NCBI RefSeq assembly: GCF_003001955.1
Contig: NZ_PVNH01000004.1
Coordinates: 310,001-374,000 of the forward strand
From: Prauserella shujinwangii
GTDB taxonomy: Bacteria; Actinomycetota; Actinomycetes; Mycobacteriales; Pseudonocardiaceae
Length of the DNA stretch: 64,000 bases
Reading direction: 5' to 3'
Shown: piece after piece, positions 1 to 64,000 of the stretch
Numbering within the stretch: position 1 is the stretch's first letter
How the letters are laid out: each line of letters begins with the position of its first letter
The notes under the pieces: generated by a model
What the model was told of the DNA's origin: nothing
The model's input: the letters and a program-made list of their open reading frames with translations, nothing else
The model's database searches: none
Made by a program: the position numbers and the translations under genes

Positions 1-290
1 AGATGTCGGTCTTCGGCGGCGCACTCGTGCCGCTGGACCTCAGTGACGCCGCGATCGGCGACGAGGAGCCGCCGCTGGTGCTGGTCGCCTCGGCGGAACG
101 GATCGACCACGGGGTGGTCAGCGAGCTCAAGCAGACGCTGCAGGCGCATCCGGGCGACACGCCGGTGCACCTGAAGCTGCTCGGCAGGGACCGGCACACC
201 GTGTTCGCCCTGTACGACTACCCGGTCAAGGTCACCTCGATGCTCATGGGTGAGCTGAAAGGCATTCCCGGCATCACGGCGAGCACGTAG
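1..290 (+). CDS. dnaE: DNA polymerase III alpha subunit, C-terminal end (partial)
   Basis: The frame is open from the window edge to a TAG at 288-290 and gives the last ~95 residues of a larger protein. The sequence (HGVVSELKQTLQAHPGDTPV followed by LKLLGRDRHTVFALYDYPVKV) matches the OB-fold tail of actinobacterial DnaE1, where 'LK..L..HPG.TPVHL.L' and a closing short acidic/hydrophobic tail are usual. DnaE is the catalytic replicative polymerase subunit; the catalytic PHP and palm domains lie upstream of the window. The visible ATG at position 3 is internal, not a start. The assignment rests on the tail alone, so the paralogue (DnaE1 or DnaE2) is judged DnaE1 only by resemblance. Confidence 0.75.
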   Translation, partial: MSVFGGALVPLDLSDAAIGDEEPPLVLVASAERIDHGVVSELKQTLQAHPGDTPVHLKLLGRDRHTVFALYDYPVKVTSMLMGELKGIPGITAST

Positions 291-307
291 CGGCGCGGCT
301 CAATAAC

Positions 308-1789
308 GTGGGACGGGTGGCGACGTCCCCCGAGCAACCGGATCCCCGCCGCTGGCGGGCCCTCGCCGTCACCCTCGCCGCGGGGTTCATGACCCTGCTC
401 GACGTGAGCATCGTCACCGTGGCCCTGCCCTCCATCCAGCAGGGGCTGGAGGCGTCGGTCGCCGGCGCGCAGTGGGTCGTCTCCGGCTACGCACTGACGT
501 TCGGCCTGGTGCTGGTGTCGGGCGGCAGGCTCGGCGACGCGGTGGGCAGGCGGCGCATGTTCCTCATCGCCCTGTCCGCGTTCGTGCTCACCAGCGCACT
601 GTGCGGCGCGGCGGTCAGCGAGCCGATGCTGGTGTTCTCCCGGCTGGCACAGGGGATGGCGGCCGGGCTGCTCACCCCGCAGAACACGGGGCTGATCCAG
701 GAGCTGTTCCGCGGAGCCGAGCGCGGCCGCGCGTTCGGCATGTTCGGGGCGACGGTGGGCATCGCGACAGCGGTCGGCCCGGTGCTCGGCGGCTTCATCA
801 TCAGCCTGTTCGGACCTGAGCAGGGCTGGCGCTGGGTGTTCTTCGTCAACATCCCGATCGGTGCCGTCGCGCTGGTCCTCGCCGCCCGGCTGCTGCCCGC
901 CGCGGCGCCGAGGAAACGGTCGCTGCTGGCCGATCTGGACCTTGCCGGCATGGTGCTACTGGGTCTGGCGGTCGGGAGCGTGCTACTACCCCTGGTCGAG
1001 TCGGAGCAGGGCGGCTTGTCGTCGCTCTGGTGGCTGTTCGTCGCGGCGGCCGTGCTGGGTGCCGCGTTCGTCCGCTGGGAACGCAGGATGCTCAGGAGGA
1101 ACCGGTCGCCGCTGCTGGACCTGCGGCTCTACACCGAGACCCCGGGTTACGCGGCGGGCGCGTCGATCGCCACGGTGTACTTCAGCGGGTTCACCGGCAT
1201 CTGGCTGGTGTTCGCCATGTTCTTCCAACGGGGCCTCGGCTACTCGGCGTTGCAGTCCGGGCTCGCGGTCACCCCCTTCGCGCTCGGGTCCGCGGTCTCG
1301 GCTGTGGTCGCGGGCAGGCTGGTCAGCCGCTGGGGCCGCCGCCTCACGATCGCCGGCCTCGGGCTCGTGGCGCTCGGTCTGGGCACGGTGGGGGTGGTGG
1401 CGCAGCTGGTGCCCCCGCAGCAGCTCGGGTACGCGGTGGCGCTGCCGCTGCTCGTCGCGGGCACCGGGGGCGGGATGGTCATCTCGCCGAACACCACGTT
1501 GACGCTGGACCGGGTGCCGACGCGCCTGGCCGGGGTGGCGGGCGGTGCGCTCCAGACCGGGCAGCGGATCGGCTCTGCGGTCGGCGTGGCGCTGCTGGCC
1601 TCGGTGTTCCACGCGCGGATCAACGGGGCGGGGCACAGCTATCCGGTGGCGCTCTCGCTGGCGATGTCGTGTTCGGTGGGGGTCGTGCTCATCGCGCTGG
1701 TGCTCGCCGTGCTCGACCATCGCCGCCAGGTCGAGCGCGGCGAAGCCAAGAAAGCACGCTCCGTGACAGGCGCTGGTCCGTTAGAGTGA
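308..1789 (+). CDS. MFS transporter, DHA2 (14-TM drug:H+ antiporter) family
   Basis: 493-residue integral membrane protein starting at GTG 308. It has the MFS motif A (GGRLGDAVGRRR) after TM2, motif C-like GPVLGGF in TM5 and the DHA2-typical opening (FMTLLDVSIVTVALPSIQ). The length and about 14 hydrophobic segments fit the EmrB/QacA branch of proton-driven exporters. It follows dnaE by 17 nt, so it may be cotranscribed or simply close. The C-terminus is charged (RRQVERGEAKKA), as expected for a cytoplasmic tail. The substrate cannot be inferred; no adjacent TetR or MarR regulator suggests one. Confidence 0.88.
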   Translation: MGRVATSPEQPDPRRWRALAVTLAAGFMTLLDVSIVTVALPSIQQGLEASVAGAQWVVSGYALTFGLVLVSGGRLGDAVGRRRMFLIALSAFVLTSALCGAAVSEPMLVFSRLAQGMAAGLLTPQNTGLIQELFRGAERGRAFGMFGATVGIATAVGPVLGGFIISLFGPEQGWRWVFFVNIPIGAVALVLAARLLPAAAPRKRSLLADLDLAGMVLLGLAVGSVLLPLVESEQGGLSSLWWLFVAAAVLGAAFVRWERRMLRRNRSPLLDLRLYTETPGYAAGASIATVYFSGFTGIWLVFAMFFQRGLGYSALQSGLAVTPFALGSAVSAVVAGRLVSRWGRRLTIAGLGLVALGLGTVGVVAQLVPPQQLGYAVALPLLVAGTGGGMVISPNTTLTLDRVPTRLAGVAGGALQTGQRIGSAVGVALLASVFHARINGAGHSYPVALSLAMSCSVGVVLIALVLAVLDHRRQVERGEAKKARSVTGAGPLE

Positions 1790-2217
1790 CGTTAGGTGCA
1801 AACGGTTGGTGTCACGCAGAGCAACCGAGTAGACCTTGAGGCACGCTCTCGATGAGGGATGTCGCTACCTAGCGTGGCGATTCGGTAGTGATCCGGGGAT
1901 GGGACCTGCGACCGAGTGCACTGGCTCTGAGCGCCGGCCCGGACGGGTTGGACACTCAGGGTTACCCCTCTCGAGTGAGTCACCGGCGGCCGCGGGGGAT
2001 CGATCGGTGGCGCGCGCGAGCGGCCGCGCGAGGCGACCGCGTCGGGAGCTTCACCCGGATGGGTCCGGAAGGTAGGGGGCCGGACCCGTCCGGGTTCTCG
2101 TCTGCGGCCCCTCCTGTGCTGTGATGGCGCCTGTCCCGGCAGGAGAGCCCCCGAGGAGCGCGCCTGACCCCAGAGGCTGGGCAGCCCCGGTACCGGGTCC
2201 GTGTCTGGTACCGCCCG
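1790..2217. other. Long intergenic region before ltrA
   Basis: About 430 nt without a convincing gene. Short open frames here lack family resemblance and RBSs. Visible structure: GTGAC...GTCAC arms around 1786-1815 and an imperfect CTACC/GGTAG dyad at about 1865-1887, neither followed by a T-run. A strong GAGGAG at 2153-2158 sits 5 nt before an in-frame CTG at 2164 (see ltrA). No tRNA, riboswitch or clear promoter pair was recognised. Confidence 0.4.
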
Positions 2218-3387
2218 ATGCGGGCGCGCGGCGACCGCGAGACGCACCGGGCGGCGACCCCGCTGGAACTGTTCTTCGATCTCTGCTTCGTCGTCGCCGT
2301 CGCGCAGGCCGCCGCGGCGTTGCACCACGCGCTGGCGGAGAACCACATCGGGACCGGGGTGTTCGGCTTCCTCACCGTCTTCTTCGCGATCTGGTGGGCC
2401 TGGCTGCAGTTCACCTGGTTCGCCTCGGCGTACGACACCGACGACGTCCCTTACCGCGTCGCCACGTTCGTGCAGATCGGGGGTGCGCTGGTGCTGGCGT
2501 CCGGTGTCGGCCGCGCGTTCGACGGCGACTTCACGATCATCGTCATCGGCTGCGTGCTCATGCGGCTCGCACTGGTGGGCCAGTGGCTGCGGGCGGCCCG
2601 GTCCGACCCCCCGCGCAGGCCGGCGGCGCTGCGGTACGCCCTCGGCATCGCCGTGCTGCAGGGATGCTGGGTGGCGCGGCTGGCGCTGCCGGAGAACCTG
2701 CTGGTGCCCTCGCTGCTCGTGCTCGTGCTGGGGGAGCTCGCGGTGCCGGTGTGGGCGGAGCGGGTGCGCGGCACCGGCTGGCACCGTCGCCACATCGCCG
2801 AGCGGTACGGCCTGTTCACGATCATCGTGCTCGGCGAGGTCGTCCTGGCCACGACCAACGCGGTCCGGGAGGCGCTGGAGTCGGGGCACGCGGTGGGATC
2901 GCTGGTCTCACTCGCGGTGGCCGCCCTGGTGATCGTGTTCTCGATGTGGTGGCTGTACTTCGACCAGCCCGCCCACGAACGGCTCACCTCCCTGCGGATC
3001 GCGATGACCTGGGGATACGGGCACCTGCTGATCTTCGCCTCCGCCGCGGCCGTCGGCGCGGGCATCGAGGTCGCCATCGACTACGACACCCACGCGACCC
3101 ACCTCGGCGGCGTGGCCGCCGGGATGGCCACCACCGTGCCCGTGGCGGTGTTCCTGCTGGCGGTGTGGCTCATGCACATCGGGCCACGCAACGAGTGCCG
3201 CCCGATCGCGGTCGGCTTCCCCGCCGCGGCGGCCCTGGTGCTGGCCGCCTCCTTCACCGGAGCCCCGATCCACGTCACGGCCGGGGTCCTCGTCGCGCTC
3301 GTGGCCACGGTCGTCATCGCCACCCACGGGGAACCCGAGCCCGGCTCACCTGAGCGCGGGCGGAACCTCCCCGAGCGGGCCGCGTAG
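2218..3387 (+). CDS. ltrA: Low temperature requirement protein A (LtrA) family membrane protein
   Basis: 389 residues from ATG 2218, with the LtrA hallmark TPLELFFDLCFVVAVAQAA at residues ~15-33 and about ten hydrophobic helices in two halves; the second half carries ERYGLFTIIVLGEVV, the conserved mid-protein LtrA motif. The family is named from Listeria growth at low temperature; its molecular role is unknown. ATG 2218 has no Shine-Dalgarno, whereas GAGGAG (2153-2158) lies 5 nt before an in-frame CTG (2164) that would add 18 residues ending VWYRP, so translation may really begin at that CTG. The gene stands alone, with long non-coding flanks on both sides. Confidence 0.85.
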   Translation: MRARGDRETHRAATPLELFFDLCFVVAVAQAAAALHHALAENHIGTGVFGFLTVFFAIWWAWLQFTWFASAYDTDDVPYRVATFVQIGGALVLASGVGRAFDGDFTIIVIGCVLMRLALVGQWLRAARSDPPRRPAALRYALGIAVLQGCWVARLALPENLLVPSLLVLVLGELAVPVWAERVRGTGWHRRHIAERYGLFTIIVLGEVVLATTNAVREALESGHAVGSLVSLAVAALVIVFSMWWLYFDQPAHERLTSLRIAMTWGYGHLLIFASAAAVGAGIEVAIDYDTHATHLGGVAAGMATTVPVAVFLLAVWLMHIGPRNECRPIAVGFPAAAALVLAASFTGAPIHVTAGVLVALVATVVIATHGEPEPGSPERGRNLPERAA

Positions 3388-3669
3388 CACGACCTCGGCC
3401 AGGTCGTCGTCCGGCGCCCACCAGCCCACCAGCCCGGCCGCCCGGTGGGCGGTGAGCGGGCGGCCCGCCACGAGCAGCAGGCGGCCCCGGGCGCGCGTAC
3501 TCCCGTGCGCGTGCGGCACGGCGACGGCGCGATCGTGGCCGCCGCAGATCGGCGCGGACCGCGGGACGCCGCCGCGGGCCCGCCTGCCCTCCGCACGCAC
3601 CTGCCCGCCGCGCGCGCGGTCCTGGAGCCGGGAGCGCCGCCCGGCGGGAGGTTTCGGATCTCCTACCAA
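3346..3669 (-). CDS. Possible small hypothetical protein overlapping the end of ltrA
   Basis: This stretch between ltrA and the acyl-CoA dehydrogenase gene is otherwise empty. One minus-strand frame gives about 107 residues from a TTG, ending with a coherent section (RLLLVAGRPLTAHRAAGLVG then WWAPDDDLAEVVLRGPLGEV) that reads more like protein than the usual Arg/Ala shadow frames. There is no Shine-Dalgarno, the start is uncertain, and it overlaps the 3' end of ltrA tail-to-tail by 42 nt. I do not recognise a family. It may be a decayed gene fragment or a chance frame. Confidence 0.25.
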   Translation of the reverse strand: MVGDPKPPAGRRSRLQDRARGGQVRAEGRRARGGVPRSAPICGGHDRAVAVPHAHGSTRARGRLLLVAGRPLTAHRAAGLVGWWAPDDDLAEVVLRGPLGEVPPALR

Positions 3670-3680
3670 TGAGTAACACT

Positions 3681-3692
3681 GGTCACATGACC
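3681..3692. promoter_or_regulatory. Candidate operator before the acyl-CoA dehydrogenase gene
   Basis: Dyad GGTCA-CA-TGACC, 36 nt before the ATG at 3728, in the only AT-richer patch of this intergenic region (TACCAATGAGTAACAC just upstream). Its position fits a repressor site overlapping or following a promoter. No regulator gene lies next to it, so the binding protein is unknown. Confidence 0.35.
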
Positions 3693-3727
3693 GTGTGAGC
3701 GCGTGAGCCGACTCGAGGAGGAGTCCG

Positions 3728-5662
3728 ATGGCCGACCAACCGCAGGTATCGGAGAAGGAAGCCAGGGCCGTCGCCGAGGAAGCGCGGGAGAGCGGCTGGC
3801 AGAAGCCGTCGTTCGCCAAGGAGCTCTACCTCGGGCGCTTCCGGCTCGACCTGGTGCACCCCCATCCCCGGCCGACGGCGGAGGACTCGGCACGCGCGGA
3901 GAAGTTCCTGACGCGCCTGCGGGAGTACTGCGAAACCCTCGACCCCGCCGTCATCGAACGGGAGGGCCGCATCCCGGACTCCTACGTCAAGGGACTGGCC
4001 GAGCTCGGCTGCTTCGGCATCAAGATCCCCGAGGAGTACGGCGGCCTCGGGCTGACCCAGGTGGCCTACAACCAGGCGCTGATGCTCGTGGGCTCGGTGC
4101 ACTCGACGCTGTCCGTGCTGCTGTCGGCGCACCAGTCGATCGGCGTGCCGGAGCCGCTCAAGCTCGCGGGCACGCCCGAGCAGAAGGCCCGGTTCCTGCC
4201 CCGCTGCGCCAAGGGCGCGGTGTCGGCGTTCCTGCTGACCGAACCGGACGTGGGATCCGATCCGGCCCGGCTGGCCACGTCGGCCGTGCCCACCGACGAC
4301 GGCGCGGCCTACGAGCTGGACGGCGTGAAGCTGTGGACCACCAACGGCGTCGTCGCCGAGCTGCTCGTCGTGATGGCCCGGGTGCCGAAGACCGAGGGCC
4401 ACCCCGGTGGCGTCACCGCGTTCGTCGTGGAGGCCGACGCGCCCGGGATCACCGTCGAGCGGCGCAACGAGTTCATGGGCCTGCGCGGCATCGAGAACGG
4501 CGTCACGCGGTTCCACCGGGTGCGGGTGCCGAAGGAGAACGTGGTCGGCGGTGAGGGCAAGGGCCTCAGGATCGCCCTGGCCACGCTCAACACCGGCCGG
4601 CTGTCCGTGCCCGCCGCGTGCGCCGGGGCGGCCAAGTGGAGCCTGAAGATCGCCCGCGAGTGGTCGGCCGAACGGGTCCAGTGGGGCAAGCCGGTCGCCA
4701 AGCACGAGGCGGTGTCCAACAAGATCTCGTTCATCGCCGCCACCGCCTACGCGCTGGAGAGCGTGGTCGAGCTGTCCGGGCACATGGCCGACGAGGGCCG
4801 CAACGACATCCGGATCGAGGCGGCGCTGGCGAAGCTGTGGGCCAGCGAGATGTCCTACCTGGTGGCCGACGAGCTGATCCAGATCCGGGGTGGCCGCGGC
4901 TACGAGACGGCCGCGTCGCTGGCCGCCCGTGGCGAGCGGGCCGTGCCCGCCGAGCAGCTGCTGCGCGACCTGCGCATCAACCGCATCTTCGAGGGCTCGA
5001 CCGAGATCATGCACCTGCTCATCGCGCGGGAGGCCGTGGACGCGCACCTCGCGGCCGCGGGTGACCTCGCCGACGCCGAGGCGGACGGCCGGCGCAAGGC
5101 CAGGGCCGCGGTCAAGGCCAGCGGGTTCTACGCGAAGTGGCTGCCGCAGCTGGTGGCGGGCAAGGGACAGGTGCCGACGACCTTCCGGGAGTTCGGACCG
5201 CTGGCGGCGCACCTGCGCTACGTCGAGCGCACCGCCCGCAAGCTGGCGCGGTCGACGTTCTACGGCATGGCGCGCTGGCAGGCGGCGCTCGAGCAGCGCC
5301 AGGGTTTCCTGTCGCGGATCGTGGACATCGGGGCCGAGCTGTTCGCGATGTCGGCGACGTGCGTGCGCGCGGAGATGCAGCGCCAGACCGACTCCCGCGA
5401 GGGCGGGTCCGCCTACGAGCTGGCCGACGCGTTCTGCCGTCAGGCGCGACTGCGCGTGGAGCGGCTGTTCGACGCACTGTGGGACAACACCGACGCGCTG
5501 GACCGGCGGATCACGCGGCGGGCGCTCGACGGCGCGTACACGTGGCTGGAGGCGGGCGTCCTCGACCCGAGCGAGGGCACCGGCCCGTGGATCGGCGACT
5601 GGCGCAAGGGCGAGACGGACACCGAGAACGTCGCCCGCCGCTACCTGCCCTCGACCCGCTGA
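3728..5662 (+). CDS. fadE: Acyl-CoA dehydrogenase, FadE10-like long form
   Basis: 644-residue flavoprotein predicted to introduce the alpha,beta double bond in acyl-CoA (first step of beta-oxidation). Start ATG 3728 follows a strong GAGGAGGAG. Domains: alpha N-terminal domain (~70-165), beta domain with the FAD-binding stretch AFLLTEPDVGSDPARLATSA (~170-290), and C-terminal helical domain with RINRIFEGSTEIMH, whose FEG Glu corresponds to the usual catalytic base. A further ~170 residues after the core form the C-terminal extension seen in ~650-residue mycobacterial FadE10-type proteins. Monocistronic; convergent with the DedA gene and separated from it by a large palindrome. The natural chain length is not evident. 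Confidence 0.88.
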   Translation: MADQPQVSEKEARAVAEEARESGWQKPSFAKELYLGRFRLDLVHPHPRPTAEDSARAEKFLTRLREYCETLDPAVIEREGRIPDSYVKGLAELGCFGIKIPEEYGGLGLTQVAYNQALMLVGSVHSTLSVLLSAHQSIGVPEPLKLAGTPEQKARFLPRCAKGAVSAFLLTEPDVGSDPARLATSAVPTDDGAAYELDGVKLWTTNGVVAELLVVMARVPKTEGHPGGVTAFVVEADAPGITVERRNEFMGLRGIENGVTRFHRVRVPKENVVGGEGKGLRIALATLNTGRLSVPAACAGAAKWSLKIAREWSAERVQWGKPVAKHEAVSNKISFIAATAYALESVVELSGHMADEGRNDIRIEAALAKLWASEMSYLVADELIQIRGGRGYETAASLAARGERAVPAEQLLRDLRINRIFEGSTEIMHLLIAREAVDAHLAAAGDLADAEADGRRKARAAVKASGFYAKWLPQLVAGKGQVPTTFREFGPLAAHLRYVERTARKLARSTFYGMARWQAALEQRQGFLSRIVDIGAELFAMSATCVRAEMQRQTDSREGGSAYELADAFCRQARLRVERLFDALWDNTDALDRRITRRALDGAYTWLEAGVLDPSEGTGPWIGDWRKGETDTENVARRYLPSTR

Positions 5663-5674
5663 CCGGCCCTGGCG

Positions 5675-5727
5675 GCAGTGAAGGCCACCTTCACTGCGTT
5701 CAACGCAGTGAAGGTGGCCTTCACTGC
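5675..5727. repeat. Nested palindrome, family copy 1 (probable bidirectional terminator)
   Basis: Perfect inverted repeat with 26-nt arms (5675-5700 and 5702-5727) around a single base; each arm is itself a smaller dyad (GCAGTGAAGG...CCTTCACTGC). It lies between the convergent acyl-CoA dehydrogenase and DedA genes. Related copies occur at 28086, 37521, 49496 and 61906. Position and symmetry suggest transcription termination from both sides, though there is no U-tract. Confidence 0.75.
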
Positions 5728-5734
5728 CCGCGGG

Positions 5735-6397
5735 TCAGCTGTGCGGGGTGAGGGGTTCGCGTTTCTCGTCGGAGTCGCCCGCCGCGACGGCGAGCGCCTT
5801 CTTCCGCTTGTAGCGCAGCAGGAAGAACACGGCCACGGCGGCCAGCGCGGCCACCACGATCATGCCGCCGGTGCTCAGCGCGCCCTCCACCTGCCGCGCG
5901 GCCTCGCCGAGCGCGGCGCCGATGCTGATGTGCAGCACCGACCAGCTGGCCGCGCCCGCGAGCACGGCGGGCAGGAACTTCCGGTACGGCAGCCCCGAGG
6001 TGCCCGCCGCCGCGGGCGTCAGCGTGCGCACCACCGGCAGGAACCGCGCGAAGAACACCGCCCACGCGCCCCGGCGCTGCAGGATCCCGGTGGCCTTGTC
6101 CCAGGCGTCGGTGCCGTAGCGCTGGATGAGCTTCGTCTCCCGCAGGCGCGGGCCGAACCGCCTGCCGATCGCGTACCCGATCGAGTCGCCGACACCGGCG
6201 CACGCGGTGACCACCGCCCACAGGATCAGGAACCGGGGGACGGTGGTCGCCGTCGTGGCCGCCACCAGCAGCCCCGACTCGCCGGGGGCGATGAAGCCGA
6301 GCCCGATCGTGCATTCGAGCAGGACCAAGGTGCCGGTGGCCCCGACGAGCGCCGGTTGCGGCAGGCTCTGCAGCCAGTTGAGCAGATCGGTAACCAC
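5735..6397 (-). CDS. DedA family membrane protein
   Basis: 220 residues from GTG 6397 (GGGGAC ahead as RBS). DedA/SNARE-associated family: membrane-reentrant segment near residues 30-55 (FIAPGESGLLVAATT), the characteristic FFARFLPVVRTLTPAAAGTS motif with the conserved Arg and Pro (~115-135), and a C-terminal transmembrane helix followed by a basic tail (RYKRKKA). DedA proteins are thought to flip polyprenyl phosphate or phospholipids and help maintain membrane potential. Single gene on the minus strand, convergent with the upstream acyl-CoA dehydrogenase. Confidence 0.88.
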   Translation of the reverse strand: MVTDLLNWLQSLPQPALVGATGTLVLLECTIGLGFIAPGESGLLVAATTATTVPRFLILWAVVTACAGVGDSIGYAIGRRFGPRLRETKLIQRYGTDAWDKATGILQRRGAWAVFFARFLPVVRTLTPAAAGTSGLPYRKFLPAVLAGAASWSVLHISIGAALGEAARQVEGALSTGGMIVVAALAAVAVFFLLRYKRKKALAVAAGDSDEKREPLTPHS

Positions 6398-6531
6398 GCG
6401 TCGTCCCCTTGATCCTCGTCCCCTGCGGTCCGGCGTGCCGGCCGTCCTCGCTCCACGCTATGTGGACACTAGCGTCCGCGCGAGTGCCCGTCGTCGGGGA
6501 CGGACCCTGACTTTCGTGGGGGACGCCGTGC

Positions 6532-7539
6532 TCAGCCCAGCCTGCTGAGCACGCTGCTGGCTTCCTGCGCGGCGGGTGCGGCGGCGGCCAGGTGGTGCAG
6601 GTTCTCCGGCAGCGGCTCGCCGCGGTGGGCCTTCGTCTGCGCGTACAACTTGCCCGCGCGGTAGGAGGAGCGGACGAGCGGACCGGCCATCACCCCGGCG
6701 AACCCGATGGCCTCGGCGGCCTGCGAGTGCTCGACGAACTCCTCGGGCTTGACCCAGCGGTCCACCGGGTGGTGCCGCACCGAGGGCCGCAGGTACTGCG
6801 TGATGGTGAGGATCTCGCAACCCGCCTCGAACAGGTCGCGCATCGCGGGCTCCACCTCGTCGGGGCGCTCGCCCATGCCGAGGATCAGGTTCGACTTGGT
6901 GACCAGCCCCGCCTCCCTGGCGCGGGTGAGGACGTCGAGGGAGCGCTGGTAACGGAAGCCAGGCCGGATGCGCTTGAAGATCCGCGGCACGGTCTCCACG
7001 TTGTGCGCGAGCACCTCGGGCCGGGCGCCGAACACCTCGGCGAGCTGCTCGGGGTCCGCGTTGAAGTCGGGGATCAGCAGCTCCACCCCGGTGCCCGGGT
7101 TCAGCTGGTGAATCTGCCGGACGGTCTCGGCGTACAGCCACGCGCCGCCGTCGGGCAGGTCGTCCCTGGCGACCCCGGTGACGGTCGAGTAGCGCAGGCC
7201 CATCGCCTGCACGCTCTCGGCGACCTTCCTCGGCTCGGTCCGGTCGAGCTCGGCGGGCCTGCCGGTGTCGATCTGGCAGAAGTCACATCGCCGGGTGCAC
7301 TGGTCGCCGCCGATGAGGAACGTGGCCTCCCGGTCCTCCCAGCACTCGTAGATGTTGGGACAGCCCGCCTCCTCGCAGACGGTGTGCAGCCCCTCGCGCC
7401 GCACCAGCCCCTTGAGCTCGGTGAACTCGGGACCCATCCGCGCGCGGGTCTTGATCCACGACGGCTTCTTCTCGATCGGCGTCTCACTGTTCCGGACCTC
7501 GAGCCGCAGCAGCTTCCGACCATCAGGCGCAACAGTCAC
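6532..7539 (-). CDS. lipA: Lipoyl synthase
   Basis: 335-residue radical-SAM enzyme that inserts two sulfurs into octanoyl groups on E2 and GcvH proteins. Both iron-sulfur motifs are visible: the auxiliary cluster [12 protein letters not shown] (residues ~55-66) and the radical-SAM CTRRCDFC (~80-88), plus the GDQCTRRC and LIGG context typical of LipA. Starts at GTG 7539. In M. tuberculosis lipA lies next to lipB; here an SDR, a small conserved gene, a TetR regulator and an oxidoreductase gene have come between them. It probably serves SucB (13.5-15.4 kb) and the second E2 at 31.6 kb. Confidence 0.95.
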
Positions 7540-7597
7540 GTCCCCACCCTACGCGGCACCCCGCGCCGGACACGACCTCCGTGCAACGTTCCCCTGG

Positions 7598-8554
7598 TCA
7601 CGCAGGGTCGGGGGTGATGCCGGTCAGCTTGGCGGTGAGGTCCCACAGACCGGAGCCGACGGCCGGGTCCAGCGCGGCGGACAGCGGCCTGATCCGGGCC
7701 GGGTAGCCGCGGGCGCCGCCCAGCCGGGCGGGCCCGACGTAGTCTCCCGGCCGGACCTCCGGCGCCGTCGCCGCGTGCAGCTGCGGCAGGGCGCCCATCC
7801 GCGTGCTCTGCGCGAACAGCAGCTCGCCCGCCTTCGTCCCGGCGGTCAGCACGCCGCGGACGAGGGCGTTGCGGTACGAGCGGGCCATCGTGGACGCCAG
7901 CCCGGACGCGGTGTAGCCGGGGTGGGCCGCGACGCTGGTCACCGGGTCGCCCGCGGCCCGCAGCCGCCGGTCCAGCTCGATGGCGAACACCTGGTTGGCG
8001 AGCTTGGCCTGGCTGTACGCGGTCACGGGGTTGTACGCGCGCCGTTCGAAGTGGGGGTCCGCGAGGTCGATCCGGCCCGCGACCGCGGCCAGGCTGGACA
8101 CGGTGACCACCCGCGCGCGGTCGCCGCCGCGCAGCGCGGGCAGCAGCAACCAGGTGAGGGCGGCGTGTCCCAGGTGGTTGGTGCCGAACTGGGTCTCGAA
8201 CCCGTCCACGGTGACGCCCCGGGGCGTGCCCATCACCCCGGCGTTGTTGACGAGCACGTCGAGCGCGTCGCCGGTGAGCTCGCGCACCCGCGTCGCCGCG
8301 TCCCGCACCGACGCGAGGTCGGCCAGGTCGAGGCGGACGTACTCGGGCCGGGTGGCGGCGCGGGCGGCGACCTGGGCGAGCGCCCGCTCACCCCGCTCGG
8401 GGGAGCGGCAGGCGAGCAGCACGCGCGCTCCGTGCTCGGCGAGCACCTCGGCGGTGCGCAGGCCGAGACCCGAGTTGGCGCCGGTGACGACCACGGTGCG
8501 GCCGGACTGGTCCGGGATGTCGCGCTCGGTCCACCTACTCCTGCGTACGGTCAT
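7598..8554 (-). CDS. Short-chain dehydrogenase/reductase (retinol-dehydrogenase-like)
   Basis: 318 residues, Rossmann-fold SDR. TGANSGLG cofactor motif at ~24-31, NNAGVMG (~107), FGTNHLGHAAL, catalytic Ser in VVTVSSLAA and YSQAK (Tyr/Lys pair) in order. The arginine after the first beta-strand region (ACRSPERGE) suggests NADP(H). Similar actinobacterial proteins are annotated as oxidoreductases or protochlorophyllide/retinol dehydrogenase-like; the substrate is unknown. It follows the small gene at 8606-9142 on the same strand with a 51-nt gap, so the two may form a unit under the TetR boxes at 9171-9232. Confidence 0.85.
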   Translation of the reverse strand: MTVRRSRWTERDIPDQSGRTVVVTGANSGLGLRTAEVLAEHGARVLLACRSPERGERALAQVAARAATRPEYVRLDLADLASVRDAATRVRELTGDALDVLVNNAGVMGTPRGVTVDGFETQFGTNHLGHAALTWLLLPALRGGDRARVVTVSSLAAVAGRIDLADPHFERRAYNPVTAYSQAKLANQVFAIELDRRLRAAGDPVTSVAAHPGYTASGLASTMARSYRNALVRGVLTAGTKAGELLFAQSTRMGALPQLHAATAPEVRPGDYVGPARLGGARGYPARIRPLSAALDPAVGSGLWDLTAKLTGITPDPA

Positions 8555-8605
8555 GGGCGACAGCTAACTACACCCGGTGCCGGACGGGCCAGCGCCCGCG
8601 GCGGG

Positions 8606-9142
8606 TCAGCCCGCGGGCGCCAGCTTGCGCAGCAGCTGGCCCACCGGGTTGGCGCGCCGGGCCGGGGCCGGGGCCTGGTTGCGCAGCAGCGCCACGAACG
8701 CGGCGCCGACCTTCGCCACCTCGTCGCGCGGCTCGTACGGCTCGGCCAGTCCGGCGGTGATGGCGAGCATCCGCAGCTCGGCGTCGTGCATGGGCCGCAG
8801 CGCCGGGTACCGCGGCAGGTGCGCGTCGAGCACCGCGCGCAGCGTCGCGTGGTCGCGGGCGGCCTCGTGCCAGGCTCGCGACACGGCGTCGACGTGGTCG
8901 CTCTCCCCGCCGCCGGGCACCTCGTCGGCGTCCTCCGGGCCCGCGACGTGCGCGCGCAGGTACCCGCCGAGCACCTGCGTCCACTTGTGCTGCAGCGCCT
9001 GCAGGAGCTGCTCCTCGGTGCCGAAGACCTCCTCGGCTCCCTCGATCCCGGCGAAGGGCAGTTCGGCGTCGGGTGCGCGCCGCGCCTGCCGCAGCACGGC
9101 CTCCATCACGTCCCGCCGCCGGTAGAAGTCGTTCCAGCTCAT
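8606..9142 (-). CDS. Conserved actinobacterial hypothetical protein
   Basis: 178 residues from ATG 9142 (opening MSWNDFYRRRDVMEAVLRQA), with AAGGGG 6 nt ahead, which decides this start over longer upstream options. The protein is helical, with regularly spaced Arg/Glu residues, and contains HKWTQVLGGYLRAHVAG and a C-terminal AFVALLRN helix. I recognise the opening as one commonly conserved in this family of bacteria but know no function. It is divergent from a TetR regulator, and the intervening 120 nt hold three similar dyads, so it is the most likely target of that regulator. Confidence 0.7.
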   Translation of the reverse strand: MSWNDFYRRRDVMEAVLRQARRAPDAELPFAGIEGAEEVFGTEEQLLQALQHKWTQVLGGYLRAHVAGPEDADEVPGGGESDHVDAVSRAWHEAARDHATLRAVLDAHLPRYPALRPMHDAELRMLAITAGLAEPYEPRDEVAKVGAAFVALLRNQAPAPARRANPVGQLLRKLAPAG

Positions 9143-9170
9143 GGCCTGATCCCCTTCCGTGACCCGGGCC

Positions 9171-9232
9171 ATACCGCCGGTTTGCGGCATACTCCCGGTA
9201 CGGACCTTGTACGGCCAACATACCACCGGTAT
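9171..9232. promoter_or_regulatory. Three TetR-type operator boxes in a divergent promoter
   Basis: Three 13-nt dyads of the form ATACY-NCC-GGTAT: ATACCGCCGGTTT at 9171-9183, ATACTCCCGGTAC at 9189-9201, and the perfect ATACCACCGGTAT at 9220-9232. The third overlaps the position expected for the -35 of the TetR gene (its -10 is at 9250). The arrangement suggests autorepression and repression of the divergent gene at 8606-9142. Confidence 0.6.
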
Positions 9233-9262
9233 GGCCGCGCAAAACCGCGTAGAGTTGTGAGG

Positions 9263-9868
9263 GTGGTGACAATGAGGTCCAGGCGAGAGGACTATTCCGA
9301 GTCCACGCGTTCCGCCCTAGTCGACAGCGCCGTCAAGCTCTTCACCAAGCGTGGCTACACCGGCACGTCCCTCGACGAGATTGCCAGGCGTGCGCGGGTG
9401 ACGAAAGGTGCGCTCTATCACCACTTCAGTGGTAAGCAGGCGCTGTTCGAGGCGGCATTCGACGCGGTGGAAAGCCAGGTTCACGGCAAGCTGGACAAGA
9501 TATTACGCGGAGACGAACCGCCGTGGGAGCGCGCATTGCGCGGACTGCGCGAATTCATCGCCAGCTGCCTGGATCCGGCGTACCAGCGGATCGCCATTCA
9601 CGAGGCACCGGTGGTGATGGGCTGGCAGCGCTGGCGGGAGGCCGAGGACCGCTACAGCTTCGGGCTGATCCGCTCGAGCCTGGAGGACCTCATCGCCGCG
9701 GGTGAGATCGACCACGTCAACGTGGAGATCACCGCCCGGCTGCTCTTCGGCGCGCTGCTCAGCGCCGCCACCGAGATCGCCAACTCGGCCGAACCGGAGA
9801 AGGTCGGCTCGCAGATCGAGGACGGCATCGTGCACCTGCTGCACCTGGTCCGGCGGCGGCCCGAATAG
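9263..9868 (+). CDS. TetR/AcrR family transcriptional regulator
   Basis: About 201 residues. The N-terminal helix-turn-helix is clear: AVKLFTKRGYTGTSLDEIARRARVTKG...LYHHFSGKQALFEAAFDAVE. The C-terminal ligand domain resembles TetR_C families with WQRWREAEDRY and a final dimerisation helix. A TANNNT -10 (TAGAGT, 9250-9255) lies 7 nt before GTG 9263, consistent with a leaderless transcript starting at that codon; ATG 9272 is the alternative. Three operator-like dyads lie directly upstream, so autoregulation is likely. The luciferase-like oxidoreductase gene follows by 10 nt and may be cotranscribed. Confidence 0.85.
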   Translation: MVTMRSRREDYSESTRSALVDSAVKLFTKRGYTGTSLDEIARRARVTKGALYHHFSGKQALFEAAFDAVESQVHGKLDKILRGDEPPWERALRGLREFIASCLDPAYQRIAIHEAPVVMGWQRWREAEDRYSFGLIRSSLEDLIAAGEIDHVNVEITARLLFGALLSAATEIANSAEPEKVGSQIEDGIVHLLHLVRRRPE

Positions 9869-9878
9869 GGTCGGTTCC

Positions 9879-10811
9879 GTGGAACTGAGGATCTTCACCG
9901 AGCCCCAGCAGGGGGCCTCCTACGACGACTTGCTGCGGATCGCGAACGCCACCGAGGATGCCGGCTTCGACGCGTTCTTCCGCTCCGACCACTACCTCAA
10001 GATGGGGTCGGTCTCCGGCCTGCCCGGGCCGACCGACGCCTGGATCACCCTCGCGGGGCTGGCGCGGGAGACCTCGCGCATCCGGCTCGGCACGCTGGTG
10101 AGCGCGGCGACGTTCCGGCACCCGTCCCTGCTCGCCATCTCCGCCGCCCAGGTGGACCAGATGTCGGGCGGGCGAATCGAACTGGGCCTGGGCACCGGGT
10201 GGTTCGAGGCCGAGCACGCCGCCTACGGCTTCGCGCTGCCGCCGCTGCGGGAACGGTTCGGCCTCTTCGCCGAGCAGCTGGCGATCATCACCGGCCTGTG
10301 GGCGACCCCGGAGGGCGAGACCTTCTCGTTCGACGGTGAGCACTACCGGCTGGCCGAGGCGCCCGGCCTGCCCAAGCCGGCGCAGCGCCCGCGCCCGCCG
10401 ATCATCATCGGCGGCACCGGCCGCAGGCGCACCCCGGAGCTCACCGCGCGGTTCGCCGACGAGATCAACGTGCCGTTCCGGGACAGGGACACCGCGCTCG
10501 CCCAGTACGAGCGCGTGGCCGCCGCCGCGAAGGACGCTGGCCGCGACCCGGCCGAGATCACCCGCTCGGCGGCACAGGTCGTGGCCATCGGGCGCGACGA
10601 GGCGGAGCTCGCGCGGCGCGCCGCCGCCATCGGCCGCGAGGTGCCCGAGCTGCGGAGCAACGGCATCGCGGGCACGCCGGCCGAGGCCGTCGACACGATC
10701 GGCCGCTGGCGCGAGCGGACCGGCATCAGCCGCCTCTACCTGCAGGTGCTGGACCTCTCCGACCTCGACCACCTGGAGCTGATCGCCGCCGAGGTGGCCC
10801 GCCAGCTCTGA
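9879..10811 (+). CDS. LLM-class F420-dependent oxidoreductase
   Basis: 310 residues from GTG 9879. The luciferase-like TIM-barrel features are present: RIFTEPQQGASYDDLL near the start, ATEDAGFDAFFRSDHYL, TRIRLGTLVSAATFRHP-type strand, GRIELGLGTGWFEAEH and the late RPPIIIGGTGRRRTPELTA motif of F420-dependent actinobacterial members. It would transfer hydride between coenzyme F420 and an unknown organic substrate. It follows the TetR gene by 10 nt, suggesting a regulator-enzyme pair. A strong palindrome separates it from the convergent lipB. Confidence 0.85.
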   Translation: MELRIFTEPQQGASYDDLLRIANATEDAGFDAFFRSDHYLKMGSVSGLPGPTDAWITLAGLARETSRIRLGTLVSAATFRHPSLLAISAAQVDQMSGGRIELGLGTGWFEAEHAAYGFALPPLRERFGLFAEQLAIITGLWATPEGETFSFDGEHYRLAEAPGLPKPAQRPRPPIIIGGTGRRRTPELTARFADEINVPFRDRDTALAQYERVAAAAKDAGRDPAEITRSAAQVVAIGRDEAELARRAAAIGREVPELRSNGIAGTPAEAVDTIGRWRERTGISRLYLQVLDLSDLDHLELIAAEVARQL

Positions 10812-10820
10812 GCGCGACGG

Positions 10821-10873
10821 GTCATGAGTGGCTCGTCACTGGCGACGAACGTCAGTAACGAGCCACTCATGAC
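10821..10873. terminator. Palindrome between convergent genes (probable bidirectional terminator)
   Basis: Perfect 16-nt arms (10821-10836, GTCATGAGTGGCTCGT, and its complement at 10858-10873) with a partly self-complementary 21-nt centre. It lies between the convergent oxidoreductase gene and lipB. It has no sequence relation to the GCAGTGAAGG palindromes elsewhere in the window, so it is a second palindrome type in the same kind of position. Confidence 0.6.
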
Positions 10874-10888
10874 AGTTCACGCCCGCGG

Positions 10889-11629
10889 TCAGGTCCGCAG
10901 GGCGAAGGTGACGCCGGGGGCCTCCGGCTCGGCCGGGCGCGGCAGCCAGCGGCTGTCGTCCACCGGCAGGTCGCCCTCGAGCGCGGCCAGCACGGCGTCA
11001 CGGGCCAGCGGCAGCGCCTCGGCGACGGTGACCTCCCGGTCCAGCTCCGCCGACAGCGACGTCACGCCCGCGTCGCGGATGCCGCACGGCACGATCCGGT
11101 CGAACGCCGCCAGGTCGGCGTTGCAGTTCAGCTCGAACCCGTGCATGGTCACGCCGCGCTGCACGCGGATGCCGATCGCCGCGATCTTGCGCTCGGGCCC
11201 GCGGTCGTCGGCGGGCAGCCACACGCCGCTGCGGCCCTCGACACGGCCGGTGCGCACGCCGAACCGCTCGCACACGTGGATCAGCGCCTCCTCCAGGCGG
11301 CGCACGTAGTGCACGACGTCGATCGGGTCGGCCAGCTTGACGATCGGGTAGCCGACGAGCTGTCCCGGCCCGTGCCAGGTGATCTTGCCGCCGCGGTCCA
11401 CGTCGATCACCGGGGTGCCGTCGGCGGGCCGGTCGCCCGGCTCGGTGCGCTTGCCCGCCGTGTAGACCGACGGGTGCTCCAGCAGCAGCAGCGTGTCCGG
11501 ACCGGACCCGTCCGCACGGGCGTGCAGGACGTCGCGTTGCAGGTCCCACGCCTCGAGGTAGTCGATCGTCCCGATCTCGCGGACGTCGACGGGATCGGCT
11601 CCGGCACGGCAGGTTGGGCTCGCAGTCAC
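10889..11629 (-). CDS. lipB: Octanoyl-[acyl-carrier-protein]:protein N-octanoyltransferase
   Basis: 246 residues from GTG 11629. Transfers octanoate from ACP to lipoyl domains, supplying LipA. Family motifs: [36 protein letters not shown], the catalytic Lys in [19 protein letters not shown] and catalytic Cys in FDRIVPCGI, with NCNADL between. It is last in a minus-strand run after the Rv2216-like epimerase and a PAP2 gene, starting 10 nt past the PAP2 stop, so it likely depends on upstream promoters of that run. Confidence 0.95.
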
Positions 11630-11639
11630 GGATCCGAGG

Positions 11640-12278
11640 CTACGCCGTGCCGCGACCGGCCGGAACCTTGTCCCGCACGGCGGGCAGCAACCCCACCGCG
11701 GTCGCGGCCAGCAGCCCGACGCCGGTCACGGCGAGAACCGCGCCGATCGTGTCGGTCAGCCAGTGCACGCCGAGCACGAGCCTGCTCGCCGCGGACAACG
11801 CCGTCGCGGCCACCGACACCGCCACGGCCGCCCGCACCAGCCACGGCGCCAGCCACAGGCACAGCAACACCACCGCGAAACCCGTGCTCGCCACGGACAC
11901 GACGTGCCCGCTCGGGTAGGCGTAGTCGGCGTACGCCCTCGGCCGGGCGCGGTCGAACACCGGTTTGAACACGAGGCTCGGCAGCCGGCACAGGCCCAGC
12001 ACGACCGTCACGCGCAGCGCGATCCCGGCCGTCGCCCGGTCGCCCCGCCGCCACCGGACGGCGGCCCAGCCGAGCAGCGCCACGCCCAGCAGCACCGGGA
12101 GCACCGGGCCGAACACCGCGCTCACGACGGCCGCCACGTCGCCCGGGACACCGCGCCAGTCACCCGCTAACGTGGTCCGCAGCACCGCGTCCGGCGGCGA
12201 CGGCGCCGGCGTGACCAGCAGGCCGAGCAGCAGGAACGCGGCGATCAGCAGGACGCCGGCGAGCACGTACCCGATCAC
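11640..12278 (-). CDS. PAP2-family phosphatase (membrane)
   Basis: 212 residues with five or six transmembrane segments and all three acid-phosphatase motifs: [14 protein letters not shown] and [12 protein letters not shown]. It would dephosphorylate a lipid phosphate such as phosphatidic acid or undecaprenyl pyrophosphate at the membrane. Start GTG 12278 overlaps the TGA of the epimerase gene (GTGA), implying translational coupling. This gene is not in the equivalent position of M. tuberculosis, where Rv2216 and lipB are adjacent, so it is an insertion within an otherwise conserved unit. Confidence 0.85.
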
Positions 12279-13159
12279 AGCACGGCGGCCAGCGCGTCGT
12301 CGATCTCGGTGTGGCGGAAGGCGAACCCCGACTCCGGCAGGACCCGGGGCACCGCCCTCGGCCCGGTGAGGACCATCTCGTCGGCGGCCTCGCCGAGCGC
12401 GGCCCGCAGCGCGGGCGCCGGTACCCACCACGGTGCCGGGCGGCGCAGCGCCCGGCCGAACGCGTGGGTGAACTCGGCGTTCGTCACCGGTTCCGGCGCG
12501 GTCAGGTTGACCGGTCCGGACACGGTGGCGTGCTCCAGCAGGAACCGCACCGCCTCGATGTGGTCGGGCAGGCTGATCCAGGGGAAGTACTGCCTGCCGT
12601 CGCCGAGCCTGCCGCCGAGGCCGAGCCAGAACACCGGCTTGAGCGCACCGAGCAGCCCGCCCCTGCCGGAGAGCACCGGTGCCGTGCGGAGGAACAGGAC
12701 CCTGGCTCCGGCGCGGGCGGCGGGCGCCGCGGCCGCCTCCCAGGCGACGCACAGCTCGGCGAGGAAGCCGGTGCCCGCGGGCGCGGACTCGTCGACCACC
12801 CGGTCGCCGGTGTCGCCGTAGACGTTGATGCCGGAGGCGTTCGCGAGCACGGGGATCCCGCGCTCGGCGACCGCCTCGGCGAGCACCTCGGTCGGTTCGA
12901 GCCTGCTGTCGCTGAGCACCTGCTTGCGCGCGCCGCTCCAGCGGCCGGAGGCCAGGGGCGCGCCGCAGAAGTTGACCACGGCGTCCACGCCGTCGAGCGC
13001 GCCGTCGGCGATGCGGCCCGCGGGCGGGTCCCAGCGGAACTCGCCGTCGCCCCGCGCCTCCCGGCGCACCAGGTGGCGTACCTCGTGCCCGGCCTCGCGC
13101 AGCCGGGTGGACAGGGCGGAGCCGAGCAGGCCACTGGATCCCGCGACGAGTACGCGCAT
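12275..13159 (-). CDS. TIGR01777 family NAD-dependent epimerase (Rv2216-like)
   Basis: 294 residues, extended SDR fold. Nucleotide motif VAGSSGLLGSAL at residues 4-15, VNFCGAPL, the family's WDPPAGRI, an LANASGINVYGD segment in place of the classic Tyr-x3-Lys, and a C-terminal DUF1731-like section (PAPALRAALGEAADEMVLTGPRAV). Members are called sugar-nucleotide epimerases but have no established substrate. Gene order next to sucB and lipB matches M. tuberculosis Rv2215-Rv2217. The 343-nt region upstream, towards sucB, holds a hairpin-flanked tandem repeat. Confidence 0.85.
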   Translation of the reverse strand: MRVLVAGSSGLLGSALSTRLREAGHEVRHLVRREARGDGEFRWDPPAGRIADGALDGVDAVVNFCGAPLASGRWSGARKQVLSDSRLEPTEVLAEAVAERGIPVLANASGINVYGDTGDRVVDESAPAGTGFLAELCVAWEAAAAPAARAGARVLFLRTAPVLSGRGGLLGALKPVFWLGLGGRLGDGRQYFPWISLPDHIEAVRFLLEHATVSGPVNLTAPEPVTNAEFTHAFGRALRRPAPWWVPAPALRAALGEAADEMVLTGPRAVPRVLPESGFAFRHTEIDDALAAVL

Positions 13160-13217
13160 GTGCCAACCCTATTCGTGGCGAAGGGCGCCCGCCGACCGGC
13201 AGGCGCCCTCCGAAAGG

Positions 13218-13481
13218 GGGAGCGAGGGAGCTTTACTACCGCCCGCCCGTCTCCCACCGCCACCCAAGCGGAGACGCTGCGCGCCGCGGTTCCGCCCGCC
13301 CGTCTCCCACCGCCACCCAAGCGGAGACGCTGCGCGCCGCGGTTCCGCCCGCCCGTCTCCCGCCACCACCCAGGCGGAGACGCTGCGCGCCGCGGTTCCG
13401 CCCGCCCGTCTCCCGCCACCACCCAGGCGGAGACGCTGCGCGCCGCGGTTCCGATTTCGGTAGTAAAGCTCCCTCGCTCCC
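13218..13481. repeat. 4 x 53-bp tandem repeat flanked by 24-bp inverted repeats
   Basis: Between sucB and the downstream epimerase gene. Four units with exact 53-bp period begin at 13240, 13293, 13346 and 13399 and end at 13451; units 1-2 share CACCGCCACCCAAG while units 3-4 carry CGCCACCACCCAGG at the same place. The array is bracketed by a perfect 24-bp inverted repeat, 13218-13241 (ending AGCTTTACTACCG) and 13458-13481 (CGGTAGTAAAGCT and on). A 53-bp unit is not a multiple of three, so it is not coding. It could be a MITE-like element, a terminator/attenuator or a structured RNA. Confidence 0.8.
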
Positions 13482-13502
13482 GCGCTCGTCCGGGATGGGC
13501 GG

Positions 13503-15413
13503 TTACAGGCCCAGCTCGTCTTCGAAGTTGCCTTCCTCCAGCCGCTGCTTGATCGTGGTGAGGAACCGGCCCGCGTCGGCTCCGTCGATCAGGCGGTGGT
13601 CGTAGGTGAGCGGCAGGTACGCCATCGACCGGATGGCGATGGTGTCGTTGCCGTCGGCGTCGGCGCTCACCACCGGGCGCTTGACCACCGCGCCGGTGCC
13701 GAGGATGCCCGACTGCGGCTGCACGATGATCGGCGTGTCGAACAGCGCGCCCTGGCTGCCGATGTTGGTCACCGTGAACGTGCCGCCGGTGAGCTCCTCC
13801 GGCTTGATCCGGTTGGTGCGGGCCCGGTCGGCGAGGTCGGCGATCCGGTGCGCCAGCCCGGCCAGGCTCAGCTCACCCGCGTCGTGGATCACCACCGACA
13901 GCAGGCCGCGCTCGGTGTCCACGGCGATGCCCAGGTGCACGGCGCCGTGGTAGGTGATCTCCTTGGTCTCCTCGTTGTAGGAGGCGTTGACGTTCGGGTG
14001 CTGCTTGAGCGCCTCCACCGTGGCCTTGGCGAAGAACGGCAGGAACGTCAGGTTGACGCCCTCCCGCTGCCGGAAGGCCTCCTTGGCCCGCTGGCGCAGC
14101 CGCGCGATCTTGGTGACGTCCACCTCGTGCACCTGCGTCAGCTGCGCCGACAGCTGCAGCGACTCCTTGGTCTTCTGCGCGGTGATCTGCCGGATCCGGC
14201 TGGCCTTCTGCACCGTGCCGCGCAGGGCCGCCTTCTCCGACTCCGACACCGTCGGCCGCGGCGCGGCGGGCGCCTGGGCCGCGGGCGCCGGGGCCGCGGG
14301 GGCCTGCGGCTCCGGCTGCGGTGCCTGCTGCTCCCGCTGCTGCTTCTCCTCGACGGCCGCGAGCACGTCCTGCTTGCGGATCCGGCCGCCCACGCCGGTG
14401 CCGCGCAGCGAGTTCAGGTCGATGTCGTGCTCCGAGGCGAGCTTGCGCACCAGCGGCGTCACGTACGGGGTTCCCGCACCGTCCTGGCTCGGCTGTGATG
14501 CCTGCTGCTGCGGCGCCTGCTGCTGGGCCGGAGGCTGGGCCTGCTGCTGCGGGGCGGGCTCGGGCTGCTCCGGTCGCTCGGGCTGCTCGGGCTGGGTGGG
14601 TTGCTGCGGGGCGGGCTGTGTCTGTTGCTGCTGCGGCGCGGCCGGGGCAGGCTCCTCGGCCGGCGCCTGCGGGCGGGCCTGCTGTTCCCGCTGCTGCGGC
14701 TCGGCGGGCGCGGCGGGGGTCTCCGCCTGCGCGCCCGGCTCGCCGATCACCGCCAGCTGACCGCCGACCTCGACGGTCTCGTCCTCCTGTGCGCTGATCT
14801 CCAGCACGGTGCCCGCGACGGGGGAGGGGACCTCGGTGTCCACCTTGTCGGTGGAGATCTCCAGCAGCGGCTCGTCGACCTCGACCTGGTCGCCCACCTG
14901 CTTCAGCCACCGGGTGACGGTGCCCTCCGTGACGCTCTCGCCCAGCTCGGGCAGGGTCACCGGCGTGCCCTGCCCCTGGCCACCGGACGGCGGCTGCTGT
15001 TGCTGCTGCGCCGCGGGTTCCGGCTGCGCCTGTTCCCGCTGTGCGGGCTGCGGCGCCTGCTGGGCCTCCTGCGGCGCGGCCTGCTGCTGTTCCTGCTGTT
15101 GCTGCGGCTGCTCCTGCTGCTCCTGCTGCGGGCGCGCGGCCTCGGCGGCGGACTCGGCACCTCCGCCACCGCCGGAGCCGTCGTCGATGACGGCGAGCTC
15201 GCCGCCCACCTCGACGGTCTCGTCCTCGCGCGCCACGATCTTCTGCACCGTGCCCGCGACGGGGGAGGGGACCTCGGTGTCCACCTTGTCGGTGGAGATC
15301 TCGAGCAGCGGCTCGTCGACCTCGACCCGGTCACCCTCCTGCTTCAGCCACCGGGTGACGGTGCCCTCCGTAACGCTCTCCCCGAGCTCCGGCAATGTGA
15401 CGGAGTACGCCAT
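13503..15413 (-). CDS. sucB: Dihydrolipoamide acyltransferase, E2 with two lipoyl domains
   Basis: 636 residues from ATG 15413 (GAGGAG RBS). Two lipoyl domains (about 1-80 and 150-230), each with [14 protein letters not shown] carrying the lipoylated Lys; a peripheral-subunit-binding domain ([20 protein letters not shown] then [17 protein letters not shown], ~315-360); and a CAT-type catalytic domain ending with [15 protein letters not shown]. The linkers are unusually Gln-rich rather than Ala/Pro-rich. This is the mycobacterial DlaT/SucB position (Rv2215), serving pyruvate or 2-oxoglutarate dehydrogenase and, in mycobacteria, peroxide defence. It lies 70 nt after lpd on the same strand. Confidence 0.93.
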
Positions 15414-15483
15414 CGTTCGCTGACTCCTCTTTGCGTGTGTCTGGTGTGGTCTGCTGGTTCCGGTCGGCGTCGGTCGGCCGCGG

Positions 15484-16857
15484 TCAGCCGTGCACGTGCA
15501 GCGGCTTGCCGGCCAGCGCGAGGTGCGCTTCGCCGAGAGCCTCGGTCTGGGTCGGGTGGGCGTGGATCAGCGGGGCGACGTCCTCGGGGAACGCCTCCCA
15601 GTTGTAGATCAGCTGGGCCTCGCCGATCAGCTCACCGACCCGGTCGCCGACGAGGTGCAGGCCGACGACGGGCCCGTCCGGTGCCTTGACCAGCTTGACC
15701 GCACCGGAGGTCTTGAGGATCTGGCTCTTGCCGTTGCCCGCGAGGTCGTAGGTGAACGTGGTGACGCCCGAGCCGTACTTCTCCTTCGCGGCGGCCTCGG
15801 TGAGCCCGACCGAGGCGACCTCGGGGTGCGAGTACGTGACCCGGGGGATGCCGTCCTCGTCGATCGGGCGGGGGTCGAGGCCCGCGATCTGCTCGGCCAC
15901 GAAGATGCCCTGGGCGAACCCGCGGTGGGCCAGCTGCAGACCGGGCACGATGTCGCCGACGGCGTAGACACCCGGCAGGTTGGTGCGCAGCCGCTCGTCG
16001 GTGAGCACGAAGCCGCGGTCCATCCGCACGCCCGCCTCGTCGTACCCGTGGCCCGCCGTGTTCGGGCCGCGGCCGACGGCGACCAGCAGCAGGTCGGCCT
16101 CGATCGTCTCGCCGGACTCCAGGGACACGCTCACCCCGTTGTCGTCCTGCTTGGCGCCGGTGAACCTGACCCCGGTCTTGAAGGCGATCTTGCGCCTGCG
16201 GAAGGCGCGCTCCAGCTGCTTCGAGGCGAACTCGTCCTCGTTGGGCACCAGCCTCGGCAGCGCCTCGACGATGGTGACGTCCACGCCGAACGAGGCCCAC
16301 ACGCTGGCGAACTCCACCCCGATCACGCCGCCGCCGAGCACGACGACCTTCTCCGGGACGAAGTCGAGCTTCAGCGCGTCCTCGCTGGCGATGATGCGGC
16401 CGCCCAGTTCGAGGCCGGGCAGCGTCTTGGAGTACGAGCCGGTGGCCAGCAGCACGTTCTTGCCGGTGTAGCGGGTGCCCTCGACGTCGACGGAGGTGCC
16501 GCCGGCGAAGGTGCCGGTGCCCTCGACGTAGTTGATCTGGTGGGCCTTGGTGAGGCCCTGCAGACCCTTGTAGAGGCGCGAGACGATCGTGTCCTTGTAC
16601 TTGTTCACGCCGTCGATGTCGACCCCCTCGAAGGTGGTCCGGACACCGAACTGCTCGCCGTCGCGCGCGGAGTCGGCGACCTCGGCCGCGTGCAGCAGTG
16701 CCTTGGTCGGGATGCAACCTCGATGCAGGCAGGTGCCGCCCAGCTTGTCCTTCTCGATCAAGGTGACGGAAAGGCCCAGCTCGGCCGCTCGGAATGCCGC
16801 GGCGTAGCCGCCCGAGCCGCCACCAAGGATCACTAGGTCGGCTTCAGCGTCGGTCAC
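15484..16857 (-). CDS. lpdA: Dihydrolipoamide dehydrogenase (E3)
   Basis: 457 residues from GTG 16857, preceded by GAGGAG. FAD motif [20 protein letters not shown] (~8-27), redox disulfide [20 protein letters not shown] (~38-57), NAD motif [20 protein letters not shown], second FAD motif [19 protein letters not shown] and the His-Glu dyad in [14 protein letters not shown]. It reoxidises dihydrolipoamide for the E2 encoded next (sucB), and is probably also the E3 for the E1/E2 set at 29.6-32.7 kb, which has none of its own. Confidence 0.95.
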
Positions 16858-16994
16858 TTCACAAACTCCTCGGCAGGCAGTGGCGATCGTTCGGCGAGCG
16901 CCAGGGTGCGCGCGCCACACCTCATCTTGTCACTACGTCTGACACGCTTGCGACCTAGTGCTCGTCAGCCGGTACTTGGCCGGTCGCCAGCCGG

Positions 16995-17000
16995 GATAAT
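16995..17000 (+). promoter_or_regulatory. -10 element for the gene at 17035
   Basis: GATAAT hexamer in the divergent region between lpd and the next plus-strand gene, leaving a ~28-nt leader that contains GAGAGGAAAGG as RBS before GTG 17035. No good -35 was seen at 17-18 nt. Confidence 0.4.
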
Positions 17001-17034
17001 GATCGTGAACGGGCCGAGAGGAAAGGTGGTCGAG

Positions 17035-17406
17035 GTGGGACTGTTCGACCGGTTGCGCAAGCGGTCGGGAGGCAAGGACAGACCGGGCACGCTGCGCGGC
17101 GCGACCGACGCCGACACCGAGCATCTCCAGGCGTGGGCCGCGCGGCGGCGCGGGGTCGAGGCCTTCGTCGAGCCACGCACGGCGGTCACGGAGACGACCG
17201 TGGTGCTGGTCGCCCACGACGGCGAGTGGACCCGGCGGCGCATCGGCAGCCTGGACGCGGCGCAGCGGTTCGGAAAGAAGAACTCGATCCCGGTGTACGA
17301 GGCGGCCAAGACCGGCTACCCCCGGCGCATGCGCGAGTACACCGAGCGGCAGCGCATCCTGGAACGCAAGCGCCGGCAGGAGCGCGACGACGCCCCCCGG
17401 GAGTGA
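17035..17406 (+). CDS. Conserved hypothetical protein, small basic
   Basis: 123 residues from GTG 17035, chosen because AGGAAAGG lies 8 nt ahead and because the resulting opening MGLFDRLRKRSGG is the typical beginning of such proteins; GTG 17026 is possible. The chain has a short beta-rich middle (ETTVVLVAHDGEWTRRRIGS) followed by a long, highly charged C-terminal helix (RMREYTERQRILERKRRQER). No known catalytic motif is visible. It is divergent from lpd and convergent with the SUKH gene. Function unknown. Confidence 0.7.
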   Translation: MGLFDRLRKRSGGKDRPGTLRGATDADTEHLQAWAARRRGVEAFVEPRTAVTETTVVLVAHDGEWTRRRIGSLDAAQRFGKKNSIPVYEAAKTGYPRRMREYTERQRILERKRRQERDDAPRE

Positions 17407-17484
17407 ACCGGCGGGCGGCGCGCGGCGGAGCGCCTCCGGCAGGGGCGGCGGCCGGGCGGCGGGCGGGCGTGCCGGCCACGCTCC

Positions 17485-18552
17485 TCACTCCCGACCGGAA
17501 GGCGGGCCCGCGGCCTCCAGCAGGCGCAGGTGTTCCTCCACCAGCGCGCGGATCCCGCTGTGCACGGTCGTGCCGAACAGCGGGTCGTGCTCGAACACCC
17601 GCCCGGTCGCCGGGTCCAGCTCGACCCCCTCGGGTTCGCTGATCCGCACCCGGGGGCCCGTCGGCACCAGGTCCGCGGCACCGAGCAGCCGGGGGAACAC
17701 GACGTCGGCCGGGAACCCGTCGCAGGTCAGCAGGAACTCCCGGTAGTCGGCGGGCAGCGGCCGCCCCAGCCGGTGCTCGGCGTCGGCGAGGGCGCCCGGC
17801 GTGGCCGGTGCCGGGAGCGGGCCCTCCTCCCCGCGCAGCCGCAGCACCTCCGCCAGCAGGCCGGGCCAGTCCCGCTGGGCGGGGGCGGGCCGGTAGCGCG
17901 TGTGCAGGGCGGCGATCAGCGCGTCGGCGCAGTCCCTCGGCCAGCCCCGCGGCGCCGGGAGGGCGCCCGCGACCAGCAGCGGGGCGACGTGCCGGCACGC
18001 GGCGAGGGTGGCCACGTCCGGCCTCGGCCGTCGCCACGCCAGCTCCGCCCACCGGTGCAGGGCCGCGCTGGCGGCCTCCTCGTCCCCGTCCCGCGCGGCC
18101 GACTCGGCCTCGGCCGCCAGCGCCCGCAGCGGGTCGCGGCGAGGCCGCTCGGTGTGCTCGGCCAGCCCCGTCACGACCTGGGCCGGCAGCGAGTCGCCGA
18201 GCAGGCCGGGCGGCAGCGGCGGTTCGGCGCGGCCCAGGTGCCGGTGGTGCGCGGACTCCTCCGCGTCGAGGTCGAGCGGGGGCAGCTCGGCCGCCCAGCC
18301 CGGGGCGCCGCCGGGCCGGGCGGCGGACAGCATCGCCCACGCCCTGGCCGTCACGGCGTCGGGCACGAGGGCGCTCACCGGGCGCTCGGTGGCGGCCAGC
18401 CAGCGCCGGACCAGGTGGTCGGCGTCGGCCGCGGCGCCCGCGCTCGCCACGAGCAGCGCCGCGTGCCCGACGGTCGCGTCGACGGCCGGGTCGGCGGCCG
18501 TGAGCACCGACTGCACGGCCGCCTCGAGGTACTGCGCGGGGCTTCCCGTCAC
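17485..18552 (-). CDS. SUKH (SMI1/KNR4) domain protein downstream of pepA
   Basis: 355 residues from GTG 18552, whose codon overlaps the pepA stop (GTGA). Residues ~1-250 are Ala/Arg-rich and helical, repeat-like, without a recognised domain. The C-terminal ~100 residues are SMI1/KNR4-like: [38 protein letters not shown], then a Pro- and Val-rich finish. SUKH domains are common as immunity proteins to polymorphic toxins but also occur in housekeeping regulators. No toxin gene lies nearby, and the coupling to aminopeptidase suggests a non-immunity role. Function unknown. Confidence 0.7.
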
Positions 18553-20054
18553 CCGTTGTCGGCGATGTCGGCCAGGGCCGCGGCGATCGTGCGCACCGGG
18601 AGGCCGGTGCCGCCCTTGCCCGTGTAGCCCCACGGGGAGCCGGTGTTGAACGCCGGGCCCGCGATGTCGATGTGCGCCCAGGACAGGCCGTCGGCCACGA
18701 ACTCGCGGAGGAACACACCCGCGGCGAGCATGCCGCCCCAGCGGTGCCCGGTGACGTTGGCGATGTCGGCGATCCGGGAGTCGAGGTCGCCGCGCAGCTC
18801 GTCCGGCAGCGGCATCGCCCAGCCGTTCTCGCCGGTGGCCTGCGCGAGCGTGGCGATCCGGTCGCGGAACTCGGGCGAGCCCATGATGCCGGGGGTGCGG
18901 TTGCCCAGCGCCACCACCTGCGCGCCGGTCAGCGTCGAGGTCTCGATCAGGTAGTCGGGGTCGTCCTCGGCCGCGCGCACGATCGCGTCGGCCAGCACGA
19001 GCCTGCCCTCGGCGTCGGTGTTGAGCACCTCGACCGTCTTGCCGCCGTACATGGTCAGCACGTCGCCCGGCCGGTAGGAGGTGCCGGACGGCATGTTCTC
19101 GGCGAGCGGGATGTGCGCGACCACCTCGAGCGGGTACTTGAGCTTCGCGGCGAGCAGCACGGACGCGAGCACCGCCGCGGCCCCGGACATGTCCGAGGTC
19201 ATGTGGTCCATGTTGGCGGCGGGCTTGATCGAGATGCCGCCGGTGTCGAACGTGATCCCCTTGCCCACCAGCGCGACGCGCGACTTGGCCTTCGTGCCGC
19301 GGTAGGCCAGCCGCAGCAGCCGCGGCGGGCGGGCCGAGCCGCCACCGACCCCCAGGATGCCGCCGAAGCCCTTGCGCTTGAGCGCCTTCTCGTCGAGCAC
19401 CTCGAAGTCGAGCCCGGCCGACTCGGCGAGCGAGCGCGCGCGGTCGGCGAACGAGGCCGGGAACAGGTCGTTGGGCGGGGTGTTGACGAGGTCGCGTGCG
19501 ATGACCACCGACTCGGCGATCGCGGTGGCGGCCTTCAGCGTGGCGCGGTGCCGGCGCGCGTCGCCCTCCGCCGGGCTCGCGACGTCCACGGCGGACACGG
19601 GGGCGTCGCCGGGCTCCGACTTGTACTCGGTGAACACGTACGCGCCGAGCACGGTGCCCTCGACCGCACCCTGCAGGTCGACGGCGGACAGCGTGGTCAG
19701 CGCGCGGCCCGTGCCCGCGAGCGCCCGGCCCGAGGCGCCCGCCGCGCGGCGCACCTGCTCCTGGGTGAACGTGCCGTCGGCACCCGGCTTGCCGAGACCC
19801 ACCGCCAGCACCACCCCGGCGGGCAGCCTGCCCAGCGTGGGCAGCTTGACGACCTCCTCGGCCTTGCCGGTGGCACCGAGGGTGCGCAGGACGTCGAGCA
19901 GCGTGCCGCCGAGCGCGCCGTCCACGGCCTCGGCTCCCGGGCCGAGCTCCAGCCCGCCGCTGCCCTGCACGGTCCCGACCACGACGGCGTCGGCGCGGCT
20001 CTTGCCCAGCGCCGTCTCGGTGTTCTCGGTCAAGGCAAGCTTCGGCACACTCAC
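18549..20054 (-). CDS. pepA: Leucyl aminopeptidase, M17 family
   Basis: 501 residues from GTG 20054 (AGGAG RBS). N-terminal non-catalytic domain (~1-170) and C-terminal peptidase with the metal and active-site motifs [18 protein letters not shown] (Lys and Asp ligands), [11 protein letters not shown], and the family signature [15 protein letters not shown]. It removes N-terminal residues from peptides in the cytoplasm as a two-metal hexamer; in mycobacteria it is pepB (Rv2213), neighbour of dlaT as here. It overlaps the downstream SUKH-domain gene. Confidence 0.93.
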
Positions 20055-20161
20055 GTCAGGCTCCTGGCTCGGTTGCTGGTGCACGCCGGGCGGTTACCCG
20101 GGCTGATCGTGAGCCATGCTATTGACTCGCCGGACGACCGACACGAGGGAGGTGCCCGCGG

Positions 20162-21070
20162 ATGCGGCTGGCAGCGGGCCTTCCCGTCGTGCTCGCCGTC
20201 GCCGCGTCGGTGGCCGGCTGGTGGCTGCTGCTCGGCGTCGGCGTCGCCGCGCTGCTGGCGTTCGGCACCCGGTGGGCGGTGCCGCAGGGCCGGGGCGGGC
20301 TGCTGCGCGGCGCCCGGATCGGCACGCTGCTCGGCGTCGCCGTGCTCGCGGGCAGTGCCTTCGCCGCCTACGCCGCCGACGTCGTTCCGGGCCACGCGAG
20401 GTGGCCGGGCGGGCTGCTCGTCGCGGGCGCCGCGGTGGCCGTGGCGGCCGGGATCCGGTTCACCGCGTACTGGCGGCGGTGGGTGCTCGGCGTGCTGTGC
20501 GCCGCCGCGGTCGTGTTCACCAGCGTGTGCGTGGCCATCGCCCCGGCCGCGCACACCGCACCCGGGTCGCCGGACGCGGGTGTCCTCGCCTCCGCCGCCG
20601 TGCTGTATCCGTTGCTGGGCGGGCTGCGCGGGGTCCGGCTCGCCGCGGCCGCCGCGAGCGCGGCCGTCGTGGCCGCCGCCGCGCTGTACCAGCTGGGCCC
20701 GGTCCGGCTCGGGCTGTCGGTGACCTCGCTGCGGGATGTGCTGGTGGCGGCCGACGCGCGGGTGCTGCTACCGCTGCTGGCGGCCGTGGTGACGGTCGCG
20801 GCGGCCGGTGCGGCGGTGGCGGCGCTGGCCGCCGTGCGCGACGAACTGCCGGGGCGGGGACGGACGGGGGTGCTGGTGCCCGGGCTGGCGGCGGCGCTGG
20901 GCGCGGTGGTGCTCGCGCCCGCGGGGGCGGTCCTGCTGGCGGCGCTGCTGGCACTGACCGAGGTGCTGCTGACGGCGGGCTCGGCACTGCGCGGCGGGCG
21001 TCGGCTGCCCGCCGCCGCGGTGGCCGTGCTGGCCGCGGCGATGCTCGCCGGGATGGTGCTCGTCCGGTGA
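20162..21070 (+). CDS. Polytopic membrane protein, unknown function
   Basis: 302 residues from ATG 20162 with GGGAGG ahead. About nine or ten Ala/Val/Leu-rich transmembrane segments separated by short Arg-containing loops, e.g. FTAYWRRWVLG and AAVRDELPGRGRTG. No transporter or enzyme motif was recognised; composition is very low-complexity. The next gene (DUF402) starts inside its stop codon, so they are translationally coupled, which might mean the membrane protein supports an enzyme of phosphate-ester metabolism, but that is only inference. Confidence 0.75.
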   Translation: MRLAAGLPVVLAVAASVAGWWLLLGVGVAALLAFGTRWAVPQGRGGLLRGARIGTLLGVAVLAGSAFAAYAADVVPGHARWPGGLLVAGAAVAVAAGIRFTAYWRRWVLGVLCAAAVVFTSVCVAIAPAAHTAPGSPDAGVLASAAVLYPLLGGLRGVRLAAAAASAAVVAAAALYQLGPVRLGLSVTSLRDVLVAADARVLLPLLAAVVTVAAAGAAVAALAAVRDELPGRGRTGVLVPGLAAALGAVVLAPAGAVLLAALLALTEVLLTAGSALRGGRRLPAAAVAVLAAAMLAGMVLVR

Positions 21071-21705
21071 GCACCGTGCGGTGGCGGCCGGGGCAGACCG
21101 TCGTGCAGCGGTTCGTGCGGCCGGACGGCAGCGTCGGGCAGCGGCACCCGCTGCGGGTGATCGCCGACGACGGGCGGTCGCTGGTGGGCTGGCTGCCCGC
21201 GGGCACGGAGATCGTCGGCAGCAGGCTCGCCGACGGCCGCGCGATGCGGGACGCGCCACTGGCCGAACGGTTCACGGTGCCGCGCGTGCCGGTGCGCGAC
21301 CACTGGCGGGACCAGTCGACGTTGCGGCTGATCCCCGAGGACATCTGGTCGTCGGTCTGGTGGTTCTTCACCGCCGAGGGGGAGTTCCTCGGGTGGTACG
21401 TGAACCTGGAGATCCCGCTGGGCAGGCGTGCCGGAGGGCCGGACCGGATCGACGGTGTGCTCGACGTCGTGGTGCCGCCCGGCGGGCGCTGGCGGTGGAA
21501 GGACGAGGACGAGGCCGCCGCGGCCGTGCGGGCGGGCAGGCTCACGGCAGACCAGCTCGCCCGGCTGCGCGCGGAGGGCGAGCGGCTGGGGGCGCTCGCC
21601 GAGGAGGGCACGTTCCCGTTCGACGGGACCTGGACCGGGTTCCGGCCGGAGCCGGGCTGGCCCGCCCCGCGCCTGCGGGACTCCCCGGACCTCCAGGACC
21701 GTTAG
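21067..21705 (+). CDS. DUF402 family protein (FomD-like)
   Basis: 212 residues from GTG 21067, overlapping the preceding TGA (GTGA). DUF402 hallmarks: WRPGQTVVQRFVRPDG at the start, LIPEDIWSSVWWFFTAEGEF, GWYVNLEIPLGRR, DGVLDVVVPPGGRWRWKDED, and TADQLARLRAEGERL towards the end. The family includes FomD (nucleotidyl-phosphonate hydrolase) and Ntdp-type nucleoside tri-/diphosphatases, using Asp/Glu-bound metal; the WYVNLE and DLDV-type acidic residues are present. Exact substrate unknown. Its last 4 nt overlap tail-to-tail with the small membrane-protein gene on the other strand. Confidence 0.85.
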   Translation: MSTVRWRPGQTVVQRFVRPDGSVGQRHPLRVIADDGRSLVGWLPAGTEIVGSRLADGRAMRDAPLAERFTVPRVPVRDHWRDQSTLRLIPEDIWSSVWWFFTAEGEFLGWYVNLEIPLGRRAGGPDRIDGVLDVVVPPGGRWRWKDEDEAAAAVRAGRLTADQLARLRAEGERLGALAEEGTFPFDGTWTGFRPEPGWPAPRLRDSPDLQDR

Positions 21706-22013
21706 GCCATCAGCACGACGAGGCCGAACAGGACGGCGGCGGCCACGGCGAGGCCCACGACGGACTGGGCGGGCAGGTCGCGCGGGAAGACCTTCTCGTG
21801 CAGGCTCCGCCACCAGACCACGGCGAACACGGCACCGATGAGACCGAGGAACCCGCCGAACCCGCCTGCCATGACGTAGCCGATCAGCACGATCATGCCC
21901 GCCGCGAACGTGAGCAGGGCTGCGGCGACGAACGTCTTGGCGTCGGAGGCCGGGCCCGCGGAGACACCGTTGCCGAGGGGCGGGCGCTGAGCTGGTTGCG
22001 TCACCCCGCCCAT
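21702..22013 (-). CDS. Small three-helix membrane protein
   Basis: 103 residues from ATG 22013. A ~25-residue polar N-terminus ([20 protein letters not shown]) precedes three hydrophobic helices ([54 protein letters not shown]). No family was recognised. Divergent from ilvE with only 52 nt between, and overlapping the DUF402 gene by 4 nt at the 3' ends. Confidence 0.65.
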
Positions 22014-22052
22014 GCTAGGCCAAGCGGAATGTTCTGACGTCCAACTAAGCGA

Positions 22053-22058
22053 TATCCT
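22053..22058 (+). promoter_or_regulatory. -10 element placing ilvE transcription at its start codon
   Basis: TATCCT (TANNNT) ends 7 nt before ATG 22066, and no Shine-Dalgarno is present, so ilvE mRNA is probably leaderless. A loose -35 (TTCTGA, 22032) is visible but the spacer is short. Confidence 0.45.
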
Positions 22059-22065
22059 CCTGGGC

Positions 22066-23169
22066 ATGACGACGACGAACCCCTTCACCCGTACCCTCAG
22101 CCCGACGCCCGCCTCCGCGGAGCGGGTAGCGGAGGTACTGGCGCAGCCGGGGTTCGGCACGCATTTCACCGACCACATGGTCACCGTGCAGTGGGACCGC
22201 GAGCGCGGCTGGCACGACGCCGAGGTCCGCCCGTACGAGTCGCTGACCCTCGATCCGGCCACGTCCGTGCTGCACTACGGCCAGGCGATCTTCGAAGGGC
22301 TCAAGGCCTACCGGCAGCCGGACGGCTCGGTCGCCGCGTTCCGGCCGGAGTCCAACGCCGCCCGCTTCCAGCGATCGGCACGCAGGCTCGCGATGCCGGA
22401 GCTGCCCGAGGAGCTGTTCGTCGGGTCGCTGCACGAGCTGATCGCCGTGGACGGCCGCTGGGTGCCCACCAAGCAGGGCGACTCGCTGTACCTGCGCCCG
22501 TTCATGGTCTCCACCGAGGCGGGGCTCGGCGTGAACCGGCCCGCGGGCCGCTACCTGTACGCGCTGATCGGCTCGCCCGCCGGGTCGTACTTCGCGGGCG
22601 GCGTCCAGCCGGTGAGCGTGTGGCTGTCCACCGAGTACGTGCGGGCCGCTCCCGGCGGCACCGGCGAGGCGAAGTGCGCCGGCAACTACGCCGCCGCGTT
22701 CGTGGCGCAGGCGCAGGCCGTGGAGCAGGGCTGCGACCAGGTGGTGTGGCTGGACGCCGTGGAGCGCAGGTGGGTCGAGGAGATGGGCGGGATGAACCTG
22801 TTCTTCGTCTTCGGCTCCGGTGCCGACGCGCGGCTGGTGACGCCCGAACTGTCGGGTTCGCTGCTGCCCGGTGTCACCCGCGATTCGCTGCTGACGCTGG
22901 CCGCCGACTTCGGCTACCGCGTCGAGGAGCGCCGGATCTCCACCGACGAGTGGGAGAAGGCGGCCACGTCCGGTGAGCTGACCGAGGTGTTCGCGTGCGG
23001 CACCGCCGCCGTGATCACGCCCGTCGGGAGGGTGAAGCACGCCGGGGGCGAGTTCCTGGTGTCCGGCGGCAGGCCGGGCGAGGTGACGATGCGGCTGCGC
23101 GAGGAGCTGACGGGGATTCAGGAGGGCACCCGGCCCGACCCGCACGGCTGGATGCGCAAGCTGGGCTGA
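22066..23169 (+). CDS. ilvE: Branched-chain amino acid aminotransferase
   Basis: 367 residues. PLP fold-type IV enzyme of the longer BCAT group. It catalyses the last step of valine, leucine and isoleucine synthesis and the first of their breakdown. Visible: [25 protein letters not shown], the PLP-lysine segment [16 protein letters not shown], the family signature region around [14 protein letters not shown], and [12 protein letters not shown] near the end. ATG 22066 is likely a leaderless start. A 15-bp hairpin after the stop separates it from the convergent cobT. Its place beside cobT and pepA matches M. tuberculosis Rv2210c. Confidence 0.94.
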
Positions 23170-23171
23170 TC

Positions 23172-23211
23172 CGGCAGCGGCGACCGTGGGAGTCCGCGGT
23201 CGCCGCTGCCG
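23172..23211. terminator. Bidirectional hairpin between ilvE and cobT
   Basis: Perfect 15-bp stem (CGGCAGCGGCGACCG at 23172-23186 with its complement at 23197-23211) and a 10-nt loop, starting 3 nt after the ilvE stop and ending 5 nt before the cobT stop. Very GC-rich, no U-tract, as is normal for actinobacterial hairpins. Confidence 0.75.
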
Positions 23212-23215
23212 AGGC

Positions 23216-24211
23216 TCACGAAGCCAGCACGCGCACCGCCGCCGTCAGCAGCGGCAGCGCCGCCACGGCGCCCGCGCCGCCGCCGTGCCGGATCCCCAGG
23301 TCGAACACCGGCCGCAGGTCGAGGTGCTCGAGTGCCAGCGCGTGCGCCGGTTCGGGCGTGCGGTGCGCCGCCAGCCACCACGAGCGGGCACCGGGCGCCA
23401 GCTCCTCCGCGACGAGCGCGGCGGCCGTGACGCTGAGCCCGTCCAGCAGCACCGGCGTGCGCCGGGCCGCGGCCTGCGCGAGGAACCCGGCGAGTGCGGC
23501 CAGATCGGCCCCGCCCGCCGTGCGCAGCAGTGCGACCGGGTCGTCCAGCACCGTCTTCGCCCGCCGGAGGCCGTCGCGCACGGCCAGCGCCTTGCGCATC
23601 CACGCCGGGTCGTCGATGCCGGAGCCCCGGCCGGTCACGGCCACCGGCTCGGCCCCGGTCAGCGCGGCCACCAGCACGGCGGCCGGGGTGCTGGCACCCA
23701 CGCCGAGCTCGGCGGGCACGAGCAGGTCGGCACCCTCGTCCACCTCGGCGTCGGCGACCCGCCTGCCCACGTCGACCGCGGCCTCGGCCTCGTCCTCGGT
23801 GAGCGCGTCGGCCACGTCGAGCGCGCCGGAACCCCGCCGCACCTTGAACCCGGCGGCGTCGTCGGTGTCCACGGCCACGTCCACCACGCGCACCCCGGCC
23901 CCGGCCGCGTCGGCGAGGACGTTGAGCGGGGTGCCCCCCGCGAGGAGGGCGGCGACCTGCTCGGCGGTCGCTCCCGGCGGGTGCGCCGACACGCCGCGGG
24001 CGGCGATGCCGTGGTCGGCGGCGAACACGACGACGCGGGCCCGCTTCAGCGGCCGCGGTGGTGACTGGCCCTGGCACGCGGCGATCCACGCGCCGAGCTC
24101 GTCGAGCCTGCCGAGCGACTCCGGCGCGGGCCGCGCGCTCAGTCGCAGCGCCCCGGCTCGGGCCTGCTCGTCGGGTTGCGGGATGTTGGCGAACTCGGTG
24201 CGCACGCGCAC
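23216..24211 (-). CDS. cobT: Nicotinate-nucleotide-dimethylbenzimidazole phosphoribosyltransferase, with a changed active-site motif
   Basis: 331 residues from GTG 24211. CobT activates the lower ligand of cobalamin. Family features: RPPESLGRLDELGAWIA-like opening (RPAPESLGRLDEL), VVFAADHGIAARGVSAHP, GIGNTTPA-equivalent GVGASTPAAVLVAALTG, TGRGSGIDD, and PVLLDGLSVTAAAL. The usual C-terminal LGEGTGA, holding the catalytic Glu (Glu317 in Salmonella), reads LGIRHGGGAGA here, so that Glu is absent. It begins 3 nt after the SorC stop with no RBS of its own, so it appears coupled to the HPr-SorC unit. Confidence 0.85.
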   Translation of the reverse strand: MRVRTEFANIPQPDEQARAGALRLSARPAPESLGRLDELGAWIAACQGQSPPRPLKRARVVVFAADHGIAARGVSAHPPGATAEQVAALLAGGTPLNVLADAAGAGVRVVDVAVDTDDAAGFKVRRGSGALDVADALTEDEAEAAVDVGRRVADAEVDEGADLLVPAELGVGASTPAAVLVAALTGAEPVAVTGRGSGIDDPAWMRKALAVRDGLRRAKTVLDDPVALLRTAGGADLAALAGFLAQAAARRTPVLLDGLSVTAAALVAEELAPGARSWWLAAHRTPEPAHALALEHLDLRPVFDLGIRHGGGAGAVAALPLLTAAVRVLAS

Positions 24212-24214
24212 AAG

Positions 24215-25168
24215 CTACCGGCCGTCGCGGGCGAGCAGCGCCCTGGCCAGTGAACTGTCACAGAGCAGGATGTCGAGCACCCTGGTCCGCAGCGCGCCGA
24301 GGACGCCGGGCGCCTTCTCCGGGCCCGCCGCGACGCCCGCGACGGTGGGGATGGCCGCCAGATCCGCGAGGGACACCGCGAGCACGCGGTCGTCGGCGGG
24401 GCCCGTCACCGGTGTCCCGTCGGCGTCGAAGAACCGTGCGCAGACGTCCCCGACGGGCTGGGCCCGGTCGAACCGTGCCCGCTCCTCGGGGCCGAGGTCG
24501 AGGGCCTTCACCAGCGCCGCCGACGAGCCGTGCCCGACGGCGCCGATGCCGACGAGCGCCACGTCCGCGCGCCGGGCCGCCTCGAGCGTGCGCTGGACCG
24601 TCGGCTCGGCCAGCAGCACGTCCCGGCCCGCCTTCGAGGTGAGCAGCGCGGGCGCGTGCAACCGCTGGAAGCGGCCGCCGACCCGGCCGGCCAGATCCCG
24701 CACGAGTTCCTCGCCGGTGATCGCCGAGTCGACCGCGGAGAGACCGCCGACCAGCGGCAGCACCTCGACGTCGAGGCCGCCCTCATCGGGGATGTGCTGG
24801 ACGACCGCCTGCAGCCCGTGGCCCCAGGAGACCCCGACCTTGTGGCCGGGCCGGAGCGTCTCGAGCAGCCAGCGGGCACCGAGGTCGCCGACCCGCGCGA
24901 GCGGCCGGTCGCCGCTGTGGATCTCGGCGACCCGGCAGTCGCGCAGCCCGAAGCGCGTGGTGAGCTCCTCCTCCAGGCTCATGTCGCGCCCGGTCGGGTC
25001 GTTGATCTGGATCCGGACGATGCCGCGTTCCCTGGCGGCGGTGAGCATGCGCGAGACGCTCGACCGGCTCACGTTGAGCGCGGTGGCGATCTCGTGCTGT
25101 GAGCGGCCCGCCTCGTAGTACATCCGGGCGGCCGTCACCAGCAGGTGCTGGTCGCGAGGTGGTGGCAT
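24215..25168 (-). CDS. SorC-family sugar-binding transcriptional regulator
   Basis: 317 residues from ATG 25168. N-terminal helix-turn-helix (LVTAARMYYEAGRSQHEIAT then ALNVSRSSVSRMLTAARERG, ~10-50) and a sugar-phosphate-binding DeoR/SorC C-terminal domain (VGVSWGHGLQAVV, LPLVGGLSAVD, LVGIGAVG, VGDVCARFFDADG). SorC-family proteins sense a phosphorylated sugar and control the matching catabolic operon. It follows HPr by 2 nt and precedes cobT by 3 nt on the minus strand, and is divergent from the PTS operon, which it most likely controls through the TGCACA-type dyads at 25517, 28208 and 28288. Confidence 0.88.
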   Translation of the reverse strand: MPPPRDQHLLVTAARMYYEAGRSQHEIATALNVSRSSVSRMLTAARERGIVRIQINDPTGRDMSLEEELTTRFGLRDCRVAEIHSGDRPLARVGDLGARWLLETLRPGHKVGVSWGHGLQAVVQHIPDEGGLDVEVLPLVGGLSAVDSAITGEELVRDLAGRVGGRFQRLHAPALLTSKAGRDVLLAEPTVQRTLEAARRADVALVGIGAVGHGSSAALVKALDLGPEERARFDRAQPVGDVCARFFDADGTPVTGPADDRVLAVSLADLAAIPTVAGVAAGPEKAPGVLGALRTRVLDILLCDSSLARALLARDGR

Positions 25169-25170
25169 GC

Positions 25171-25437
25171 TCAGGCGTCCAGATCGCTGGTCAGCAGCCG
25201 CGACAGTTCCCTCAGCGCGGCCTCCGCGCCCTCGCCGTCGGTGCGCAGGATGACCTCCTCGCCGTGCCCGATCGCGAGGCTGAGCACCGACAGCATGCTG
25301 CGCGCGTCGACGGGCTCGCCGCCCGGCCGCCCGATCGACACGCTGCCGGCGTGTTTCGCGGCCGCCTTGACGAACAGGCTGGCCGGGCGCGCGTGCAGGC
25401 CGACGGGGGACGCGATCTTCACTCGGGCCTGGAGCAT
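25171..25437 (-). CDS. ptsH: PTS phosphocarrier protein HPr
   Basis: 88 residues from ATG 25437, with AAGGAG ahead. HPr passes phosphate from enzyme I to the EIIA domains. His15 in SPVGLHARPASLF is the phosphorylated residue; Ser47 in ARSMLSVLSLAIGHGEEV matches the regulatory serine. It is a stand-alone HPr encoded with the SorC regulator and opposite the glucitol-type PTS, so it probably serves this system; enzyme I is not in the window. Confidence 0.93.
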   Translation of the reverse strand: MLQARVKIASPVGLHARPASLFVKAAAKHAGSVSIGRPGGEPVDARSMLSVLSLAIGHGEEVILRTDGEGAEAALRELSRLLTSDLDA

Positions 25438-25516
25438 GCGGACTCCTTCTCGGTTGGCTCTTGTCGCCGCTGGGTCGGCATGTTACACACATCACTGTCA
25501 AACGTGAAGAAGGTAC

Positions 25517-25528
25517 GCACATTCGTGC
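25517..25528. promoter_or_regulatory. Operator-like dyad in the ptsH/srlA divergent promoter
   Basis: GCAC-ATTC-GTGC between the divergent ptsH and srlA genes, in an AT-richer patch (TGTTACACACATCACTGTCA just before). Shares the GCAC/GTGC half-sites with the dyads at 28208 and 28288 in the same island, so a common regulator, probably the adjacent SorC protein, is likely. Confidence 0.45.
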
Positions 25529-25565
25529 ATATCACGGGGGCACGGGGGTCGAGAAGGAGGCCGGA

Positions 25566-26216
25566 ATGCAAGTGCTTGCCGTCATGGCGCAGCAGCAACC
25601 CGCGCAGCCCGAGAGCGAGAGCAGTGGCGGCGTGCTGGGGGTGTTCGAATGGCTCGGCACCCACTTCATCGGACTCTTCAACGAGTCGGGCGAGCAGTTC
25701 GTCGGCCTGGTGACCGGCATCCTGCCCACGCTGATCGTGCTGCTGACGTTCATGTACGCCCTCACCACCTTCATCGGCGAGCAGCGGGTGACCCGGGCGG
25801 TGCAGTGGTCGGCGCGATGGTGGATCACCCGGTACACCGTGATGCCGGTGATCGCGGTGCTCATGCTGACCAACCCGATGTGCTACTCGTTCGGCAGGTT
25901 CCTGCCGGAGCGGCACAAGCCCGCGTTCTACGACTCGGCCGTGTCGTTCGTGCACCCGGTCACCACGTTCTTCCCGTACGCCAACGCCGGGGAGCTGTTC
26001 GTGTGGCTCGGCATCGCCAACGGCGTCATGCAGCTCGGAGAGTCCACGGTGCCGCTCGCGCTGCGGTACTTCCTCGTCGGCATCCTCGTGATCTTCATCC
26101 GCGGCATCGTCACCGAGAAGATCACCGCGTTCATGATCAAGCGCACCGGCCGCAGCGAGGTGTTCGCCGATTTCGACCGTGAGTTCGAGGCAGCGAAGGC
26201 GGGTGGCAAGGCATGA
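25566..26216 (+). CDS. srlA: PTS glucitol/sorbitol-type EIIC component
   Basis: 216 residues from ATG 25566 with a GAAGGAGG RBS. Matches the GutA/SrlA family: FEWLGTHFIGLFNESGEQFV, TGILPTLIVLLTFMYALTTFIG, MLTNPMCYSFGRFLPERHKP and FVHPVTTFFPYANAGELFVWLG are all family-typical. It is the first membrane half of a polyol permease. Overlaps the EIIBC gene by ATGA. The imported substrate need not be glucitol; the companion enzymes differ from the usual sorbitol-6-phosphate dehydrogenase set. Confidence 0.93.
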   Translation: MQVLAVMAQQQPAQPESESSGGVLGVFEWLGTHFIGLFNESGEQFVGLVTGILPTLIVLLTFMYALTTFIGEQRVTRAVQWSARWWITRYTVMPVIAVLMLTNPMCYSFGRFLPERHKPAFYDSAVSFVHPVTTFFPYANAGELFVWLGIANGVMQLGESTVPLALRYFLVGILVIFIRGIVTEKITAFMIKRTGRSEVFADFDREFEAAKAGGKA

Positions 26217-27274
26217 GTGAGATGGAGACCCACACGACCGGCACCGCCCGCGCGGTGTTCGTCCGGCCCGGTGAGGGCGGCTGGGGCCGGGGGTTGCTGC
26301 TCAGCCCCGGCGGCACGCGCACGAAGGTGCTCTCGGTGACCGGGGGCGGCATTCACCCGGTCGCCGCGCGGATCGCCGAGCTCACCGGCACGGAGGCGGT
26401 GGACGGCTTCACCACCTCGGTGCCGGACGAGGAGGTGCTCGCGGCGGTCATCAACTGCGGCGGCACCGCGCGGATCGGCGTCTACCCGCGCAAGGGCATC
26501 CCGACCGTGGACGTGTACGCGGGCGCGCCCGGCGGGCCGCTGGCGCAGTTCATCACCGAGGACCTGTTCGTGTCGGCCGTCGGCGTGCACGAGGTGGCGC
26601 CCTCGCTCGACGAGCCGGTCCCCGAAGAACACGCCGCGTCCACCGCGCCCACCGGGCCCGCCGTGCCGCCGCGCTCGGAGCGCCCCTCCGGTGCGGACGT
26701 CGCGGCCACCGTCACCGGCGGCGGGCGCTTCGGCGAGGCATTCAACTCGGTCACCGGCGTCTTCGTCCGGTTCGGCTCGGGCGTCGGCTCGTTCGTCAAC
26801 ACGATGCTGTCCGCGGGCAGGCAGACGATCGACCTCACGCTCAAGACGATCCTGCCGTTCATGGCCTACGTCAGCCTGCTGCTCGGCATCGTCATCTACA
26901 CCGGTGTCGCGCAGTGGATGGGCCAGGTGCTCTCGCCGATCGCGAGCAACCCGATCGGGCTGGTGGCGATCAGCCTGGTGGTCGCGCTGCCGTTCCTGTC
27001 CCCGATCCTCGGGCCGGGTGCCGCGATCGCGCAGGTGATCGGCACGCTGATGGGCAGCCAGATCGCCATCGGCGCGCTGCCCGTGCAGTACGCGCTGCCG
27101 ACCCTGTTCGCGATCAACGGCCAGGTGGGCTGCGACTTCGTGCCGGTGGGCCTCGCGCTCGGGGAGGCCAAACCGGAGACGGTCGCCGTCGGCACCCCGG
27201 CCGTGCTGGTCAGCCGGATGATCACCTCGCCGGTTGCGGTCGTCATCGCCTGGGCCGCAAGCTTCGGGCTCTAG
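26213..27274 (+). CDS. srlE: PTS glucitol/sorbitol-type EIIBC component
   Basis: 353 residues. N-terminal EIIB domain (~15-130) with the phospho-cysteine Cys82 in AAVINCGGTARIGVYPRKGI and PLAQFITEDLFVSAVG; an Ala/Pro linker (~130-160); then an EIIC2 domain with membrane segments (LKTILPFMAYVSLLLGIVI, PFLSPILGPGAAIAQVIG, GCDFVPVGLALGEAKPETV). It phosphorylates the polyol during import. Translationally coupled to srlA by an ATGA overlap; srlB starts 19 nt later. Confidence 0.93.
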   Translation: MSEMETHTTGTARAVFVRPGEGGWGRGLLLSPGGTRTKVLSVTGGGIHPVAARIAELTGTEAVDGFTTSVPDEEVLAAVINCGGTARIGVYPRKGIPTVDVYAGAPGGPLAQFITEDLFVSAVGVHEVAPSLDEPVPEEHAASTAPTGPAVPPRSERPSGADVAATVTGGGRFGEAFNSVTGVFVRFGSGVGSFVNTMLSAGRQTIDLTLKTILPFMAYVSLLLGIVIYTGVAQWMGQVLSPIASNPIGLVAISLVVALPFLSPILGPGAAIAQVIGTLMGSQIAIGALPVQYALPTLFAINGQVGCDFVPVGLALGEAKPETVAVGTPAVLVSRMITSPVAVVIAWAASFGL

Positions 27275-27293
27275 ACACGGAGGACGGCAGGAC

Positions 27294-27677
27294 ATGAGCG
27301 GGTACAGCGTCTACTACGAGAGCACCGTGCTGCGGGCGGGCGAGGAGGCCGCCGACCTGGTGGCGGGCGGCGTCGTCATCCTCTACGCCGACCCGATCCC
27401 GGACGCGCTGGAGAGCGTCAGCGTCGTGCACGGTCCGGCGAGGGGGCCGGAGCGGGAGATCCGGCCCGGTGACGTGCTGCTGTTCGGCGAGCAGCGCGTC
27501 GAGCTGGTCGCGGTGGGGGAGCGGGCGCACGAGAACCTGCGCACGCTCGGGCACATCGTCGTCTACCTCGACCCGGACGGCGGCACGTCGCTGCTGCCCG
27601 GTGCGGTGCACGCGAAGGGCGCGGTCGCGCTGCCCGCGGCGGGCACCCGCCTGGCCCTGGCCGGGAGCGCGGCATGA
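27294..27677 (+). CDS. srlB: PTS glucitol/sorbitol-type EIIA component
   Basis: 127 residues from ATG 27294 (GGAGG RBS). GutB/SrlB fold: strand-rich, VVILYADPIPDALESVSVVH with phospho-His46 in SVVHGP, GDVLLFGEQRVELVAVGERA and HIVVYLDPDGG. It accepts phosphate from HPr and passes it to the EIIB cysteine. Its stop overlaps the gutM start (ATGA). Confidence 0.92.
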   Translation: MSGYSVYYESTVLRAGEEAADLVAGGVVILYADPIPDALESVSVVHGPARGPEREIRPGDVLLFGEQRVELVAVGERAHENLRTLGHIVVYLDPDGGTSLLPGAVHAKGAVALPAAGTRLALAGSAA

Positions 27678-28069
27678 CGTGGCAGGCGGCGGCGCTGCTG
27701 GTGGCGGGGTTCGTCGTCGCGGGCCTGCTGAGCTACCGCCAGCACCTGGCCTACCAGCGGGCGGTCAACGCGCTGGCCGCGCAGGAGAACCGCGGCGGCA
27801 TGCTGCTGGTCAGCGGCCGGGCGAAGGGCAGGTTGCGCGGTGCCGTCGTGCTGCTGGTCATCGACCGCCGCCGGGGCACGGTCACCCGCGCGCAGGCGAT
27901 GGAGGGCTCGTCGGTGTTCGCCCGGTTCCGGGAGCGACCGGACCTCACCGGCCCGGTGGCCGGGGCGGAGGAACGGGCGGGCTCCCGGCTGCTCGGCCGG
28001 GCCGTGCACGAGGCCCTCGGCATGGCGAGCCGCCTCAACGCGGGCGCCATCCGCCCCCACCCCACCTAA
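27674..28069 (+). CDS. gutM: GutM family protein (glucitol operon activator-like)
   Basis: 131 residues, one N-terminal transmembrane helix (AALLVAGFVVAGLLSYRQHL) then a basic soluble domain with GGMLLVSGRAKGRLRGAVVL and AQAMEGSSVFARFRERPDL, all typical of the GutM family. E. coli GutM acts as an activator of the glucitol operon; the actinobacterial form may instead be a membrane-bound accessory of the PTS. Last gene of the PTS group before a 250-nt break holding a palindrome and regulatory dyads. Confidence 0.85.
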   Translation: MTWQAAALLVAGFVVAGLLSYRQHLAYQRAVNALAAQENRGGMLLVSGRAKGRLRGAVVLLVIDRRRGTVTRAQAMEGSSVFARFRERPDLTGPVAGAEERAGSRLLGRAVHEALGMASRLNAGAIRPHPT

Positions 28070-28085
28070 CCCACCCCACCCGGCA

Positions 28086-28138
28086 GCAGTGAAGGCCACC
28101 TTGCGTGCGCTCAACGCACGCAAGGTGGCCTTCACTGC
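28086..28138. repeat. Nested palindrome, family copy 2
   Basis: Perfect 24-nt arms (28086-28109 and 28115-28138) with a CTCAA loop. The outer 15 nt match copy 1 (GCAGTGAAGGCCACC), but the inner part differs (TTGCGTGCG instead of TTCACTGCG) with both arms changed in concert. It lies 17 nt after the gutM stop and would separate the PTS genes from the downstream enzyme operon. A half-copy (CCAAGGCCACTTTGG) follows at about 28168. Confidence 0.7.
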
Positions 28139-28207
28139 GTGCTCCCACGCGTGCCCCCCGCGTGCCGCCAAGGCCACTTTGGAAGGGAGTCTGGGTGGGG
28201 GTGCTTT

Positions 28208-28301
28208 TGCACATGTGTGCAGGGTGGCGGGCTTGTGTGCGCTTCCACGACCGTGCTACCAAGATAGTCACTGAAGTGCACACATGATGCACATATGTGC
28301 A
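28208..28301 (+). promoter_or_regulatory. Promoter and operator cluster before the StrU-like operon
   Basis: Dyads GCACA-TG-TGTGC (28209-28220, within TGCACATGTGTGCA) and the perfect palindrome TGCACATATGTGCA (28288-28301), with a third GTGCAC at 28276-28281 between. A -10-like GATAGT (28264-28269) would put the transcription start near 28276, so the downstream dyads would overlap it as repressor sites. The half-site TGCACA/TGTGCA recurs at 25517. Confidence 0.55.
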
Positions 28302-28319
28302 GACGGAAGGTGTCGTGGG

Positions 28320-29627
28320 ATGAGCTACGTCGATCGGCTGCGGGCGCGGGAACGGGAACGGGGCCGCCCCATCCGCGTGGGCCTCGTCGGTGCGGGCCAG
28401 ATGGGCACCGGCTTCGTCGTCCAGGCCGGCCGCATCCCGGGAATGGTGGTCGCGGCCGTCGCGGACGTCGTGCCGGAACGCGGCCTCGCCGCGCTCGGCG
28501 CGGCGGGCGGCACCGACGGTGTCACCGGGGAGGACCCCAGTGAGCTCGCCGCCGCCATCGAGGCGGGCAGGCCGGTCGTCACCACCTCGGCCGCGACCCT
28601 CGCCGCGCTGCCGGTCGACGTGCTCGTCGACGCCACCGGCGTGCCGGAGGTCGGCGCCCAGGTGGCGTTCGCCGGGCTGCTCGCGGGCAAGGACGTGGCC
28701 ACGCTCAACGTCGAGTGCGACGTCACCGTGGGGCTGGTGCTCGCCAACCTCGCCCGCCGGACGGGCCGGGTCTACACGGTGTGCCGCGGCGACGAGCCCG
28801 CCGAGTGCAAGGCGCTCGTCGACCACGTGCGGGACATCGGCTTCGAGGTCGTGTGCGCGGGCAAGGGCAAGAACAACCCGCTCGACCCCGCGGCCACCCC
28901 CGCCACGGTCGCCGACGAGGCCGCCGCGAAGGGCATGAACCCGCACATGCTCGCCAGCTTCGTCGACGGCTCGAAGACGATGATCGAGATGGCCGCCCTC
29001 GCCAACGGAGCAGGCCTCGCCGTGCCCTCCCGGGGAATGACCGGGCCGCACTGCACGGTCGAGGCGCTGGCGGAGACGTTCCGGCCCGCCGTCGACGGCG
29101 GCGTGCTGCCGTCGACGGGCGTGGTCGACTACTGCACCGGCCCGGTCGCGCCGGGTGTGTTCGTCATCGGCCGCAGTGAGAACCCCGTCGTGGTCGAGGA
29201 GATGGCCTACCTCGGCATGGGCAAGGGTCCCTACTACGCCTTCTACCGGCCCTACCATCTCGCCAGCGTGGAGGCGCCGCTCTCCGTCGCGGAGGCGGTG
29301 CTCGACCGGACGCCCAGCCTGGCGCCGCTGGCGTGGAACGCGGAGGTGCTCGCCGTCGCCAAGCGGGACCTCCGCGCGGGCGAGCGGGTGGACGGCATCG
29401 GCGGCGAGACCGTGTACGGGATCACCGAGAGCGCCGAGTACGCGCGGGCGGGCGACCACGTCCCGCTCGGGCTCGCCCCCGGCGCGCGGGTGCTGCGCGA
29501 CGTACCCGAGGGCACCGCGCTGACCCGCGCCGACGTCGCGCTCGACGAGACCACCACCATCGCCGCCCTGCGCAGGCTCCAGGACCGCCTGCTGTCCGTG
29601 CCGGAGGTGAGCGGCGCGTGGACCTGA
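28320..29627 (+). CDS. NAD(P)-dependent oxidoreductase with SAF domain (StrU-like)
   Basis: 435 residues from ATG 28320, GGAAGG 9 nt ahead. Rossmann N-terminus ([20 protein letters not shown], ~20-39) resembling homoserine dehydrogenase, substrate part with [53 protein letters not shown], and [20 protein letters not shown], then a C-terminal SAF domain ([38 protein letters not shown]) of the sort found in altronate dehydratase and sialic acid synthase. Family relatives include StrU of streptomycin clusters. Probably reduces or oxidises a phosphorylated polyol-derived compound. Ends 10 nt inside the next gene. Confidence 0.8.
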
Positions 29628-30589
29628 CCAAGGACGCCGCCACGGCGCGGCACGCGCTTCGGACGATGTGGACGATCCGCCGCTTCGAGGAGGCCGTGGA
29701 CGACCTGTTCGCCCGCGGGCTCATGCACGGCACGATGCACCTGTCGATCGGCCAGGAGGCGGTACCGGTCGGCGCCTGCCTCGCCCTGCGCGACGGCGAC
29801 TACATCACCTCCACCCACCGCGGCCACGGGCACTGCATCGCCAAGGGCGCCCGGCTGGACGCGATGATGGCCGAACTGCTCGCCAAGGAGACCGGCTACT
29901 GCCGGGGCCGGGGCGGGTCCATGCACATCGCCGACGTCGCCACCGGCAACCTCGGCGCCAACGGCATCGTCGCGGGCGGCGTGCCGATCGCCACCGGCGC
30001 GGCGCTCTCCGTGCGCCTGCGCGGCGGTGACGCGGTGGCGGTCAGCTTCTTCGGCGACGGCGCGGTCAACGAGGGCGCCTGGCACGAGGGCGTGAACCTC
30101 GCGGCCGTGTGGCGGCTGCCCGTGGTGTTCGTCTGCGAGAACAACCAGTACGGCATGTCGATGCCCGCCACGCGGGCGGCCAGGGTGGACCGGCTCGCCG
30201 AGCGGGCCGCCGCCTACGGCATGCCCGGCGTGACCGTGGACGGCAACGATCCGCAGGCCGTGCACGACGCCGTCGCCGACGCCGTGCACCGCGCGCGGGC
30301 GGGACAGGGCCCCGCGCTCGTCGAGGCGCTCACCTACCGCTGGAAGGGACACTCGAAGAGCGACAAGAACCTCTACCGCACGCGCGACGAGATCGACGCC
30401 TGGCGCGAGCGCGACCCCATCGCCCGCTTCGAGCGCGCGGTGGCGGGCACGCTGTCCGAGCCGGAGATCGCCGACTGCCGCGAGCAGGCCGTCGCGGCGG
30501 TCCGCGCCGCCGTGCGCAGCGCCCACGCCGCGCCGGACGCCGACGCCGGTTCCCTCACCGACGCCGTCTACGCGGAGGGGGCCGCATGA
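29618..30589 (+). CDS. 2-oxoacid/acetoin dehydrogenase E1 component, alpha subunit
   Basis: 323 residues from GTG 29618, overlapping the oxidoreductase gene by 10 nt. Thiamine-diphosphate enzyme: [20 protein letters not shown], the [20 protein letters not shown] region and the ThDP motif [20 protein letters not shown] ending in [10 protein letters not shown]. Closest in feel to the AcoA/PdhA branch. With E1beta and E2 it would decarboxylate a 2-oxo compound (or cleave an acyloin) and make an acyl-CoA. Substrate not known; context suggests a product of polyol oxidation. Confidence 0.9.
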
Positions 30590-31596
30590 CCACCGCACCG
30601 GCGGCCCCCGGCACCCGCACGCTGACCTACGCGGACGCCGTGCGCGAGGCGCTCGCGCAGGCCATGACCGCCGACGAGCGGGTGTTCCTGCTGGGGGAGG
30701 ACATCGGCACCTACGGCGGGGCGTTCGGCGTCACCGGCGACCTGGTCCACCGGTTCGGCGAGGAGCGGGTCCGCGACACCCCGATCAGCGAGCTCGGCAT
30801 CGTGGGCGCCGCGGTCGGTGCCGCGCTGACCGGGATGCGGCCGGTCGTGGAGATCCAGTTCTCGGACTTCACCGCGCAGGCGATGGACCAGATCGTCAAC
30901 CAGGCCGCCAAGATCCACTTCATGCTCGGCGGCGCCGCCACCGTGCCGCTCGTGCTGCGCGCGCCCGGCGGGTCCGGCACCGGGGCGGCGGCCCAGCACT
31001 CGCAGAGCCTGGAGGCGTGGTTCGCCCACGTACCCGGGCTGAAGGTGGTGATGCCGAGCACGCCCGCGGACGCCAAGGGCCTGCTGCTGGCGGCGATCGA
31101 CGACCCCAACCCGGTGATCGTGCTCGAGCACAAGCTGCTCTACAAGGACAGCGGCCCGGTGCCGGAGGACGCCGCCCGCGTGCCGCTGGGCACCGCCGAG
31201 GTGCGACGTCCCGGAGCGGACCTCACCGTCGTGGCCACGGGCGTGATGGTGCCCCGCGCGCTGGCGGCCGCCGAACGGCTCGCCGGGGAGGGGATCAGTG
31301 CCGGGGTGGTGGATCCCCGCACGCTCCGGCCGCTGGACACCGAGACCATCCTGGACAGCGTCGTCGAGACGGGGCGGCTGCTGCTCGTCCAGGAGGCGCC
31401 GAAGACCTGCGGGTACGTCGCGGAGATCGCCGCGGCCGTCGCCGGGTCGCGGGCGTTCGGCCACCTGCGGGCGCCGGTGGGCAGGCTGTGCGGGCTCGAC
31501 GTGCCGATCCCGTACGCGCCGCAACTCGAGCGTGCCGCCGTTCCCCAGGTGGAGGACATCGTCCGCGAGGCGAGGGACCTGGTGCGCCGATGGTGA
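30586..31596 (+). CDS. 2-oxoacid/acetoin dehydrogenase E1 component, beta subunit
   Basis: 336 residues from ATG 30586 (ATGA overlap with E1alpha). Transketolase-like pyrimidine-binding domain ([40 protein letters not shown] with the ThDP-contacting Glu) and C-terminal transketolase domain ([39 protein letters not shown]). Typical AcoB/PdhB length. Forms the heterotetramer with the preceding gene product. Confidence 0.92.
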
Positions 31597-32711
31597 GCAA
31601 CCGGGTTCCGCTGGTCATGCCGAAGATGTCCATGACCATGACCGAGGGCGTCTTCCTCGCGTGGCGCAAGGCCGAGGGTGACCCGGTCCGCCAGGGCGAG
31701 GTGGTGTGCGAGGTGACCACCGACAAGGTCGACATGGAGGTGGAGGCCACCGTCGACGGCGTCCTCGCCGAACTCGTGGCCGCGCCCGAGGACGTGATCG
31801 CCGTCGGGGAGCCGATCGCGTACGTCGACTCCGAATCCGCCGGCCTGCTCGACGGCCTGCTGGACGGCCCCGCTCCGCCTGCCCCGGCCCCGTCACCGGA
31901 GCGGGAGCCGGAACAGGCCAGGGCCGCACCGCCGGAGCCCGCGGCGGCCGTACCTGAGCCGGGCCGGGTCGCGGCGGTGCCCGCCGCCCGCCTGCTGGCC
32001 GCCGAACGCGGCATCGACCTCGCCACCGTGCGGCCCACCGGCCCGTGGCAGACGATCCGGGTGTCCGATGTGGAGGGGCAGCGGCGCGGGAACGGGCGCG
32101 GCGTCGTCGCGCGGCTGGCCGAGGCGAGCGTGCGGATCCCGCAGGTCGTGGTGTACCGCGACCTCGACCTGGAGACCGCCGCCGCGCGGCGGGCGGGCCG
32201 CCCGTGGACGGCCGAGTTCCTCCGGGCGTTCGCGGCCGCGCTGCGCGGGCACCCCGAACTGAACGTGGCGTGGACGGACGGCACGGTCCGCGGGCACGAG
32301 CGCGTCGGGGTCGCGCTCGCGGTGGACACCCCGCGCGGGCCGAGGACTCCCGTGCTCACCGACCCCGACCTGCGGAGCCCGGACGCGCTCGCCGCCCTCG
32401 TCGCCGACGTCGCGCGGCGGGCGCACGCGGGCAGGCTCTCCCTCGCCGAGCTGTCGGCGCCCGCGGCCGCGACCGTGTCCGACCTCGGTGCCCTCGGCGT
32501 CCGTGCCTTCCAGGCGCTGCTGACCCCGCCGCAGGCCGCCGCGCTGGCCGTGGGCGCCGTCGAACCGGTGGTGGTGCCCGTGCCCGGGGGCATCGGCACC
32601 CGGCTGCGCTGCACCGTCGGCCTGACCGTCGACCACCGCATCGCCGACGGTGCCGCCGCCGCGCGGCTGCTCGGCACAGTGCAGCGGGTTCTCGACGCGG
32701 GAACCGTATGA
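31590..32711 (+). CDS. Dihydrolipoamide acyltransferase E2, short form
   Basis: 373 residues from ATG 31590, overlapping E1beta by 7 nt. One lipoyl domain (~5-85) with Lys46 in [16 protein letters not shown]; Ala/Pro linker; a binding-domain remnant ([20 protein letters not shown] then VRPTGPW, ~130-165); and a compact catalytic domain ending in [20 protein letters not shown], which keeps the DHRxxDG active-site His and Asp. No E3 gene follows; LpdA (15.5 kb) could serve. Its stop overlaps the start of the IspD-like gene (ATGA). Confidence 0.9.
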
Positions 32712-33472
32712 TCGCGCGGGTGGTGGACAGGAGATCGCGGCGGCGGGGACGCGCCGCGCGGACGCCGTACGCCGCCGGGGTGGTCCTCGCCAGCGGGGCG
32801 GGCACGCGGGTGGGCGCCGCGATGAACAAGGTCTACCTTCCGCTCGCCGGGCGGCGGCTCGTCTCCTGGTCGCTCGACGCGTTCGCCAGGGTGCCCGAGA
32901 TCGGCGCGCTGGTGCTGGTCGCCCGCCCGCAGGACGCCGACCTCGTCGGCTGGGTGCTCGACCGGGAGGTGGAGGCGGAGGTCGAGGTCGTGCTCGGCGG
33001 GGAGACCCGGCAGGAGTCCGAGCTGAAGGCCCTGCGCCACCTGTCCGGCCGCATCGACGACGGCACGGTCGACGCCGTCCTGCTGCACGACGCCGCGCGG
33101 CCGCTGGTCAGCCCGTCGCTGATCGCGGGTGTGCTGCACTCGGCCCGGGAACACGGCGGCGCGATCCCCGGCCTGCCCGCCGAGGACATCGTCGCCGTCG
33201 GCCCCGGCGACCCCGCGTGCGGGACGTGGGCGCGGGAACCGATGATCCGGGCGCAGACACCGCAGGGCTTCCGGGCGGGCCCGCTGCTCGCCGCGTACGA
33301 GCAGGCGGTGCGGGAGGCCTTCCTCGGCACCGACACGGCGTCCTGCATGGAGCGGTTCTCCACGCTGCCGGTGCACTGGGTGCGCGGTGAGCAGCAGAAC
33401 TTCAAGGTCACCTACCCGCACGACCTCGTGGTCGCGGAGCAGGTGCTCGCGGCGGCGGGCTACCAGACGTGA
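32708..33472 (+). CDS. IspD/TarI-family cytidylyltransferase in a polyol operon
   Basis: 254 residues from ATG 32708. All IspD-family motifs are present: VVLASGAGTRVGAAMNKVYL (CTP-binding), DAFARVPEIGALVLVARP, DAVLLHDAARPLVSPSLIAG, IRAQTPQGFRAGPLLAAYEQ and FKVTYPHDLVVAEQVL. IspD makes CDP-methylerythritol; TarI relatives make CDP-ribitol. Housekeeping ispD in this group of bacteria normally sits beside ispF, which is not here. Coupling to a polyol PTS and 2-oxoacid dehydrogenase genes suggests this paralogue activates a PTS-derived polyol phosphate with CTP. The N-terminal ~20 residues are a basic extension. Confidence 0.85.
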   Translation: MIARVVDRRSRRRGRAARTPYAAGVVLASGAGTRVGAAMNKVYLPLAGRRLVSWSLDAFARVPEIGALVLVARPQDADLVGWVLDREVEAEVEVVLGGETRQESELKALRHLSGRIDDGTVDAVLLHDAARPLVSPSLIAGVLHSAREHGGAIPGLPAEDIVAVGPGDPACGTWAREPMIRAQTPQGFRAGPLLAAYEQAVREAFLGTDTASCMERFSTLPVHWVRGEQQNFKVTYPHDLVVAEQVLAAAGYQT

Positions 33473-33837
33473 GGGCGGACATGATGGGGACTGTCGAGCA
33501 CGCGACGCTGACCTGTCACCGGTGCGGCCGGGAAACCCGGCACGAGCTGGCCTACGCGGGCAGGCTGCTCGTCGTGACCACGTGCACCCGGTGCGGCAAC
33601 GGCATCGGCCGCGACGTGCGCCGCCGCTACCTGGCCGACCTGCGGCAGCGGGTGGCGAGCAAGCCGGGCCGGATGCTGCGCCGGTTCCGCAGGCATCCGG
33701 TGGGCTTCACCACCTCCCTGCCGCGGACCACGGTGCTCAAGCCGTGGGAGCTGGTGGAGGAGATGCGGCTGGTGTGGAGCGCCGCCGCGGGCACCCGCGG
33801 GCGCGAGACCGGCGGGTGCCGCGGCGACCGGCACTGA
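33469..33837 (+). CDS. Small zinc-ribbon protein at the end of the polyol operon
   Basis: 122 residues from GTG 33469 (overlapping the IspD-like stop); ATG 33481 is an alternative. Two cysteine knuckles, LTCHRCGRET (CxxC) and TTCTRCGNGI (CxxC), ~20 residues apart, form a zinc ribbon; the rest is a basic helical section (RRRYLADLRQRVASKPGRML) and WELVEEMRLVWSA. It looks like an accessory or nucleic-acid-contacting protein rather than an enzyme. I do not recognise a named family. Confidence 0.7.
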   Translation: MRADMMGTVEHATLTCHRCGRETRHELAYAGRLLVVTTCTRCGNGIGRDVRRRYLADLRQRVASKPGRMLRRFRRHPVGFTTSLPRTTVLKPWELVEEMRLVWSAAAGTRGRETGGCRGDRH

Positions 33838-33858
33838 CCCGGGAAGGGGATCGGCCCG

Positions 33859-34854
33859 TCAGAGCACGGGGCTCTGCGTGTGCCTCGGGTCGTCCTCGAC
33901 GATGCCGAGCAGCTCGGTGTCGATCGCGGTCATCAGGTCGGCGTCGAGCGTGACGCCCGCGGCCTTGACGTTCTCGTGCACCTGCTCGGGCCGGGACGCG
34001 CCGATGATCGCGGAGGCGACGTTCGGGTTCTGCAGCACCCAGGCGACGGCCAGCTGCGCGAGCGAGAGCCCGGCCTGGTCGGCCAGCGGCTGGAGCCGCT
34101 GCACCCGCTCCAGCACCTCGTCCCGCAGGAAGCGCTTGATGAAGTTCGCGCCACCCTTCTCGTCGGTCGCGCGCGAGCCCTCGGGCAGCGGCTCACCCGG
34201 CCGGTACTTGCCGGTGAGCACGCCCTGCGCGATCGGCGACCACACGATCTGGCTCAGGCCCTCCCGCTCGCAGGCGGGCACGACCTGCGCCTCGATGATC
34301 CGCCACAGCATGTTGTACTGCGGCTGGTTGGACACGAACGGGACGTTCAGCTCGCGGGCGAGCGCCGCACCCCGGGTGATCTGCTCGGCGTTCCACTCGG
34401 AGACGCCGATGTAGAGCACCTTGCCCTGCCGCACGAGGTCGGCGAACGCGAGCATGGTCTCCTCCAGCGGCACCGTGTGGTCGAACCGGTGCGCCTGGTA
34501 GAGGTCGATGTAGTCGGTCTGCAGCCGCTTCAGCGACGCGTGTGCCGACTCCATGATGTGCTTGCGGCCGAGGCCCTTGTCGTTCGGCCCGCCGGGACCG
34601 GTGGGCCAGAACACCTTGGTGAAGATCTCCAGGCTCTCCCTGCGCTGCCCGGCGAGCCCGCGGCCGAGGACCGACTCGGCCGCGGTGTTCGCGTACACGT
34701 CGGCGGTGTCGAAGGTCGTGATGCCGGCGTCGAGCGCCGCCTTGATGCAGGCGTGCGCCTGCTCCTCCTCCACCTGGGAGCCGTGGGTGAGCCAGTTGCC
34801 GTACGAGATCTCACTGACGGAAAGGCCGCTGCGGCCGAGACGACGAAACTCCAT
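33859..34854 (-). CDS. Aldo/keto reductase, potassium-channel beta-subunit-like
   Basis: 331 residues, ATG 34854. (beta/alpha)8 NADPH-dependent reductase of the AKR6/AKR11-like type: MEFRRLGRSGLSVSEISYGN, FDTADVYANTAAESVLGRGL with the catalytic Asp/Tyr, IFTKVFWPTGPGGPNDKGL (Lys), DLYQAHRFDHTVPLEETMLA (His), and the cofactor segment IIGASRPEQVHENVKA. Convergent with the polyol operon, ending 21 nt from it, so its proximity may be coincidental. Substrate unknown. Confidence 0.9.
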   Translation of the reverse strand: MEFRRLGRSGLSVSEISYGNWLTHGSQVEEEQAHACIKAALDAGITTFDTADVYANTAAESVLGRGLAGQRRESLEIFTKVFWPTGPGGPNDKGLGRKHIMESAHASLKRLQTDYIDLYQAHRFDHTVPLEETMLAFADLVRQGKVLYIGVSEWNAEQITRGAALARELNVPFVSNQPQYNMLWRIIEAQVVPACEREGLSQIVWSPIAQGVLTGKYRPGEPLPEGSRATDEKGGANFIKRFLRDEVLERVQRLQPLADQAGLSLAQLAVAWVLQNPNVASAIIGASRPEQVHENVKAAGVTLDADLMTAIDTELLGIVEDDPRHTQSPVL

Positions 34855-34925
34855 TCCCGCACCCTAACGTCAGATGCTTCGCCATGCTAACGACCTGGAG
34901 TGCGCTCCAGGTGGCACAGGACACG

Positions 34926-35582
34926 TCAGTCGATGGCCTGGCCCGGCTTCACGCGCGGCTTCGGCACCCGCAGCCTGCGGATCTGGCTGGCGCGCACGAA
35001 GGCGTACCAGCCGATCGAGAAGCCCTTGACCTCCTCGTTCGGGAACTTCTCCCGCACCTGCCGGGTGATGCGCCTGCCGTTGAGGAAGCCCTCCACCACC
35101 ATGCCGAGCAGCAGCACGGTGGTCATCAGCGTCGCGTACTGCTGCACGGCGGGCACCGGGACCAGCAGCGACACGAACACCAGCACCGCCAGCGGCATGA
35201 ACAGGCCGAGGATGTGCCGCCGGGAGTCCACGAGGTCCCGCACGTAGGCCTTGACCGGCCCGCGGTCGCGGGGGAGGAGGTATCGGTCGTCCCCCGCCAT
35301 CATGCGCTCGCGCCGTTCCTTGGCCGCCGCGCGCCGCTCCTCCTTGCTCACCGGGTTCTGCTTGCGCAGCTCACGGTTGCGCCGGATCGCCTCCCGGGTG
35401 CTCCGGGGCGGCGGCGCGACCGGGCCGCGGCGCTTGCCCTCGGCCTCCCGGCGCTTCGGCGTCGCCCTGCCCTTGGCCGGCGTGTAACCGCGGGACGTGC
35501 GGCTCTCCCCGTTCGAATCGACCTCGACGGGCTCGGCCGTGGTGTCGGCCTCTTCGGTGGTGTTGCGGCGCAGGAACCTCAC
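34926..35582 (-). CDS. DUF3043 domain membrane protein
   Basis: 218 residues. A charged, basic N-terminal half (TPKRREAEGKRRG; RRNRELRKQNPVSKEERRAA) leads to AGDDRYLLPRDRGPVKAYVR, the DUF3043 hallmark, then two hydrophobic helices (LGLFMPLAVLVFVSLLV; YATLMTTVLLLGMVVEGFL) and a conserved cytoplasmic end (EVKGFSIGWYAFVRASQIRR). Actinobacteria-restricted family with no known function. Divergent from the Fe-S carrier gene, as in related genomes. Confidence 0.85.
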   Translation of the reverse strand: MRFLRRNTTEEADTTAEPVEVDSNGESRTSRGYTPAKGRATPKRREAEGKRRGPVAPPPRSTREAIRRNRELRKQNPVSKEERRAAAKERRERMMAGDDRYLLPRDRGPVKAYVRDLVDSRRHILGLFMPLAVLVFVSLLVPVPAVQQYATLMTTVLLLGMVVEGFLNGRRITRQVREKFPNEEVKGFSIGWYAFVRASQIRRLRVPKPRVKPGQAID

Positions 35583-35684
35583 CGCACCAGGGTATTGCAG
35601 CGCTCACCACTGATGTTCAGCCGGTCGCAAGATGTGTCACCATGGTTGTCAGCGCCTCGGCGTGGGAACAGAACGGGTGCGGCT

Positions 35685-35706
35685 GGTGTTGACACTGGTC
35701 AGCACC
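35685..35706. promoter_or_regulatory. Imperfect palindrome containing TTGACA, before the Fe-S carrier gene
   Basis: 22-nt dyad: GGTGTTGAC, ACTG centre, GTCAGCACC; 8 of 9 arm positions pair. It contains a consensus TTGACA (35689-35694), but no good -10 lies 17-18 nt on. Placed 33 nt before ATG 35739, it could be a repressor site over the promoter. Confidence 0.35.
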
Positions 35707-35738
35707 GGCACCCGTGCACGAAACCGTGAGGGAGAGTC

Positions 35739-36116
35739 ATGACGACCGCTGAGCAGACCGGCAACACCCAGGCCGACGCCGGCGAGGCCACACACGGCGT
35801 CACGTTGACCGACGCCGCGGCTGCCAAGGCGAAGGCACTGCTCGATCAAGAGGGCCGCGACGACATGCACCTGCGTATCGCCGTGCAGCCCGGTGGCTGC
35901 GCGGGTCTGCGGTACCAGCTGTTCTTCGACGAGCGCACGCTGGACGGCGACCTGTTCCGTGAGTTCAACGGGCTCCGGGTGGCCGTGGACCGGATGAGCG
36001 CGCCGTACGTCCAGGGCGCCGAGATCGACTTCGTCGACACCATCGAGAAGCAGGGCTTCACCATCGACAACCCGAACGCGGGCGGCTCCTGCGCCTGCGG
36101 CGACTCGTTCCACTGA
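35739..36116 (+). CDS. erpA: HesB/IscA/ErpA-type iron-sulfur carrier protein
   Basis: 125 residues from ATG 35739 (GGGAGAG RBS). A-type carrier that hands Fe-S clusters to target enzymes. The three cluster cysteines are present: PGGCAGLRYQLFFDE and the C-terminal GGSCACGDSFH. The first ~20 residues are an extra polar extension. Position matches M. tuberculosis Rv2204c next to adoK. LipA in this same window is a plausible client. A perfect hairpin follows the stop. Confidence 0.88.
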   Translation: MTTAEQTGNTQADAGEATHGVTLTDAAAAKAKALLDQEGRDDMHLRIAVQPGGCAGLRYQLFFDERTLDGDLFREFNGLRVAVDRMSAPYVQGAEIDFVDTIEKQGFTIDNPNAGGSCACGDSFH

Positions 36117-36129
36117 CCCGAAACGAGCA

Positions 36130-36165
36130 TCAGGGGCCGTGATCGCCACCGATCACGGCCCCTGA
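36130..36165 (+). terminator. Hairpin terminator after the Fe-S carrier gene
   Basis: 15-bp perfect stem beginning TCAGGGGCCGTGATC with a 6-nt loop (GCCACC), 13 nt past the stop codon. No T-run follows. Confidence 0.75.
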
Positions 36166-37497
<1,332 letters not shown>

Positions 37498-37520
37498 CCG
37501 AGGCAGTGCGGGCAGTGCGG

Positions 37521-37573
37521 GCAGTGAATGGCACATCGCCTGCGCTGAACGCAGGCGATGTGCCCTTCACTGC
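37521..37573. repeat. Nested palindrome, family copy 3
   Basis: 24-nt arms (37521-37544 and 37550-37573), loop CTGAA, one mismatch. The outer GCAGTGAA matches the other copies, but the arm then reads TGGCACATCGCCTGCG, the variant shared with copy 5 at 61906. Located between convergent adoK and asnB, 23 nt after the adoK stop and 21 nt before the asnB stop. Preceded by a short GGCAGTGC direct duplication. Confidence 0.7.
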
Positions 37574-37594
37574 CGTCGTCGCTCGCCGGGTGGG

Positions 37595-39523
37595 TCAGAG
37601 CTTGACCGGGTACTGGGGTTCCGGGATCTCGGGCTTGATGCGCTGCTCCACGAAGATGCCGTGCCACAGCATGAACACCAGCAGCGCCCACAGGCGCCTG
37701 CTGTGGTCGACGTGGCCGGCGCGGTGCTCGTCGAGCAGGCCCAGCACGGCCTGCTTGTCCAGCAGTTCCTCGGTCCGCGAGTCGTGGATGATGCCGCGTG
37801 CCCAGTCGTACATCTCGTCGCGCAGCCACAGCCGGATCGGCACGGGGAAGCCGAGCTTGCGCCGGTTCAGCACGTGGGCGGGCACGATCCCGTCCAGCGC
37901 GCGGCGCAGCGCGAACTTCGTGGTCTCCCGCGTGATCTTCTGGTCGAGCGGGATGCCCGCCGCCACGCGGAACACCTCCGGGTCGAGGAACGGCACCCGC
38001 AGCTCCAGCGAGTTGGCCATCGTCATCTTGTCGGCCTTGACCAGGATGTCGCCGCGCAGCCAGGTGAACAGGTCGACGTGCTGCATCCGCGCCACCGGGT
38101 CCCACGCCGCCGACGTCTCGTACCACGGCCCGGTCACGTCCTGGTGGCCGACGCCCTCGGTGAACGTCCGGAGCACGCCGCGCAGCTGGTCGTCGCGGAA
38201 GATCCGGGCGTTGCCGTAGTAGCGCTCCTCCAGCGGCAGCGCGCCGCGGCGCAGCAGGTCCTTGCCGCGGGTGCCCTCCGGGATCCGCGCCGAGAGCCTG
38301 CCGAGCAACCTGCGCACCCCGCCGGGCACCTTCTCGAACGGCGCCAGGGACAGCGGCTCCCGGTAGATCGTGTACCCGCCGAACAGCTCGTCGGAGCCCT
38401 CGCCGGAGAGCACGACCTTCACGTGCTTGCGGGCCTCGCGGGCGATGAACCACAGCGGCACCAGCGCCGGGTCGGCGACGGGGTCGTCCAGGTACCAGAC
38501 GATGAGCGGAAGTGTGTCCATCATCTCGTCGGCGGACACCGTGCGCACCACGTGCTTGACGCCGATCGCCGCCGCGGACTCCGCGGCCACGTCGACCTCC
38601 GAGTAGCCCTCCCGCTCGAAGCCGGTGGTGAACGTGATCAGGTTCGGGTTGTGCTCCTTGGCCAGCGCGGCGATCGCGGTGGAGTCGATGCCGCCGGACA
38701 GGAACGCGCCCACGGTGACGTCCGCGCGCATGTGCTTGGCCACCGAGTCGCGCATGACCTCCGCGATCTCCTCGTGCAGCGCCGCCACCTGCGCCGGGCC
38801 GGACACGGGCCGCGCGCGGAACTCGGGCGCGAAGTACCGCTCGGTCTTCACGTCCCCGCCCGGCGCGACGGTGAACGACGTGCCCGACTCGATCCGCCGG
38901 ATGCCCGCGTGCAGCGACTCTGGTTCCGGCACGTACTGCAGCACCAGATAGTGCTGCAGGGCGGTGCGGTCCAGCCGCTCGGCCACGCCCAGGGTCTCCG
39001 CCAGCTCCAGCAGGCTCTTCTTCTCGCTGGCGAAGGCCACGCCGCCGGGACCGGCCGAGTAGTAGAGCGGCTTGATGCCGAACGGGTCACGCGCCCCGAA
39101 CACGACCTTGCGCTCGGAGTCCCAGATCAGGAACGCGAACATGCCGCGCAGCCTGCCCACGGCGGCCGGCCCGAGGTGGTGGTAGGCGGCGACGATCGCC
39201 TCGGTGTCGCCCGCTGTGTCGAACGTCGCACCGTGCTCGCCGGCCAGCTCCTCGCGCAGCTCGAGGTAGTTGTAGATCTCACCGTTGAAGTTGATGGTGT
39301 AGCGCCGGGGGTTCTCCGGAGGACCCCAGGTCAGCGGCTGGTGCGAGTGCTCGACGTCGATGATCGCGAGCCGGTTGAAGCCGTAGACCACCTCGGCCTC
39401 GGCCCAGGTGTCCGTCTCGTCGGGGCCGCGGTGCCGCTGGCAGCGCAGCGCCCGGCCGACCGCGTCCCGCGCCTTCTCCGCGTCGTTCTCGCTGGCACAG
39501 ACCAGTCCAAGCAGGCCGCACAC
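37595..39523 (-). CDS. asnB: Asparagine synthetase (glutamine-hydrolysing)
   Basis: 642 residues from GTG 39523. Class II amidotransferase: Cys2 nucleophile after Met removal (MCGLLGLV), RHRGPDET, GFNRLAIIDVEHSHQPL, FNGEIYNYLELREEL (glutaminase domain ~1-210), then the synthetase domain with the pyrophosphate loop GAFLSGGIDSTAIAALA and ATP site VLSGEGSDELFGGYTIY. It makes Asn or an Asn-like amide from Asp, Gln and ATP. It is Rv2201 in the mycobacterial order, upstream of and divergent from ctaC. Confidence 0.94.
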   Translation of the reverse strand: MCGLLGLVCASENDAEKARDAVGRALRCQRHRGPDETDTWAEAEVVYGFNRLAIIDVEHSHQPLTWGPPENPRRYTINFNGEIYNYLELREELAGEHGATFDTAGDTEAIVAAYHHLGPAAVGRLRGMFAFLIWDSERKVVFGARDPFGIKPLYYSAGPGGVAFASEKKSLLELAETLGVAERLDRTALQHYLVLQYVPEPESLHAGIRRIESGTSFTVAPGGDVKTERYFAPEFRARPVSGPAQVAALHEEIAEVMRDSVAKHMRADVTVGAFLSGGIDSTAIAALAKEHNPNLITFTTGFEREGYSEVDVAAESAAAIGVKHVVRTVSADEMMDTLPLIVWYLDDPVADPALVPLWFIAREARKHVKVVLSGEGSDELFGGYTIYREPLSLAPFEKVPGGVRRLLGRLSARIPEGTRGKDLLRRGALPLEERYYGNARIFRDDQLRGVLRTFTEGVGHQDVTGPWYETSAAWDPVARMQHVDLFTWLRGDILVKADKMTMANSLELRVPFLDPEVFRVAAGIPLDQKITRETTKFALRRALDGIVPAHVLNRRKLGFPVPIRLWLRDEMYDWARGIIHDSRTEELLDKQAVLGLLDEHRAGHVDHSRRLWALLVFMLWHGIFVEQRIKPEIPEPQYPVKL

Positions 39524-39690
39524 GCGTCTTCACACACCTCAGGTTGCTCGTGGCCGACGTTCGAAGCCGCAAGTATGCCCGTCGCGCCGGGGGCCCCCGG
39601 GTGCTGGGTCGGACACCCCTTGGACAGCAGAGCAGGACAACTCGGTTAGGCTCCGGCTGTCGGAAAGATCGGGCGAGGAGGCATCGCGCT

Positions 39691-40635
39691 GTGGGCGTTG
39701 CAGAGCGCACCCGGGCAACGCGGCCGTTGCGGGCCGTCAAGGTTGCCGCGCTCGCCGGGCTGGTCGCCGTCCTGGCGACGGGGTGCTCGGGCGAGGAAGT
39801 ACTGCGGTTCGGCTGGCCGGAGGGTGTCACACCGGAAGCGGATCGCATGCGGGTGCTGTGGACCTGGTCGGTCATCGCGGCCCTGGTCGTCGGCGTCATC
39901 GTCTGGGGCCTGATCTTCTGGGCCGTCGCCTTCCACCGGAAGAAGAAGCACGAGACCGAGCCGCTGCCCCGCCAGTTCCAGTACAACGTGCCGCTGGAGC
40001 TGTTCACGGTTGTCGTGCCGGTGATCATGGTGTGCGTCCTGTTCTTCTTCACCGCCACCACCGAGAGCGTCGTACTCGACGAGCAGGAGGACCCCGACGT
40101 CACGGTCGACGTGACGGCCTTCCAGTGGAACTGGGAGTTCCAGTACCCGGACACGCGGACCGCGGACGGGGGGCCGGTGAGCACGGTCGGCAGCTCGACC
40201 GAGATCCCGCTGCTGGTGCTGCCCACCGACCGGGTGATCCAGTACAACCTGCGCTCGACCGACGTCATCCACTCGTTCTGGGTGCCCGAGTTCAACTTCA
40301 AGCGGGACGTCTTCCCGTACCCGGAGAAGAACAACCAGGACAACACCTTCCAGAACACGATCGACCAGGAAGGCTCGTTCGTCGGCCGGTGCGCCGAGCT
40401 GTGCGGCACCTACCACGCCATGATGAACTTCGAGGTGCGGGCGCTGTCCCCGGACAGGTACGACCGGTACATCGAGCTGCGCACGCGGGTGAACCCGGAG
40501 ACCGGGGTGCCCTACTCCGCGTCCGAGGCGCTGGCGATCATGCAGGACGAGGGCTGCGGCGAGCTGTGCAGCCCGCGCGCCGTCACCACGGAGCCGTTCG
40601 CCACCAGCCGTACGCTGCGCACCGCCTCCGGCTAG
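39691..40635 (+). CDS. ctaC: Cytochrome c oxidase subunit II (lipoprotein)
   Basis: 314 residues from GTG 39691 (GAGGAG 10 nt ahead). Lipobox LATGC (signal peptidase II) at ~35, two transmembrane helices (VLWTWSVIAALVVGVIVWG; ELFTVVVPVIMVCVLFFF), then the periplasmic CuA domain: VTAFQWNWEFQYPD, VIHSFWVPEFNFKRD and the copper ligands GRCAELCGTYHAMMNFEV. It accepts electrons from QcrC's second heme directly in the actinobacterial bc1-aa3 supercomplex. A C-terminal Cys pair (GCGELCSP) is extra. ctaF follows. Confidence 0.95.
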   Translation: MGVAERTRATRPLRAVKVAALAGLVAVLATGCSGEEVLRFGWPEGVTPEADRMRVLWTWSVIAALVVGVIVWGLIFWAVAFHRKKKHETEPLPRQFQYNVPLELFTVVVPVIMVCVLFFFTATTESVVLDEQEDPDVTVDVTAFQWNWEFQYPDTRTADGGPVSTVGSSTEIPLLVLPTDRVIQYNLRSTDVIHSFWVPEFNFKRDVFPYPEKNNQDNTFQNTIDQEGSFVGRCAELCGTYHAMMNFEVRALSPDRYDRYIELRTRVNPETGVPYSASEALAIMQDEGCGELCSPRAVTTEPFATSRTLRTASG

Positions 40636-40692
40636 CGCGGCGCACCCCGAGCGAATCCCCAGTGAGTCAGTGACAGTAGTGAGGACGGGTCC

Positions 40693-41112
40693 ATGAAGGT
40701 CGAAGCCCGGGTTTTCGACATCGTCACGGTCTTTGCCTTCCTCGTAGCGGCGGTCTACGGGGTGATGACCGGGTACATGACCGAGGACGGCGTGGAGCCG
40801 ATCGGCACGGTCGCGCTGTTGCTCACCGGTGGCCTGGCGCTCATCGTCGGCAGCTACTTCCGGTTCATCGCGCGCCGTATCGAGCCCAGGCCCGAGGACA
40901 CCGAGGACGCCGAGATCAGCGACGGCGCCGGTGAGCTGGGCTTCTTCAGCCCCGGCAGCTACTGGCCGGTCGGTCTCGCCGCGTCGGCCGCGATCGCGGG
41001 TGTCGCGCTCGCGTTCTTCCAGATCTGGCTGCTGATCATGGCCGTCGTCGCCCTGCTGATCACCATCGGCGGCCTGGTCTTCGAGTACCACACCGGGCCT
41101 TCCCACCACTGA
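40693..41112 (+). CDS. ctaF: Cytochrome c oxidase subunit IV, actinobacterial type
   Basis: 139 residues, four transmembrane helices: IVTVFAFLVAAVYGVMTGYM, TVALLLTGGLALIVGSYFRF, WPVGLAASAAIAGVALAFF, and WLLIMAVVALLITIGGLVF, with the acidic middle loop (EPRPEDTEDAEISDGAGELG) of this family. Accessory subunit of the aa3 oxidase in the supercomplex. 57 nt downstream of ctaC and surely cotranscribed. Confidence 0.92.
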   Translation: MKVEARVFDIVTVFAFLVAAVYGVMTGYMTEDGVEPIGTVALLLTGGLALIVGSYFRFIARRIEPRPEDTEDAEISDGAGELGFFSPGSYWPVGLAASAAIAGVALAFFQIWLLIMAVVALLITIGGLVFEYHTGPSHH

Positions 41113-41138
41113 CCGGACCGGGACGCGGAACCGGGCGT

Positions 41139-42071
41139 TCACCGGCGCCGGGGCGTCATGGCGGCGAGCAGCACCGCCACCATGCCGGCACCTTCGGCGA
41201 CCGTGGGCCGGTGCCCGTACGCGAGGACGTCGACCACCACCGCGACCACGGGGTAGAGGTAGGACACCAGCGCCACCGTGCCGGTCGGCAGCCTGCCGAT
41301 GCTGCTGTACATCAGCACGTACATCAGTGCCGTGTGGACCGTGCCCAGCAGCGCCAGCCAGAGCAGCCCGCCCGCCGAGGCGGGCAGCGGCGTGACCGCC
41401 AGCGCCGGGGCCAGCAGCACCGCGCCCAGTGACAGCTGCCCCGCGGCCAGCACGTGCGGCGGGACGTGCGCGAGCCGTTTCGCGACCAGGGACGCACCCG
41501 CGTAGAGGACGGCGGCGCCGAGTGCGAGAGCGATCCCGCCCAGCCGCACCGGCTCCCCTCCGGTGCCGTGCGCGCCCAGCGAGATCAACGCCACTCCGCC
41601 GAACGCCACCACCGCCCGCGCCAGGTGGCTCCGGGTGACCTTCTCCCGCAGCAGCACGGCGGCGAGACCGACGAGCAGCAGCGGCTGGGTGTGGTACACG
41701 ACCGTGCTCACGGAGAGGGACGACAGCGCGTACGACGCGAACAGCAGCACCCAGTTGCCGACCAGCAGGACTCCACCCAGTGCGGCCAGCCCGAGCTCCC
41801 GCCTGGTCAGCGCGGCCGGCCGGGCCCGGCCCAGCCGCCCGCGGGCGAGGCCCCACAGCACCAGCAGGAGGCCGCCCACCAGGCAGCGGGCGAACGCCAC
41901 CGCGGACGCCGCGGCTCCGCTCTCCACGACGACCGCGCCGATCGTGCCGGACAGCGCCATCGCCGCCGTCCACCGGGCCAGTGCCGCGCGGTCGACCGGT
42001 GCGGGGGAGCCCTCCGGGTGGACCGTGACCGGCGCGGTGGGCGTGGAGGGCGGTGGAGGCGTGGGCGTCAT
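41139..42071 (-). CDS. EamA-family (DMT) transporter
   Basis: 310 residues from ATG 42071. Ten transmembrane helices in two EamA repeats, with the first cut close to AMALSGTIGAVVVESGAAAS, NWVLLFASYALSSLSVSTVV in the first half and ALMYVLMYSSIGRLPTGTVA in the second. Proline-rich ~20-residue N-terminus. Probably a metabolite exporter. Divergent from an AraC/GlxA regulator over an 81-nt region with paired direct repeats, so it is the likely target. Confidence 0.87.
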   Translation of the reverse strand: MTPTPPPPSTPTAPVTVHPEGSPAPVDRAALARWTAAMALSGTIGAVVVESGAAASAVAFARCLVGGLLLVLWGLARGRLGRARPAALTRRELGLAALGGVLLVGNWVLLFASYALSSLSVSTVVYHTQPLLLVGLAAVLLREKVTRSHLARAVVAFGGVALISLGAHGTGGEPVRLGGIALALGAAVLYAGASLVAKRLAHVPPHVLAAGQLSLGAVLLAPALAVTPLPASAGGLLWLALLGTVHTALMYVLMYSSIGRLPTGTVALVSYLYPVVAVVVDVLAYGHRPTVAEGAGMVAVLLAAMTPRRR

Positions 42072-42111
42072 GAGCACAGCGTCCGCCGCGCGGACGGTCC
42101 CGACGAGTGGC

Positions 42112-42142
42112 AGAAGTGACACGGACCGCAAAAGATGTGACA
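42112..42142. promoter_or_regulatory. Paired direct repeats in the EamA/AraC divergent region
   Basis: AGAAGTGACA at 42112-42121 and AGATGTGACA at 42133-42142, 21 nt apart, i.e. two helical turns. Direct repeats on one DNA face are the usual target form of AraC-type proteins, and the AraC gene starts 10 nt later. Confidence 0.45.
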
Positions 42143-42152
42143 GCATCACCGG

Positions 42153-43115
42153 ATGCGGGTGGAACGGGTCGCGGTGGTCGTGGCCGACGAGGTGTCACCG
42201 TTCGAACTCGGCGTGGCGTGCGAGGTCTTCGGGACCGACCGCTCCGCGGACGGCATGCCCGGCTGGGAGTTCGCGGTGTGCTCGCCCGGCGGCGCACCGG
42301 TGCGGAGCTGGTCGGGTTTCGCCGTCGGCGGTCTGTCCACGCTGGACGTGGCGGGGGCGGCGGACCTGCTCGTGGTGCCGACGTGCGCGCCCCGTGGCGC
42401 GCCGCCGCCGGAGCCGGTGCTCGACGTGCTGCGCGCCGCGGCCGGGCGTGGCGCCTGGGTGGCCGGCTTCTGCGCGGGGGTGTTCTCGCTGGGGTACGCG
42501 GGCCTGCTCGACGGCAGGCGCTGCACGGTGCACTGGGTCTACGAGCGTGAGTTCCGGCGGCGTTTCCCGGCCGCGGCGGTCGACTCGCAGGCGCTGTACG
42601 CGGAGGACCGGGGCGTGTTCACGAGCGCGGGCACCGTCGCCGCGGTGGACCTCTGCCTGCATCTGGTGCGCAGGTTGCGCGGGGTCGCGGCGGCCACCGC
42701 GCTGGCGCGCCGGATGGTCGCGGCGCCGCACCGCGCGGGCGGGCAGGCGCAGTTCGTCGAGGCGCCCGTGCCCGCCTCCGCCGCGCCGGACGACGCCGTG
42801 GTGGCCGAGGTGCTCGAGTGGATCGAGCGGAGGCTGGACCAGCCGGTGAGCGTCGCGGAGCTCGCCAGGCGTGCCGGGCTGGGCCAGCGGACGTTCCTCC
42901 GCCGGTTCGCCGTCGCGACGGGGACCACGCCGCACCGGTGGCTCACCGAGCGCAGGCTGGACCGGGCCCAGGGCCTGCTGGAGGACGGCGCGCTCTCCGT
43001 GGAGGACATCGCGCGGACGTGCGGCTACGCGTCGGCGGCCGCGCTGCGGCACCAGTTCACGCGGCTGCGGGGAACGTCACCCAGCGCCTACCGGAGAGCC
43101 TTCGCGGGTACCTGA
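42153..43115 (+). CDS. GlxA-family AraC-type transcriptional regulator
   Basis: 320 residues. N-terminal DJ-1/PfpI-like domain (VAVVVADEVSPFELGVACEV; GGAPVRSWSGFAV; WVAGFCAGVFSLGYAGLLDG with a Cys at the nucleophile-elbow position) and C-terminal double helix-turn-helix (VSVAELARRAGLGQRTFLRR; LSVEDIARTCGYASAAALRH) with the AraC signature. Such proteins activate divergently placed metabolic or transport genes, here the EamA transporter. Inducer unknown. Confidence 0.9.
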   Translation: MRVERVAVVVADEVSPFELGVACEVFGTDRSADGMPGWEFAVCSPGGAPVRSWSGFAVGGLSTLDVAGAADLLVVPTCAPRGAPPPEPVLDVLRAAAGRGAWVAGFCAGVFSLGYAGLLDGRRCTVHWVYEREFRRRFPAAAVDSQALYAEDRGVFTSAGTVAAVDLCLHLVRRLRGVAAATALARRMVAAPHRAGGQAQFVEAPVPASAAPDDAVVAEVLEWIERRLDQPVSVAELARRAGLGQRTFLRRFAVATGTTPHRWLTERRLDRAQGLLEDGALSVEDIARTCGYASAAALRHQFTRLRGTSPSAYRRAFAGT

Positions 43116-43121
43116 CGGGGT

Positions 43122-44153
43122 TCAGCGGAACGTCGTCCAGCGGTCCAGCAGGCTGGCGGCGGCGCCGCTGTCGACGGCCGTCGTGGCCAGCCGGAGGCCG
43201 CCCCGCAGATCGGCCACCAGGTCGCCGGAGAAACCCGTGAACGCGGCCAGCGCCCCCGCCGCGTTGAGCAGCACGGCGTCCCGCACCGGGCCGGGAGCGC
43301 CCGCGACGAGGGAGCGCACGACCTCGGCGTTGGCCGCCGCGTCCCCGCCCCGCAGGTCGTCGGCGGTGCCGGGGGCCACGCCGAGCGCCGCCGGGTCGAT
43401 CGTCTCCCGGCGCACCTCGCCGCCGGAGACGACCCACGCGGTCGTGGTGGTCGTGGTGGTGATCTCGTCGAGACCGTCGTCCCCGCGGACCAGCAGCACG
43501 CTCGCCCCGCGCCGCGCGAACACCTCCGCGAGGACCCGCGTCTTGTCCTGGTAGGCGCAGCCGATCAGGGCCGCACCGGGCTGCGCCGGGTTGGTGAGCG
43601 GGCCGAGCAGGTTGAACGTCGTCGGCACGCCCAGTTCCCGCCGGGGCGGGCCGGTGTGCCGGTACGCGGGGTGGAACGCGGGCGCGAAGCAGAAGCCGAT
43701 GCCGACCTCCTCGACGCAGCGCCGCACGTCCTCGGGGGTCGATTCGATGGTGACGCCGAGCGCCTCCAGCACGTCGGCCGCGCCCGACTTCGACGAGGCG
43801 GCCCGGTTGCCGTGCTTGACCACCGGCGCCCCGGCGGCCGCGACCACGAGCGCGGTCATCGTCGAGATGTTGACCGAGCCGGACCGGTCGCCGCCGGTGC
43901 CGACGATGTCCACCGCGCGCAGGTCGCCGAGGTCGACGCGGCGCGCGTGCGCCAGCATCGCCTCCGCCATGCCCGCGATCTCGGCGGCCGTCTCGCCCTT
44001 GGCCCGCAGCGCGACGGCGAAGCCCGCGATCTGCGCCGGGGTGGCGGCCCCGGACATCACCTGGTCCATCGCCCAGGCGGTGTCCGCCTCCGAGAGGTCC
44101 GTGCCCGCGATGAGCTGCTGCAGCAGGGTCGGCCAGGTGTGGGTGTCCGCCAT
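43122..44153 (-). CDS. trpD: Anthranilate phosphoribosyltransferase
   Basis: 343 residues from ATG 44153 (GTG 44159 also possible, overlapping the upstream stop). Second enzyme-step of tryptophan synthesis, joining anthranilate to PRPP. Motifs: [68 protein letters not shown]. The usual DELSTTG-type loop carries seven consecutive Thr ([14 protein letters not shown]). In M. tuberculosis it is Rv2192c, next to ctaE, as nearly here. Confidence 0.94.
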
Positions 44154-44155
44154 GT

Positions 44156-44566
44156 TCACCCGCCGACGACGGGCACGCGCCGCCTGCGCAGCACGTCGGC
44201 GACGGTCTCGGCCGCGGTCAGCGGGTCGAGCGGGTGCACCAGCACCGCGTCGGCCTGCGACCACGTCGCCAGCCACCGGTCGTCCTTGCGCCGGACCGCC
44301 ACCACGATCGGCGGGCACTCGGTGATCTCGTTCTTGAGCTGCCTGCACAGGCCCATGCCGCCGGTCGGCTGGGCCTCGCCGTCGAGGATCGCGAGGTCGA
44401 CCGTGCCCGCGTCCATCTCGGTGATGACCTCCGCCACGGTGGCGGCTTCCACGTAGGAGACACGGCCGATGTCGGTGGCGGGCCTGCGGCCCACCGCGTT
44501 GACGATCGACTCCCGTACCTCGGGCCGGTGGCTGAAAACCAGGATGCTCATCGCCTGCTCGGTCAT
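44156..44566 (-). CDS. Receiver-like (pseudo-response-regulator) protein
   Basis: 136 residues from ATG 44566 (GAGGACG RBS; ATG 44551 is an alternative giving [12 protein letters not shown]). CheY-like fold: a central Asp in [18 protein letters not shown] at the phosphoacceptor place, but the usual K-P switch is VHPLDP, i.e. His for Lys, and the first acidic pair is missing (SHRPEV). Likely a phosphorylation-independent receiver. Its stop lies 2 nt from trpD's ATG, so the two are translationally coupled. Function unknown. Confidence 0.75.
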
Positions 44567-44631
44567 GGTGACGCGTCCTCCGGGCCCTCGGTGGTGGTGG
44601 CTGGGTGCATGCTATCCGGCAACCACCGCCC

Positions 44632-45069
44632 TCACCCAGGGGGTTGCAGCGCGTCCCAGCCCAGCGCGTCCCCGCCGAGACGCTGCGCCAGCCCCGCCAT
44701 CCGGGCGCGTTCCCGCGCGCAGAGCAGGGCGTCCAGCCGGTCCGCCCGCAGCGCGTGCACGCGGATCCGGTCGCCCTCCCGGCCCGCCTCCCGCACGTCC
44801 CAGCCGTCGGGCGCCAGCAGCGCGGTCGCCTCCGGGACGCGGTCCGCGGGCAGCAGCAGGTGGTGCCGCAGCACGGCGGGCCTGCCGGGGCTCCACGCGG
44901 ACGCGCGCGCCAGCGCCGCCGAGTCCGCCTCGCCGACGGCGAAGGACTCCGCGACCACGGTCAGGCCGGGGTCGTCGAGGTCCGGCGTGACCTCCCCGCG
45001 CGGTCCCCGGCCCCGCCGGAACCGGTGCCACCAGCGGTTCCCTTCGCGCCGTCGTCGCTGCTCACGCAT
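44632..45069 (-). CDS. Conserved hypothetical protein upstream of trpD
   Basis: 145 residues from ATG 45069 (GGAAGGG ahead). A basic start ([20 protein letters not shown]) is followed by two alpha/beta modules ([45 protein letters not shown] split by short loops) and ending [20 protein letters not shown]. The pattern of two similar halves suggests a ferredoxin-like fold. Function unknown. Divergent from ctaE. Confidence 0.65.
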
Positions 45070-45131
45070 GTGATCACGCCCTTCCACGACTCACCGTAGG
45101 ACCCGACCTGCGCCGCCCCTCCGGGGGAAGA

Positions 45132-45137
45132 CATAAT
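45132..45137 (+). promoter_or_regulatory. -10 element of ctaE
   Basis: CATAAT ends 7 nt before GTG 45145, which is therefore likely the transcription start and a leaderless start codon. It includes the upstream ATG (45136), arguing against use of that ATG. Confidence 0.55.
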
Positions 45138-45144
45138 GCGACTC

Positions 45145-45765
45145 GTGACAACGGCAGCTCCCACCATCAGCCAGCGCGTGCACTCGCTGAACCGGCCCAA
45201 CATGGTCAGCGTGGGCACGATCGTGTGGCTGTCCAGCGAGCTCATGTTCTTCGCTGGGCTGTTCGCGATGTTCTTCACGGTCAAGGCGCAGAACGACACG
45301 GGTGTCTGGCCCCCGATCCTGGAGTCGACCGGGGAGCCCATCCACCTGGACATCCCGTACGCGCTGCCGTTCACGATCATCCTGGTGGCGTCGTCGTTCA
45401 CCTGCCAGTTCGGCGTGTTCGCGGCCGAGCGCGGTGACGTGTACGGCCTGCGCCGCTGGTACCTGATCACCCTGCTGATGGGCACGGTCTTCGTCGCGGG
45501 CCAGGGCTACGAGTACCTGAACCTCATCGCGGAGGGTGTGACGATTCCCTCAGGGGCCTACGGGACGGTGTTCTACCTCACCACCGGGTTCCACGGACTG
45601 CACGTCATCGGCGGTCTCGTCGCCTTCGTCTACCTGCTCATCCGGACCCGGCTGAGCAAGTTCACCCCGGCGCAGGCGACCTCGGCGATCGTCGTCTCCT
45701 ACTACTGGCACTTCGTCGACATCGTGTGGATCGGCCTGTTCGCGGTGATCTACATCCTGCCGTGA
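45145..45765 (+). CDS. ctaE: Cytochrome c oxidase subunit III
   Basis: 206 residues from GTG 45145. Five transmembrane helices: [80 protein letters not shown] (conserved His/Glu lipid-core residues) and [20 protein letters not shown]. It belongs to the aa3 oxidase. The start [20 protein letters not shown] lines up with mycobacterial CtaE (Rv2193); ATG 45136 would lie within the promoter's -10. First gene of the ctaE-qcrCAB operon. Confidence 0.94.
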
Positions 45766-45826
45766 CCGGGAGACCGGTACCGCCGTCCGCCATCGGCCGA
45801 ACTGACAGCAAGGGTTGCCGCAGAAG

Positions 45827-46654
45827 ATGACCACCAGCAAGAACTCCGACACCGCCTCCGCGCGGCGGGCCGGTCGCCGCTCGAAGTTCCGGCGGCGGGT
45901 CGCCGGCCTGCTCGCTCTCGGGCTGGCGCTGCTGAGCGCAGGCGCCCTGTACGCCGTGTTCGCGCCGGAACCGCAGACCGCGCAGGCCCAGGTGGATCCC
46001 GCCCTGCTGCGCAAGGGCGAGCAGATCTACAACAACACGTGCATCACCTGCCACGGGGAGAACCTGCAGGGCGTCGAGGGACGCGGGCCCAGCCTCATCG
46101 GCATCGGCGAGGCGGCCGTGTACTTCCAGACCTCGACCGGCCGCATGCCGATGGTGCGCCAAGAGGCGCAGGCCCACCGCAAGCCCGTGAAGCTCACGCC
46201 CGAGGAGATCGACGCGCTGGGCGCCTACGTGCAGGCCCACGGCGGCGGCCCGCAGCGGCCGCCGGAGAGCGGTGAGGAGCTGATCGGCTCCAACCCCGCG
46301 CGCGGGGCCACGTTGTTCCGGCTCAACTGCGCCTCCTGCCACAACTTCACCGGCCAGGGCGGCGCGCTGTCCTCGGGCAAGTTCGCGCCGCACCTCGCGC
46401 CCGCCAACGAGGAGCAGCTCTACACCGCGATGCTCACCGGGCCGCAGAACATGCCGAAGTTCTCCGACCGGCAGCTCACCCCGGACGAGAAGAAGGACAT
46501 CATCGCCTACGTCAAGTCCGTCTCGGACGGCAGCAACTCCCCGGGCGGCAACCCGCTCGGCGGGCTGGGGCCTGCTTCCGAGGGCGTCATCGCGTGGGTC
46601 GTGGGGATCGGCGCGCTGATCGGCGTCACCCTGTGGATTGGATCGAGGGCATAG
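45827..46654 (+). CDS. qcrC: Ubiquinol/menaquinol-cytochrome c reductase diheme cytochrome c subunit
   Basis: 275 residues from ATG 45827. N-terminal membrane anchor ([20 protein letters not shown]), two c-type heme sites CITCH and CASCH in tandem cytochrome c domains (~65-140 and ~155-235), and a C-terminal transmembrane helix ([19 protein letters not shown]). The diheme cc subunit replaces the soluble cytochrome c of other bacteria. Lies between ctaE and qcrA. Confidence 0.95.
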
Positions 46655-46658
46655 GCAC

Positions 46659-47813
46659 ATGAGTAGCGGCAACGAGCCAGGAGCAACCCCGCCGCCCAGC
46701 GACGCGGAGCTCGAGAGGATGGACCGGGACGCGCTGGTCCGCCTCGGCACCAGCCTCGACGGGGTGGAGATCGTCAACTACCCCGAGCCGTGGCCGGTCA
46801 AGGGGACGCGCGCGGAGAAGCGCGCCGAGCGGGCTGTCGCCCTGTCGTTCCTCATCTCGGCGCTCGCCGGGGTGGGATTCGTGGTCGCGCTGATCTGGTG
46901 GCCGTGGCGGTACCAGCCGCCGTCCAACCAGGACGCGCACTTCCTGTACAGCCTGTACACCCCGCTGCTCGGCATCACCCTGGGTGTCTCGATCCTCGCG
47001 CTGGCGACGGGTGTGCTGCTGTACACCAAGCGGTTCATCCCCGACGAGCTCGCCATCCAGCAGCGCGACGACAACATGGGTCAGGGCTCGGCCGAGCTCC
47101 ACCGCAAGACGATCCTCGCCCAGCTCGCCGACGCGGGGAACCGCAGCACGTTCGCCCGCCGGTCGGCGATCAAGCGGAGCCTCGGGCTGAGCGCGGGCAT
47201 GCTCGGCCTCGGCACGGTGGCGCTGCCGGTCGCCTCCCTCATCAAGGACCCCTGGGACCAGACGGACACCAAGGAATCGCTCTGGCACACCGGCTGGCAG
47301 CAGCAGTTCCCCGGTGAGATCGTCTACCTGCGCCGCAACACCGGTATCCCGGACGAGATCTCGCTGGTGCGCCCCGAGGACCTGGACGCGGGCGGCATGG
47401 AGACCGTGTTCCCGTTCCGGGAGTCCGAGCGTGGCAACCACGAGGCACTGCTGCACGCGCTGCGCCGGGCGGACAACCCGGTCCTGCTGATCCGCCTGCG
47501 CCCCGAGGACGCCGATCGGGTCGTCAAGCGCCAGGGCCAGGAGGACTTCAACTTCGGCGACTACTACGCCTTCTCCAAGATCTGCACGCACGTCGGCTGC
47601 CCGGCGTCGCTGTACGAGCAGCGCACCAACCGGCTGCTGTGCCCGTGCCACCAGTCGCAGTTCGATGTCCTGCAGTACGCCAAGCCGGTCTTCGGGCCCG
47701 CCACGCGAGCCCTCCCTCAGCTGCCCATCACGGTGCATACTGACGGGTACTTGATCGCCCGGCACGACTTCATCGAGGCCATCGGTCCAGGTTTCTGGGA
47801 GCGCCCGTCATGA
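46659..47813 (+). CDS. qcrA: Menaquinol-cytochrome c reductase Rieske iron-sulfur subunit
   Basis: 384 residues from ATG 46659. Three transmembrane helices, including [20 protein letters not shown] and [20 protein letters not shown] plus the twin-Arg-like region ([20 protein letters not shown]), then a Rieske domain with both cluster motifs [14 protein letters not shown] and [11 protein letters not shown]. Longer than proteobacterial Rieske proteins, as in all actinobacteria. Four-nt overlap with qcrB (ATGA). Confidence 0.95.
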
Positions 47814-49474
47814 GTTCACTCACCACACCGACCAAGGGGTCCAGCTTCCTGGAGAAGCAGGCCGGTCGCGCCGCCACGGACATGGACCAGCGCTACCGCG
47901 TGGCGAAGGGCCTGCGGCACCAGCTGAACAAGGTCTTCCCGACCCACTGGTCCTTCCTGCTCGGTGAGATCGCGCTCTACAGCTTCATCATCCTGATCCT
48001 GTCGGGCGTCTACCTCACGCTGTTCTTCGACCCCTCGATGGAGGAGGTCATCTACACCGGGCCGTACGAGAACCTCAACGGCGTGCCCATGTCGCGGGCC
48101 TTCGAGAGCACGCTGGAGATCTCGTTCGAGGTGCGCGGCGGGTTGTTCGTCCGGCAGGTGCACCACTGGGCGGCGCTGATCTTCGTCGCGGCGATGTTCG
48201 TGCACATGTTCCGGGTGTTCTTCACCGGGGCGTTCCGCCGTCCCCGTGAGGCCAACTGGGTCATCGGCGCGCTGCTGCTGATCCTGGGCATGTTCGAGGG
48301 CTTCTTCGGCTACTCGCTGCCGGACGACCTGCTCTCCGGCACCGGTATCCGCGCGACGCTGTCGGGCATCACGCTGTCGGTCCCGGTCATCGGCACGTGG
48401 GCGCACTGGGCGCTGTTCGGCGGTGAGTTCCCCGGCATGGTCATCGTGCCGCGGATGTACGTCCTGCACGTGCTTCTCATCCCGGGCATCATGCTCGCGC
48501 TCGTCGCCGTGCACCTCGCGCTGGTGTGGTACCAGAAGCACACCCAGTTCCCGGGCGTGCGGCGCAAGGAGACCAACGTCGTCGGCGTGCGCATCATGCC
48601 GGTGTTCGCCCTCAAGGGCGGTGCGTTCTTCGCGCTCGTCACCGGCGTGATCGCCCTGATGTCGGGGTTGTTCCAGATCAACGCGGTGTGGAACCTCGGC
48701 CCGTACGTCGCGTCGATGGTGTCCGCGGGATCCCAGCCCGACTGGTATCTGGCGTGGGCCGATGGCATCCTCCGTATCTGGCCTGCCTGGGAGCTCTACC
48801 TAGGTGACTACACCGTGCCTCCGGTGTTCTTCGCCGGGGCGATCGGTATGGGTGTGCTGTTCACGGTGCTCATCGCGTACCCGTTCATCGAACGGAAGCT
48901 GTCGAAGGACACCGCGCACCACAACCTGCTGCAGCGACCCCGGGACGCACCGGTGCGGACCGGCCTCGGTGTCATGGCCATCACGTTCTTCATGGTCATC
49001 GAGGCGTCCGGGTTCAACGACATCATCGCGTTCGCGTTCGACATCTCGCTGAACGCGACCACGTGGGCAGGCCGGATCGGGGTGCTGTTGCTGCCCCCGC
49101 TGGCGTACTACATCACCTACCGGATCTGCCTCGGCCTGCAGCGGTCCGACCGCGAGGTGCTGGAACACGGTGTGGAGACCGGCATCATCAAGCGCCTCCC
49201 GCACGGCGAGTTCATCGAGCTGCACCAGCCGCTCGGCCCGGTCGACGACCACGGCCACGCGGTGCCGCTGGAGTACCAGGGCGCGCCGGTGCCGAAGAAG
49301 ATGAACAAGCTGGGTTCGGCGGGCAAGCCGGTGCCGGGCACGCTCATCACGCCGGACCCGGCCGAGGAGGTCGCGGCGCTGGAGCGGGCAGGCGGCGCCG
49401 AGCATGACTACCCCGGCGGCCAGCTCGAGGCCCCGCAGCCCGAGGAGGCGCAGCCGGAGCACGCGGAACGCTGA
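47810..49474 (+). CDS. qcrB: Menaquinol-cytochrome c reductase cytochrome b subunit
   Basis: 554 residues. Eight-helix cytochrome b with the heme ligand histidines ([40 protein letters not shown]), Qo-site region ([16 protein letters not shown]), and the [20 protein letters not shown] equivalent of PEWY. The ~130-residue C-terminal extension is hydrophilic ([20 protein letters not shown]). It is the site where QcrB inhibitors act in mycobacteria. Palindrome copy 4 follows. Confidence 0.95.
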
Positions 49475-49495
49475 TTCCGCGCTCGCAGCCCGGAG

Positions 49496-49548
49496 GCAGT
49501 GAAGGCCACCCTGAGTGCGTTGAACGCAGTCGGGGTGGCCTTCACTGC
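49496..49548. repeat. Nested palindrome, family copy 4
   Basis: 26-nt arms beginning GCAGTGAAGGCCACC, with 2 mismatches in the inner part (CTGAGTGCGTT / AACGCAGTCGG). Placed between the convergent qcrB and AsnC-type genes, 21 nt past the qcrB stop and 20 nt before the other stop. Confidence 0.7.
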
Positions 49549-49568
49549 GCGGCGCGGGTGCGGCTCGC

Positions 49569-49853
49569 TCAGTCGCCTTCCACCCCGATGGCGAACGCGG
49601 ACTCGGTGTCGGCGCTGGAGTAGGAGCGGAACGCGATGTGGGTGTCGGTGTCGAGCACGCCGGGCACCTTGCCGATCCGCGCCGGGATCAGGTCCGCCAG
49701 CTCCTCGTGCGCGGCGACGCGCACGATCGCGATGAGATCGACGTCGCCCGCGCAGGAGTACACCTCGGACACGCCCTCGATGTCCGCGATCGCCTGCGCG
49801 GTCTCGGGGATGGTGTCCGCGGCGGCATGAATCAGGACGATCGCGGTGATCAC
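49569..49853 (-). CDS. Stand-alone AsnC/Lrp ligand-binding (RAM) domain protein
   Basis: 94 residues from GTG 49853, with GAGGAGG ahead. Only the RAM/AsnC effector domain is present: VITAIVLIHAAADTIPETAQ, VSEVYSCAGDVDLIAIVRV, HEELADLIPARIGKVPGVLD. No DNA-binding helix-turn-helix. Such single-domain proteins can bind amino acids and modulate full-length Lrp proteins. Function here unknown. Confidence 0.85.
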   Translation of the reverse strand: MITAIVLIHAAADTIPETAQAIADIEGVSEVYSCAGDVDLIAIVRVAAHEELADLIPARIGKVPGVLDTDTHIAFRSYSSADTESAFAIGVEGD

Positions 49854-49912
49854 CGGCTGGCCTCCTCGAAGCTGGTTCCGTACGACGTCGTGATCGTAGC
49901 CCGCGGCGCCGC

Positions 49913-51625
49913 TCAGCCCACGGTCTCCAGCGCCTCCAGCGCTTCCGCCGTCGCCACCCGGTCCAGCCACGGCCGCCAGCCGCCCGCCCCGCGCGCGGGT
50001 TCGGCCCAGGGCCGCGCCGTGCGGACCAGCCGCACCCCGGGCCGCACCAGCCAGCGCAGCAGGATGCCCACCTCCTCCGGGTTCGCGCCATGCAGCGGCC
50101 CCGCATCCGGAAGTACGGTCTCCGCCGACGCCACCAGCGCGTCCACCACCGGCATCGGGGGCACCCCGCGCCGCGCCACGCCCGCCGACGCGAGCCTGCC
50201 GTGCCGGATCACGGCGAACTCCCAGCCGCCGCTCCCGTCCGGGGCCGCGGCCACCAGTTCGGGGATCGCGGCCAGCGCGGCCAGCCGGTGCCCCCGCTCG
50301 ACCGCGCGCACCAGCACGGCCAGTTGGTCGCGCCGTCGTGCCGCCTGCTCGAAGTGCTCGGCCTCGGCGAGGTCGTCCAGCTGCCGCTGGGCCAGCCGCA
50401 GCGCGGAGTCACCCCGGCCCGCCTGGAGCTCGGTGACCGTCGCCACCGAGGGCGCGTACTCGGCGGTCGTCTGCCTGCCCGCGCACGGCGCGCCGCACCG
50501 GCCCAGCTCCGCGAGCGCGCACGGCCGCGCGTCCGCGCCCTCCGCCGGGATCCGCAGCGTGCACGTGCGCAGCCCGGCCGCGCCCGCGAGGGTGTCCGCC
50601 GCCAGCTTCGCCGCCGCCTGCGAGCGGAACGGGCCCAGTGCGCCGTCCCGGGGCGCCCGCACCACCGACAGCCGGGGGAACGGCTCGTCGGTGAGCACCA
50701 CCCACCACGCCTTGCGCGGGTTCTTCGAGCGGCGGTTGTAGGCGGGGCGGTGGGCTGCCAGCAGCCGCAGCTCGCGGACCTCGGCCTCGAGCGCGTGCGC
50801 GCACTCGAGCCCGTCCACCCGCTCGGCCAGCGCCACCATCTCCCGCATGCGGCCGCGGTGCTCCGACCCGGTGAAGTACTGCCGCGCCCGCCGCCGCAGG
50901 TTCCGCGCCGTGCCGACGTAGAGGACCTCGTCGTTCGGGCCCCGGAACAGGTAGACACCGGGCCGCTCGGGCAGGTGCGCCGCCAGCCCGCGCTTGCGGC
51001 GCTGCTGCGGCGTCACGTCCGGCAGGTAGTCGAGCAGTTCCTCCAGCGAGTGCACGCCGAGCGGTCCGACCCGTTCGAGGAGGGCGTGCAGCACGTCGAC
51101 GGTGGCGCGGGCGTCGTCGAGCGCCCGGTGCGTCGGCTCGGTGCGGGCGCCAAGGAGCCGGGCGAGCGCCGAGAGCCGGAAGCTGTGCGTGTCCTGCCGG
51201 GCGAGCACGCGGCGGGCCAGCCGCAGCGTGCACACCACCGGTGTCCTCGGCCACGCGTAGCCGTGCGCCCGGCACGCCGCGCGCAGGTACCCGGTGTCGA
51301 ACCCGGCGTTGTGCGCGACCAGCACCGAGCCCGCCGCGAACTCCAGGAACGCGGGCAGCACCCGCTCGACGCGCGGCGCGTCCGACACCATCGCGCCGGT
51401 GATGCCGGTGAGCGCCACGATCTGCGGCGGGATGGGCCCGCCGGGGTCGACCAGGGTCGCGAACTCGCCGAGCACCTCACCGCCCCTGACCTTCACCGCC
51501 CCGATCTCGGTGATGCCCTCCCCACCCGGCGGCGCCCCGGTCGTCTCCAGGTCGACGACGACGAACGTGGTGTCCCGCAACGGAGTGCCGAGTTCGTCGA
51601 ACGCGAGCTGCGACGGCGAATCCAT
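49913..51625 (-). CDS. DEDDh exonuclease fused to UvrC-like GIY-YIG nuclease
   Basis: 570 residues from ATG 51625; TACTGT ends 7 nt before, indicating a leaderless start. N-terminal DnaQ/DEDDh exonuclease (TFVVVDLETTGAPPGG; VAHNAGFDTGYLRAACRAHG; PTHRALDDARATVDVLHALL) to ~185, then a GIY-YIG domain (ERPGVYLFRGPNDEVLYVGT; RNLRRRARQYF) at ~215-295, followed by a Cys-containing region (ELGRCGAPCAGRQ) as in UvrC/Cho. Homologous to Rv2191. Presumably trims or incises damaged DNA, as Cho does in excision repair. Convergent run with the AsnC-type gene. Confidence 0.88.
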   Translation of the reverse strand: MDSPSQLAFDELGTPLRDTTFVVVDLETTGAPPGGEGITEIGAVKVRGGEVLGEFATLVDPGGPIPPQIVALTGITGAMVSDAPRVERVLPAFLEFAAGSVLVAHNAGFDTGYLRAACRAHGYAWPRTPVVCTLRLARRVLARQDTHSFRLSALARLLGARTEPTHRALDDARATVDVLHALLERVGPLGVHSLEELLDYLPDVTPQQRRKRGLAAHLPERPGVYLFRGPNDEVLYVGTARNLRRRARQYFTGSEHRGRMREMVALAERVDGLECAHALEAEVRELRLLAAHRPAYNRRSKNPRKAWWVVLTDEPFPRLSVVRAPRDGALGPFRSQAAAKLAADTLAGAAGLRTCTLRIPAEGADARPCALAELGRCGAPCAGRQTTAEYAPSVATVTELQAGRGDSALRLAQRQLDDLAEAEHFEQAARRRDQLAVLVRAVERGHRLAALAAIPELVAAAPDGSGGWEFAVIRHGRLASAGVARRGVPPMPVVDALVASAETVLPDAGPLHGANPEEVGILLRWLVRPGVRLVRTARPWAEPARGAGGWRPWLDRVATAEALEALETVG

Positions 51626-51751
51626 GATCGGCACAGTAGGTTCCGCCACCGACAATCTTCGCCCGCGGTTCACCGCCGCGTCGCCCGGTCGGTGCCTGTG
51701 CCCGCGAGGATCAGCGCCGCACGGTAACCCGGAACACGGTCGGAGGGTCCC

Positions 51752-52576
51752 ATGTTACGTCGGGTGATGACACTCGCACTCGCGCTCGCCGGCATTCTGG
51801 CGAGCCTGGTCCCGGCGGCGTCGGCGGAGCACGGCGCGCGGGTACTGGCCACGCTGTCGTTCAACATCCACCACGCGGAGGGCACCGACGGCGTGCTCGA
51901 CCTCGACCGGATCGCCGGGGTGATCCGCGCGTCGCGGGCGGACGTGGTGGCCCTGCAGGAGGTCGACCGGCACTACTCCGGCCGCAGCGAGTGGGTGGAC
52001 CAGGCGGGCGAGCTGGCCCGGCGGCTGGACCTGCACGTGGTGTTCGGCGCCAACATCGACCGCGACCCGCCCGCCGAGGGCAGGCCGCGAGTCCAGTACG
52101 GCACCGCGATCCTGTCCCGCCACCCGATCGTCGACTGGGACAACACCTACCTGTACCGCTCGCCGGGACAGGAGCAGCGCGGTCTGCTGCATGCCGAGCT
52201 CGACGTGCACGGCGTCCCCGTGCACGTCTACAACACCCACCTCGCCGCCAGCTCCGCGCTCGACCGCCGCCACCAGACCGCGGAGATCGTCGAGCTGATC
52301 GGTGACACGCGCCGGGCGGTGCTGCTGGGCGACATCAACGCGCTGCCGGACGCGCCCGAGGTCGCCACGCTCTCCTCGGCGCTCACCGACGTCTGGCCGG
52401 TGTCCGGCCGGGGAGACGGCGCCACCTACCCGGCCGAGGACCCGGACCGGCGGATCGACTACGTGTTCACCGGGCCCGCGGTGCGGCCGCTGGTGAGCCG
52501 GGTGCAGCTGACCGACCCGGCCGCGTCCGACCACCTGCCGTTGTTCAGCAGGGTCCTGGTCAGCGCTCGCGGGTGA
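51752..52576 (+). CDS. Secreted endonuclease/exonuclease/phosphatase family protein
   Basis: 274 residues from ATG 51752 (GGAGG RBS). Signal peptide (MLRRVMTLALALAGILASLV, cleavage near ASA-EH), then the EEP fold with catalytic residues in LSFNIHHAEG (Asn), VVALQEVDRHYSGRS (Glu), YNTHLAASSA (His), LLGDINALPDAPE (Asp, Asn) and the final AASDHLPLFSRV (Asp-His). Metal-dependent phosphodiesterase acting outside the cell; substrate could be nucleic acid, a phospholipid or an inositol phosphate. Confidence 0.87.
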   Translation: MLRRVMTLALALAGILASLVPAASAEHGARVLATLSFNIHHAEGTDGVLDLDRIAGVIRASRADVVALQEVDRHYSGRSEWVDQAGELARRLDLHVVFGANIDRDPPAEGRPRVQYGTAILSRHPIVDWDNTYLYRSPGQEQRGLLHAELDVHGVPVHVYNTHLAASSALDRRHQTAEIVELIGDTRRAVLLGDINALPDAPEVATLSSALTDVWPVSGRGDGATYPAEDPDRRIDYVFTGPAVRPLVSRVQLTDPAASDHLPLFSRVLVSARG

Positions 52577-52592
52577 GCTGGGCGTCCCGAGG

Positions 52593-52622
52593 GGGACACG
52601 GCGCGGCCGGGGAACCTAAGCT
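52593..52622 (+). promoter_or_regulatory. Promoter of the NYN-domain gene
   Basis: GGGACA (52593-52598), 18-nt spacer, TAAGCT (52617-52622), with ATG 52629 starting 7 nt after the -10. Suggests leaderless initiation. Confidence 0.5.
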
Positions 52623-52628
52623 GGACGG

Positions 52629-54044
52629 ATGCTTCCCTCCGCGCACCCGGACCGGCCCGGCGACGAGTCGCCGGGCCCGGGTTCCGGCGTGCCCGGAACC
52701 AGCGCCGACGGCACCGACGGCACCGACGGCCAGGGCGGCTCGGGGGAGGACCGCGCGACCGACTGGACCGGCCTGCCCGAGCCCGTGCGCGAGCGCATCG
52801 CCGAGCTGGCCGCCTCCGCGCTGGGCAAGCTGCCGCCCGACGACGTGCCGCGCCAGCTGCGCCCGGTGGCCCGGTTCGCCCCGGCGAAACGGGCCAGGCT
52901 GGGTGCGCCCGCGCTGCTGACCGGGCTGCGCGACTCGGCGCGCTTCCGTACCGCGGTGCTGGAATGGCTGCGGGAACACCGCCAGGACGCACTCGACCCG
53001 AACGCGCCCGACTCGGTCGCGGCCGCCGCGGCGGCCGTGCTGCTCGGTGAGTCCAGCGCCTCGACGAGGGTTCGCCTGGTCGCCAGGAACGCGGAGGAGA
53101 CCACCCTGCGTGCCGAGCGCGACGCGGCCGTGGCCAGGGCACGCAGGCTGGAAAGTGAGGTCGCCCGGCTGAAGGCGGAGCTGGAGGGCGCTCAGGACGC
53201 CGCCGAGCGGGCCAGGGGCGAACGCGAGGCCGAGCTGGAGCGGTTGCGCGGCAAGCTGCGCCAGCAGGGCGTCGTACTGCGCCAGGCGAGGGACGACGCC
53301 GCCGAGGCACGGGCCGAGGCCGAGCGGGCCCAGACCGAGCGCGACACGGAGCTGTCCGCCATGGCGGACAAGCTGGAGCGGGAACGGCAGCGGGCCGCGG
53401 CGGAGCGGGCCCGCGCCGAACGGGCCGTCGCCGACGCCGAGATCGCCCGGCAGTCGGCGCGGGAGGCCAGGGACGCCGACGAGGTGCGGCTCGCGCTGCT
53501 GCTGGACACGCTCGGCGGCGCGGTCGCCGGGCTGCGCCGCGAGCTCTCGGTCGGCGAGGCGGGGCAGGGCCGCCGCCGTCCGGCCGACGTGGTGCGCGGG
53601 GCCAGCACCGGCGGCGGCGCGGGCCAGGTGCGCGACGCCGCCGGGCTGGACCGGCTGCTGGCACTGCCGAACGTGCACCTCGTCGTCGACGGCTACAACG
53701 TCACCAAGACCGGCTACCCCGAGCTGACCCTGGCCGACCAGCGTGAGCGGCTCGCGAGCCAGCTGTCCGCGCTCGCCGCCCGCACCGGCGCGGAGATCAC
53801 CGCCGTGTTCGACGGGGCCGCCGTCACGTCGGTGCCGACGGCCGCGCCCCGCGGGGTACGGGTGCTGTTCTCCGATCCCGGAGTGCAGGCCGACGACGTC
53901 ATCCGGGCGCTCGTCGACGCCGAACCGGGCGGGCGGCCGCTGATCGTGGCCACCTCGGACCGCGCGGTCGCCGAGTCCGTCCGGTCCGCGGGCGCGCACC
54001 CGGTGGCCTCGGCCGTGCTGCTCACCCGGTTGGGGCGCGTCTAG
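52629..54044 (+). CDS. NYN/PIN-like nuclease domain protein with long coiled coil (YacP-type)
   Basis: 471 residues. An acidic, Gly/Asp-rich start (~1-50), a helical RNA-binding-like region (LPEPVRERIAELAASALGKL; ~50-140), a long coiled coil rich in Ala/Arg/Glu (~150-300), and a C-terminal NYN domain (~335-470) with VHLVVDGYNVTKTGYPELTL, ITAVFDGAAVTSVP, GVQADDVIRALVDA and PLIVATSDRAVAESV, which keep the metal-binding Asp residues. The YacP/Rae1 relatives cleave mRNA on ribosomes, so an RNA endonuclease role is a reasonable inference. Likely leaderless. Confidence 0.85.
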   Translation: MLPSAHPDRPGDESPGPGSGVPGTSADGTDGTDGQGGSGEDRATDWTGLPEPVRERIAELAASALGKLPPDDVPRQLRPVARFAPAKRARLGAPALLTGLRDSARFRTAVLEWLREHRQDALDPNAPDSVAAAAAAVLLGESSASTRVRLVARNAEETTLRAERDAAVARARRLESEVARLKAELEGAQDAAERARGEREAELERLRGKLRQQGVVLRQARDDAAEARAEAERAQTERDTELSAMADKLERERQRAAAERARAERAVADAEIARQSAREARDADEVRLALLLDTLGGAVAGLRRELSVGEAGQGRRRPADVVRGASTGGGAGQVRDAAGLDRLLALPNVHLVVDGYNVTKTGYPELTLADQRERLASQLSALAARTGAEITAVFDGAAVTSVPTAAPRGVRVLFSDPGVQADDVIRALVDAEPGGRPLIVATSDRAVAESVRSAGAHPVASAVLLTRLGRV

Positions 54045-54104
54045 CCCGTCACGAACGCCGCACCACGTCGTTGTTACTCACGGGTCGGCGATGTGGAGGT
54101 GCGG

Positions 54105-55886
54105 ATGCGGCTCGCCGGTGTGCTGGCGCCGTTGCTGGTGGCCGGGCTCGTCACGGCGCCGGCGGCGGGTGCGCGGCAGGACCCTCCCGCCGATCCGGGC
54201 GTTCCCCGGGTCGAGTCGGGTGTCGTCCCTGGCGCCGCCGTGCCGGACCCGCGGCCCGGCGAGGCGTTCGCGGATCCCGAGGTGGCCGCGCTCCAGCGCA
54301 CGGCCGAGCAGGTGCAGCGGGAGCTGGGCGAGCTGGCCGGGCGGATCACGGCGGCCGAGCGGGACGTGCGCACCGCGACGGCCCGGCTGGACCGGGCCAG
54401 GGCGGAGCGGCGCAGGGCCGACGCCGAGGTCGCCGCGCAGCAGACCGAGATCGACGAGTTCTCCCGTTCGGTGTTCACGGCGATGCACCGGCCCGACGAG
54501 TTCCAGCTGCTGGTGACCGCGTCCAGCGCGCGGGAACTGCTCGACGGCACCTCGCTGATCAACCAGCTGCGGGCCCGGCAGGACCAGCGGCTCGGCGGCG
54601 CGCTGGAGCGGCAGCGCGAGGCGGTCGCGGCGGTGGAGGCCGCCGAACGCGCCGAACGGGCCGCCGCCGACCGGAAGGCCCGCCTCGACCGGCTGCGCGG
54701 CGACGCGACCAACCGCGCCGACGCCGTCTCGGCCGAGTTGCGCGACCCCATCCGGGCGGCCAACGACGCCGTCGTGGCGCAGCAGCGGGCGCAGCGCGAC
54801 CGGAACGCGGAGACCGCCGCCAACTGGCGGGACTACCTCGGGCGGCTCGCCGACGCGGGCATCACCCCGCCCCCGGCGGCGGCCCTGCGCGACCCGGCGG
54901 GCTTCCCGCCCGGGCTGTGGCCGCTGCCCGGGGCGGACGGTCTCGACCAGGCGGGCGTGGCACAGACCGGCACGGGCGAGGACCGCCTGCTGGTGCTGCC
55001 CGAGGAGACGATCACGGCGGTGTCGGCGGCCGTGGACGCGCTCGGCAGGCCGTACGTGCCGGGGGAGGGCGGCACCGGTCCGGTGGCGTACTCGTGCGAC
55101 GGCCTCGTGCACACCGTGTACGACCGGGCCGGGCTGACCGTGCCCCGCACCGCCGCGCGGCAGCTGGCCACGGGCAGGCCGGTGCGGCAGGCCGACGCGC
55201 GGCCTGGCGACCTCGTGTTCGCCGGCCCCGAGCGGTACGGCGTGCAGTCGGTGGGCATCGTGCTCGACGACGCGACGATGCTCGTGGCCGACGCCCGGCT
55301 GGCCGGCGTGGTGGTGGCCGACCTGCCCGCGGGCGACAGCGCGCTCGGCTTCGTGCGGCCCGCGCTGGGGCAGGGCCCCGCGCGGGAGGTGCCCCGGCGA
55401 GCCGCCGGTGAGCTGCGCTGGCGGTGCGGCGGGGTGGAGGTGCCGCCGCGGAAGGCGGCGTCCGGGCAGGCCGCGGGCGCCTGGGGCGGCTACCCGAACG
55501 GGCTCATCCCCACGGCGGCGCTGTGCCCGATCGGCATCGGCTCCCATTTCCTGCGCTGCGACGCCGCGCAGGCCTACGCCGCGCTCTCGCGGGCCTACGC
55601 GGCCGCGTTCGGCGCCCCGCTCTGCGTCACCGACTCCTACCGCACGTTCGGCGCGCAGGTGGACCTGTACCGCCGCAAGCCGGCGCTGGCCGCCGTGCCC
55701 GGCACCAGCAACCACGGCTGGGGCCTGGCGCTGGACCTGTGCGGCGGCGCGCAGTCGTTCGGCACGCCGCAGTACCGCTGGCTCGCGGCCAACGCGGGCG
55801 CGTTCGGCTGGGTCAACCCCGGCTGGGCGCAGCCCGGCCGGGGCCGGGAGGAGCCGTGGCACTGGGAGTTCGCCGGCACCACCTGA
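54105..55886 (+). CDS. Secreted coiled-coil protein with degenerate NlpC/P60 and VanY-type M15 peptidase domains
   Basis: 593 residues from ATG 54105 (GGAGG 5 nt ahead). Signal peptide ends about AAGA (residue ~23). Coiled-coil region (~60-240) as in RipA. An NlpC/P60-like domain (~300-420) keeps Cys331 (YSCDGLVHTVYDRAGL) but has Ser382 where the catalytic His should be (GVQSVGIVL in place of SHVGIYL). The C-terminal M15 D,D-carboxypeptidase domain keeps its zinc set: His537 and Asp544 in TSNHGWGLALDL and His586 in PWHWEF. So the peptidoglycan hydrolase activity is probably carried by the M15 domain, with the NlpC part acting as a binding or regulatory module. Confidence 0.82.
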   Translation: MRLAGVLAPLLVAGLVTAPAAGARQDPPADPGVPRVESGVVPGAAVPDPRPGEAFADPEVAALQRTAEQVQRELGELAGRITAAERDVRTATARLDRARAERRRADAEVAAQQTEIDEFSRSVFTAMHRPDEFQLLVTASSARELLDGTSLINQLRARQDQRLGGALERQREAVAAVEAAERAERAAADRKARLDRLRGDATNRADAVSAELRDPIRAANDAVVAQQRAQRDRNAETAANWRDYLGRLADAGITPPPAAALRDPAGFPPGLWPLPGADGLDQAGVAQTGTGEDRLLVLPEETITAVSAAVDALGRPYVPGEGGTGPVAYSCDGLVHTVYDRAGLTVPRTAARQLATGRPVRQADARPGDLVFAGPERYGVQSVGIVLDDATMLVADARLAGVVVADLPAGDSALGFVRPALGQGPAREVPRRAAGELRWRCGGVEVPPRKAASGQAAGAWGGYPNGLIPTAALCPIGIGSHFLRCDAAQAYAALSRAYAAAFGAPLCVTDSYRTFGAQVDLYRRKPALAAVPGTSNHGWGLALDLCGGAQSFGTPQYRWLAANAGAFGWVNPGWAQPGRGREEPWHWEFAGTT

Positions 55887-56015
55887 TCCGCGAGTCCCCG
55901 TCCAGCGCCGCGAGTTCTGCGTTCCCGCACGTGAGGCCCGTGCGGAACCCCGAAATTGTCGGTGGCCGCGCCTAGCGTTCCCGCCAGAAGCCGACGACGT
56001 GGCAAGGAGCGATCC

Positions 56016-56255
56016 GTGGACTACCTCGACGACGACACGCTGATCATCGACTGCGACCGGTGCGCGGTGCGGGGCGATGCCTGCACGGACTGCGTGGTGA
56101 GCGTGCTGCTGGGCGCGCCGCCGTCGGTGGAGTGGGACCGTGCGGAGCGGCGCGCCGTCGACGCGCTCGCCGAGGCCGGGATGGTGCCGCGGCTGCGGCT
56201 CGTCCCCTCGCCCGCCGACGACACGCGGCCCGCACAGCGTCGACGCGCTGGGTGA
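56016..56255 (+). CDS. Small cysteine-rich conserved protein
   Basis: 79 residues from GTG 56016 (AAGGAG ahead). Four Cys near the start (IIDCDRCAVRGDACTDCVVS, CxxC-x6-CxxC) look like a metal-binding knuckle; the rest is one helix (WDRAERRAVDALAEAGMVPR) and a polar tail. Well-placed RBS and balanced composition support a real gene. I know no named family. Between two peptidoglycan-hydrolase genes. Confidence 0.7.
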   Translation: MDYLDDDTLIIDCDRCAVRGDACTDCVVSVLLGAPPSVEWDRAERRAVDALAEAGMVPRLRLVPSPADDTRPAQRRRAG

Positions 56256-56728
56256 CCACCACGCAAACGGCGTGCGGTGAGCGGTCCATCCGATCAGGTG
56301 AACGGTAGGGCCAAATACAGCCCAGCGTTGTTATTTCCGTCACAGCTATCGATCACCGCTGGTCCAAAGGTGTCTCGGCGCACGATCGCCGAATTCCGGC
56401 GCCGCGCTGGTGGACGCGGCGGCACCTCTTTCGTAACCTGGCCGAGATCTCGCGTCAGGTGGCCGTTCCACCCGGTTCGGCGACGCGGGGTTGCCGCCGA
56501 GACAGCTTGTCGGGGAGCTGTGCCGGACCTGCTGCGCGATACCGGGCATCCGCGTCGGAGGAGTACCTGCGGTACTTCCTGGCCTGATGCGGTGCCGGCC
56601 GCGGCGGCGGGCACCGTGGCCGGAACGGGTGTCGTGTCGACCCGTTCCCGCGGAGCGCGTGGAGGGCCCCCGACCTCCCGCGCGCGGTGCTCCGGCAGGC
56701 GGCCGAGAGCAAAGGAGACACACGCGAC
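56256..56728 (+). other. 473-nt leader region of the NlpC/P60 gene
   Basis: No convincing gene. Only here does the DNA become markedly AT-richer (56300-56360: CCAAATACAG, GTTGTTATTTCC). GTCAC and GATCACC half-sites at about 56339-56357 form a loose direct repeat. Further on, GC-rich hairpin-like stretches occur (around 56505-56560). I looked for the ydaO/c-di-AMP riboswitch often found before cell-wall hydrolase genes and did not see its conserved boxes. A long regulated 5' UTR is likely. Confidence 0.45.
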
Positions 56729-57781
56729 GTGCAGTCGCATCCAGTGAAGCGCGTAGTGTCGGGAGCGTTGGCGGCGTCGGCCGTGTTCGTGGCGGTCACC
56801 GTCCCTCAGACACCCGCCACCGCTTCCCCCGTCCCCGCCCTCCAGCAACCCCCGAGCAACCCGTCGGACGCCCTGGCCAAGTACCGCGAGCTGGCCGGTC
56901 AGGCCGAGAAGCTGAACGAGGAGTACCTCAAGGCGAAGGAGGACCTGGCGGCCAAGCAGCGCCAGCTCGACACGGCGAACGCCGACCTCCGCCAGGCCGA
57001 GCAGGCCAAGAAGAAGGCCGAGGCCGCCGAGGAGCGCTTCCGCGTGGACGTCGACCGGTTCGCCGGCGCGTCGTTCACCAGCGGCGCGCAGCTCAACAAG
57101 ATGTCCGCCCTCCTCACCGGCGGCTCCGCGCAGGACTTCCTGGAGCGGTCCGCGGCCCTCGACGTGCTCGCCACCGACAAGAACAGGGCGCTGAGCAGGC
57201 TTGCCGGTGCCGTCCAGCAGGCGGCCGCGGCCGAGCAGCGGGCCGCCGACGCCAAGCGCCGCGCCCAGGAGGCCAAGGACGCGGCGGCGCGGCTGAAGGC
57301 GGACATCGAGGCCCGCAAGAACACCCTCGACCAGCAGCTCGACGAGCTGCGCGAGCAGGCAGGCCTGCTCAGCGACTCCGACGTCGCCGCCCAGCAGGAC
57401 GTCGGGCCCGAGGTCGGCGAGATCGACGCCCCCGGTGCCGCCGCCCAGATCGCCATCGACGCCGCGATGAGCAAGCGCGGCAGCCCCTACTCGTGGGGTG
57501 CCACCGGCCCGGACGCGTTCGACTGCTCGGGCCTCACCCAGTGGGCCTACGCCCAGGCCGGCATCAGCATCCCGCGCACGAGCTCGTCGCAGTCGACCTA
57601 CGGCACGGCCGTGCCGCGCAGCCAGCTGCAGCCGGGCGACCTGGTGTTCTTCTACTCGCCCGTCTCGCACGTCGGCATCTACATCGGCAACGGCATGATG
57701 GTGCACGCGCCGACGTCGGGTGACGTGGTCAAGGTCGCGCCGCTGCAGGACCAGTACAGCGGCGCCCGCCGCGTCGCGTGA
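56729..57781 (+). CDS. NlpC/P60 peptidoglycan endopeptidase with coiled coil (RipC-like)
   Basis: 350 residues from GTG 56729 (AAAGGAG RBS, 11 nt). Signal peptide to about ATA-SP (~32). A long coiled coil (~45-215, LAKYRELAGQAEKLNEEYLK and on) is followed by an acidic linker and an NlpC/P60 domain (~245-350) with the intact triad Cys266 (DAFDCSGLTQWAYAQAG), His314 (SHVGIYIGNG) and His326 (VHAP). It cleaves stem peptides of peptidoglycan at division. Corresponds to mycobacterial Rv2190c. A strong hairpin follows the stop. Confidence 0.92.
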   Translation: MQSHPVKRVVSGALAASAVFVAVTVPQTPATASPVPALQQPPSNPSDALAKYRELAGQAEKLNEEYLKAKEDLAAKQRQLDTANADLRQAEQAKKKAEAAEERFRVDVDRFAGASFTSGAQLNKMSALLTGGSAQDFLERSAALDVLATDKNRALSRLAGAVQQAAAAEQRAADAKRRAQEAKDAAARLKADIEARKNTLDQQLDELREQAGLLSDSDVAAQQDVGPEVGEIDAPGAAAQIAIDAAMSKRGSPYSWGATGPDAFDCSGLTQWAYAQAGISIPRTSSSQSTYGTAVPRSQLQPGDLVFFYSPVSHVGIYIGNGMMVHAPTSGDVVKVAPLQDQYSGARRVA

Positions 57782-57786
57782 TCCCG

Positions 57787-57815
57787 CCCGGGGTGGCCGC
57801 CACGGCCACCCCGGG
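57787..57815 (+). terminator. Hairpin terminator after the NlpC/P60 gene
   Basis: 13-bp perfect GC stem (CCCGGGGTGGCCG with its complement) and a 3-nt loop, starting 6 nt past the stop codon. Confidence 0.75.
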
Positions 57816-57833
57816 GCCGTTCGCGGTCCGGGA

Positions 57834-57839
57834 TAGTCT
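57834..57839 (+). promoter_or_regulatory. -10 element of the PimB-type gene
   Basis: TAGTCT, with ATG 57846 6 nt later and no RBS between; suggests a leaderless transcript beginning right after the upstream terminator. Confidence 0.45.
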
Positions 57840-57845
57840 CGCGCC

Positions 57846-59000
57846 ATGCGCCGCACCCTCCTGGTGACCAACGACTTCCCGCCGCGACCCGGCGGCATCC
57901 AGTCCTATCTGCACGAGCTGGCCACCCGGGTCCCGTCCGACGCCCTCGTCGTGTATGCCCCGGCGTGGGAGCGGGAGTCCGGTTCGCACCGGGAGTTCGA
58001 CGCCGAGGCGCCGTTCGAGGTGGTGCGGCACCCGACGTCGCTCATGCTGCCCACGCCGTCGGTGCTGCGCCGCGCGCGGACGCTGCTGCGCACGCACGAC
58101 TGCGAGGCCGTGTGGTTCGGTGCCGCGGCCCCGCTCGCACTGCTCGGCCCCGCCCTGCGCGCGGCGGGCGCGCGGCGTGTCGTCGCCAGCACCCACGGGC
58201 ACGAGGTGGGCTGGTCGATGCTGCCCGCGGCGCGGCACGCGCTGCGCCGCATCGGCGACACCGCCGACGTCGTCACCTACGTCAGCGAGTACACCCGCCG
58301 CCGGTTCGCCTCGGCGTTCGGTCCGATGGCCGGCCTGGAACACCTGCCCTCCGGCGTGGACACCGCGCGGTTCCGGCCGGACGGCGGCGCGCGCGAGGAG
58401 ATCCGCCGCAGGCACGGGCTCGGTGACCGGCCCACCGTCGTGTGCGTGTCCCGGCTCGTGCCGCGCAAGGGGCAGGACATGCTGGTGCGGGCGCTGCCCG
58501 CGCTGCGGAAGCGGATTCCCGGTGCCGCGCTGCTGCTGGTTGGTGGTGGCCCGTACCGGCGGTCGCTGGAGCAGCTGGCACGTGCGGCCGGGGTGGCGGA
58601 ACACGTCGTGTTCACCGGCTCCGTGCCGTGGCCGGAGCTGCCCGCGCACTACGCCGCTGGGGACGTCTTCGCGATGCCCGCGCGCACCCGGGGCAAGGGA
58701 CTCGACGTGGAAGGGCTCGGCATCGTCTACCTGGAGGCGTCGGCGACCGGACTGCCGGTGGTCGCGGGCCGGTCGGGCGGAGCGCCCGAGACCGTGCTGG
58801 ACGAGGTGACCGGGCACGTCGTCGACGGCAGGCGGCTCGCGCAGCTCGTGGACACGCTCGCCGCGGTGCTGGCCGACCCCGCGCGCGCCCGCCGGATGGG
58901 GGAGGCGGGGCGGCGCTGGGTGACCGAGCACTGGCGCTGGGACATTCTCGCCCGCCGGCTGGCCGCGATGCTCGACGGCGCGCCGGTGCCCGCGCGCTGA
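57846..59000 (+). CDS. pimB: GT4 glycosyltransferase, PimB-type phosphatidylinositol monomannoside mannosyltransferase
   Basis: 384 residues from ATG 57846. GT-B fold: MRRTLLVTNDFPPRPGGIQS with the Gly-rich acceptor loop, STHGHEVGWSMLPAARHALR, then the donor-binding part VVCVSRLVPRKGQDMLVRAL, LLLVGGGPYRRSLEQLARAA, and the GT4 EX7E motif in GKGLDVEGLGIVYLEASATG. Matches PimB' (Rv2188c), which adds the second mannose to phosphatidylinositol mannosides at the cytoplasmic membrane face. Located as in mycobacteria, next to the NlpC gene. Confidence 0.9.
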   Translation: MRRTLLVTNDFPPRPGGIQSYLHELATRVPSDALVVYAPAWERESGSHREFDAEAPFEVVRHPTSLMLPTPSVLRRARTLLRTHDCEAVWFGAAAPLALLGPALRAAGARRVVASTHGHEVGWSMLPAARHALRRIGDTADVVTYVSEYTRRRFASAFGPMAGLEHLPSGVDTARFRPDGGAREEIRRRHGLGDRPTVVCVSRLVPRKGQDMLVRALPALRKRIPGAALLLVGGGPYRRSLEQLARAAGVAEHVVFTGSVPWPELPAHYAAGDVFAMPARTRGKGLDVEGLGIVYLEASATGLPVVAGRSGGAPETVLDEVTGHVVDGRRLAQLVDTLAAVLADPARARRMGEAGRRWVTEHWRWDILARRLAAMLDGAPVPAR

Positions 59001-59005
59001 CCGCG

Positions 59006-59875
59006 TCAGCGACCACGGGTGGTGCGGGCATGGCCGAGCCAGTCCCGCACCGTGCGCGCCGCGGGCAGGAGCCGCCGGGTCGGTTCCGGGTCGAACTCGA
59101 GATCGGCCGTACGCAGCCAGCGCCACATGGTGGTGAGGTCGGTCCCGGCGACGCGTTCGAACAGGCGGACCGGCATCGGGAACCGGCGGGGCGCGCGGCC
59201 GGTGACCTCGTGCCACAGCGCGCGGCACTCGCCGATGGTGCGGACGTCGGCCAGCAGTGGCAGTTCCGCCCCGGCGAACCGGTCCGGGTCGGCGAACACC
59301 TTCGCGGCGACGGCGCCGATGTCGTCGGTGCCGATCCAGCCGAGGGGCCGGTCCTCGCCCATCAGCTTGGGCATCAGGTACCACGTGGACACCGGCGGGA
59401 AGAACCGCCGGTCCGTCATGAGCTCCAGGAAGGCCATCGGGCGCAGCACGGTGCACGGCAGGCCGAGCTGCTCGATGTGCTCGCACACGGCGAGCTTCGA
59501 CTCCCAGGACCCGACGCCCGTCCCGGGCTCGCCGGTGCCCGCCGACGCGTACACCAGGTGCCGCACGCCTGCCTCCGCGGCGGCGTCCGCGACGTTCGTG
59601 CCCTGTGCGATCTCGCCCGCGATCCCGCAGAGCATCGGGTTCTGCACGCTGTACACGCCGTGCGCGGCGCGGAACGCGGGCCGCAGGGTGGCGGGATCGG
59701 CCAGGTCGGCGGCGACCACCTCGGCGCCGAGCGCGGCAAGCCGTCGGGCCGCATCGCCGCCCGGGTGCCGGGTGAGCGCCCGCACATGCCAGCCGTCCGC
59801 CAGCAGGTGCCGGGCCACCGCACCGCCCTGCCTGCCGGTGGCGCCGGTGACCGTGGCGATCCGCGCGGTGCCCAC
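59006..59875 (-). CDS. NmrA-family NAD(P)-binding protein
   Basis: 289 residues from GTG 59875 (GGGGAG ahead). Atypical SDR: TVTGATGRQGGAVARHLLAD (nucleotide loop), ALTRHPGGDAARRLAALGAE (NADP phosphate-binding Arg), VYSVQNPM, HLVYASAGTGEPG, LRPMAFLELMTD. No catalytic Tyr-x3-Lys, as usual for NmrA-like sensors and reductases. Convergent with pimB, ends 5 nt past it. Confidence 0.87.
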   Translation of the reverse strand: MGTARIATVTGATGRQGGAVARHLLADGWHVRALTRHPGGDAARRLAALGAEVVAADLADPATLRPAFRAAHGVYSVQNPMLCGIAGEIAQGTNVADAAAEAGVRHLVYASAGTGEPGTGVGSWESKLAVCEHIEQLGLPCTVLRPMAFLELMTDRRFFPPVSTWYLMPKLMGEDRPLGWIGTDDIGAVAAKVFADPDRFAGAELPLLADVRTIGECRALWHEVTGRAPRRFPMPVRLFERVAGTDLTTMWRWLRTADLEFDPEPTRRLLPAARTVRDWLGHARTTRGR

Positions 59876-59937
59876 TGCGACTCCCCGGAGGCCGATGTGA
59901 CGTGGTCGCCAGGAAGTCGGCGGTACGGGCGAGGGCG

Positions 59938-60597
59938 TTACGCCGGTTCACGCACGGCGGGGTGGTGCGGGTGATCCACCCGCACGACGACGTCGGCGGT
60001 CTCGGCGGGCCGCACCTCGTCGTCGTAACGCCGATAGGCGGGCAGCGCCCAGTGCTCGGTCTCGGGCAGCCGCCTGCGCAGCGCAGGCGGGGACAGCCAC
60101 AGGTGCACGGTCAGGTCGAGACCGAGGCCCCTGCCGAGCAGGAGCTCTCCGTCGAGCAGGAGCACCGCGCCGCCGGGCAGGGTGGTGCGCGGGAGGCGGT
60201 GCGCGCGGTCGCGTTCGCGGTCCCACAGGGCGGGGAGCACGGCGCCGCTGCCGTCCGGCGCGAGCGGGTCCAGCACCTCGCGCCGCAACGCGGAGGCGTC
60301 GAGCCAGTCGTCGTAGCGGGCGTCCGGGTCGTGCCTGCCCCGTTCGAGCCGCAGGGAGGCAGGCCGCAGGAAGTCCCATGCCGAGACGCGCCGCACCTCG
60401 CGGCCGCGCACCCGGAGCGGGTCGACCAGGGCATCCGCGAGGCCGGCCGGATCGGTGGCGCCGGCCGCGCCGTCGATCGCGACCCGCTGCCACCGGGCGG
60501 GGTCGGCGTCCGCGATCCGGTCCGCGAGCTCGCCGACCAGTCGCTCGACCGTGATGGGCCGGTAGCGAGCGCTCAACGGGCGCTTCCGCCGTCGCAT
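59938..60597 (-). CDS. Uridine kinase-like P-loop protein with a degenerate Walker A
   Basis: 219 residues. Resembles actinobacterial proteins annotated as uridine kinase: RVAIDGAAGATDPAGLADAL in the Walker A position, but it lacks the GK[ST]; SAWDFLRPASLRLERGRHDP, YDDWLDASALRREVLDPLAP, LLLDGELLLGRGLGLDLTVH (Walker B-like Asp) and WALPAYRRYDDEVRP follow the family. The missing Lys suggests weak or no kinase activity, though many of its relatives share this. Divergent from the P450. Confidence 0.75.
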   Translation of the reverse strand: MRRRKRPLSARYRPITVERLVGELADRIADADPARWQRVAIDGAAGATDPAGLADALVDPLRVRGREVRRVSAWDFLRPASLRLERGRHDPDARYDDWLDASALRREVLDPLAPDGSGAVLPALWDRERDRAHRLPRTTLPGGAVLLLDGELLLGRGLGLDLTVHLWLSPPALRRRLPETEHWALPAYRRYDDEVRPAETADVVVRVDHPHHPAVREPA

Positions 60598-60687
60598 CGC
60601 ATGAGCGCGAGGCTACCTGGCCGGGGCGGGCACGATTCGCGGCGCTCGTTCGTTGGCCCGGTGACAGCCGAGTCACTGGGGGTAGCG

Positions 60688-61911
60688 ATGACCAGAGCGG
60701 ATGTGCGGGAGCCTGTCGAGCTGCGGCCCGAGTTCTTCCAGGACGCGCACGCGATGTCCCGGTTGCTGCGCACCGAGGCGCCGGTGCGGCCGGTGCTCAT
60801 GCCGCGTGGGCTGCGGGCGTGGCTGGTGACCGGGTACGCCGACGCGAAGGCGCTGCTGGCGGATCCGCGCCTGAGCAAGGACAGCGAGCGCGCGCAGCAC
60901 GTCTTCGAACGCAGGCTGACGGCGACGGCGGTGCGGTCGACGCCGATGTCGCGGTCGCTGGCCGCGCACATGCTGAACACGGACCCGCCCGACCACACCC
61001 GGTTGCGCAAGCTCGTCAACAAGGCGTTCACGGCGCGCACGGTGGCGCGGCTGCGGCCGCGGATCGAGGAGATCACCGACCGGCTGCTCGACGACATGGC
61101 CGGAGCTGGGGAGGCCGACCTGCTGACGGCACTGGCGTTCCCGCTGCCGATCACGGTGATCTGCGAGCTGCTCGGCGTTCCGGACGACGCGCGCGACGAC
61201 TTCCGCGCGTGGTCGAACACGATGCTCGACACCGCGACGCCCGAGCAGCTGCAGGAGGCGTCGGGAAAGATGGCGGCCTACCTGACCGAGCTGGTGGCGC
61301 GGAAGCGGGCCGAGCCGACCGACGACCTGCTGTCGGCGCTGGTGCACGCGACCGACGAGGGCGACGCGCTGTCGGAGCCGGAGCTGGTGTCGATGGCGTT
61401 CCTGCTGCTGGTGGCCGGGCACGAGACGACGGTGAACCTCATCGGCAACGGGGTGCTCGCGCTGCTGCGCCACCCCGACCAGCTCGCGGCGCTGCGGGCC
61501 GATCCGTCGCTGCTGCCGAACGCGGTGGAGGAGTTCCTGCGGTACGACAGCCCGATCCATCTGGCGACGCTGCGGTTCACCACCGAGCCCGTCCGCGTCG
61601 GCGACGTCGAGATCCCGGCCGACGAGTTCGTCCTGATCTCGTTGCTCGCCGCCAACCGGGACGACGATCGCTTTCCCGACCCGGACCGGCTGGACGTCAC
61701 CCGGAAGGCGGGTGGGCACCTCGCGTTCGGGCACGGCATCCACTTCTGCGTGGGCGCGCCGCTGGCCCGGCTGGAGGCGGAGGTGGCGGTCGGCAGGCTG
61801 CTGGAGCGGTTCCCCGCTCTGCGGCTCGCCGCGGAGCCGGACACGCTGCGCTGGCGGGACAGCTCCCTGATCCACGGCCTGGAAACCCTTCCCGTCCTCA
61901 CCGGACAGTGA
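60688..61911 (+). CDS. Cytochrome P450, CYP107-like
   Basis: 407 residues from ATG 60688. Oxygen-binding I-helix LLVAGHETTVNLIG, the ExxR motif in NAVEEFLRY, heme loop FGHGIHFCVGAPLARLE with Cys354. Typical soluble bacterial P450 that oxidises small molecules with ferredoxin help; no ferredoxin gene adjoins it. The substrate is unknown. Its stop codon lies inside palindrome copy 5. Confidence 0.92.
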   Translation: MTRADVREPVELRPEFFQDAHAMSRLLRTEAPVRPVLMPRGLRAWLVTGYADAKALLADPRLSKDSERAQHVFERRLTATAVRSTPMSRSLAAHMLNTDPPDHTRLRKLVNKAFTARTVARLRPRIEEITDRLLDDMAGAGEADLLTALAFPLPITVICELLGVPDDARDDFRAWSNTMLDTATPEQLQEASGKMAAYLTELVARKRAEPTDDLLSALVHATDEGDALSEPELVSMAFLLLVAGHETTVNLIGNGVLALLRHPDQLAALRADPSLLPNAVEEFLRYDSPIHLATLRFTTEPVRVGDVEIPADEFVLISLLAANRDDDRFPDPDRLDVTRKAGGHLAFGHGIHFCVGAPLARLEAEVAVGRLLERFPALRLAAEPDTLRWRDSSLIHGLETLPVLTGQ

Positions 61912-61956
61912 ATGGCACATCGCCTGCGTCCAACGCAGGCGATGTGCCATTCACTG
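61906..61956. repeat. Nested palindrome, family copy 5
   Basis: Perfect 24-nt arms (61906-61929 and 61933-61956) with a CCA loop; begins within the last codon of the P450 gene (CAGTGA includes the stop). Shares the CAGTGAATGGCACATCGC variant with copy 3. Marks the end of the conserved block; the McrB-type gene starts 136 nt later. Confidence 0.75.
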
Positions 61957-62092
61957 CTCGCTCTGATCCGGAGCGCTTCACCCCCGCACCAAGGAGCCAT
62001 TCTCGACATCTATGACAACATGGCGGTGGCTTGGCCCGGCGCCGGGGCAGGTCCCGCGTCATCCGGAGCGCGACACCACCAGGGGGATGGTC

Positions 62093-64000
62093 ATGGCTGA
62101 CACGGTCCGCATCGCACGGTTGCTGCGCGCTTGCATGGAGGTGCTTCGGGACGCCGGCAAGCCGACGCACGGACGAGAGGTCCTGCGGCAGGTTGCCGAG
62201 CGGGTATCGCCCACACCTTACGAGCAGGAGTACGTTGGCACCGGTGCCCAGCAACAGCCGCGTTGGGAAAACCACCTGCGCTGGTACACCGGAGACGCGG
62301 CGACCGTCGGCTGGTTGACCAAGCGGGATGGTCTGTGGGAGCTGACCGAGGCCGGAGAGACCGCCCTCGACGTCTACGGCGATGAGCAGCTGGCCGCCGA
62401 GCTCAAACGACGGTACGGCGATATTCGACGGCAACGAGCAGAGGCCGCCAGGAAGCTCGAAGGTACCGAACGGGTGATCGCCCGCATGTTGAGCGTGGTC
62501 GAACCCGGCTTCTGGACCTCCTACGAAGACCTGGCCGAACTTGCCGGCGTGTCCCCGGAGACGATCGGCCATTACCTGGCAGGCGCGAGCAGTCGTATCG
62601 CGGGCGAACACCGACTCGCGTTCGCCGACGGAAGGCTGCCGTCCGAAGAGTTTCTCAACTTCCGGCAGCGGGGTACCGATCCGGCCGCCAGACTGCGGTC
62701 CGAGGGTGTCGAGTTCGACGACACAGGCCGTCCGTCACAGACCCAGCGGATGACTGCGGTCGAGATCGAGGCCAGGTTGTCCGAAATGGACGACGACGAA
62801 CCCGACGAGTCACCGACGACTCGCGCCTGGTTGGTCCGCGGGTCCGCAGTGGACGGCCGCGACCTGGTGCCCGTGTGGCAGGAGAGGGGGTCTGTCTCTC
62901 TTGCCGCGTCGAGTCTCCGTCCGGTCACACCTCCGGTTTCCCGGTCGGAGCTGAAGAGTGTCGTCGAAGAGGACTATCAGCACAAGTCCTACGCCGCACG
63001 CAACGCGAAGCTGGACGAGTTCGACGCCTTCTGCAACCGCATGCGGATAGGTGACTTCGTGCTGACCACCAGCCAGGGCAAAGCCTACGTCGGCCACATC
63101 ACGGGAGAAGCCATCTATGCCGCCTCCTCGGACAACAGGTCCAATCTCCGACGTAAGGTCAGATGGCTGAACACTACCCAACCGGTACCGTTCAGCAACT
63201 TGCCCCGGCCGCTGCCCGCCAAACTGCACAGTCAGGCTGACGTGGTCGAGCTGACCGAGGACATGGCCGCGATCGAACGGCTCATCCACGGCCTGGGCGT
63301 GACGCTGGCCCCCTCGCAGACCGAGTCGCCGGGACCACGGTCGTTCCCTGCCGTGACCTCGGATATGGCGGAGGAGCTGCTGCTCGACCGGCACTGGCTG
63401 CAACGGCAGGTCGATCTCCTGCGGGAGCGCAAGCAGCTGATCTTCTACGGTCCACCCGGCACCGGGAAGACCTACCTGGCATGTGCGTTCGCCGACAAAC
63501 TGGCTGACCCCAGCGCGATCAAGCTCGTGCAGTTCCACCCTTCGTACACCTACGAGGACTTCTTCGAGGGCTTTCGCCCGGTGCCCGGCGGATCCGGCAA
63601 GCTGGAGTTCGATCTACGACCGGGGCCACTGCGTGACCTCGTCGATGCGGCCCGAGCGAACCCGACCGAGCCGTACTTCCTCATTATCGACGAGATCAAC
63701 CGGGCGAATCTCCCGAAGGTGTTCGGTGAGCTGTACTTCTCGCTGGAGTACAGGGATCGGCCGATCAGCCTGATGTACTCAACCGATTCGAACTTCACGT
63801 TGCCGGAGAACCTGTTCGTCATCGGCACGATGAACACCGCCGACCGATCGATCACGCAACTCGACGCGGCGATTCGTCGGCGGTTCGCGTTCGTCGAGCT
63901 GCACCCAGATCAGCCGCCCGTCGCTGACCTGCTTGCGCGATGGCTCGAACGGCTGGACAAGGAGGGAGGGCTCGAACACCATCGCGACGCACCGGCTGTG
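62093..64000 (+). CDS. McrB-type AAA+ GTPase with Mrr_N, alkyltransferase-like and EVE-like N-terminal modules (partial, runs off the window)
   Basis: Open frame of 636 codons from ATG 62093 (AGGGGG 6 nt ahead) to the window end with no stop. Residues ~1-115 form an Mrr_N-type winged helix (opening MADTVRIARLLRACMEVLRD; ends WELTEAGETALDVYGDEQLA). Residues ~122-235 match the MGMT/ATL DNA-binding fold (RVIARMLSVVEPGFWTSYED, then AELAGVSPETIGHYLAGASS, ASSRIAGEHRLAFADGRLP, LRSEGVEFDDTGRPSQTQRM), but the reactive Cys (PCHR) is Glu172 in GEHR. Residues ~245-400 look like an EVE/PUA-type reader (AWLVRGSAVDG; RIGDFVLTTSQGKAYVGHIT). Then Walker A GPPGTGKT (453-460), Walker B FLIIDEINR (Asp533/Glu534), and the McrB sensor MNTADRS (580-586) followed by LDAAIRRRF. 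Codons are less GC-ending than in the neighbours. Expected partner: McrC nuclease downstream, not visible. Confidence 0.88.
   Translation, partial: MADTVRIARLLRACMEVLRDAGKPTHGREVLRQVAERVSPTPYEQEYVGTGAQQQPRWENHLRWYTGDAATVGWLTKRDGLWELTEAGETALDVYGDEQLAAELKRRYGDIRRQRAEAARKLEGTERVIARMLSVVEPGFWTSYEDLAELAGVSPETIGHYLAGASSRIAGEHRLAFADGRLPSEEFLNFRQRGTDPAARLRSEGVEFDDTGRPSQTQRMTAVEIEARLSEMDDDEPDESPTTRAWLVRGSAVDGRDLVPVWQERGSVSLAASSLRPVTPPVSRSELKSVVEEDYQHKSYAARNAKLDEFDAFCNRMRIGDFVLTTSQGKAYVGHITGEAIYAASSDNRSNLRRKVRWLNTTQPVPFSNLPRPLPAKLHSQADVVELTEDMAAIERLIHGLGVTLAPSQTESPGPRSFPAVTSDMAEELLLDRHWLQRQVDLLRERKQLIFYGPPGTGKTYLACAFADKLADPSAIKLVQFHPSYTYEDFFEGFRPVPGGSGKLEFDLRPGPLRDLVDAARANPTEPYFLIIDEINRANLPKVFGELYFSLEYRDRPISLMYSTDSNFTLPENLFVIGTMNTADRSITQLDAAIRRRFAFVELHPDQPPVADLLARWLERLDKEGGLEHHRDAPAV

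Follow-up and report, generated by a model that had tools for sequence, protein, structure and literature searches.

A putative exchangeable Mrr_N-ATL target-recognition cassette on an McrBC-type restriction locus of Prauserella shujinwangii

Type IV restriction enzymes are known by their readers, which include SRA, EVE, YTH and DUF3578 domains and others. McrBC, the type IV enzyme of most concern here, accompanies DISARM-like operons in passages of Bell 2024 (PMC11090510) and the DISARM-like ARMADA operons in passages of Bell 2025 (PMC12458937), and the census of McrBC in the former counts Mrr_N among the McrB aliases. In GmrSD, the alkyltransferase family PF01035 occurs in several homologs, mainly from Streptomyces, according to passages of Machnicka 2015 (PMC4619093). 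A review (PMC10779285) lists an HTH motif with an Arg finger, plus a Tyr, as conserved between AGTs and ATLs. The passages on McrBC and DISARM-like operons in PMC11090510 and PMC12458937 name no AGT-type reader on McrB, and full-text searches of an open-access library returned no paper combining McrB with MGMT and none combining restriction endonuclease, alkyltransferase-like and phage. O6-methylguanine and type IV restriction come together in two papers there, the GmrSD study PMC4619093 and an E. coli genome report. The terms alkyltransferase and MGMT do not occur in the main text of the McrBC census, the supplements of which may hold the fusion, or in the main texts of PMC7641849 (the EVE paper), PMC12707154 (a review), PMC10853773 and PMC12839542. 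The motor and nuclease described below are of known kinds, and an AGT-type reader on an McrB motor appears to be undescribed, as the initial annotation of this DNA had supposed for the McrB-ATL combination.

The window, by which we mean the whole stretch of 64,000 nt that was analysed, comprises bases 310001-374000 of contig C4 in a 6.1-Mb genome. The frame of an mcrB homolog opens at 62093 on the + strand, is free of stops past the window end at 64000 and terminates at window-equivalent position 64222, giving a product of 709 amino acids. The McrC/PD-(D/E)xK partner anticipated past 64000 was found once the sequence was extended: an mcrC gene of 390 codons (window-equivalent 64226-65398, or L003:8227-9399), wholly beyond the window, starts 3 nt downstream of the mcrB stop, and its product matches PF10117 (E 2.7e-51) and shows, by eye, the PD-(D/E)xK pattern in PDL at residue 294 and DAKYK at 309. 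By eye, mcrB is preceded by a cytochrome P450-like gene and mcrC is followed by one that resembles bioA, and inspection of the neighbouring genes revealed no helicase or methylase cassette. In one genome of the same genus (G580) the P450 and bioA genes are direct neighbours and the 3.6-kb stretch that holds the two mcr genes is absent, which identifies a stand-alone two-gene cassette that either entered this genome or disappeared from the other. Of the two, gain is favoured by base composition, with 64.4% GC in the mcr insert against 74.3% and 72.6% in the flanks, and the locus is probably a restriction cassette of the McrBC type (type IV), two genes long and acquired horizontally. Directly after the P450 stop codon lies a 43-bp palindromic intergenic repeat (GAATGGCACAT...ATGTGCCATTC, window 61910-61952), present in 21 copies genome-wide against none for a reversed control pattern, which is perhaps a terminator or a REP-like element.

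Pfam, motifs, homologs and structure models bear out the initial reading of mcrB as a single frame of four modules. An Mrr_N winged-helix domain (residues 9-92; 62117..62368, + strand) matches PF14338 above the curated cut-off (E 1.3e-9, 38.5 bits against 29.5 in Pfam). It is followed by an AGT/ATL-fold domain (residues about 120-222; 62450..62758, +) drawn from homologs, profiles and structure models, by an EVE/YTH-like domain of the PUA superfamily (residues about 240-402; 62810..63298, +) drawn from a structure model, and by an McrB-type AAA+ GTPase (63368..64000, +, continuing beyond the window) with an AAA_5 match at residues 449-598 (E 9.9e-18). The three motifs named at the outset are present, all on the + strand: the Walker A sequence GPPGTGKT (residues 453-460, 63449-63472), the Walker B sequence IIDEINR (residues 531-537, 63683-63703) and MNTADRS, an MNTxD-type signature (residues 580-586, 63830-63850). 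By homology McrB would act as a GTP-driven motor and McrC as a PD-(D/E)xK nuclease, and McrB carries, by sequence or structure model, a succession of three modules for reading DNA or bases, namely Mrr_N, a catalytically dead AGT/ATL fold and the EVE/YTH-like domain.

For the window McrB itself Pfam lists no MGMT family (PF01035) up to E 5, and the fold assignment draws on relatives, profiles and models. The domain is homologous to the one behind the GmrSD core (E 1e-14, at best 41% identity across 109 aa), and in the one GmrSD homolog scanned Pfam lists GmrSD_N, GmrSD_C and PF01035, the last just under its cut-off. In the McrB homolog L096, PF01035 lies above the cut-off (29.7 bits against 27) within the same protein as Mrr_N (27.9 bits against 29.5) and AAA_5. 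Among the 17 ATL-McrBs scanned, at Pfam E limits that varied between proteins (5, 0.05, 0.01 or 10), Mrr_N is listed in 13, the exceptions being L009, L091, L092 and L134, and PF01035 in only four (L095 as L168, L096, L136 and L088), above cut-off in one. A profile of 13 McrB-type domains matches six canonical ATLs (alignment A7, without L070, a canonical ATL nearly copying another) with a profile-profile probability of 97.1 (E 4.9e-11), against 0.1 for an Mrr_N profile used as control; searched against PDB sequences, the McrB-only profile finds Atl1 as its best match, though weakly (E 0.014) and only just ahead of unrelated winged helices. Two structure models support the fold of an AGT C-terminal domain at residues about 120-222, and Foldseek with the ATL domain alone gives a top AGT/ATL match at E 0.0058; the first model had a pTM of 0.41 and an input alignment of six rows, and at that pTM the arrangement of the McrB domains cannot be read from it. 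The ATL/MGMT fold of the initial annotation is thus supported by homologs, both models and the profile-profile match.

Residues 240-402 adopt an EVE/YTH-like fold of the PUA superfamily in the structure model, in agreement with the EVE/PUA-like module first proposed. Pfam assigned neither an EVE nor a YTH family to any of 12 sequences scanned, the window McrB included, and a PDB sequence search with an EVE/YTH profile gave no match, so that the model is the sole source of this provisional assignment; Trp246, Trp262 and Trp358 are invariant across 12 aligned sequences. In BLAST the window's EVE/YTH domain finds each of the 22 ATL-McrBs and has no match among the remaining 65 proteins, some of which have frames that end at the locus edge. 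A second McrBC of the same genome, on contig C1 (L004:8232-11275), has the same EVE/YTH domain with DUF4357 as its N-terminal module and sits together with SNF2- and UvrD-type helicases in an island that resembles DISARM/ARMADA.

The architecture recurs in other genomes. By locus class, ATL-McrBs occur in at least 14 of 390 genomes in a family sample, the window's own included, and in at least 8 of 394 in a class sample, counts that come from the best 30 places per search and are not prevalences of the class. An McrB-only profile matches 11 of 396 genomes in a phylum sample, and among the ten phylum loci examined, several with frames ending at the locus edge, the window's own protein is the only one with a GTPase motif; a contig scan with one strict pattern gave at least five loci. 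Of 285 stretches in IMG/VR viral contigs that fit the ATL-domain pattern none was confirmed, and McrB residues 1-246 have no match among phage records and two partial, weak ones among plasmids. McrC lies downstream in all six other ATL-McrB loci with flank, 34-51% identical to the window McrC, and in L079 (Actinophytocola) an ATPase-like gene separates mcrB from mcrC. The helicases near McrBC in L072 and L073 match PADLOC DpdE over full length (E 1e-304 and 5e-290), a methylase gene in L072 matches DrmMI, and beside the McrBC of L079 lie a helicase resembling DruE/DrmA and a methylase, all of which agrees with the DISARM-like association in passages of PMC11090510 and with the ARMADA operons in passages of PMC12458937. 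Both DpdE-matching helicases are SNF2-type, and the name DpdE comes from a 7-deazapurine-in-DNA system. Two larger McrBs, at L136:115-2685 and L128:133-2769, combine Mrr_N, ATL and GTPase; an N-terminal stretch of L136 matches PADLOC PDC-S02 (E 1.8e-52) and is EVE-like by eye, and L136 may carry two EVE-type domains. Five proteins of 446-483 aa (L062, L133, L137, L138 and L139) have a C-terminal ATL-fold domain; L139 matches the PADLOC candidate PDC-S11 (E 1e-47), the other four match the N-terminal part of L139 (44-86%), and L062 has a weak match to NucS_C.

Comparison of closely related McrBs is consistent with exchange of the N-terminal modules. The proteins of L079 and L095 are 95% identical in the GTPase and 79% in the EVE/YTH domain, against 48% in Mrr_N and 40% in ATL, and along the genes, in windows of 30 codons, they agree in 42-69% of nucleotides up to about residue 238 and in 69-93% from residue 239, a break read from the identity table without a statistical test. 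The ATL domains of L095 and L122/L167 share 60% identity. In a tree built from the GTPases of 34 McrBs, 22 with ATL and 12 without (the partial L017 was left out and L007 included manually), the ATL label takes four changes, at least three of them forced by well supported branches. A conserved motor and reader behind a divergent N-terminus is the pattern expected of a target-recognition cassette placed before a constant reader and motor, although low ATL identity could also come from fast divergence instead of replacement. The protein at L167:5969-7879 (identical with L122) has 636 aa, an Mrr_N-like start at 14.2 bits, under the cut-off, and PF01035 above it; it lacks the GTPase motif, has a weak C-terminal match to HEPN_RiboL-PSP (E 0.074) with an R....H pattern by eye, and has the same reader pair on another effector, possibly of RNase type.

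We infer, at a probability of roughly 0.6, that Mrr_N and ATL together form an exchangeable target-recognition cassette on McrBC that probably senses a phage DNA modification other than O6-alkylguanine, beside a constant EVE/YTH reader. Throughout this McrB group the EVE/YTH domain would be the unchanging reader of modified bases, and the pair in front of it would add or alter specificity. The cassette would use the DNA-binding face of the AGT fold without the canonical flipping of O6-alkylguanine by an Arg finger, and would probably sense another phage DNA modification, perhaps along with sequence. Binding to DNA would then license assembly and translocation of McrB, upon which McrC would cut the phage DNA.

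The residues of the ATL domain bear on this reading and on its rivals. We aligned 87 distinct domain sequences, comprising 22 from McrBs, 43 of the GmrSD class, 9 stand-alone, 7 canonical ATLs, 5 PDC-S11-like and that of L122; the classes were set by script from length, motif and locus list, and BLAST confirmed 41 of the 43 GmrSD rows (L058 and L135 being unconfirmed). The catalytic Cys position holds Cys in none of the 87 and Trp in all seven canonical ATLs, and in the 22 McrBs it is Ala (5), Ser (5), Trp (4), Gly (3), His (2), Thr (2) or, in the window protein, Glu (1). The finger Arg is present in 7/7 canonical ATLs, 7/9 stand-alone proteins, 3/43 GmrSD-class, 0/5 PDC-S11-like and 1/22 McrB sequences and not in L122, and the position is acidic in ten of the McrBs (7 Glu, 3 Asp). 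At the position of the flipping Tyr the McrBs have Tyr (9/22) or Phe (5/22), 14 in all; the pocket His is found in 15, and the Arg after it is invariant (22/22). The window domain keeps Tyr144 and Arg174, with Glu156 in place of the Arg finger and Glu172 at the Cys/Trp position. The residues by which AGT and ATL proteins contact DNA are mostly gone, and base reading may be lost altogether. Seven stand-alone ATL-fold proteins of a 125-aa type, some frames reading longer (L051, L052, L055-L057, L059 and L061), keep the Arg finger and have Ala at the Cys position.

This loss of base-flipping residues, together with the constancy of the EVE/YTH domain across McrBs with differing N-termini, could mean that EVE/YTH is the sole reader of modification and that the two winged helices, Mrr_N and ATL, contribute no more than a preference for sequence or an unspecific affinity for DNA, like a type I target-recognition domain. 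We consider this unlikely, since the invariant pocket Arg, the frequent His and the ATL-type Trp of four distant McrBs would be superfluous for simple binding to DNA; and in the 43 GmrSD-class and 5 PDC-S11-like fusions, which have the ATL domain, BLAST finds no match to EVE/YTH, though many of their frames end at the locus edge.

That the ATL domain flips and recognizes O6-alkylguanine or a like lesion and sends McrBC to alkylated DNA, as the initial annotation had it, is in our judgment very improbable. The fold is the same, the catalytic Cys is lost as in ATLs and Tyr144 is kept, but the McrB version fails two features of ATLs, with Glu156 at the finger and Glu172 at the pocket Trp (Arg and Trp in 1 and 4 of the 22), which makes canonical flipping of this base unlikely. 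The host already encodes, elsewhere, two AGT-type genes with a PCHR motif and one ATL-type gene with PWHR, and cutting an alkylation-damaged chromosome would presumably harm it. There is similarly little chance that the ATL fold, instead of reading DNA, serves protein-protein contact, by recruiting a repair protein such as UvrA or aiding assembly: ATL proteins do bind UvrA and UvrC, according to a passage of the review PMC10779285, and the finger position is often acidic, but the domain comes after an Mrr_N-like winged helix (Pfam Mrr_N in 13/17) and the pair varies strongly among McrBs whose motors are almost identical, a variation more in keeping with a target that changes than with an unvarying partner.

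The preferred reading, that of an exchangeable cassette, extends to a broader and more tentative one, to which we give somewhat less than even odds: the AGT/ATL repair fold, without its chemistry or Arg finger, may be a general sensor of phage DNA in Actinomycetota that recognizes bulky modified bases distinct from O6-alkylguanine and is exchanged among McrBC, GmrSD, PDC-S11-like and HEPN-type proteins in the manner of type I target-recognition domains. An AGT-fold reader on McrB would be a new class of reader with a ready structural template, pointing to phage modifications that can be tested. Near-identical motors with different N-terminal cassettes, as in L079 and L095, are natural pairs for testing whether residues 1-235 set the target range, and if they do, restriction specificity might be re-programmed.

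The locus was first described as the likely core of a new system, which goes too far, as its motor, nuclease and EVE-type reader are features of McrBC, the DISARM-like association is reported in passages of PMC11090510, and PF01035 on a type IV enzyme is already reported for GmrSD in passages of PMC4619093. With type IV McrBC (PDB 6hz4, 6ut6 and 6ut3) it shares the GTPase motifs, the NxxD signature (by eye), the McrC partner and an N-terminal fold that reads modified bases, and it differs in the extra Mrr_N and AGT/ATL-fold domains before the reader. The NxxD motif is also shared with the McrBC of DISARM-like (ARMADA) operons, and the relatives L072, L073 and L079 and the paralog in the same genome as the window share adjoining SNF2 or DruE/DrmA helicases, L072 and L079 methylase genes as well, whereas the window copy stands alone between the P450 gene and bioA. 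GmrSD proteins with PF01035, as given in passages of PMC4619093, have a homologous AGT-fold domain, but their nuclease differs, the domain lies behind the GmrSD core, and Mrr_N was not seen in them. The EVE-HNH enzyme VcaM4I, PH1033 (1wmm) and the YTH domains share the fold of residues 240-402, with no sequence match found. The ATL proteins of S. pombe (Atl1, 3gx4/3gva) and V. parahaemolyticus (2kif), finally, share with the window domain the fold, the absence of the catalytic Cys and the retained Tyr, whereas the window domain has neither Arg finger nor pocket Trp and is fused to a restriction motor.
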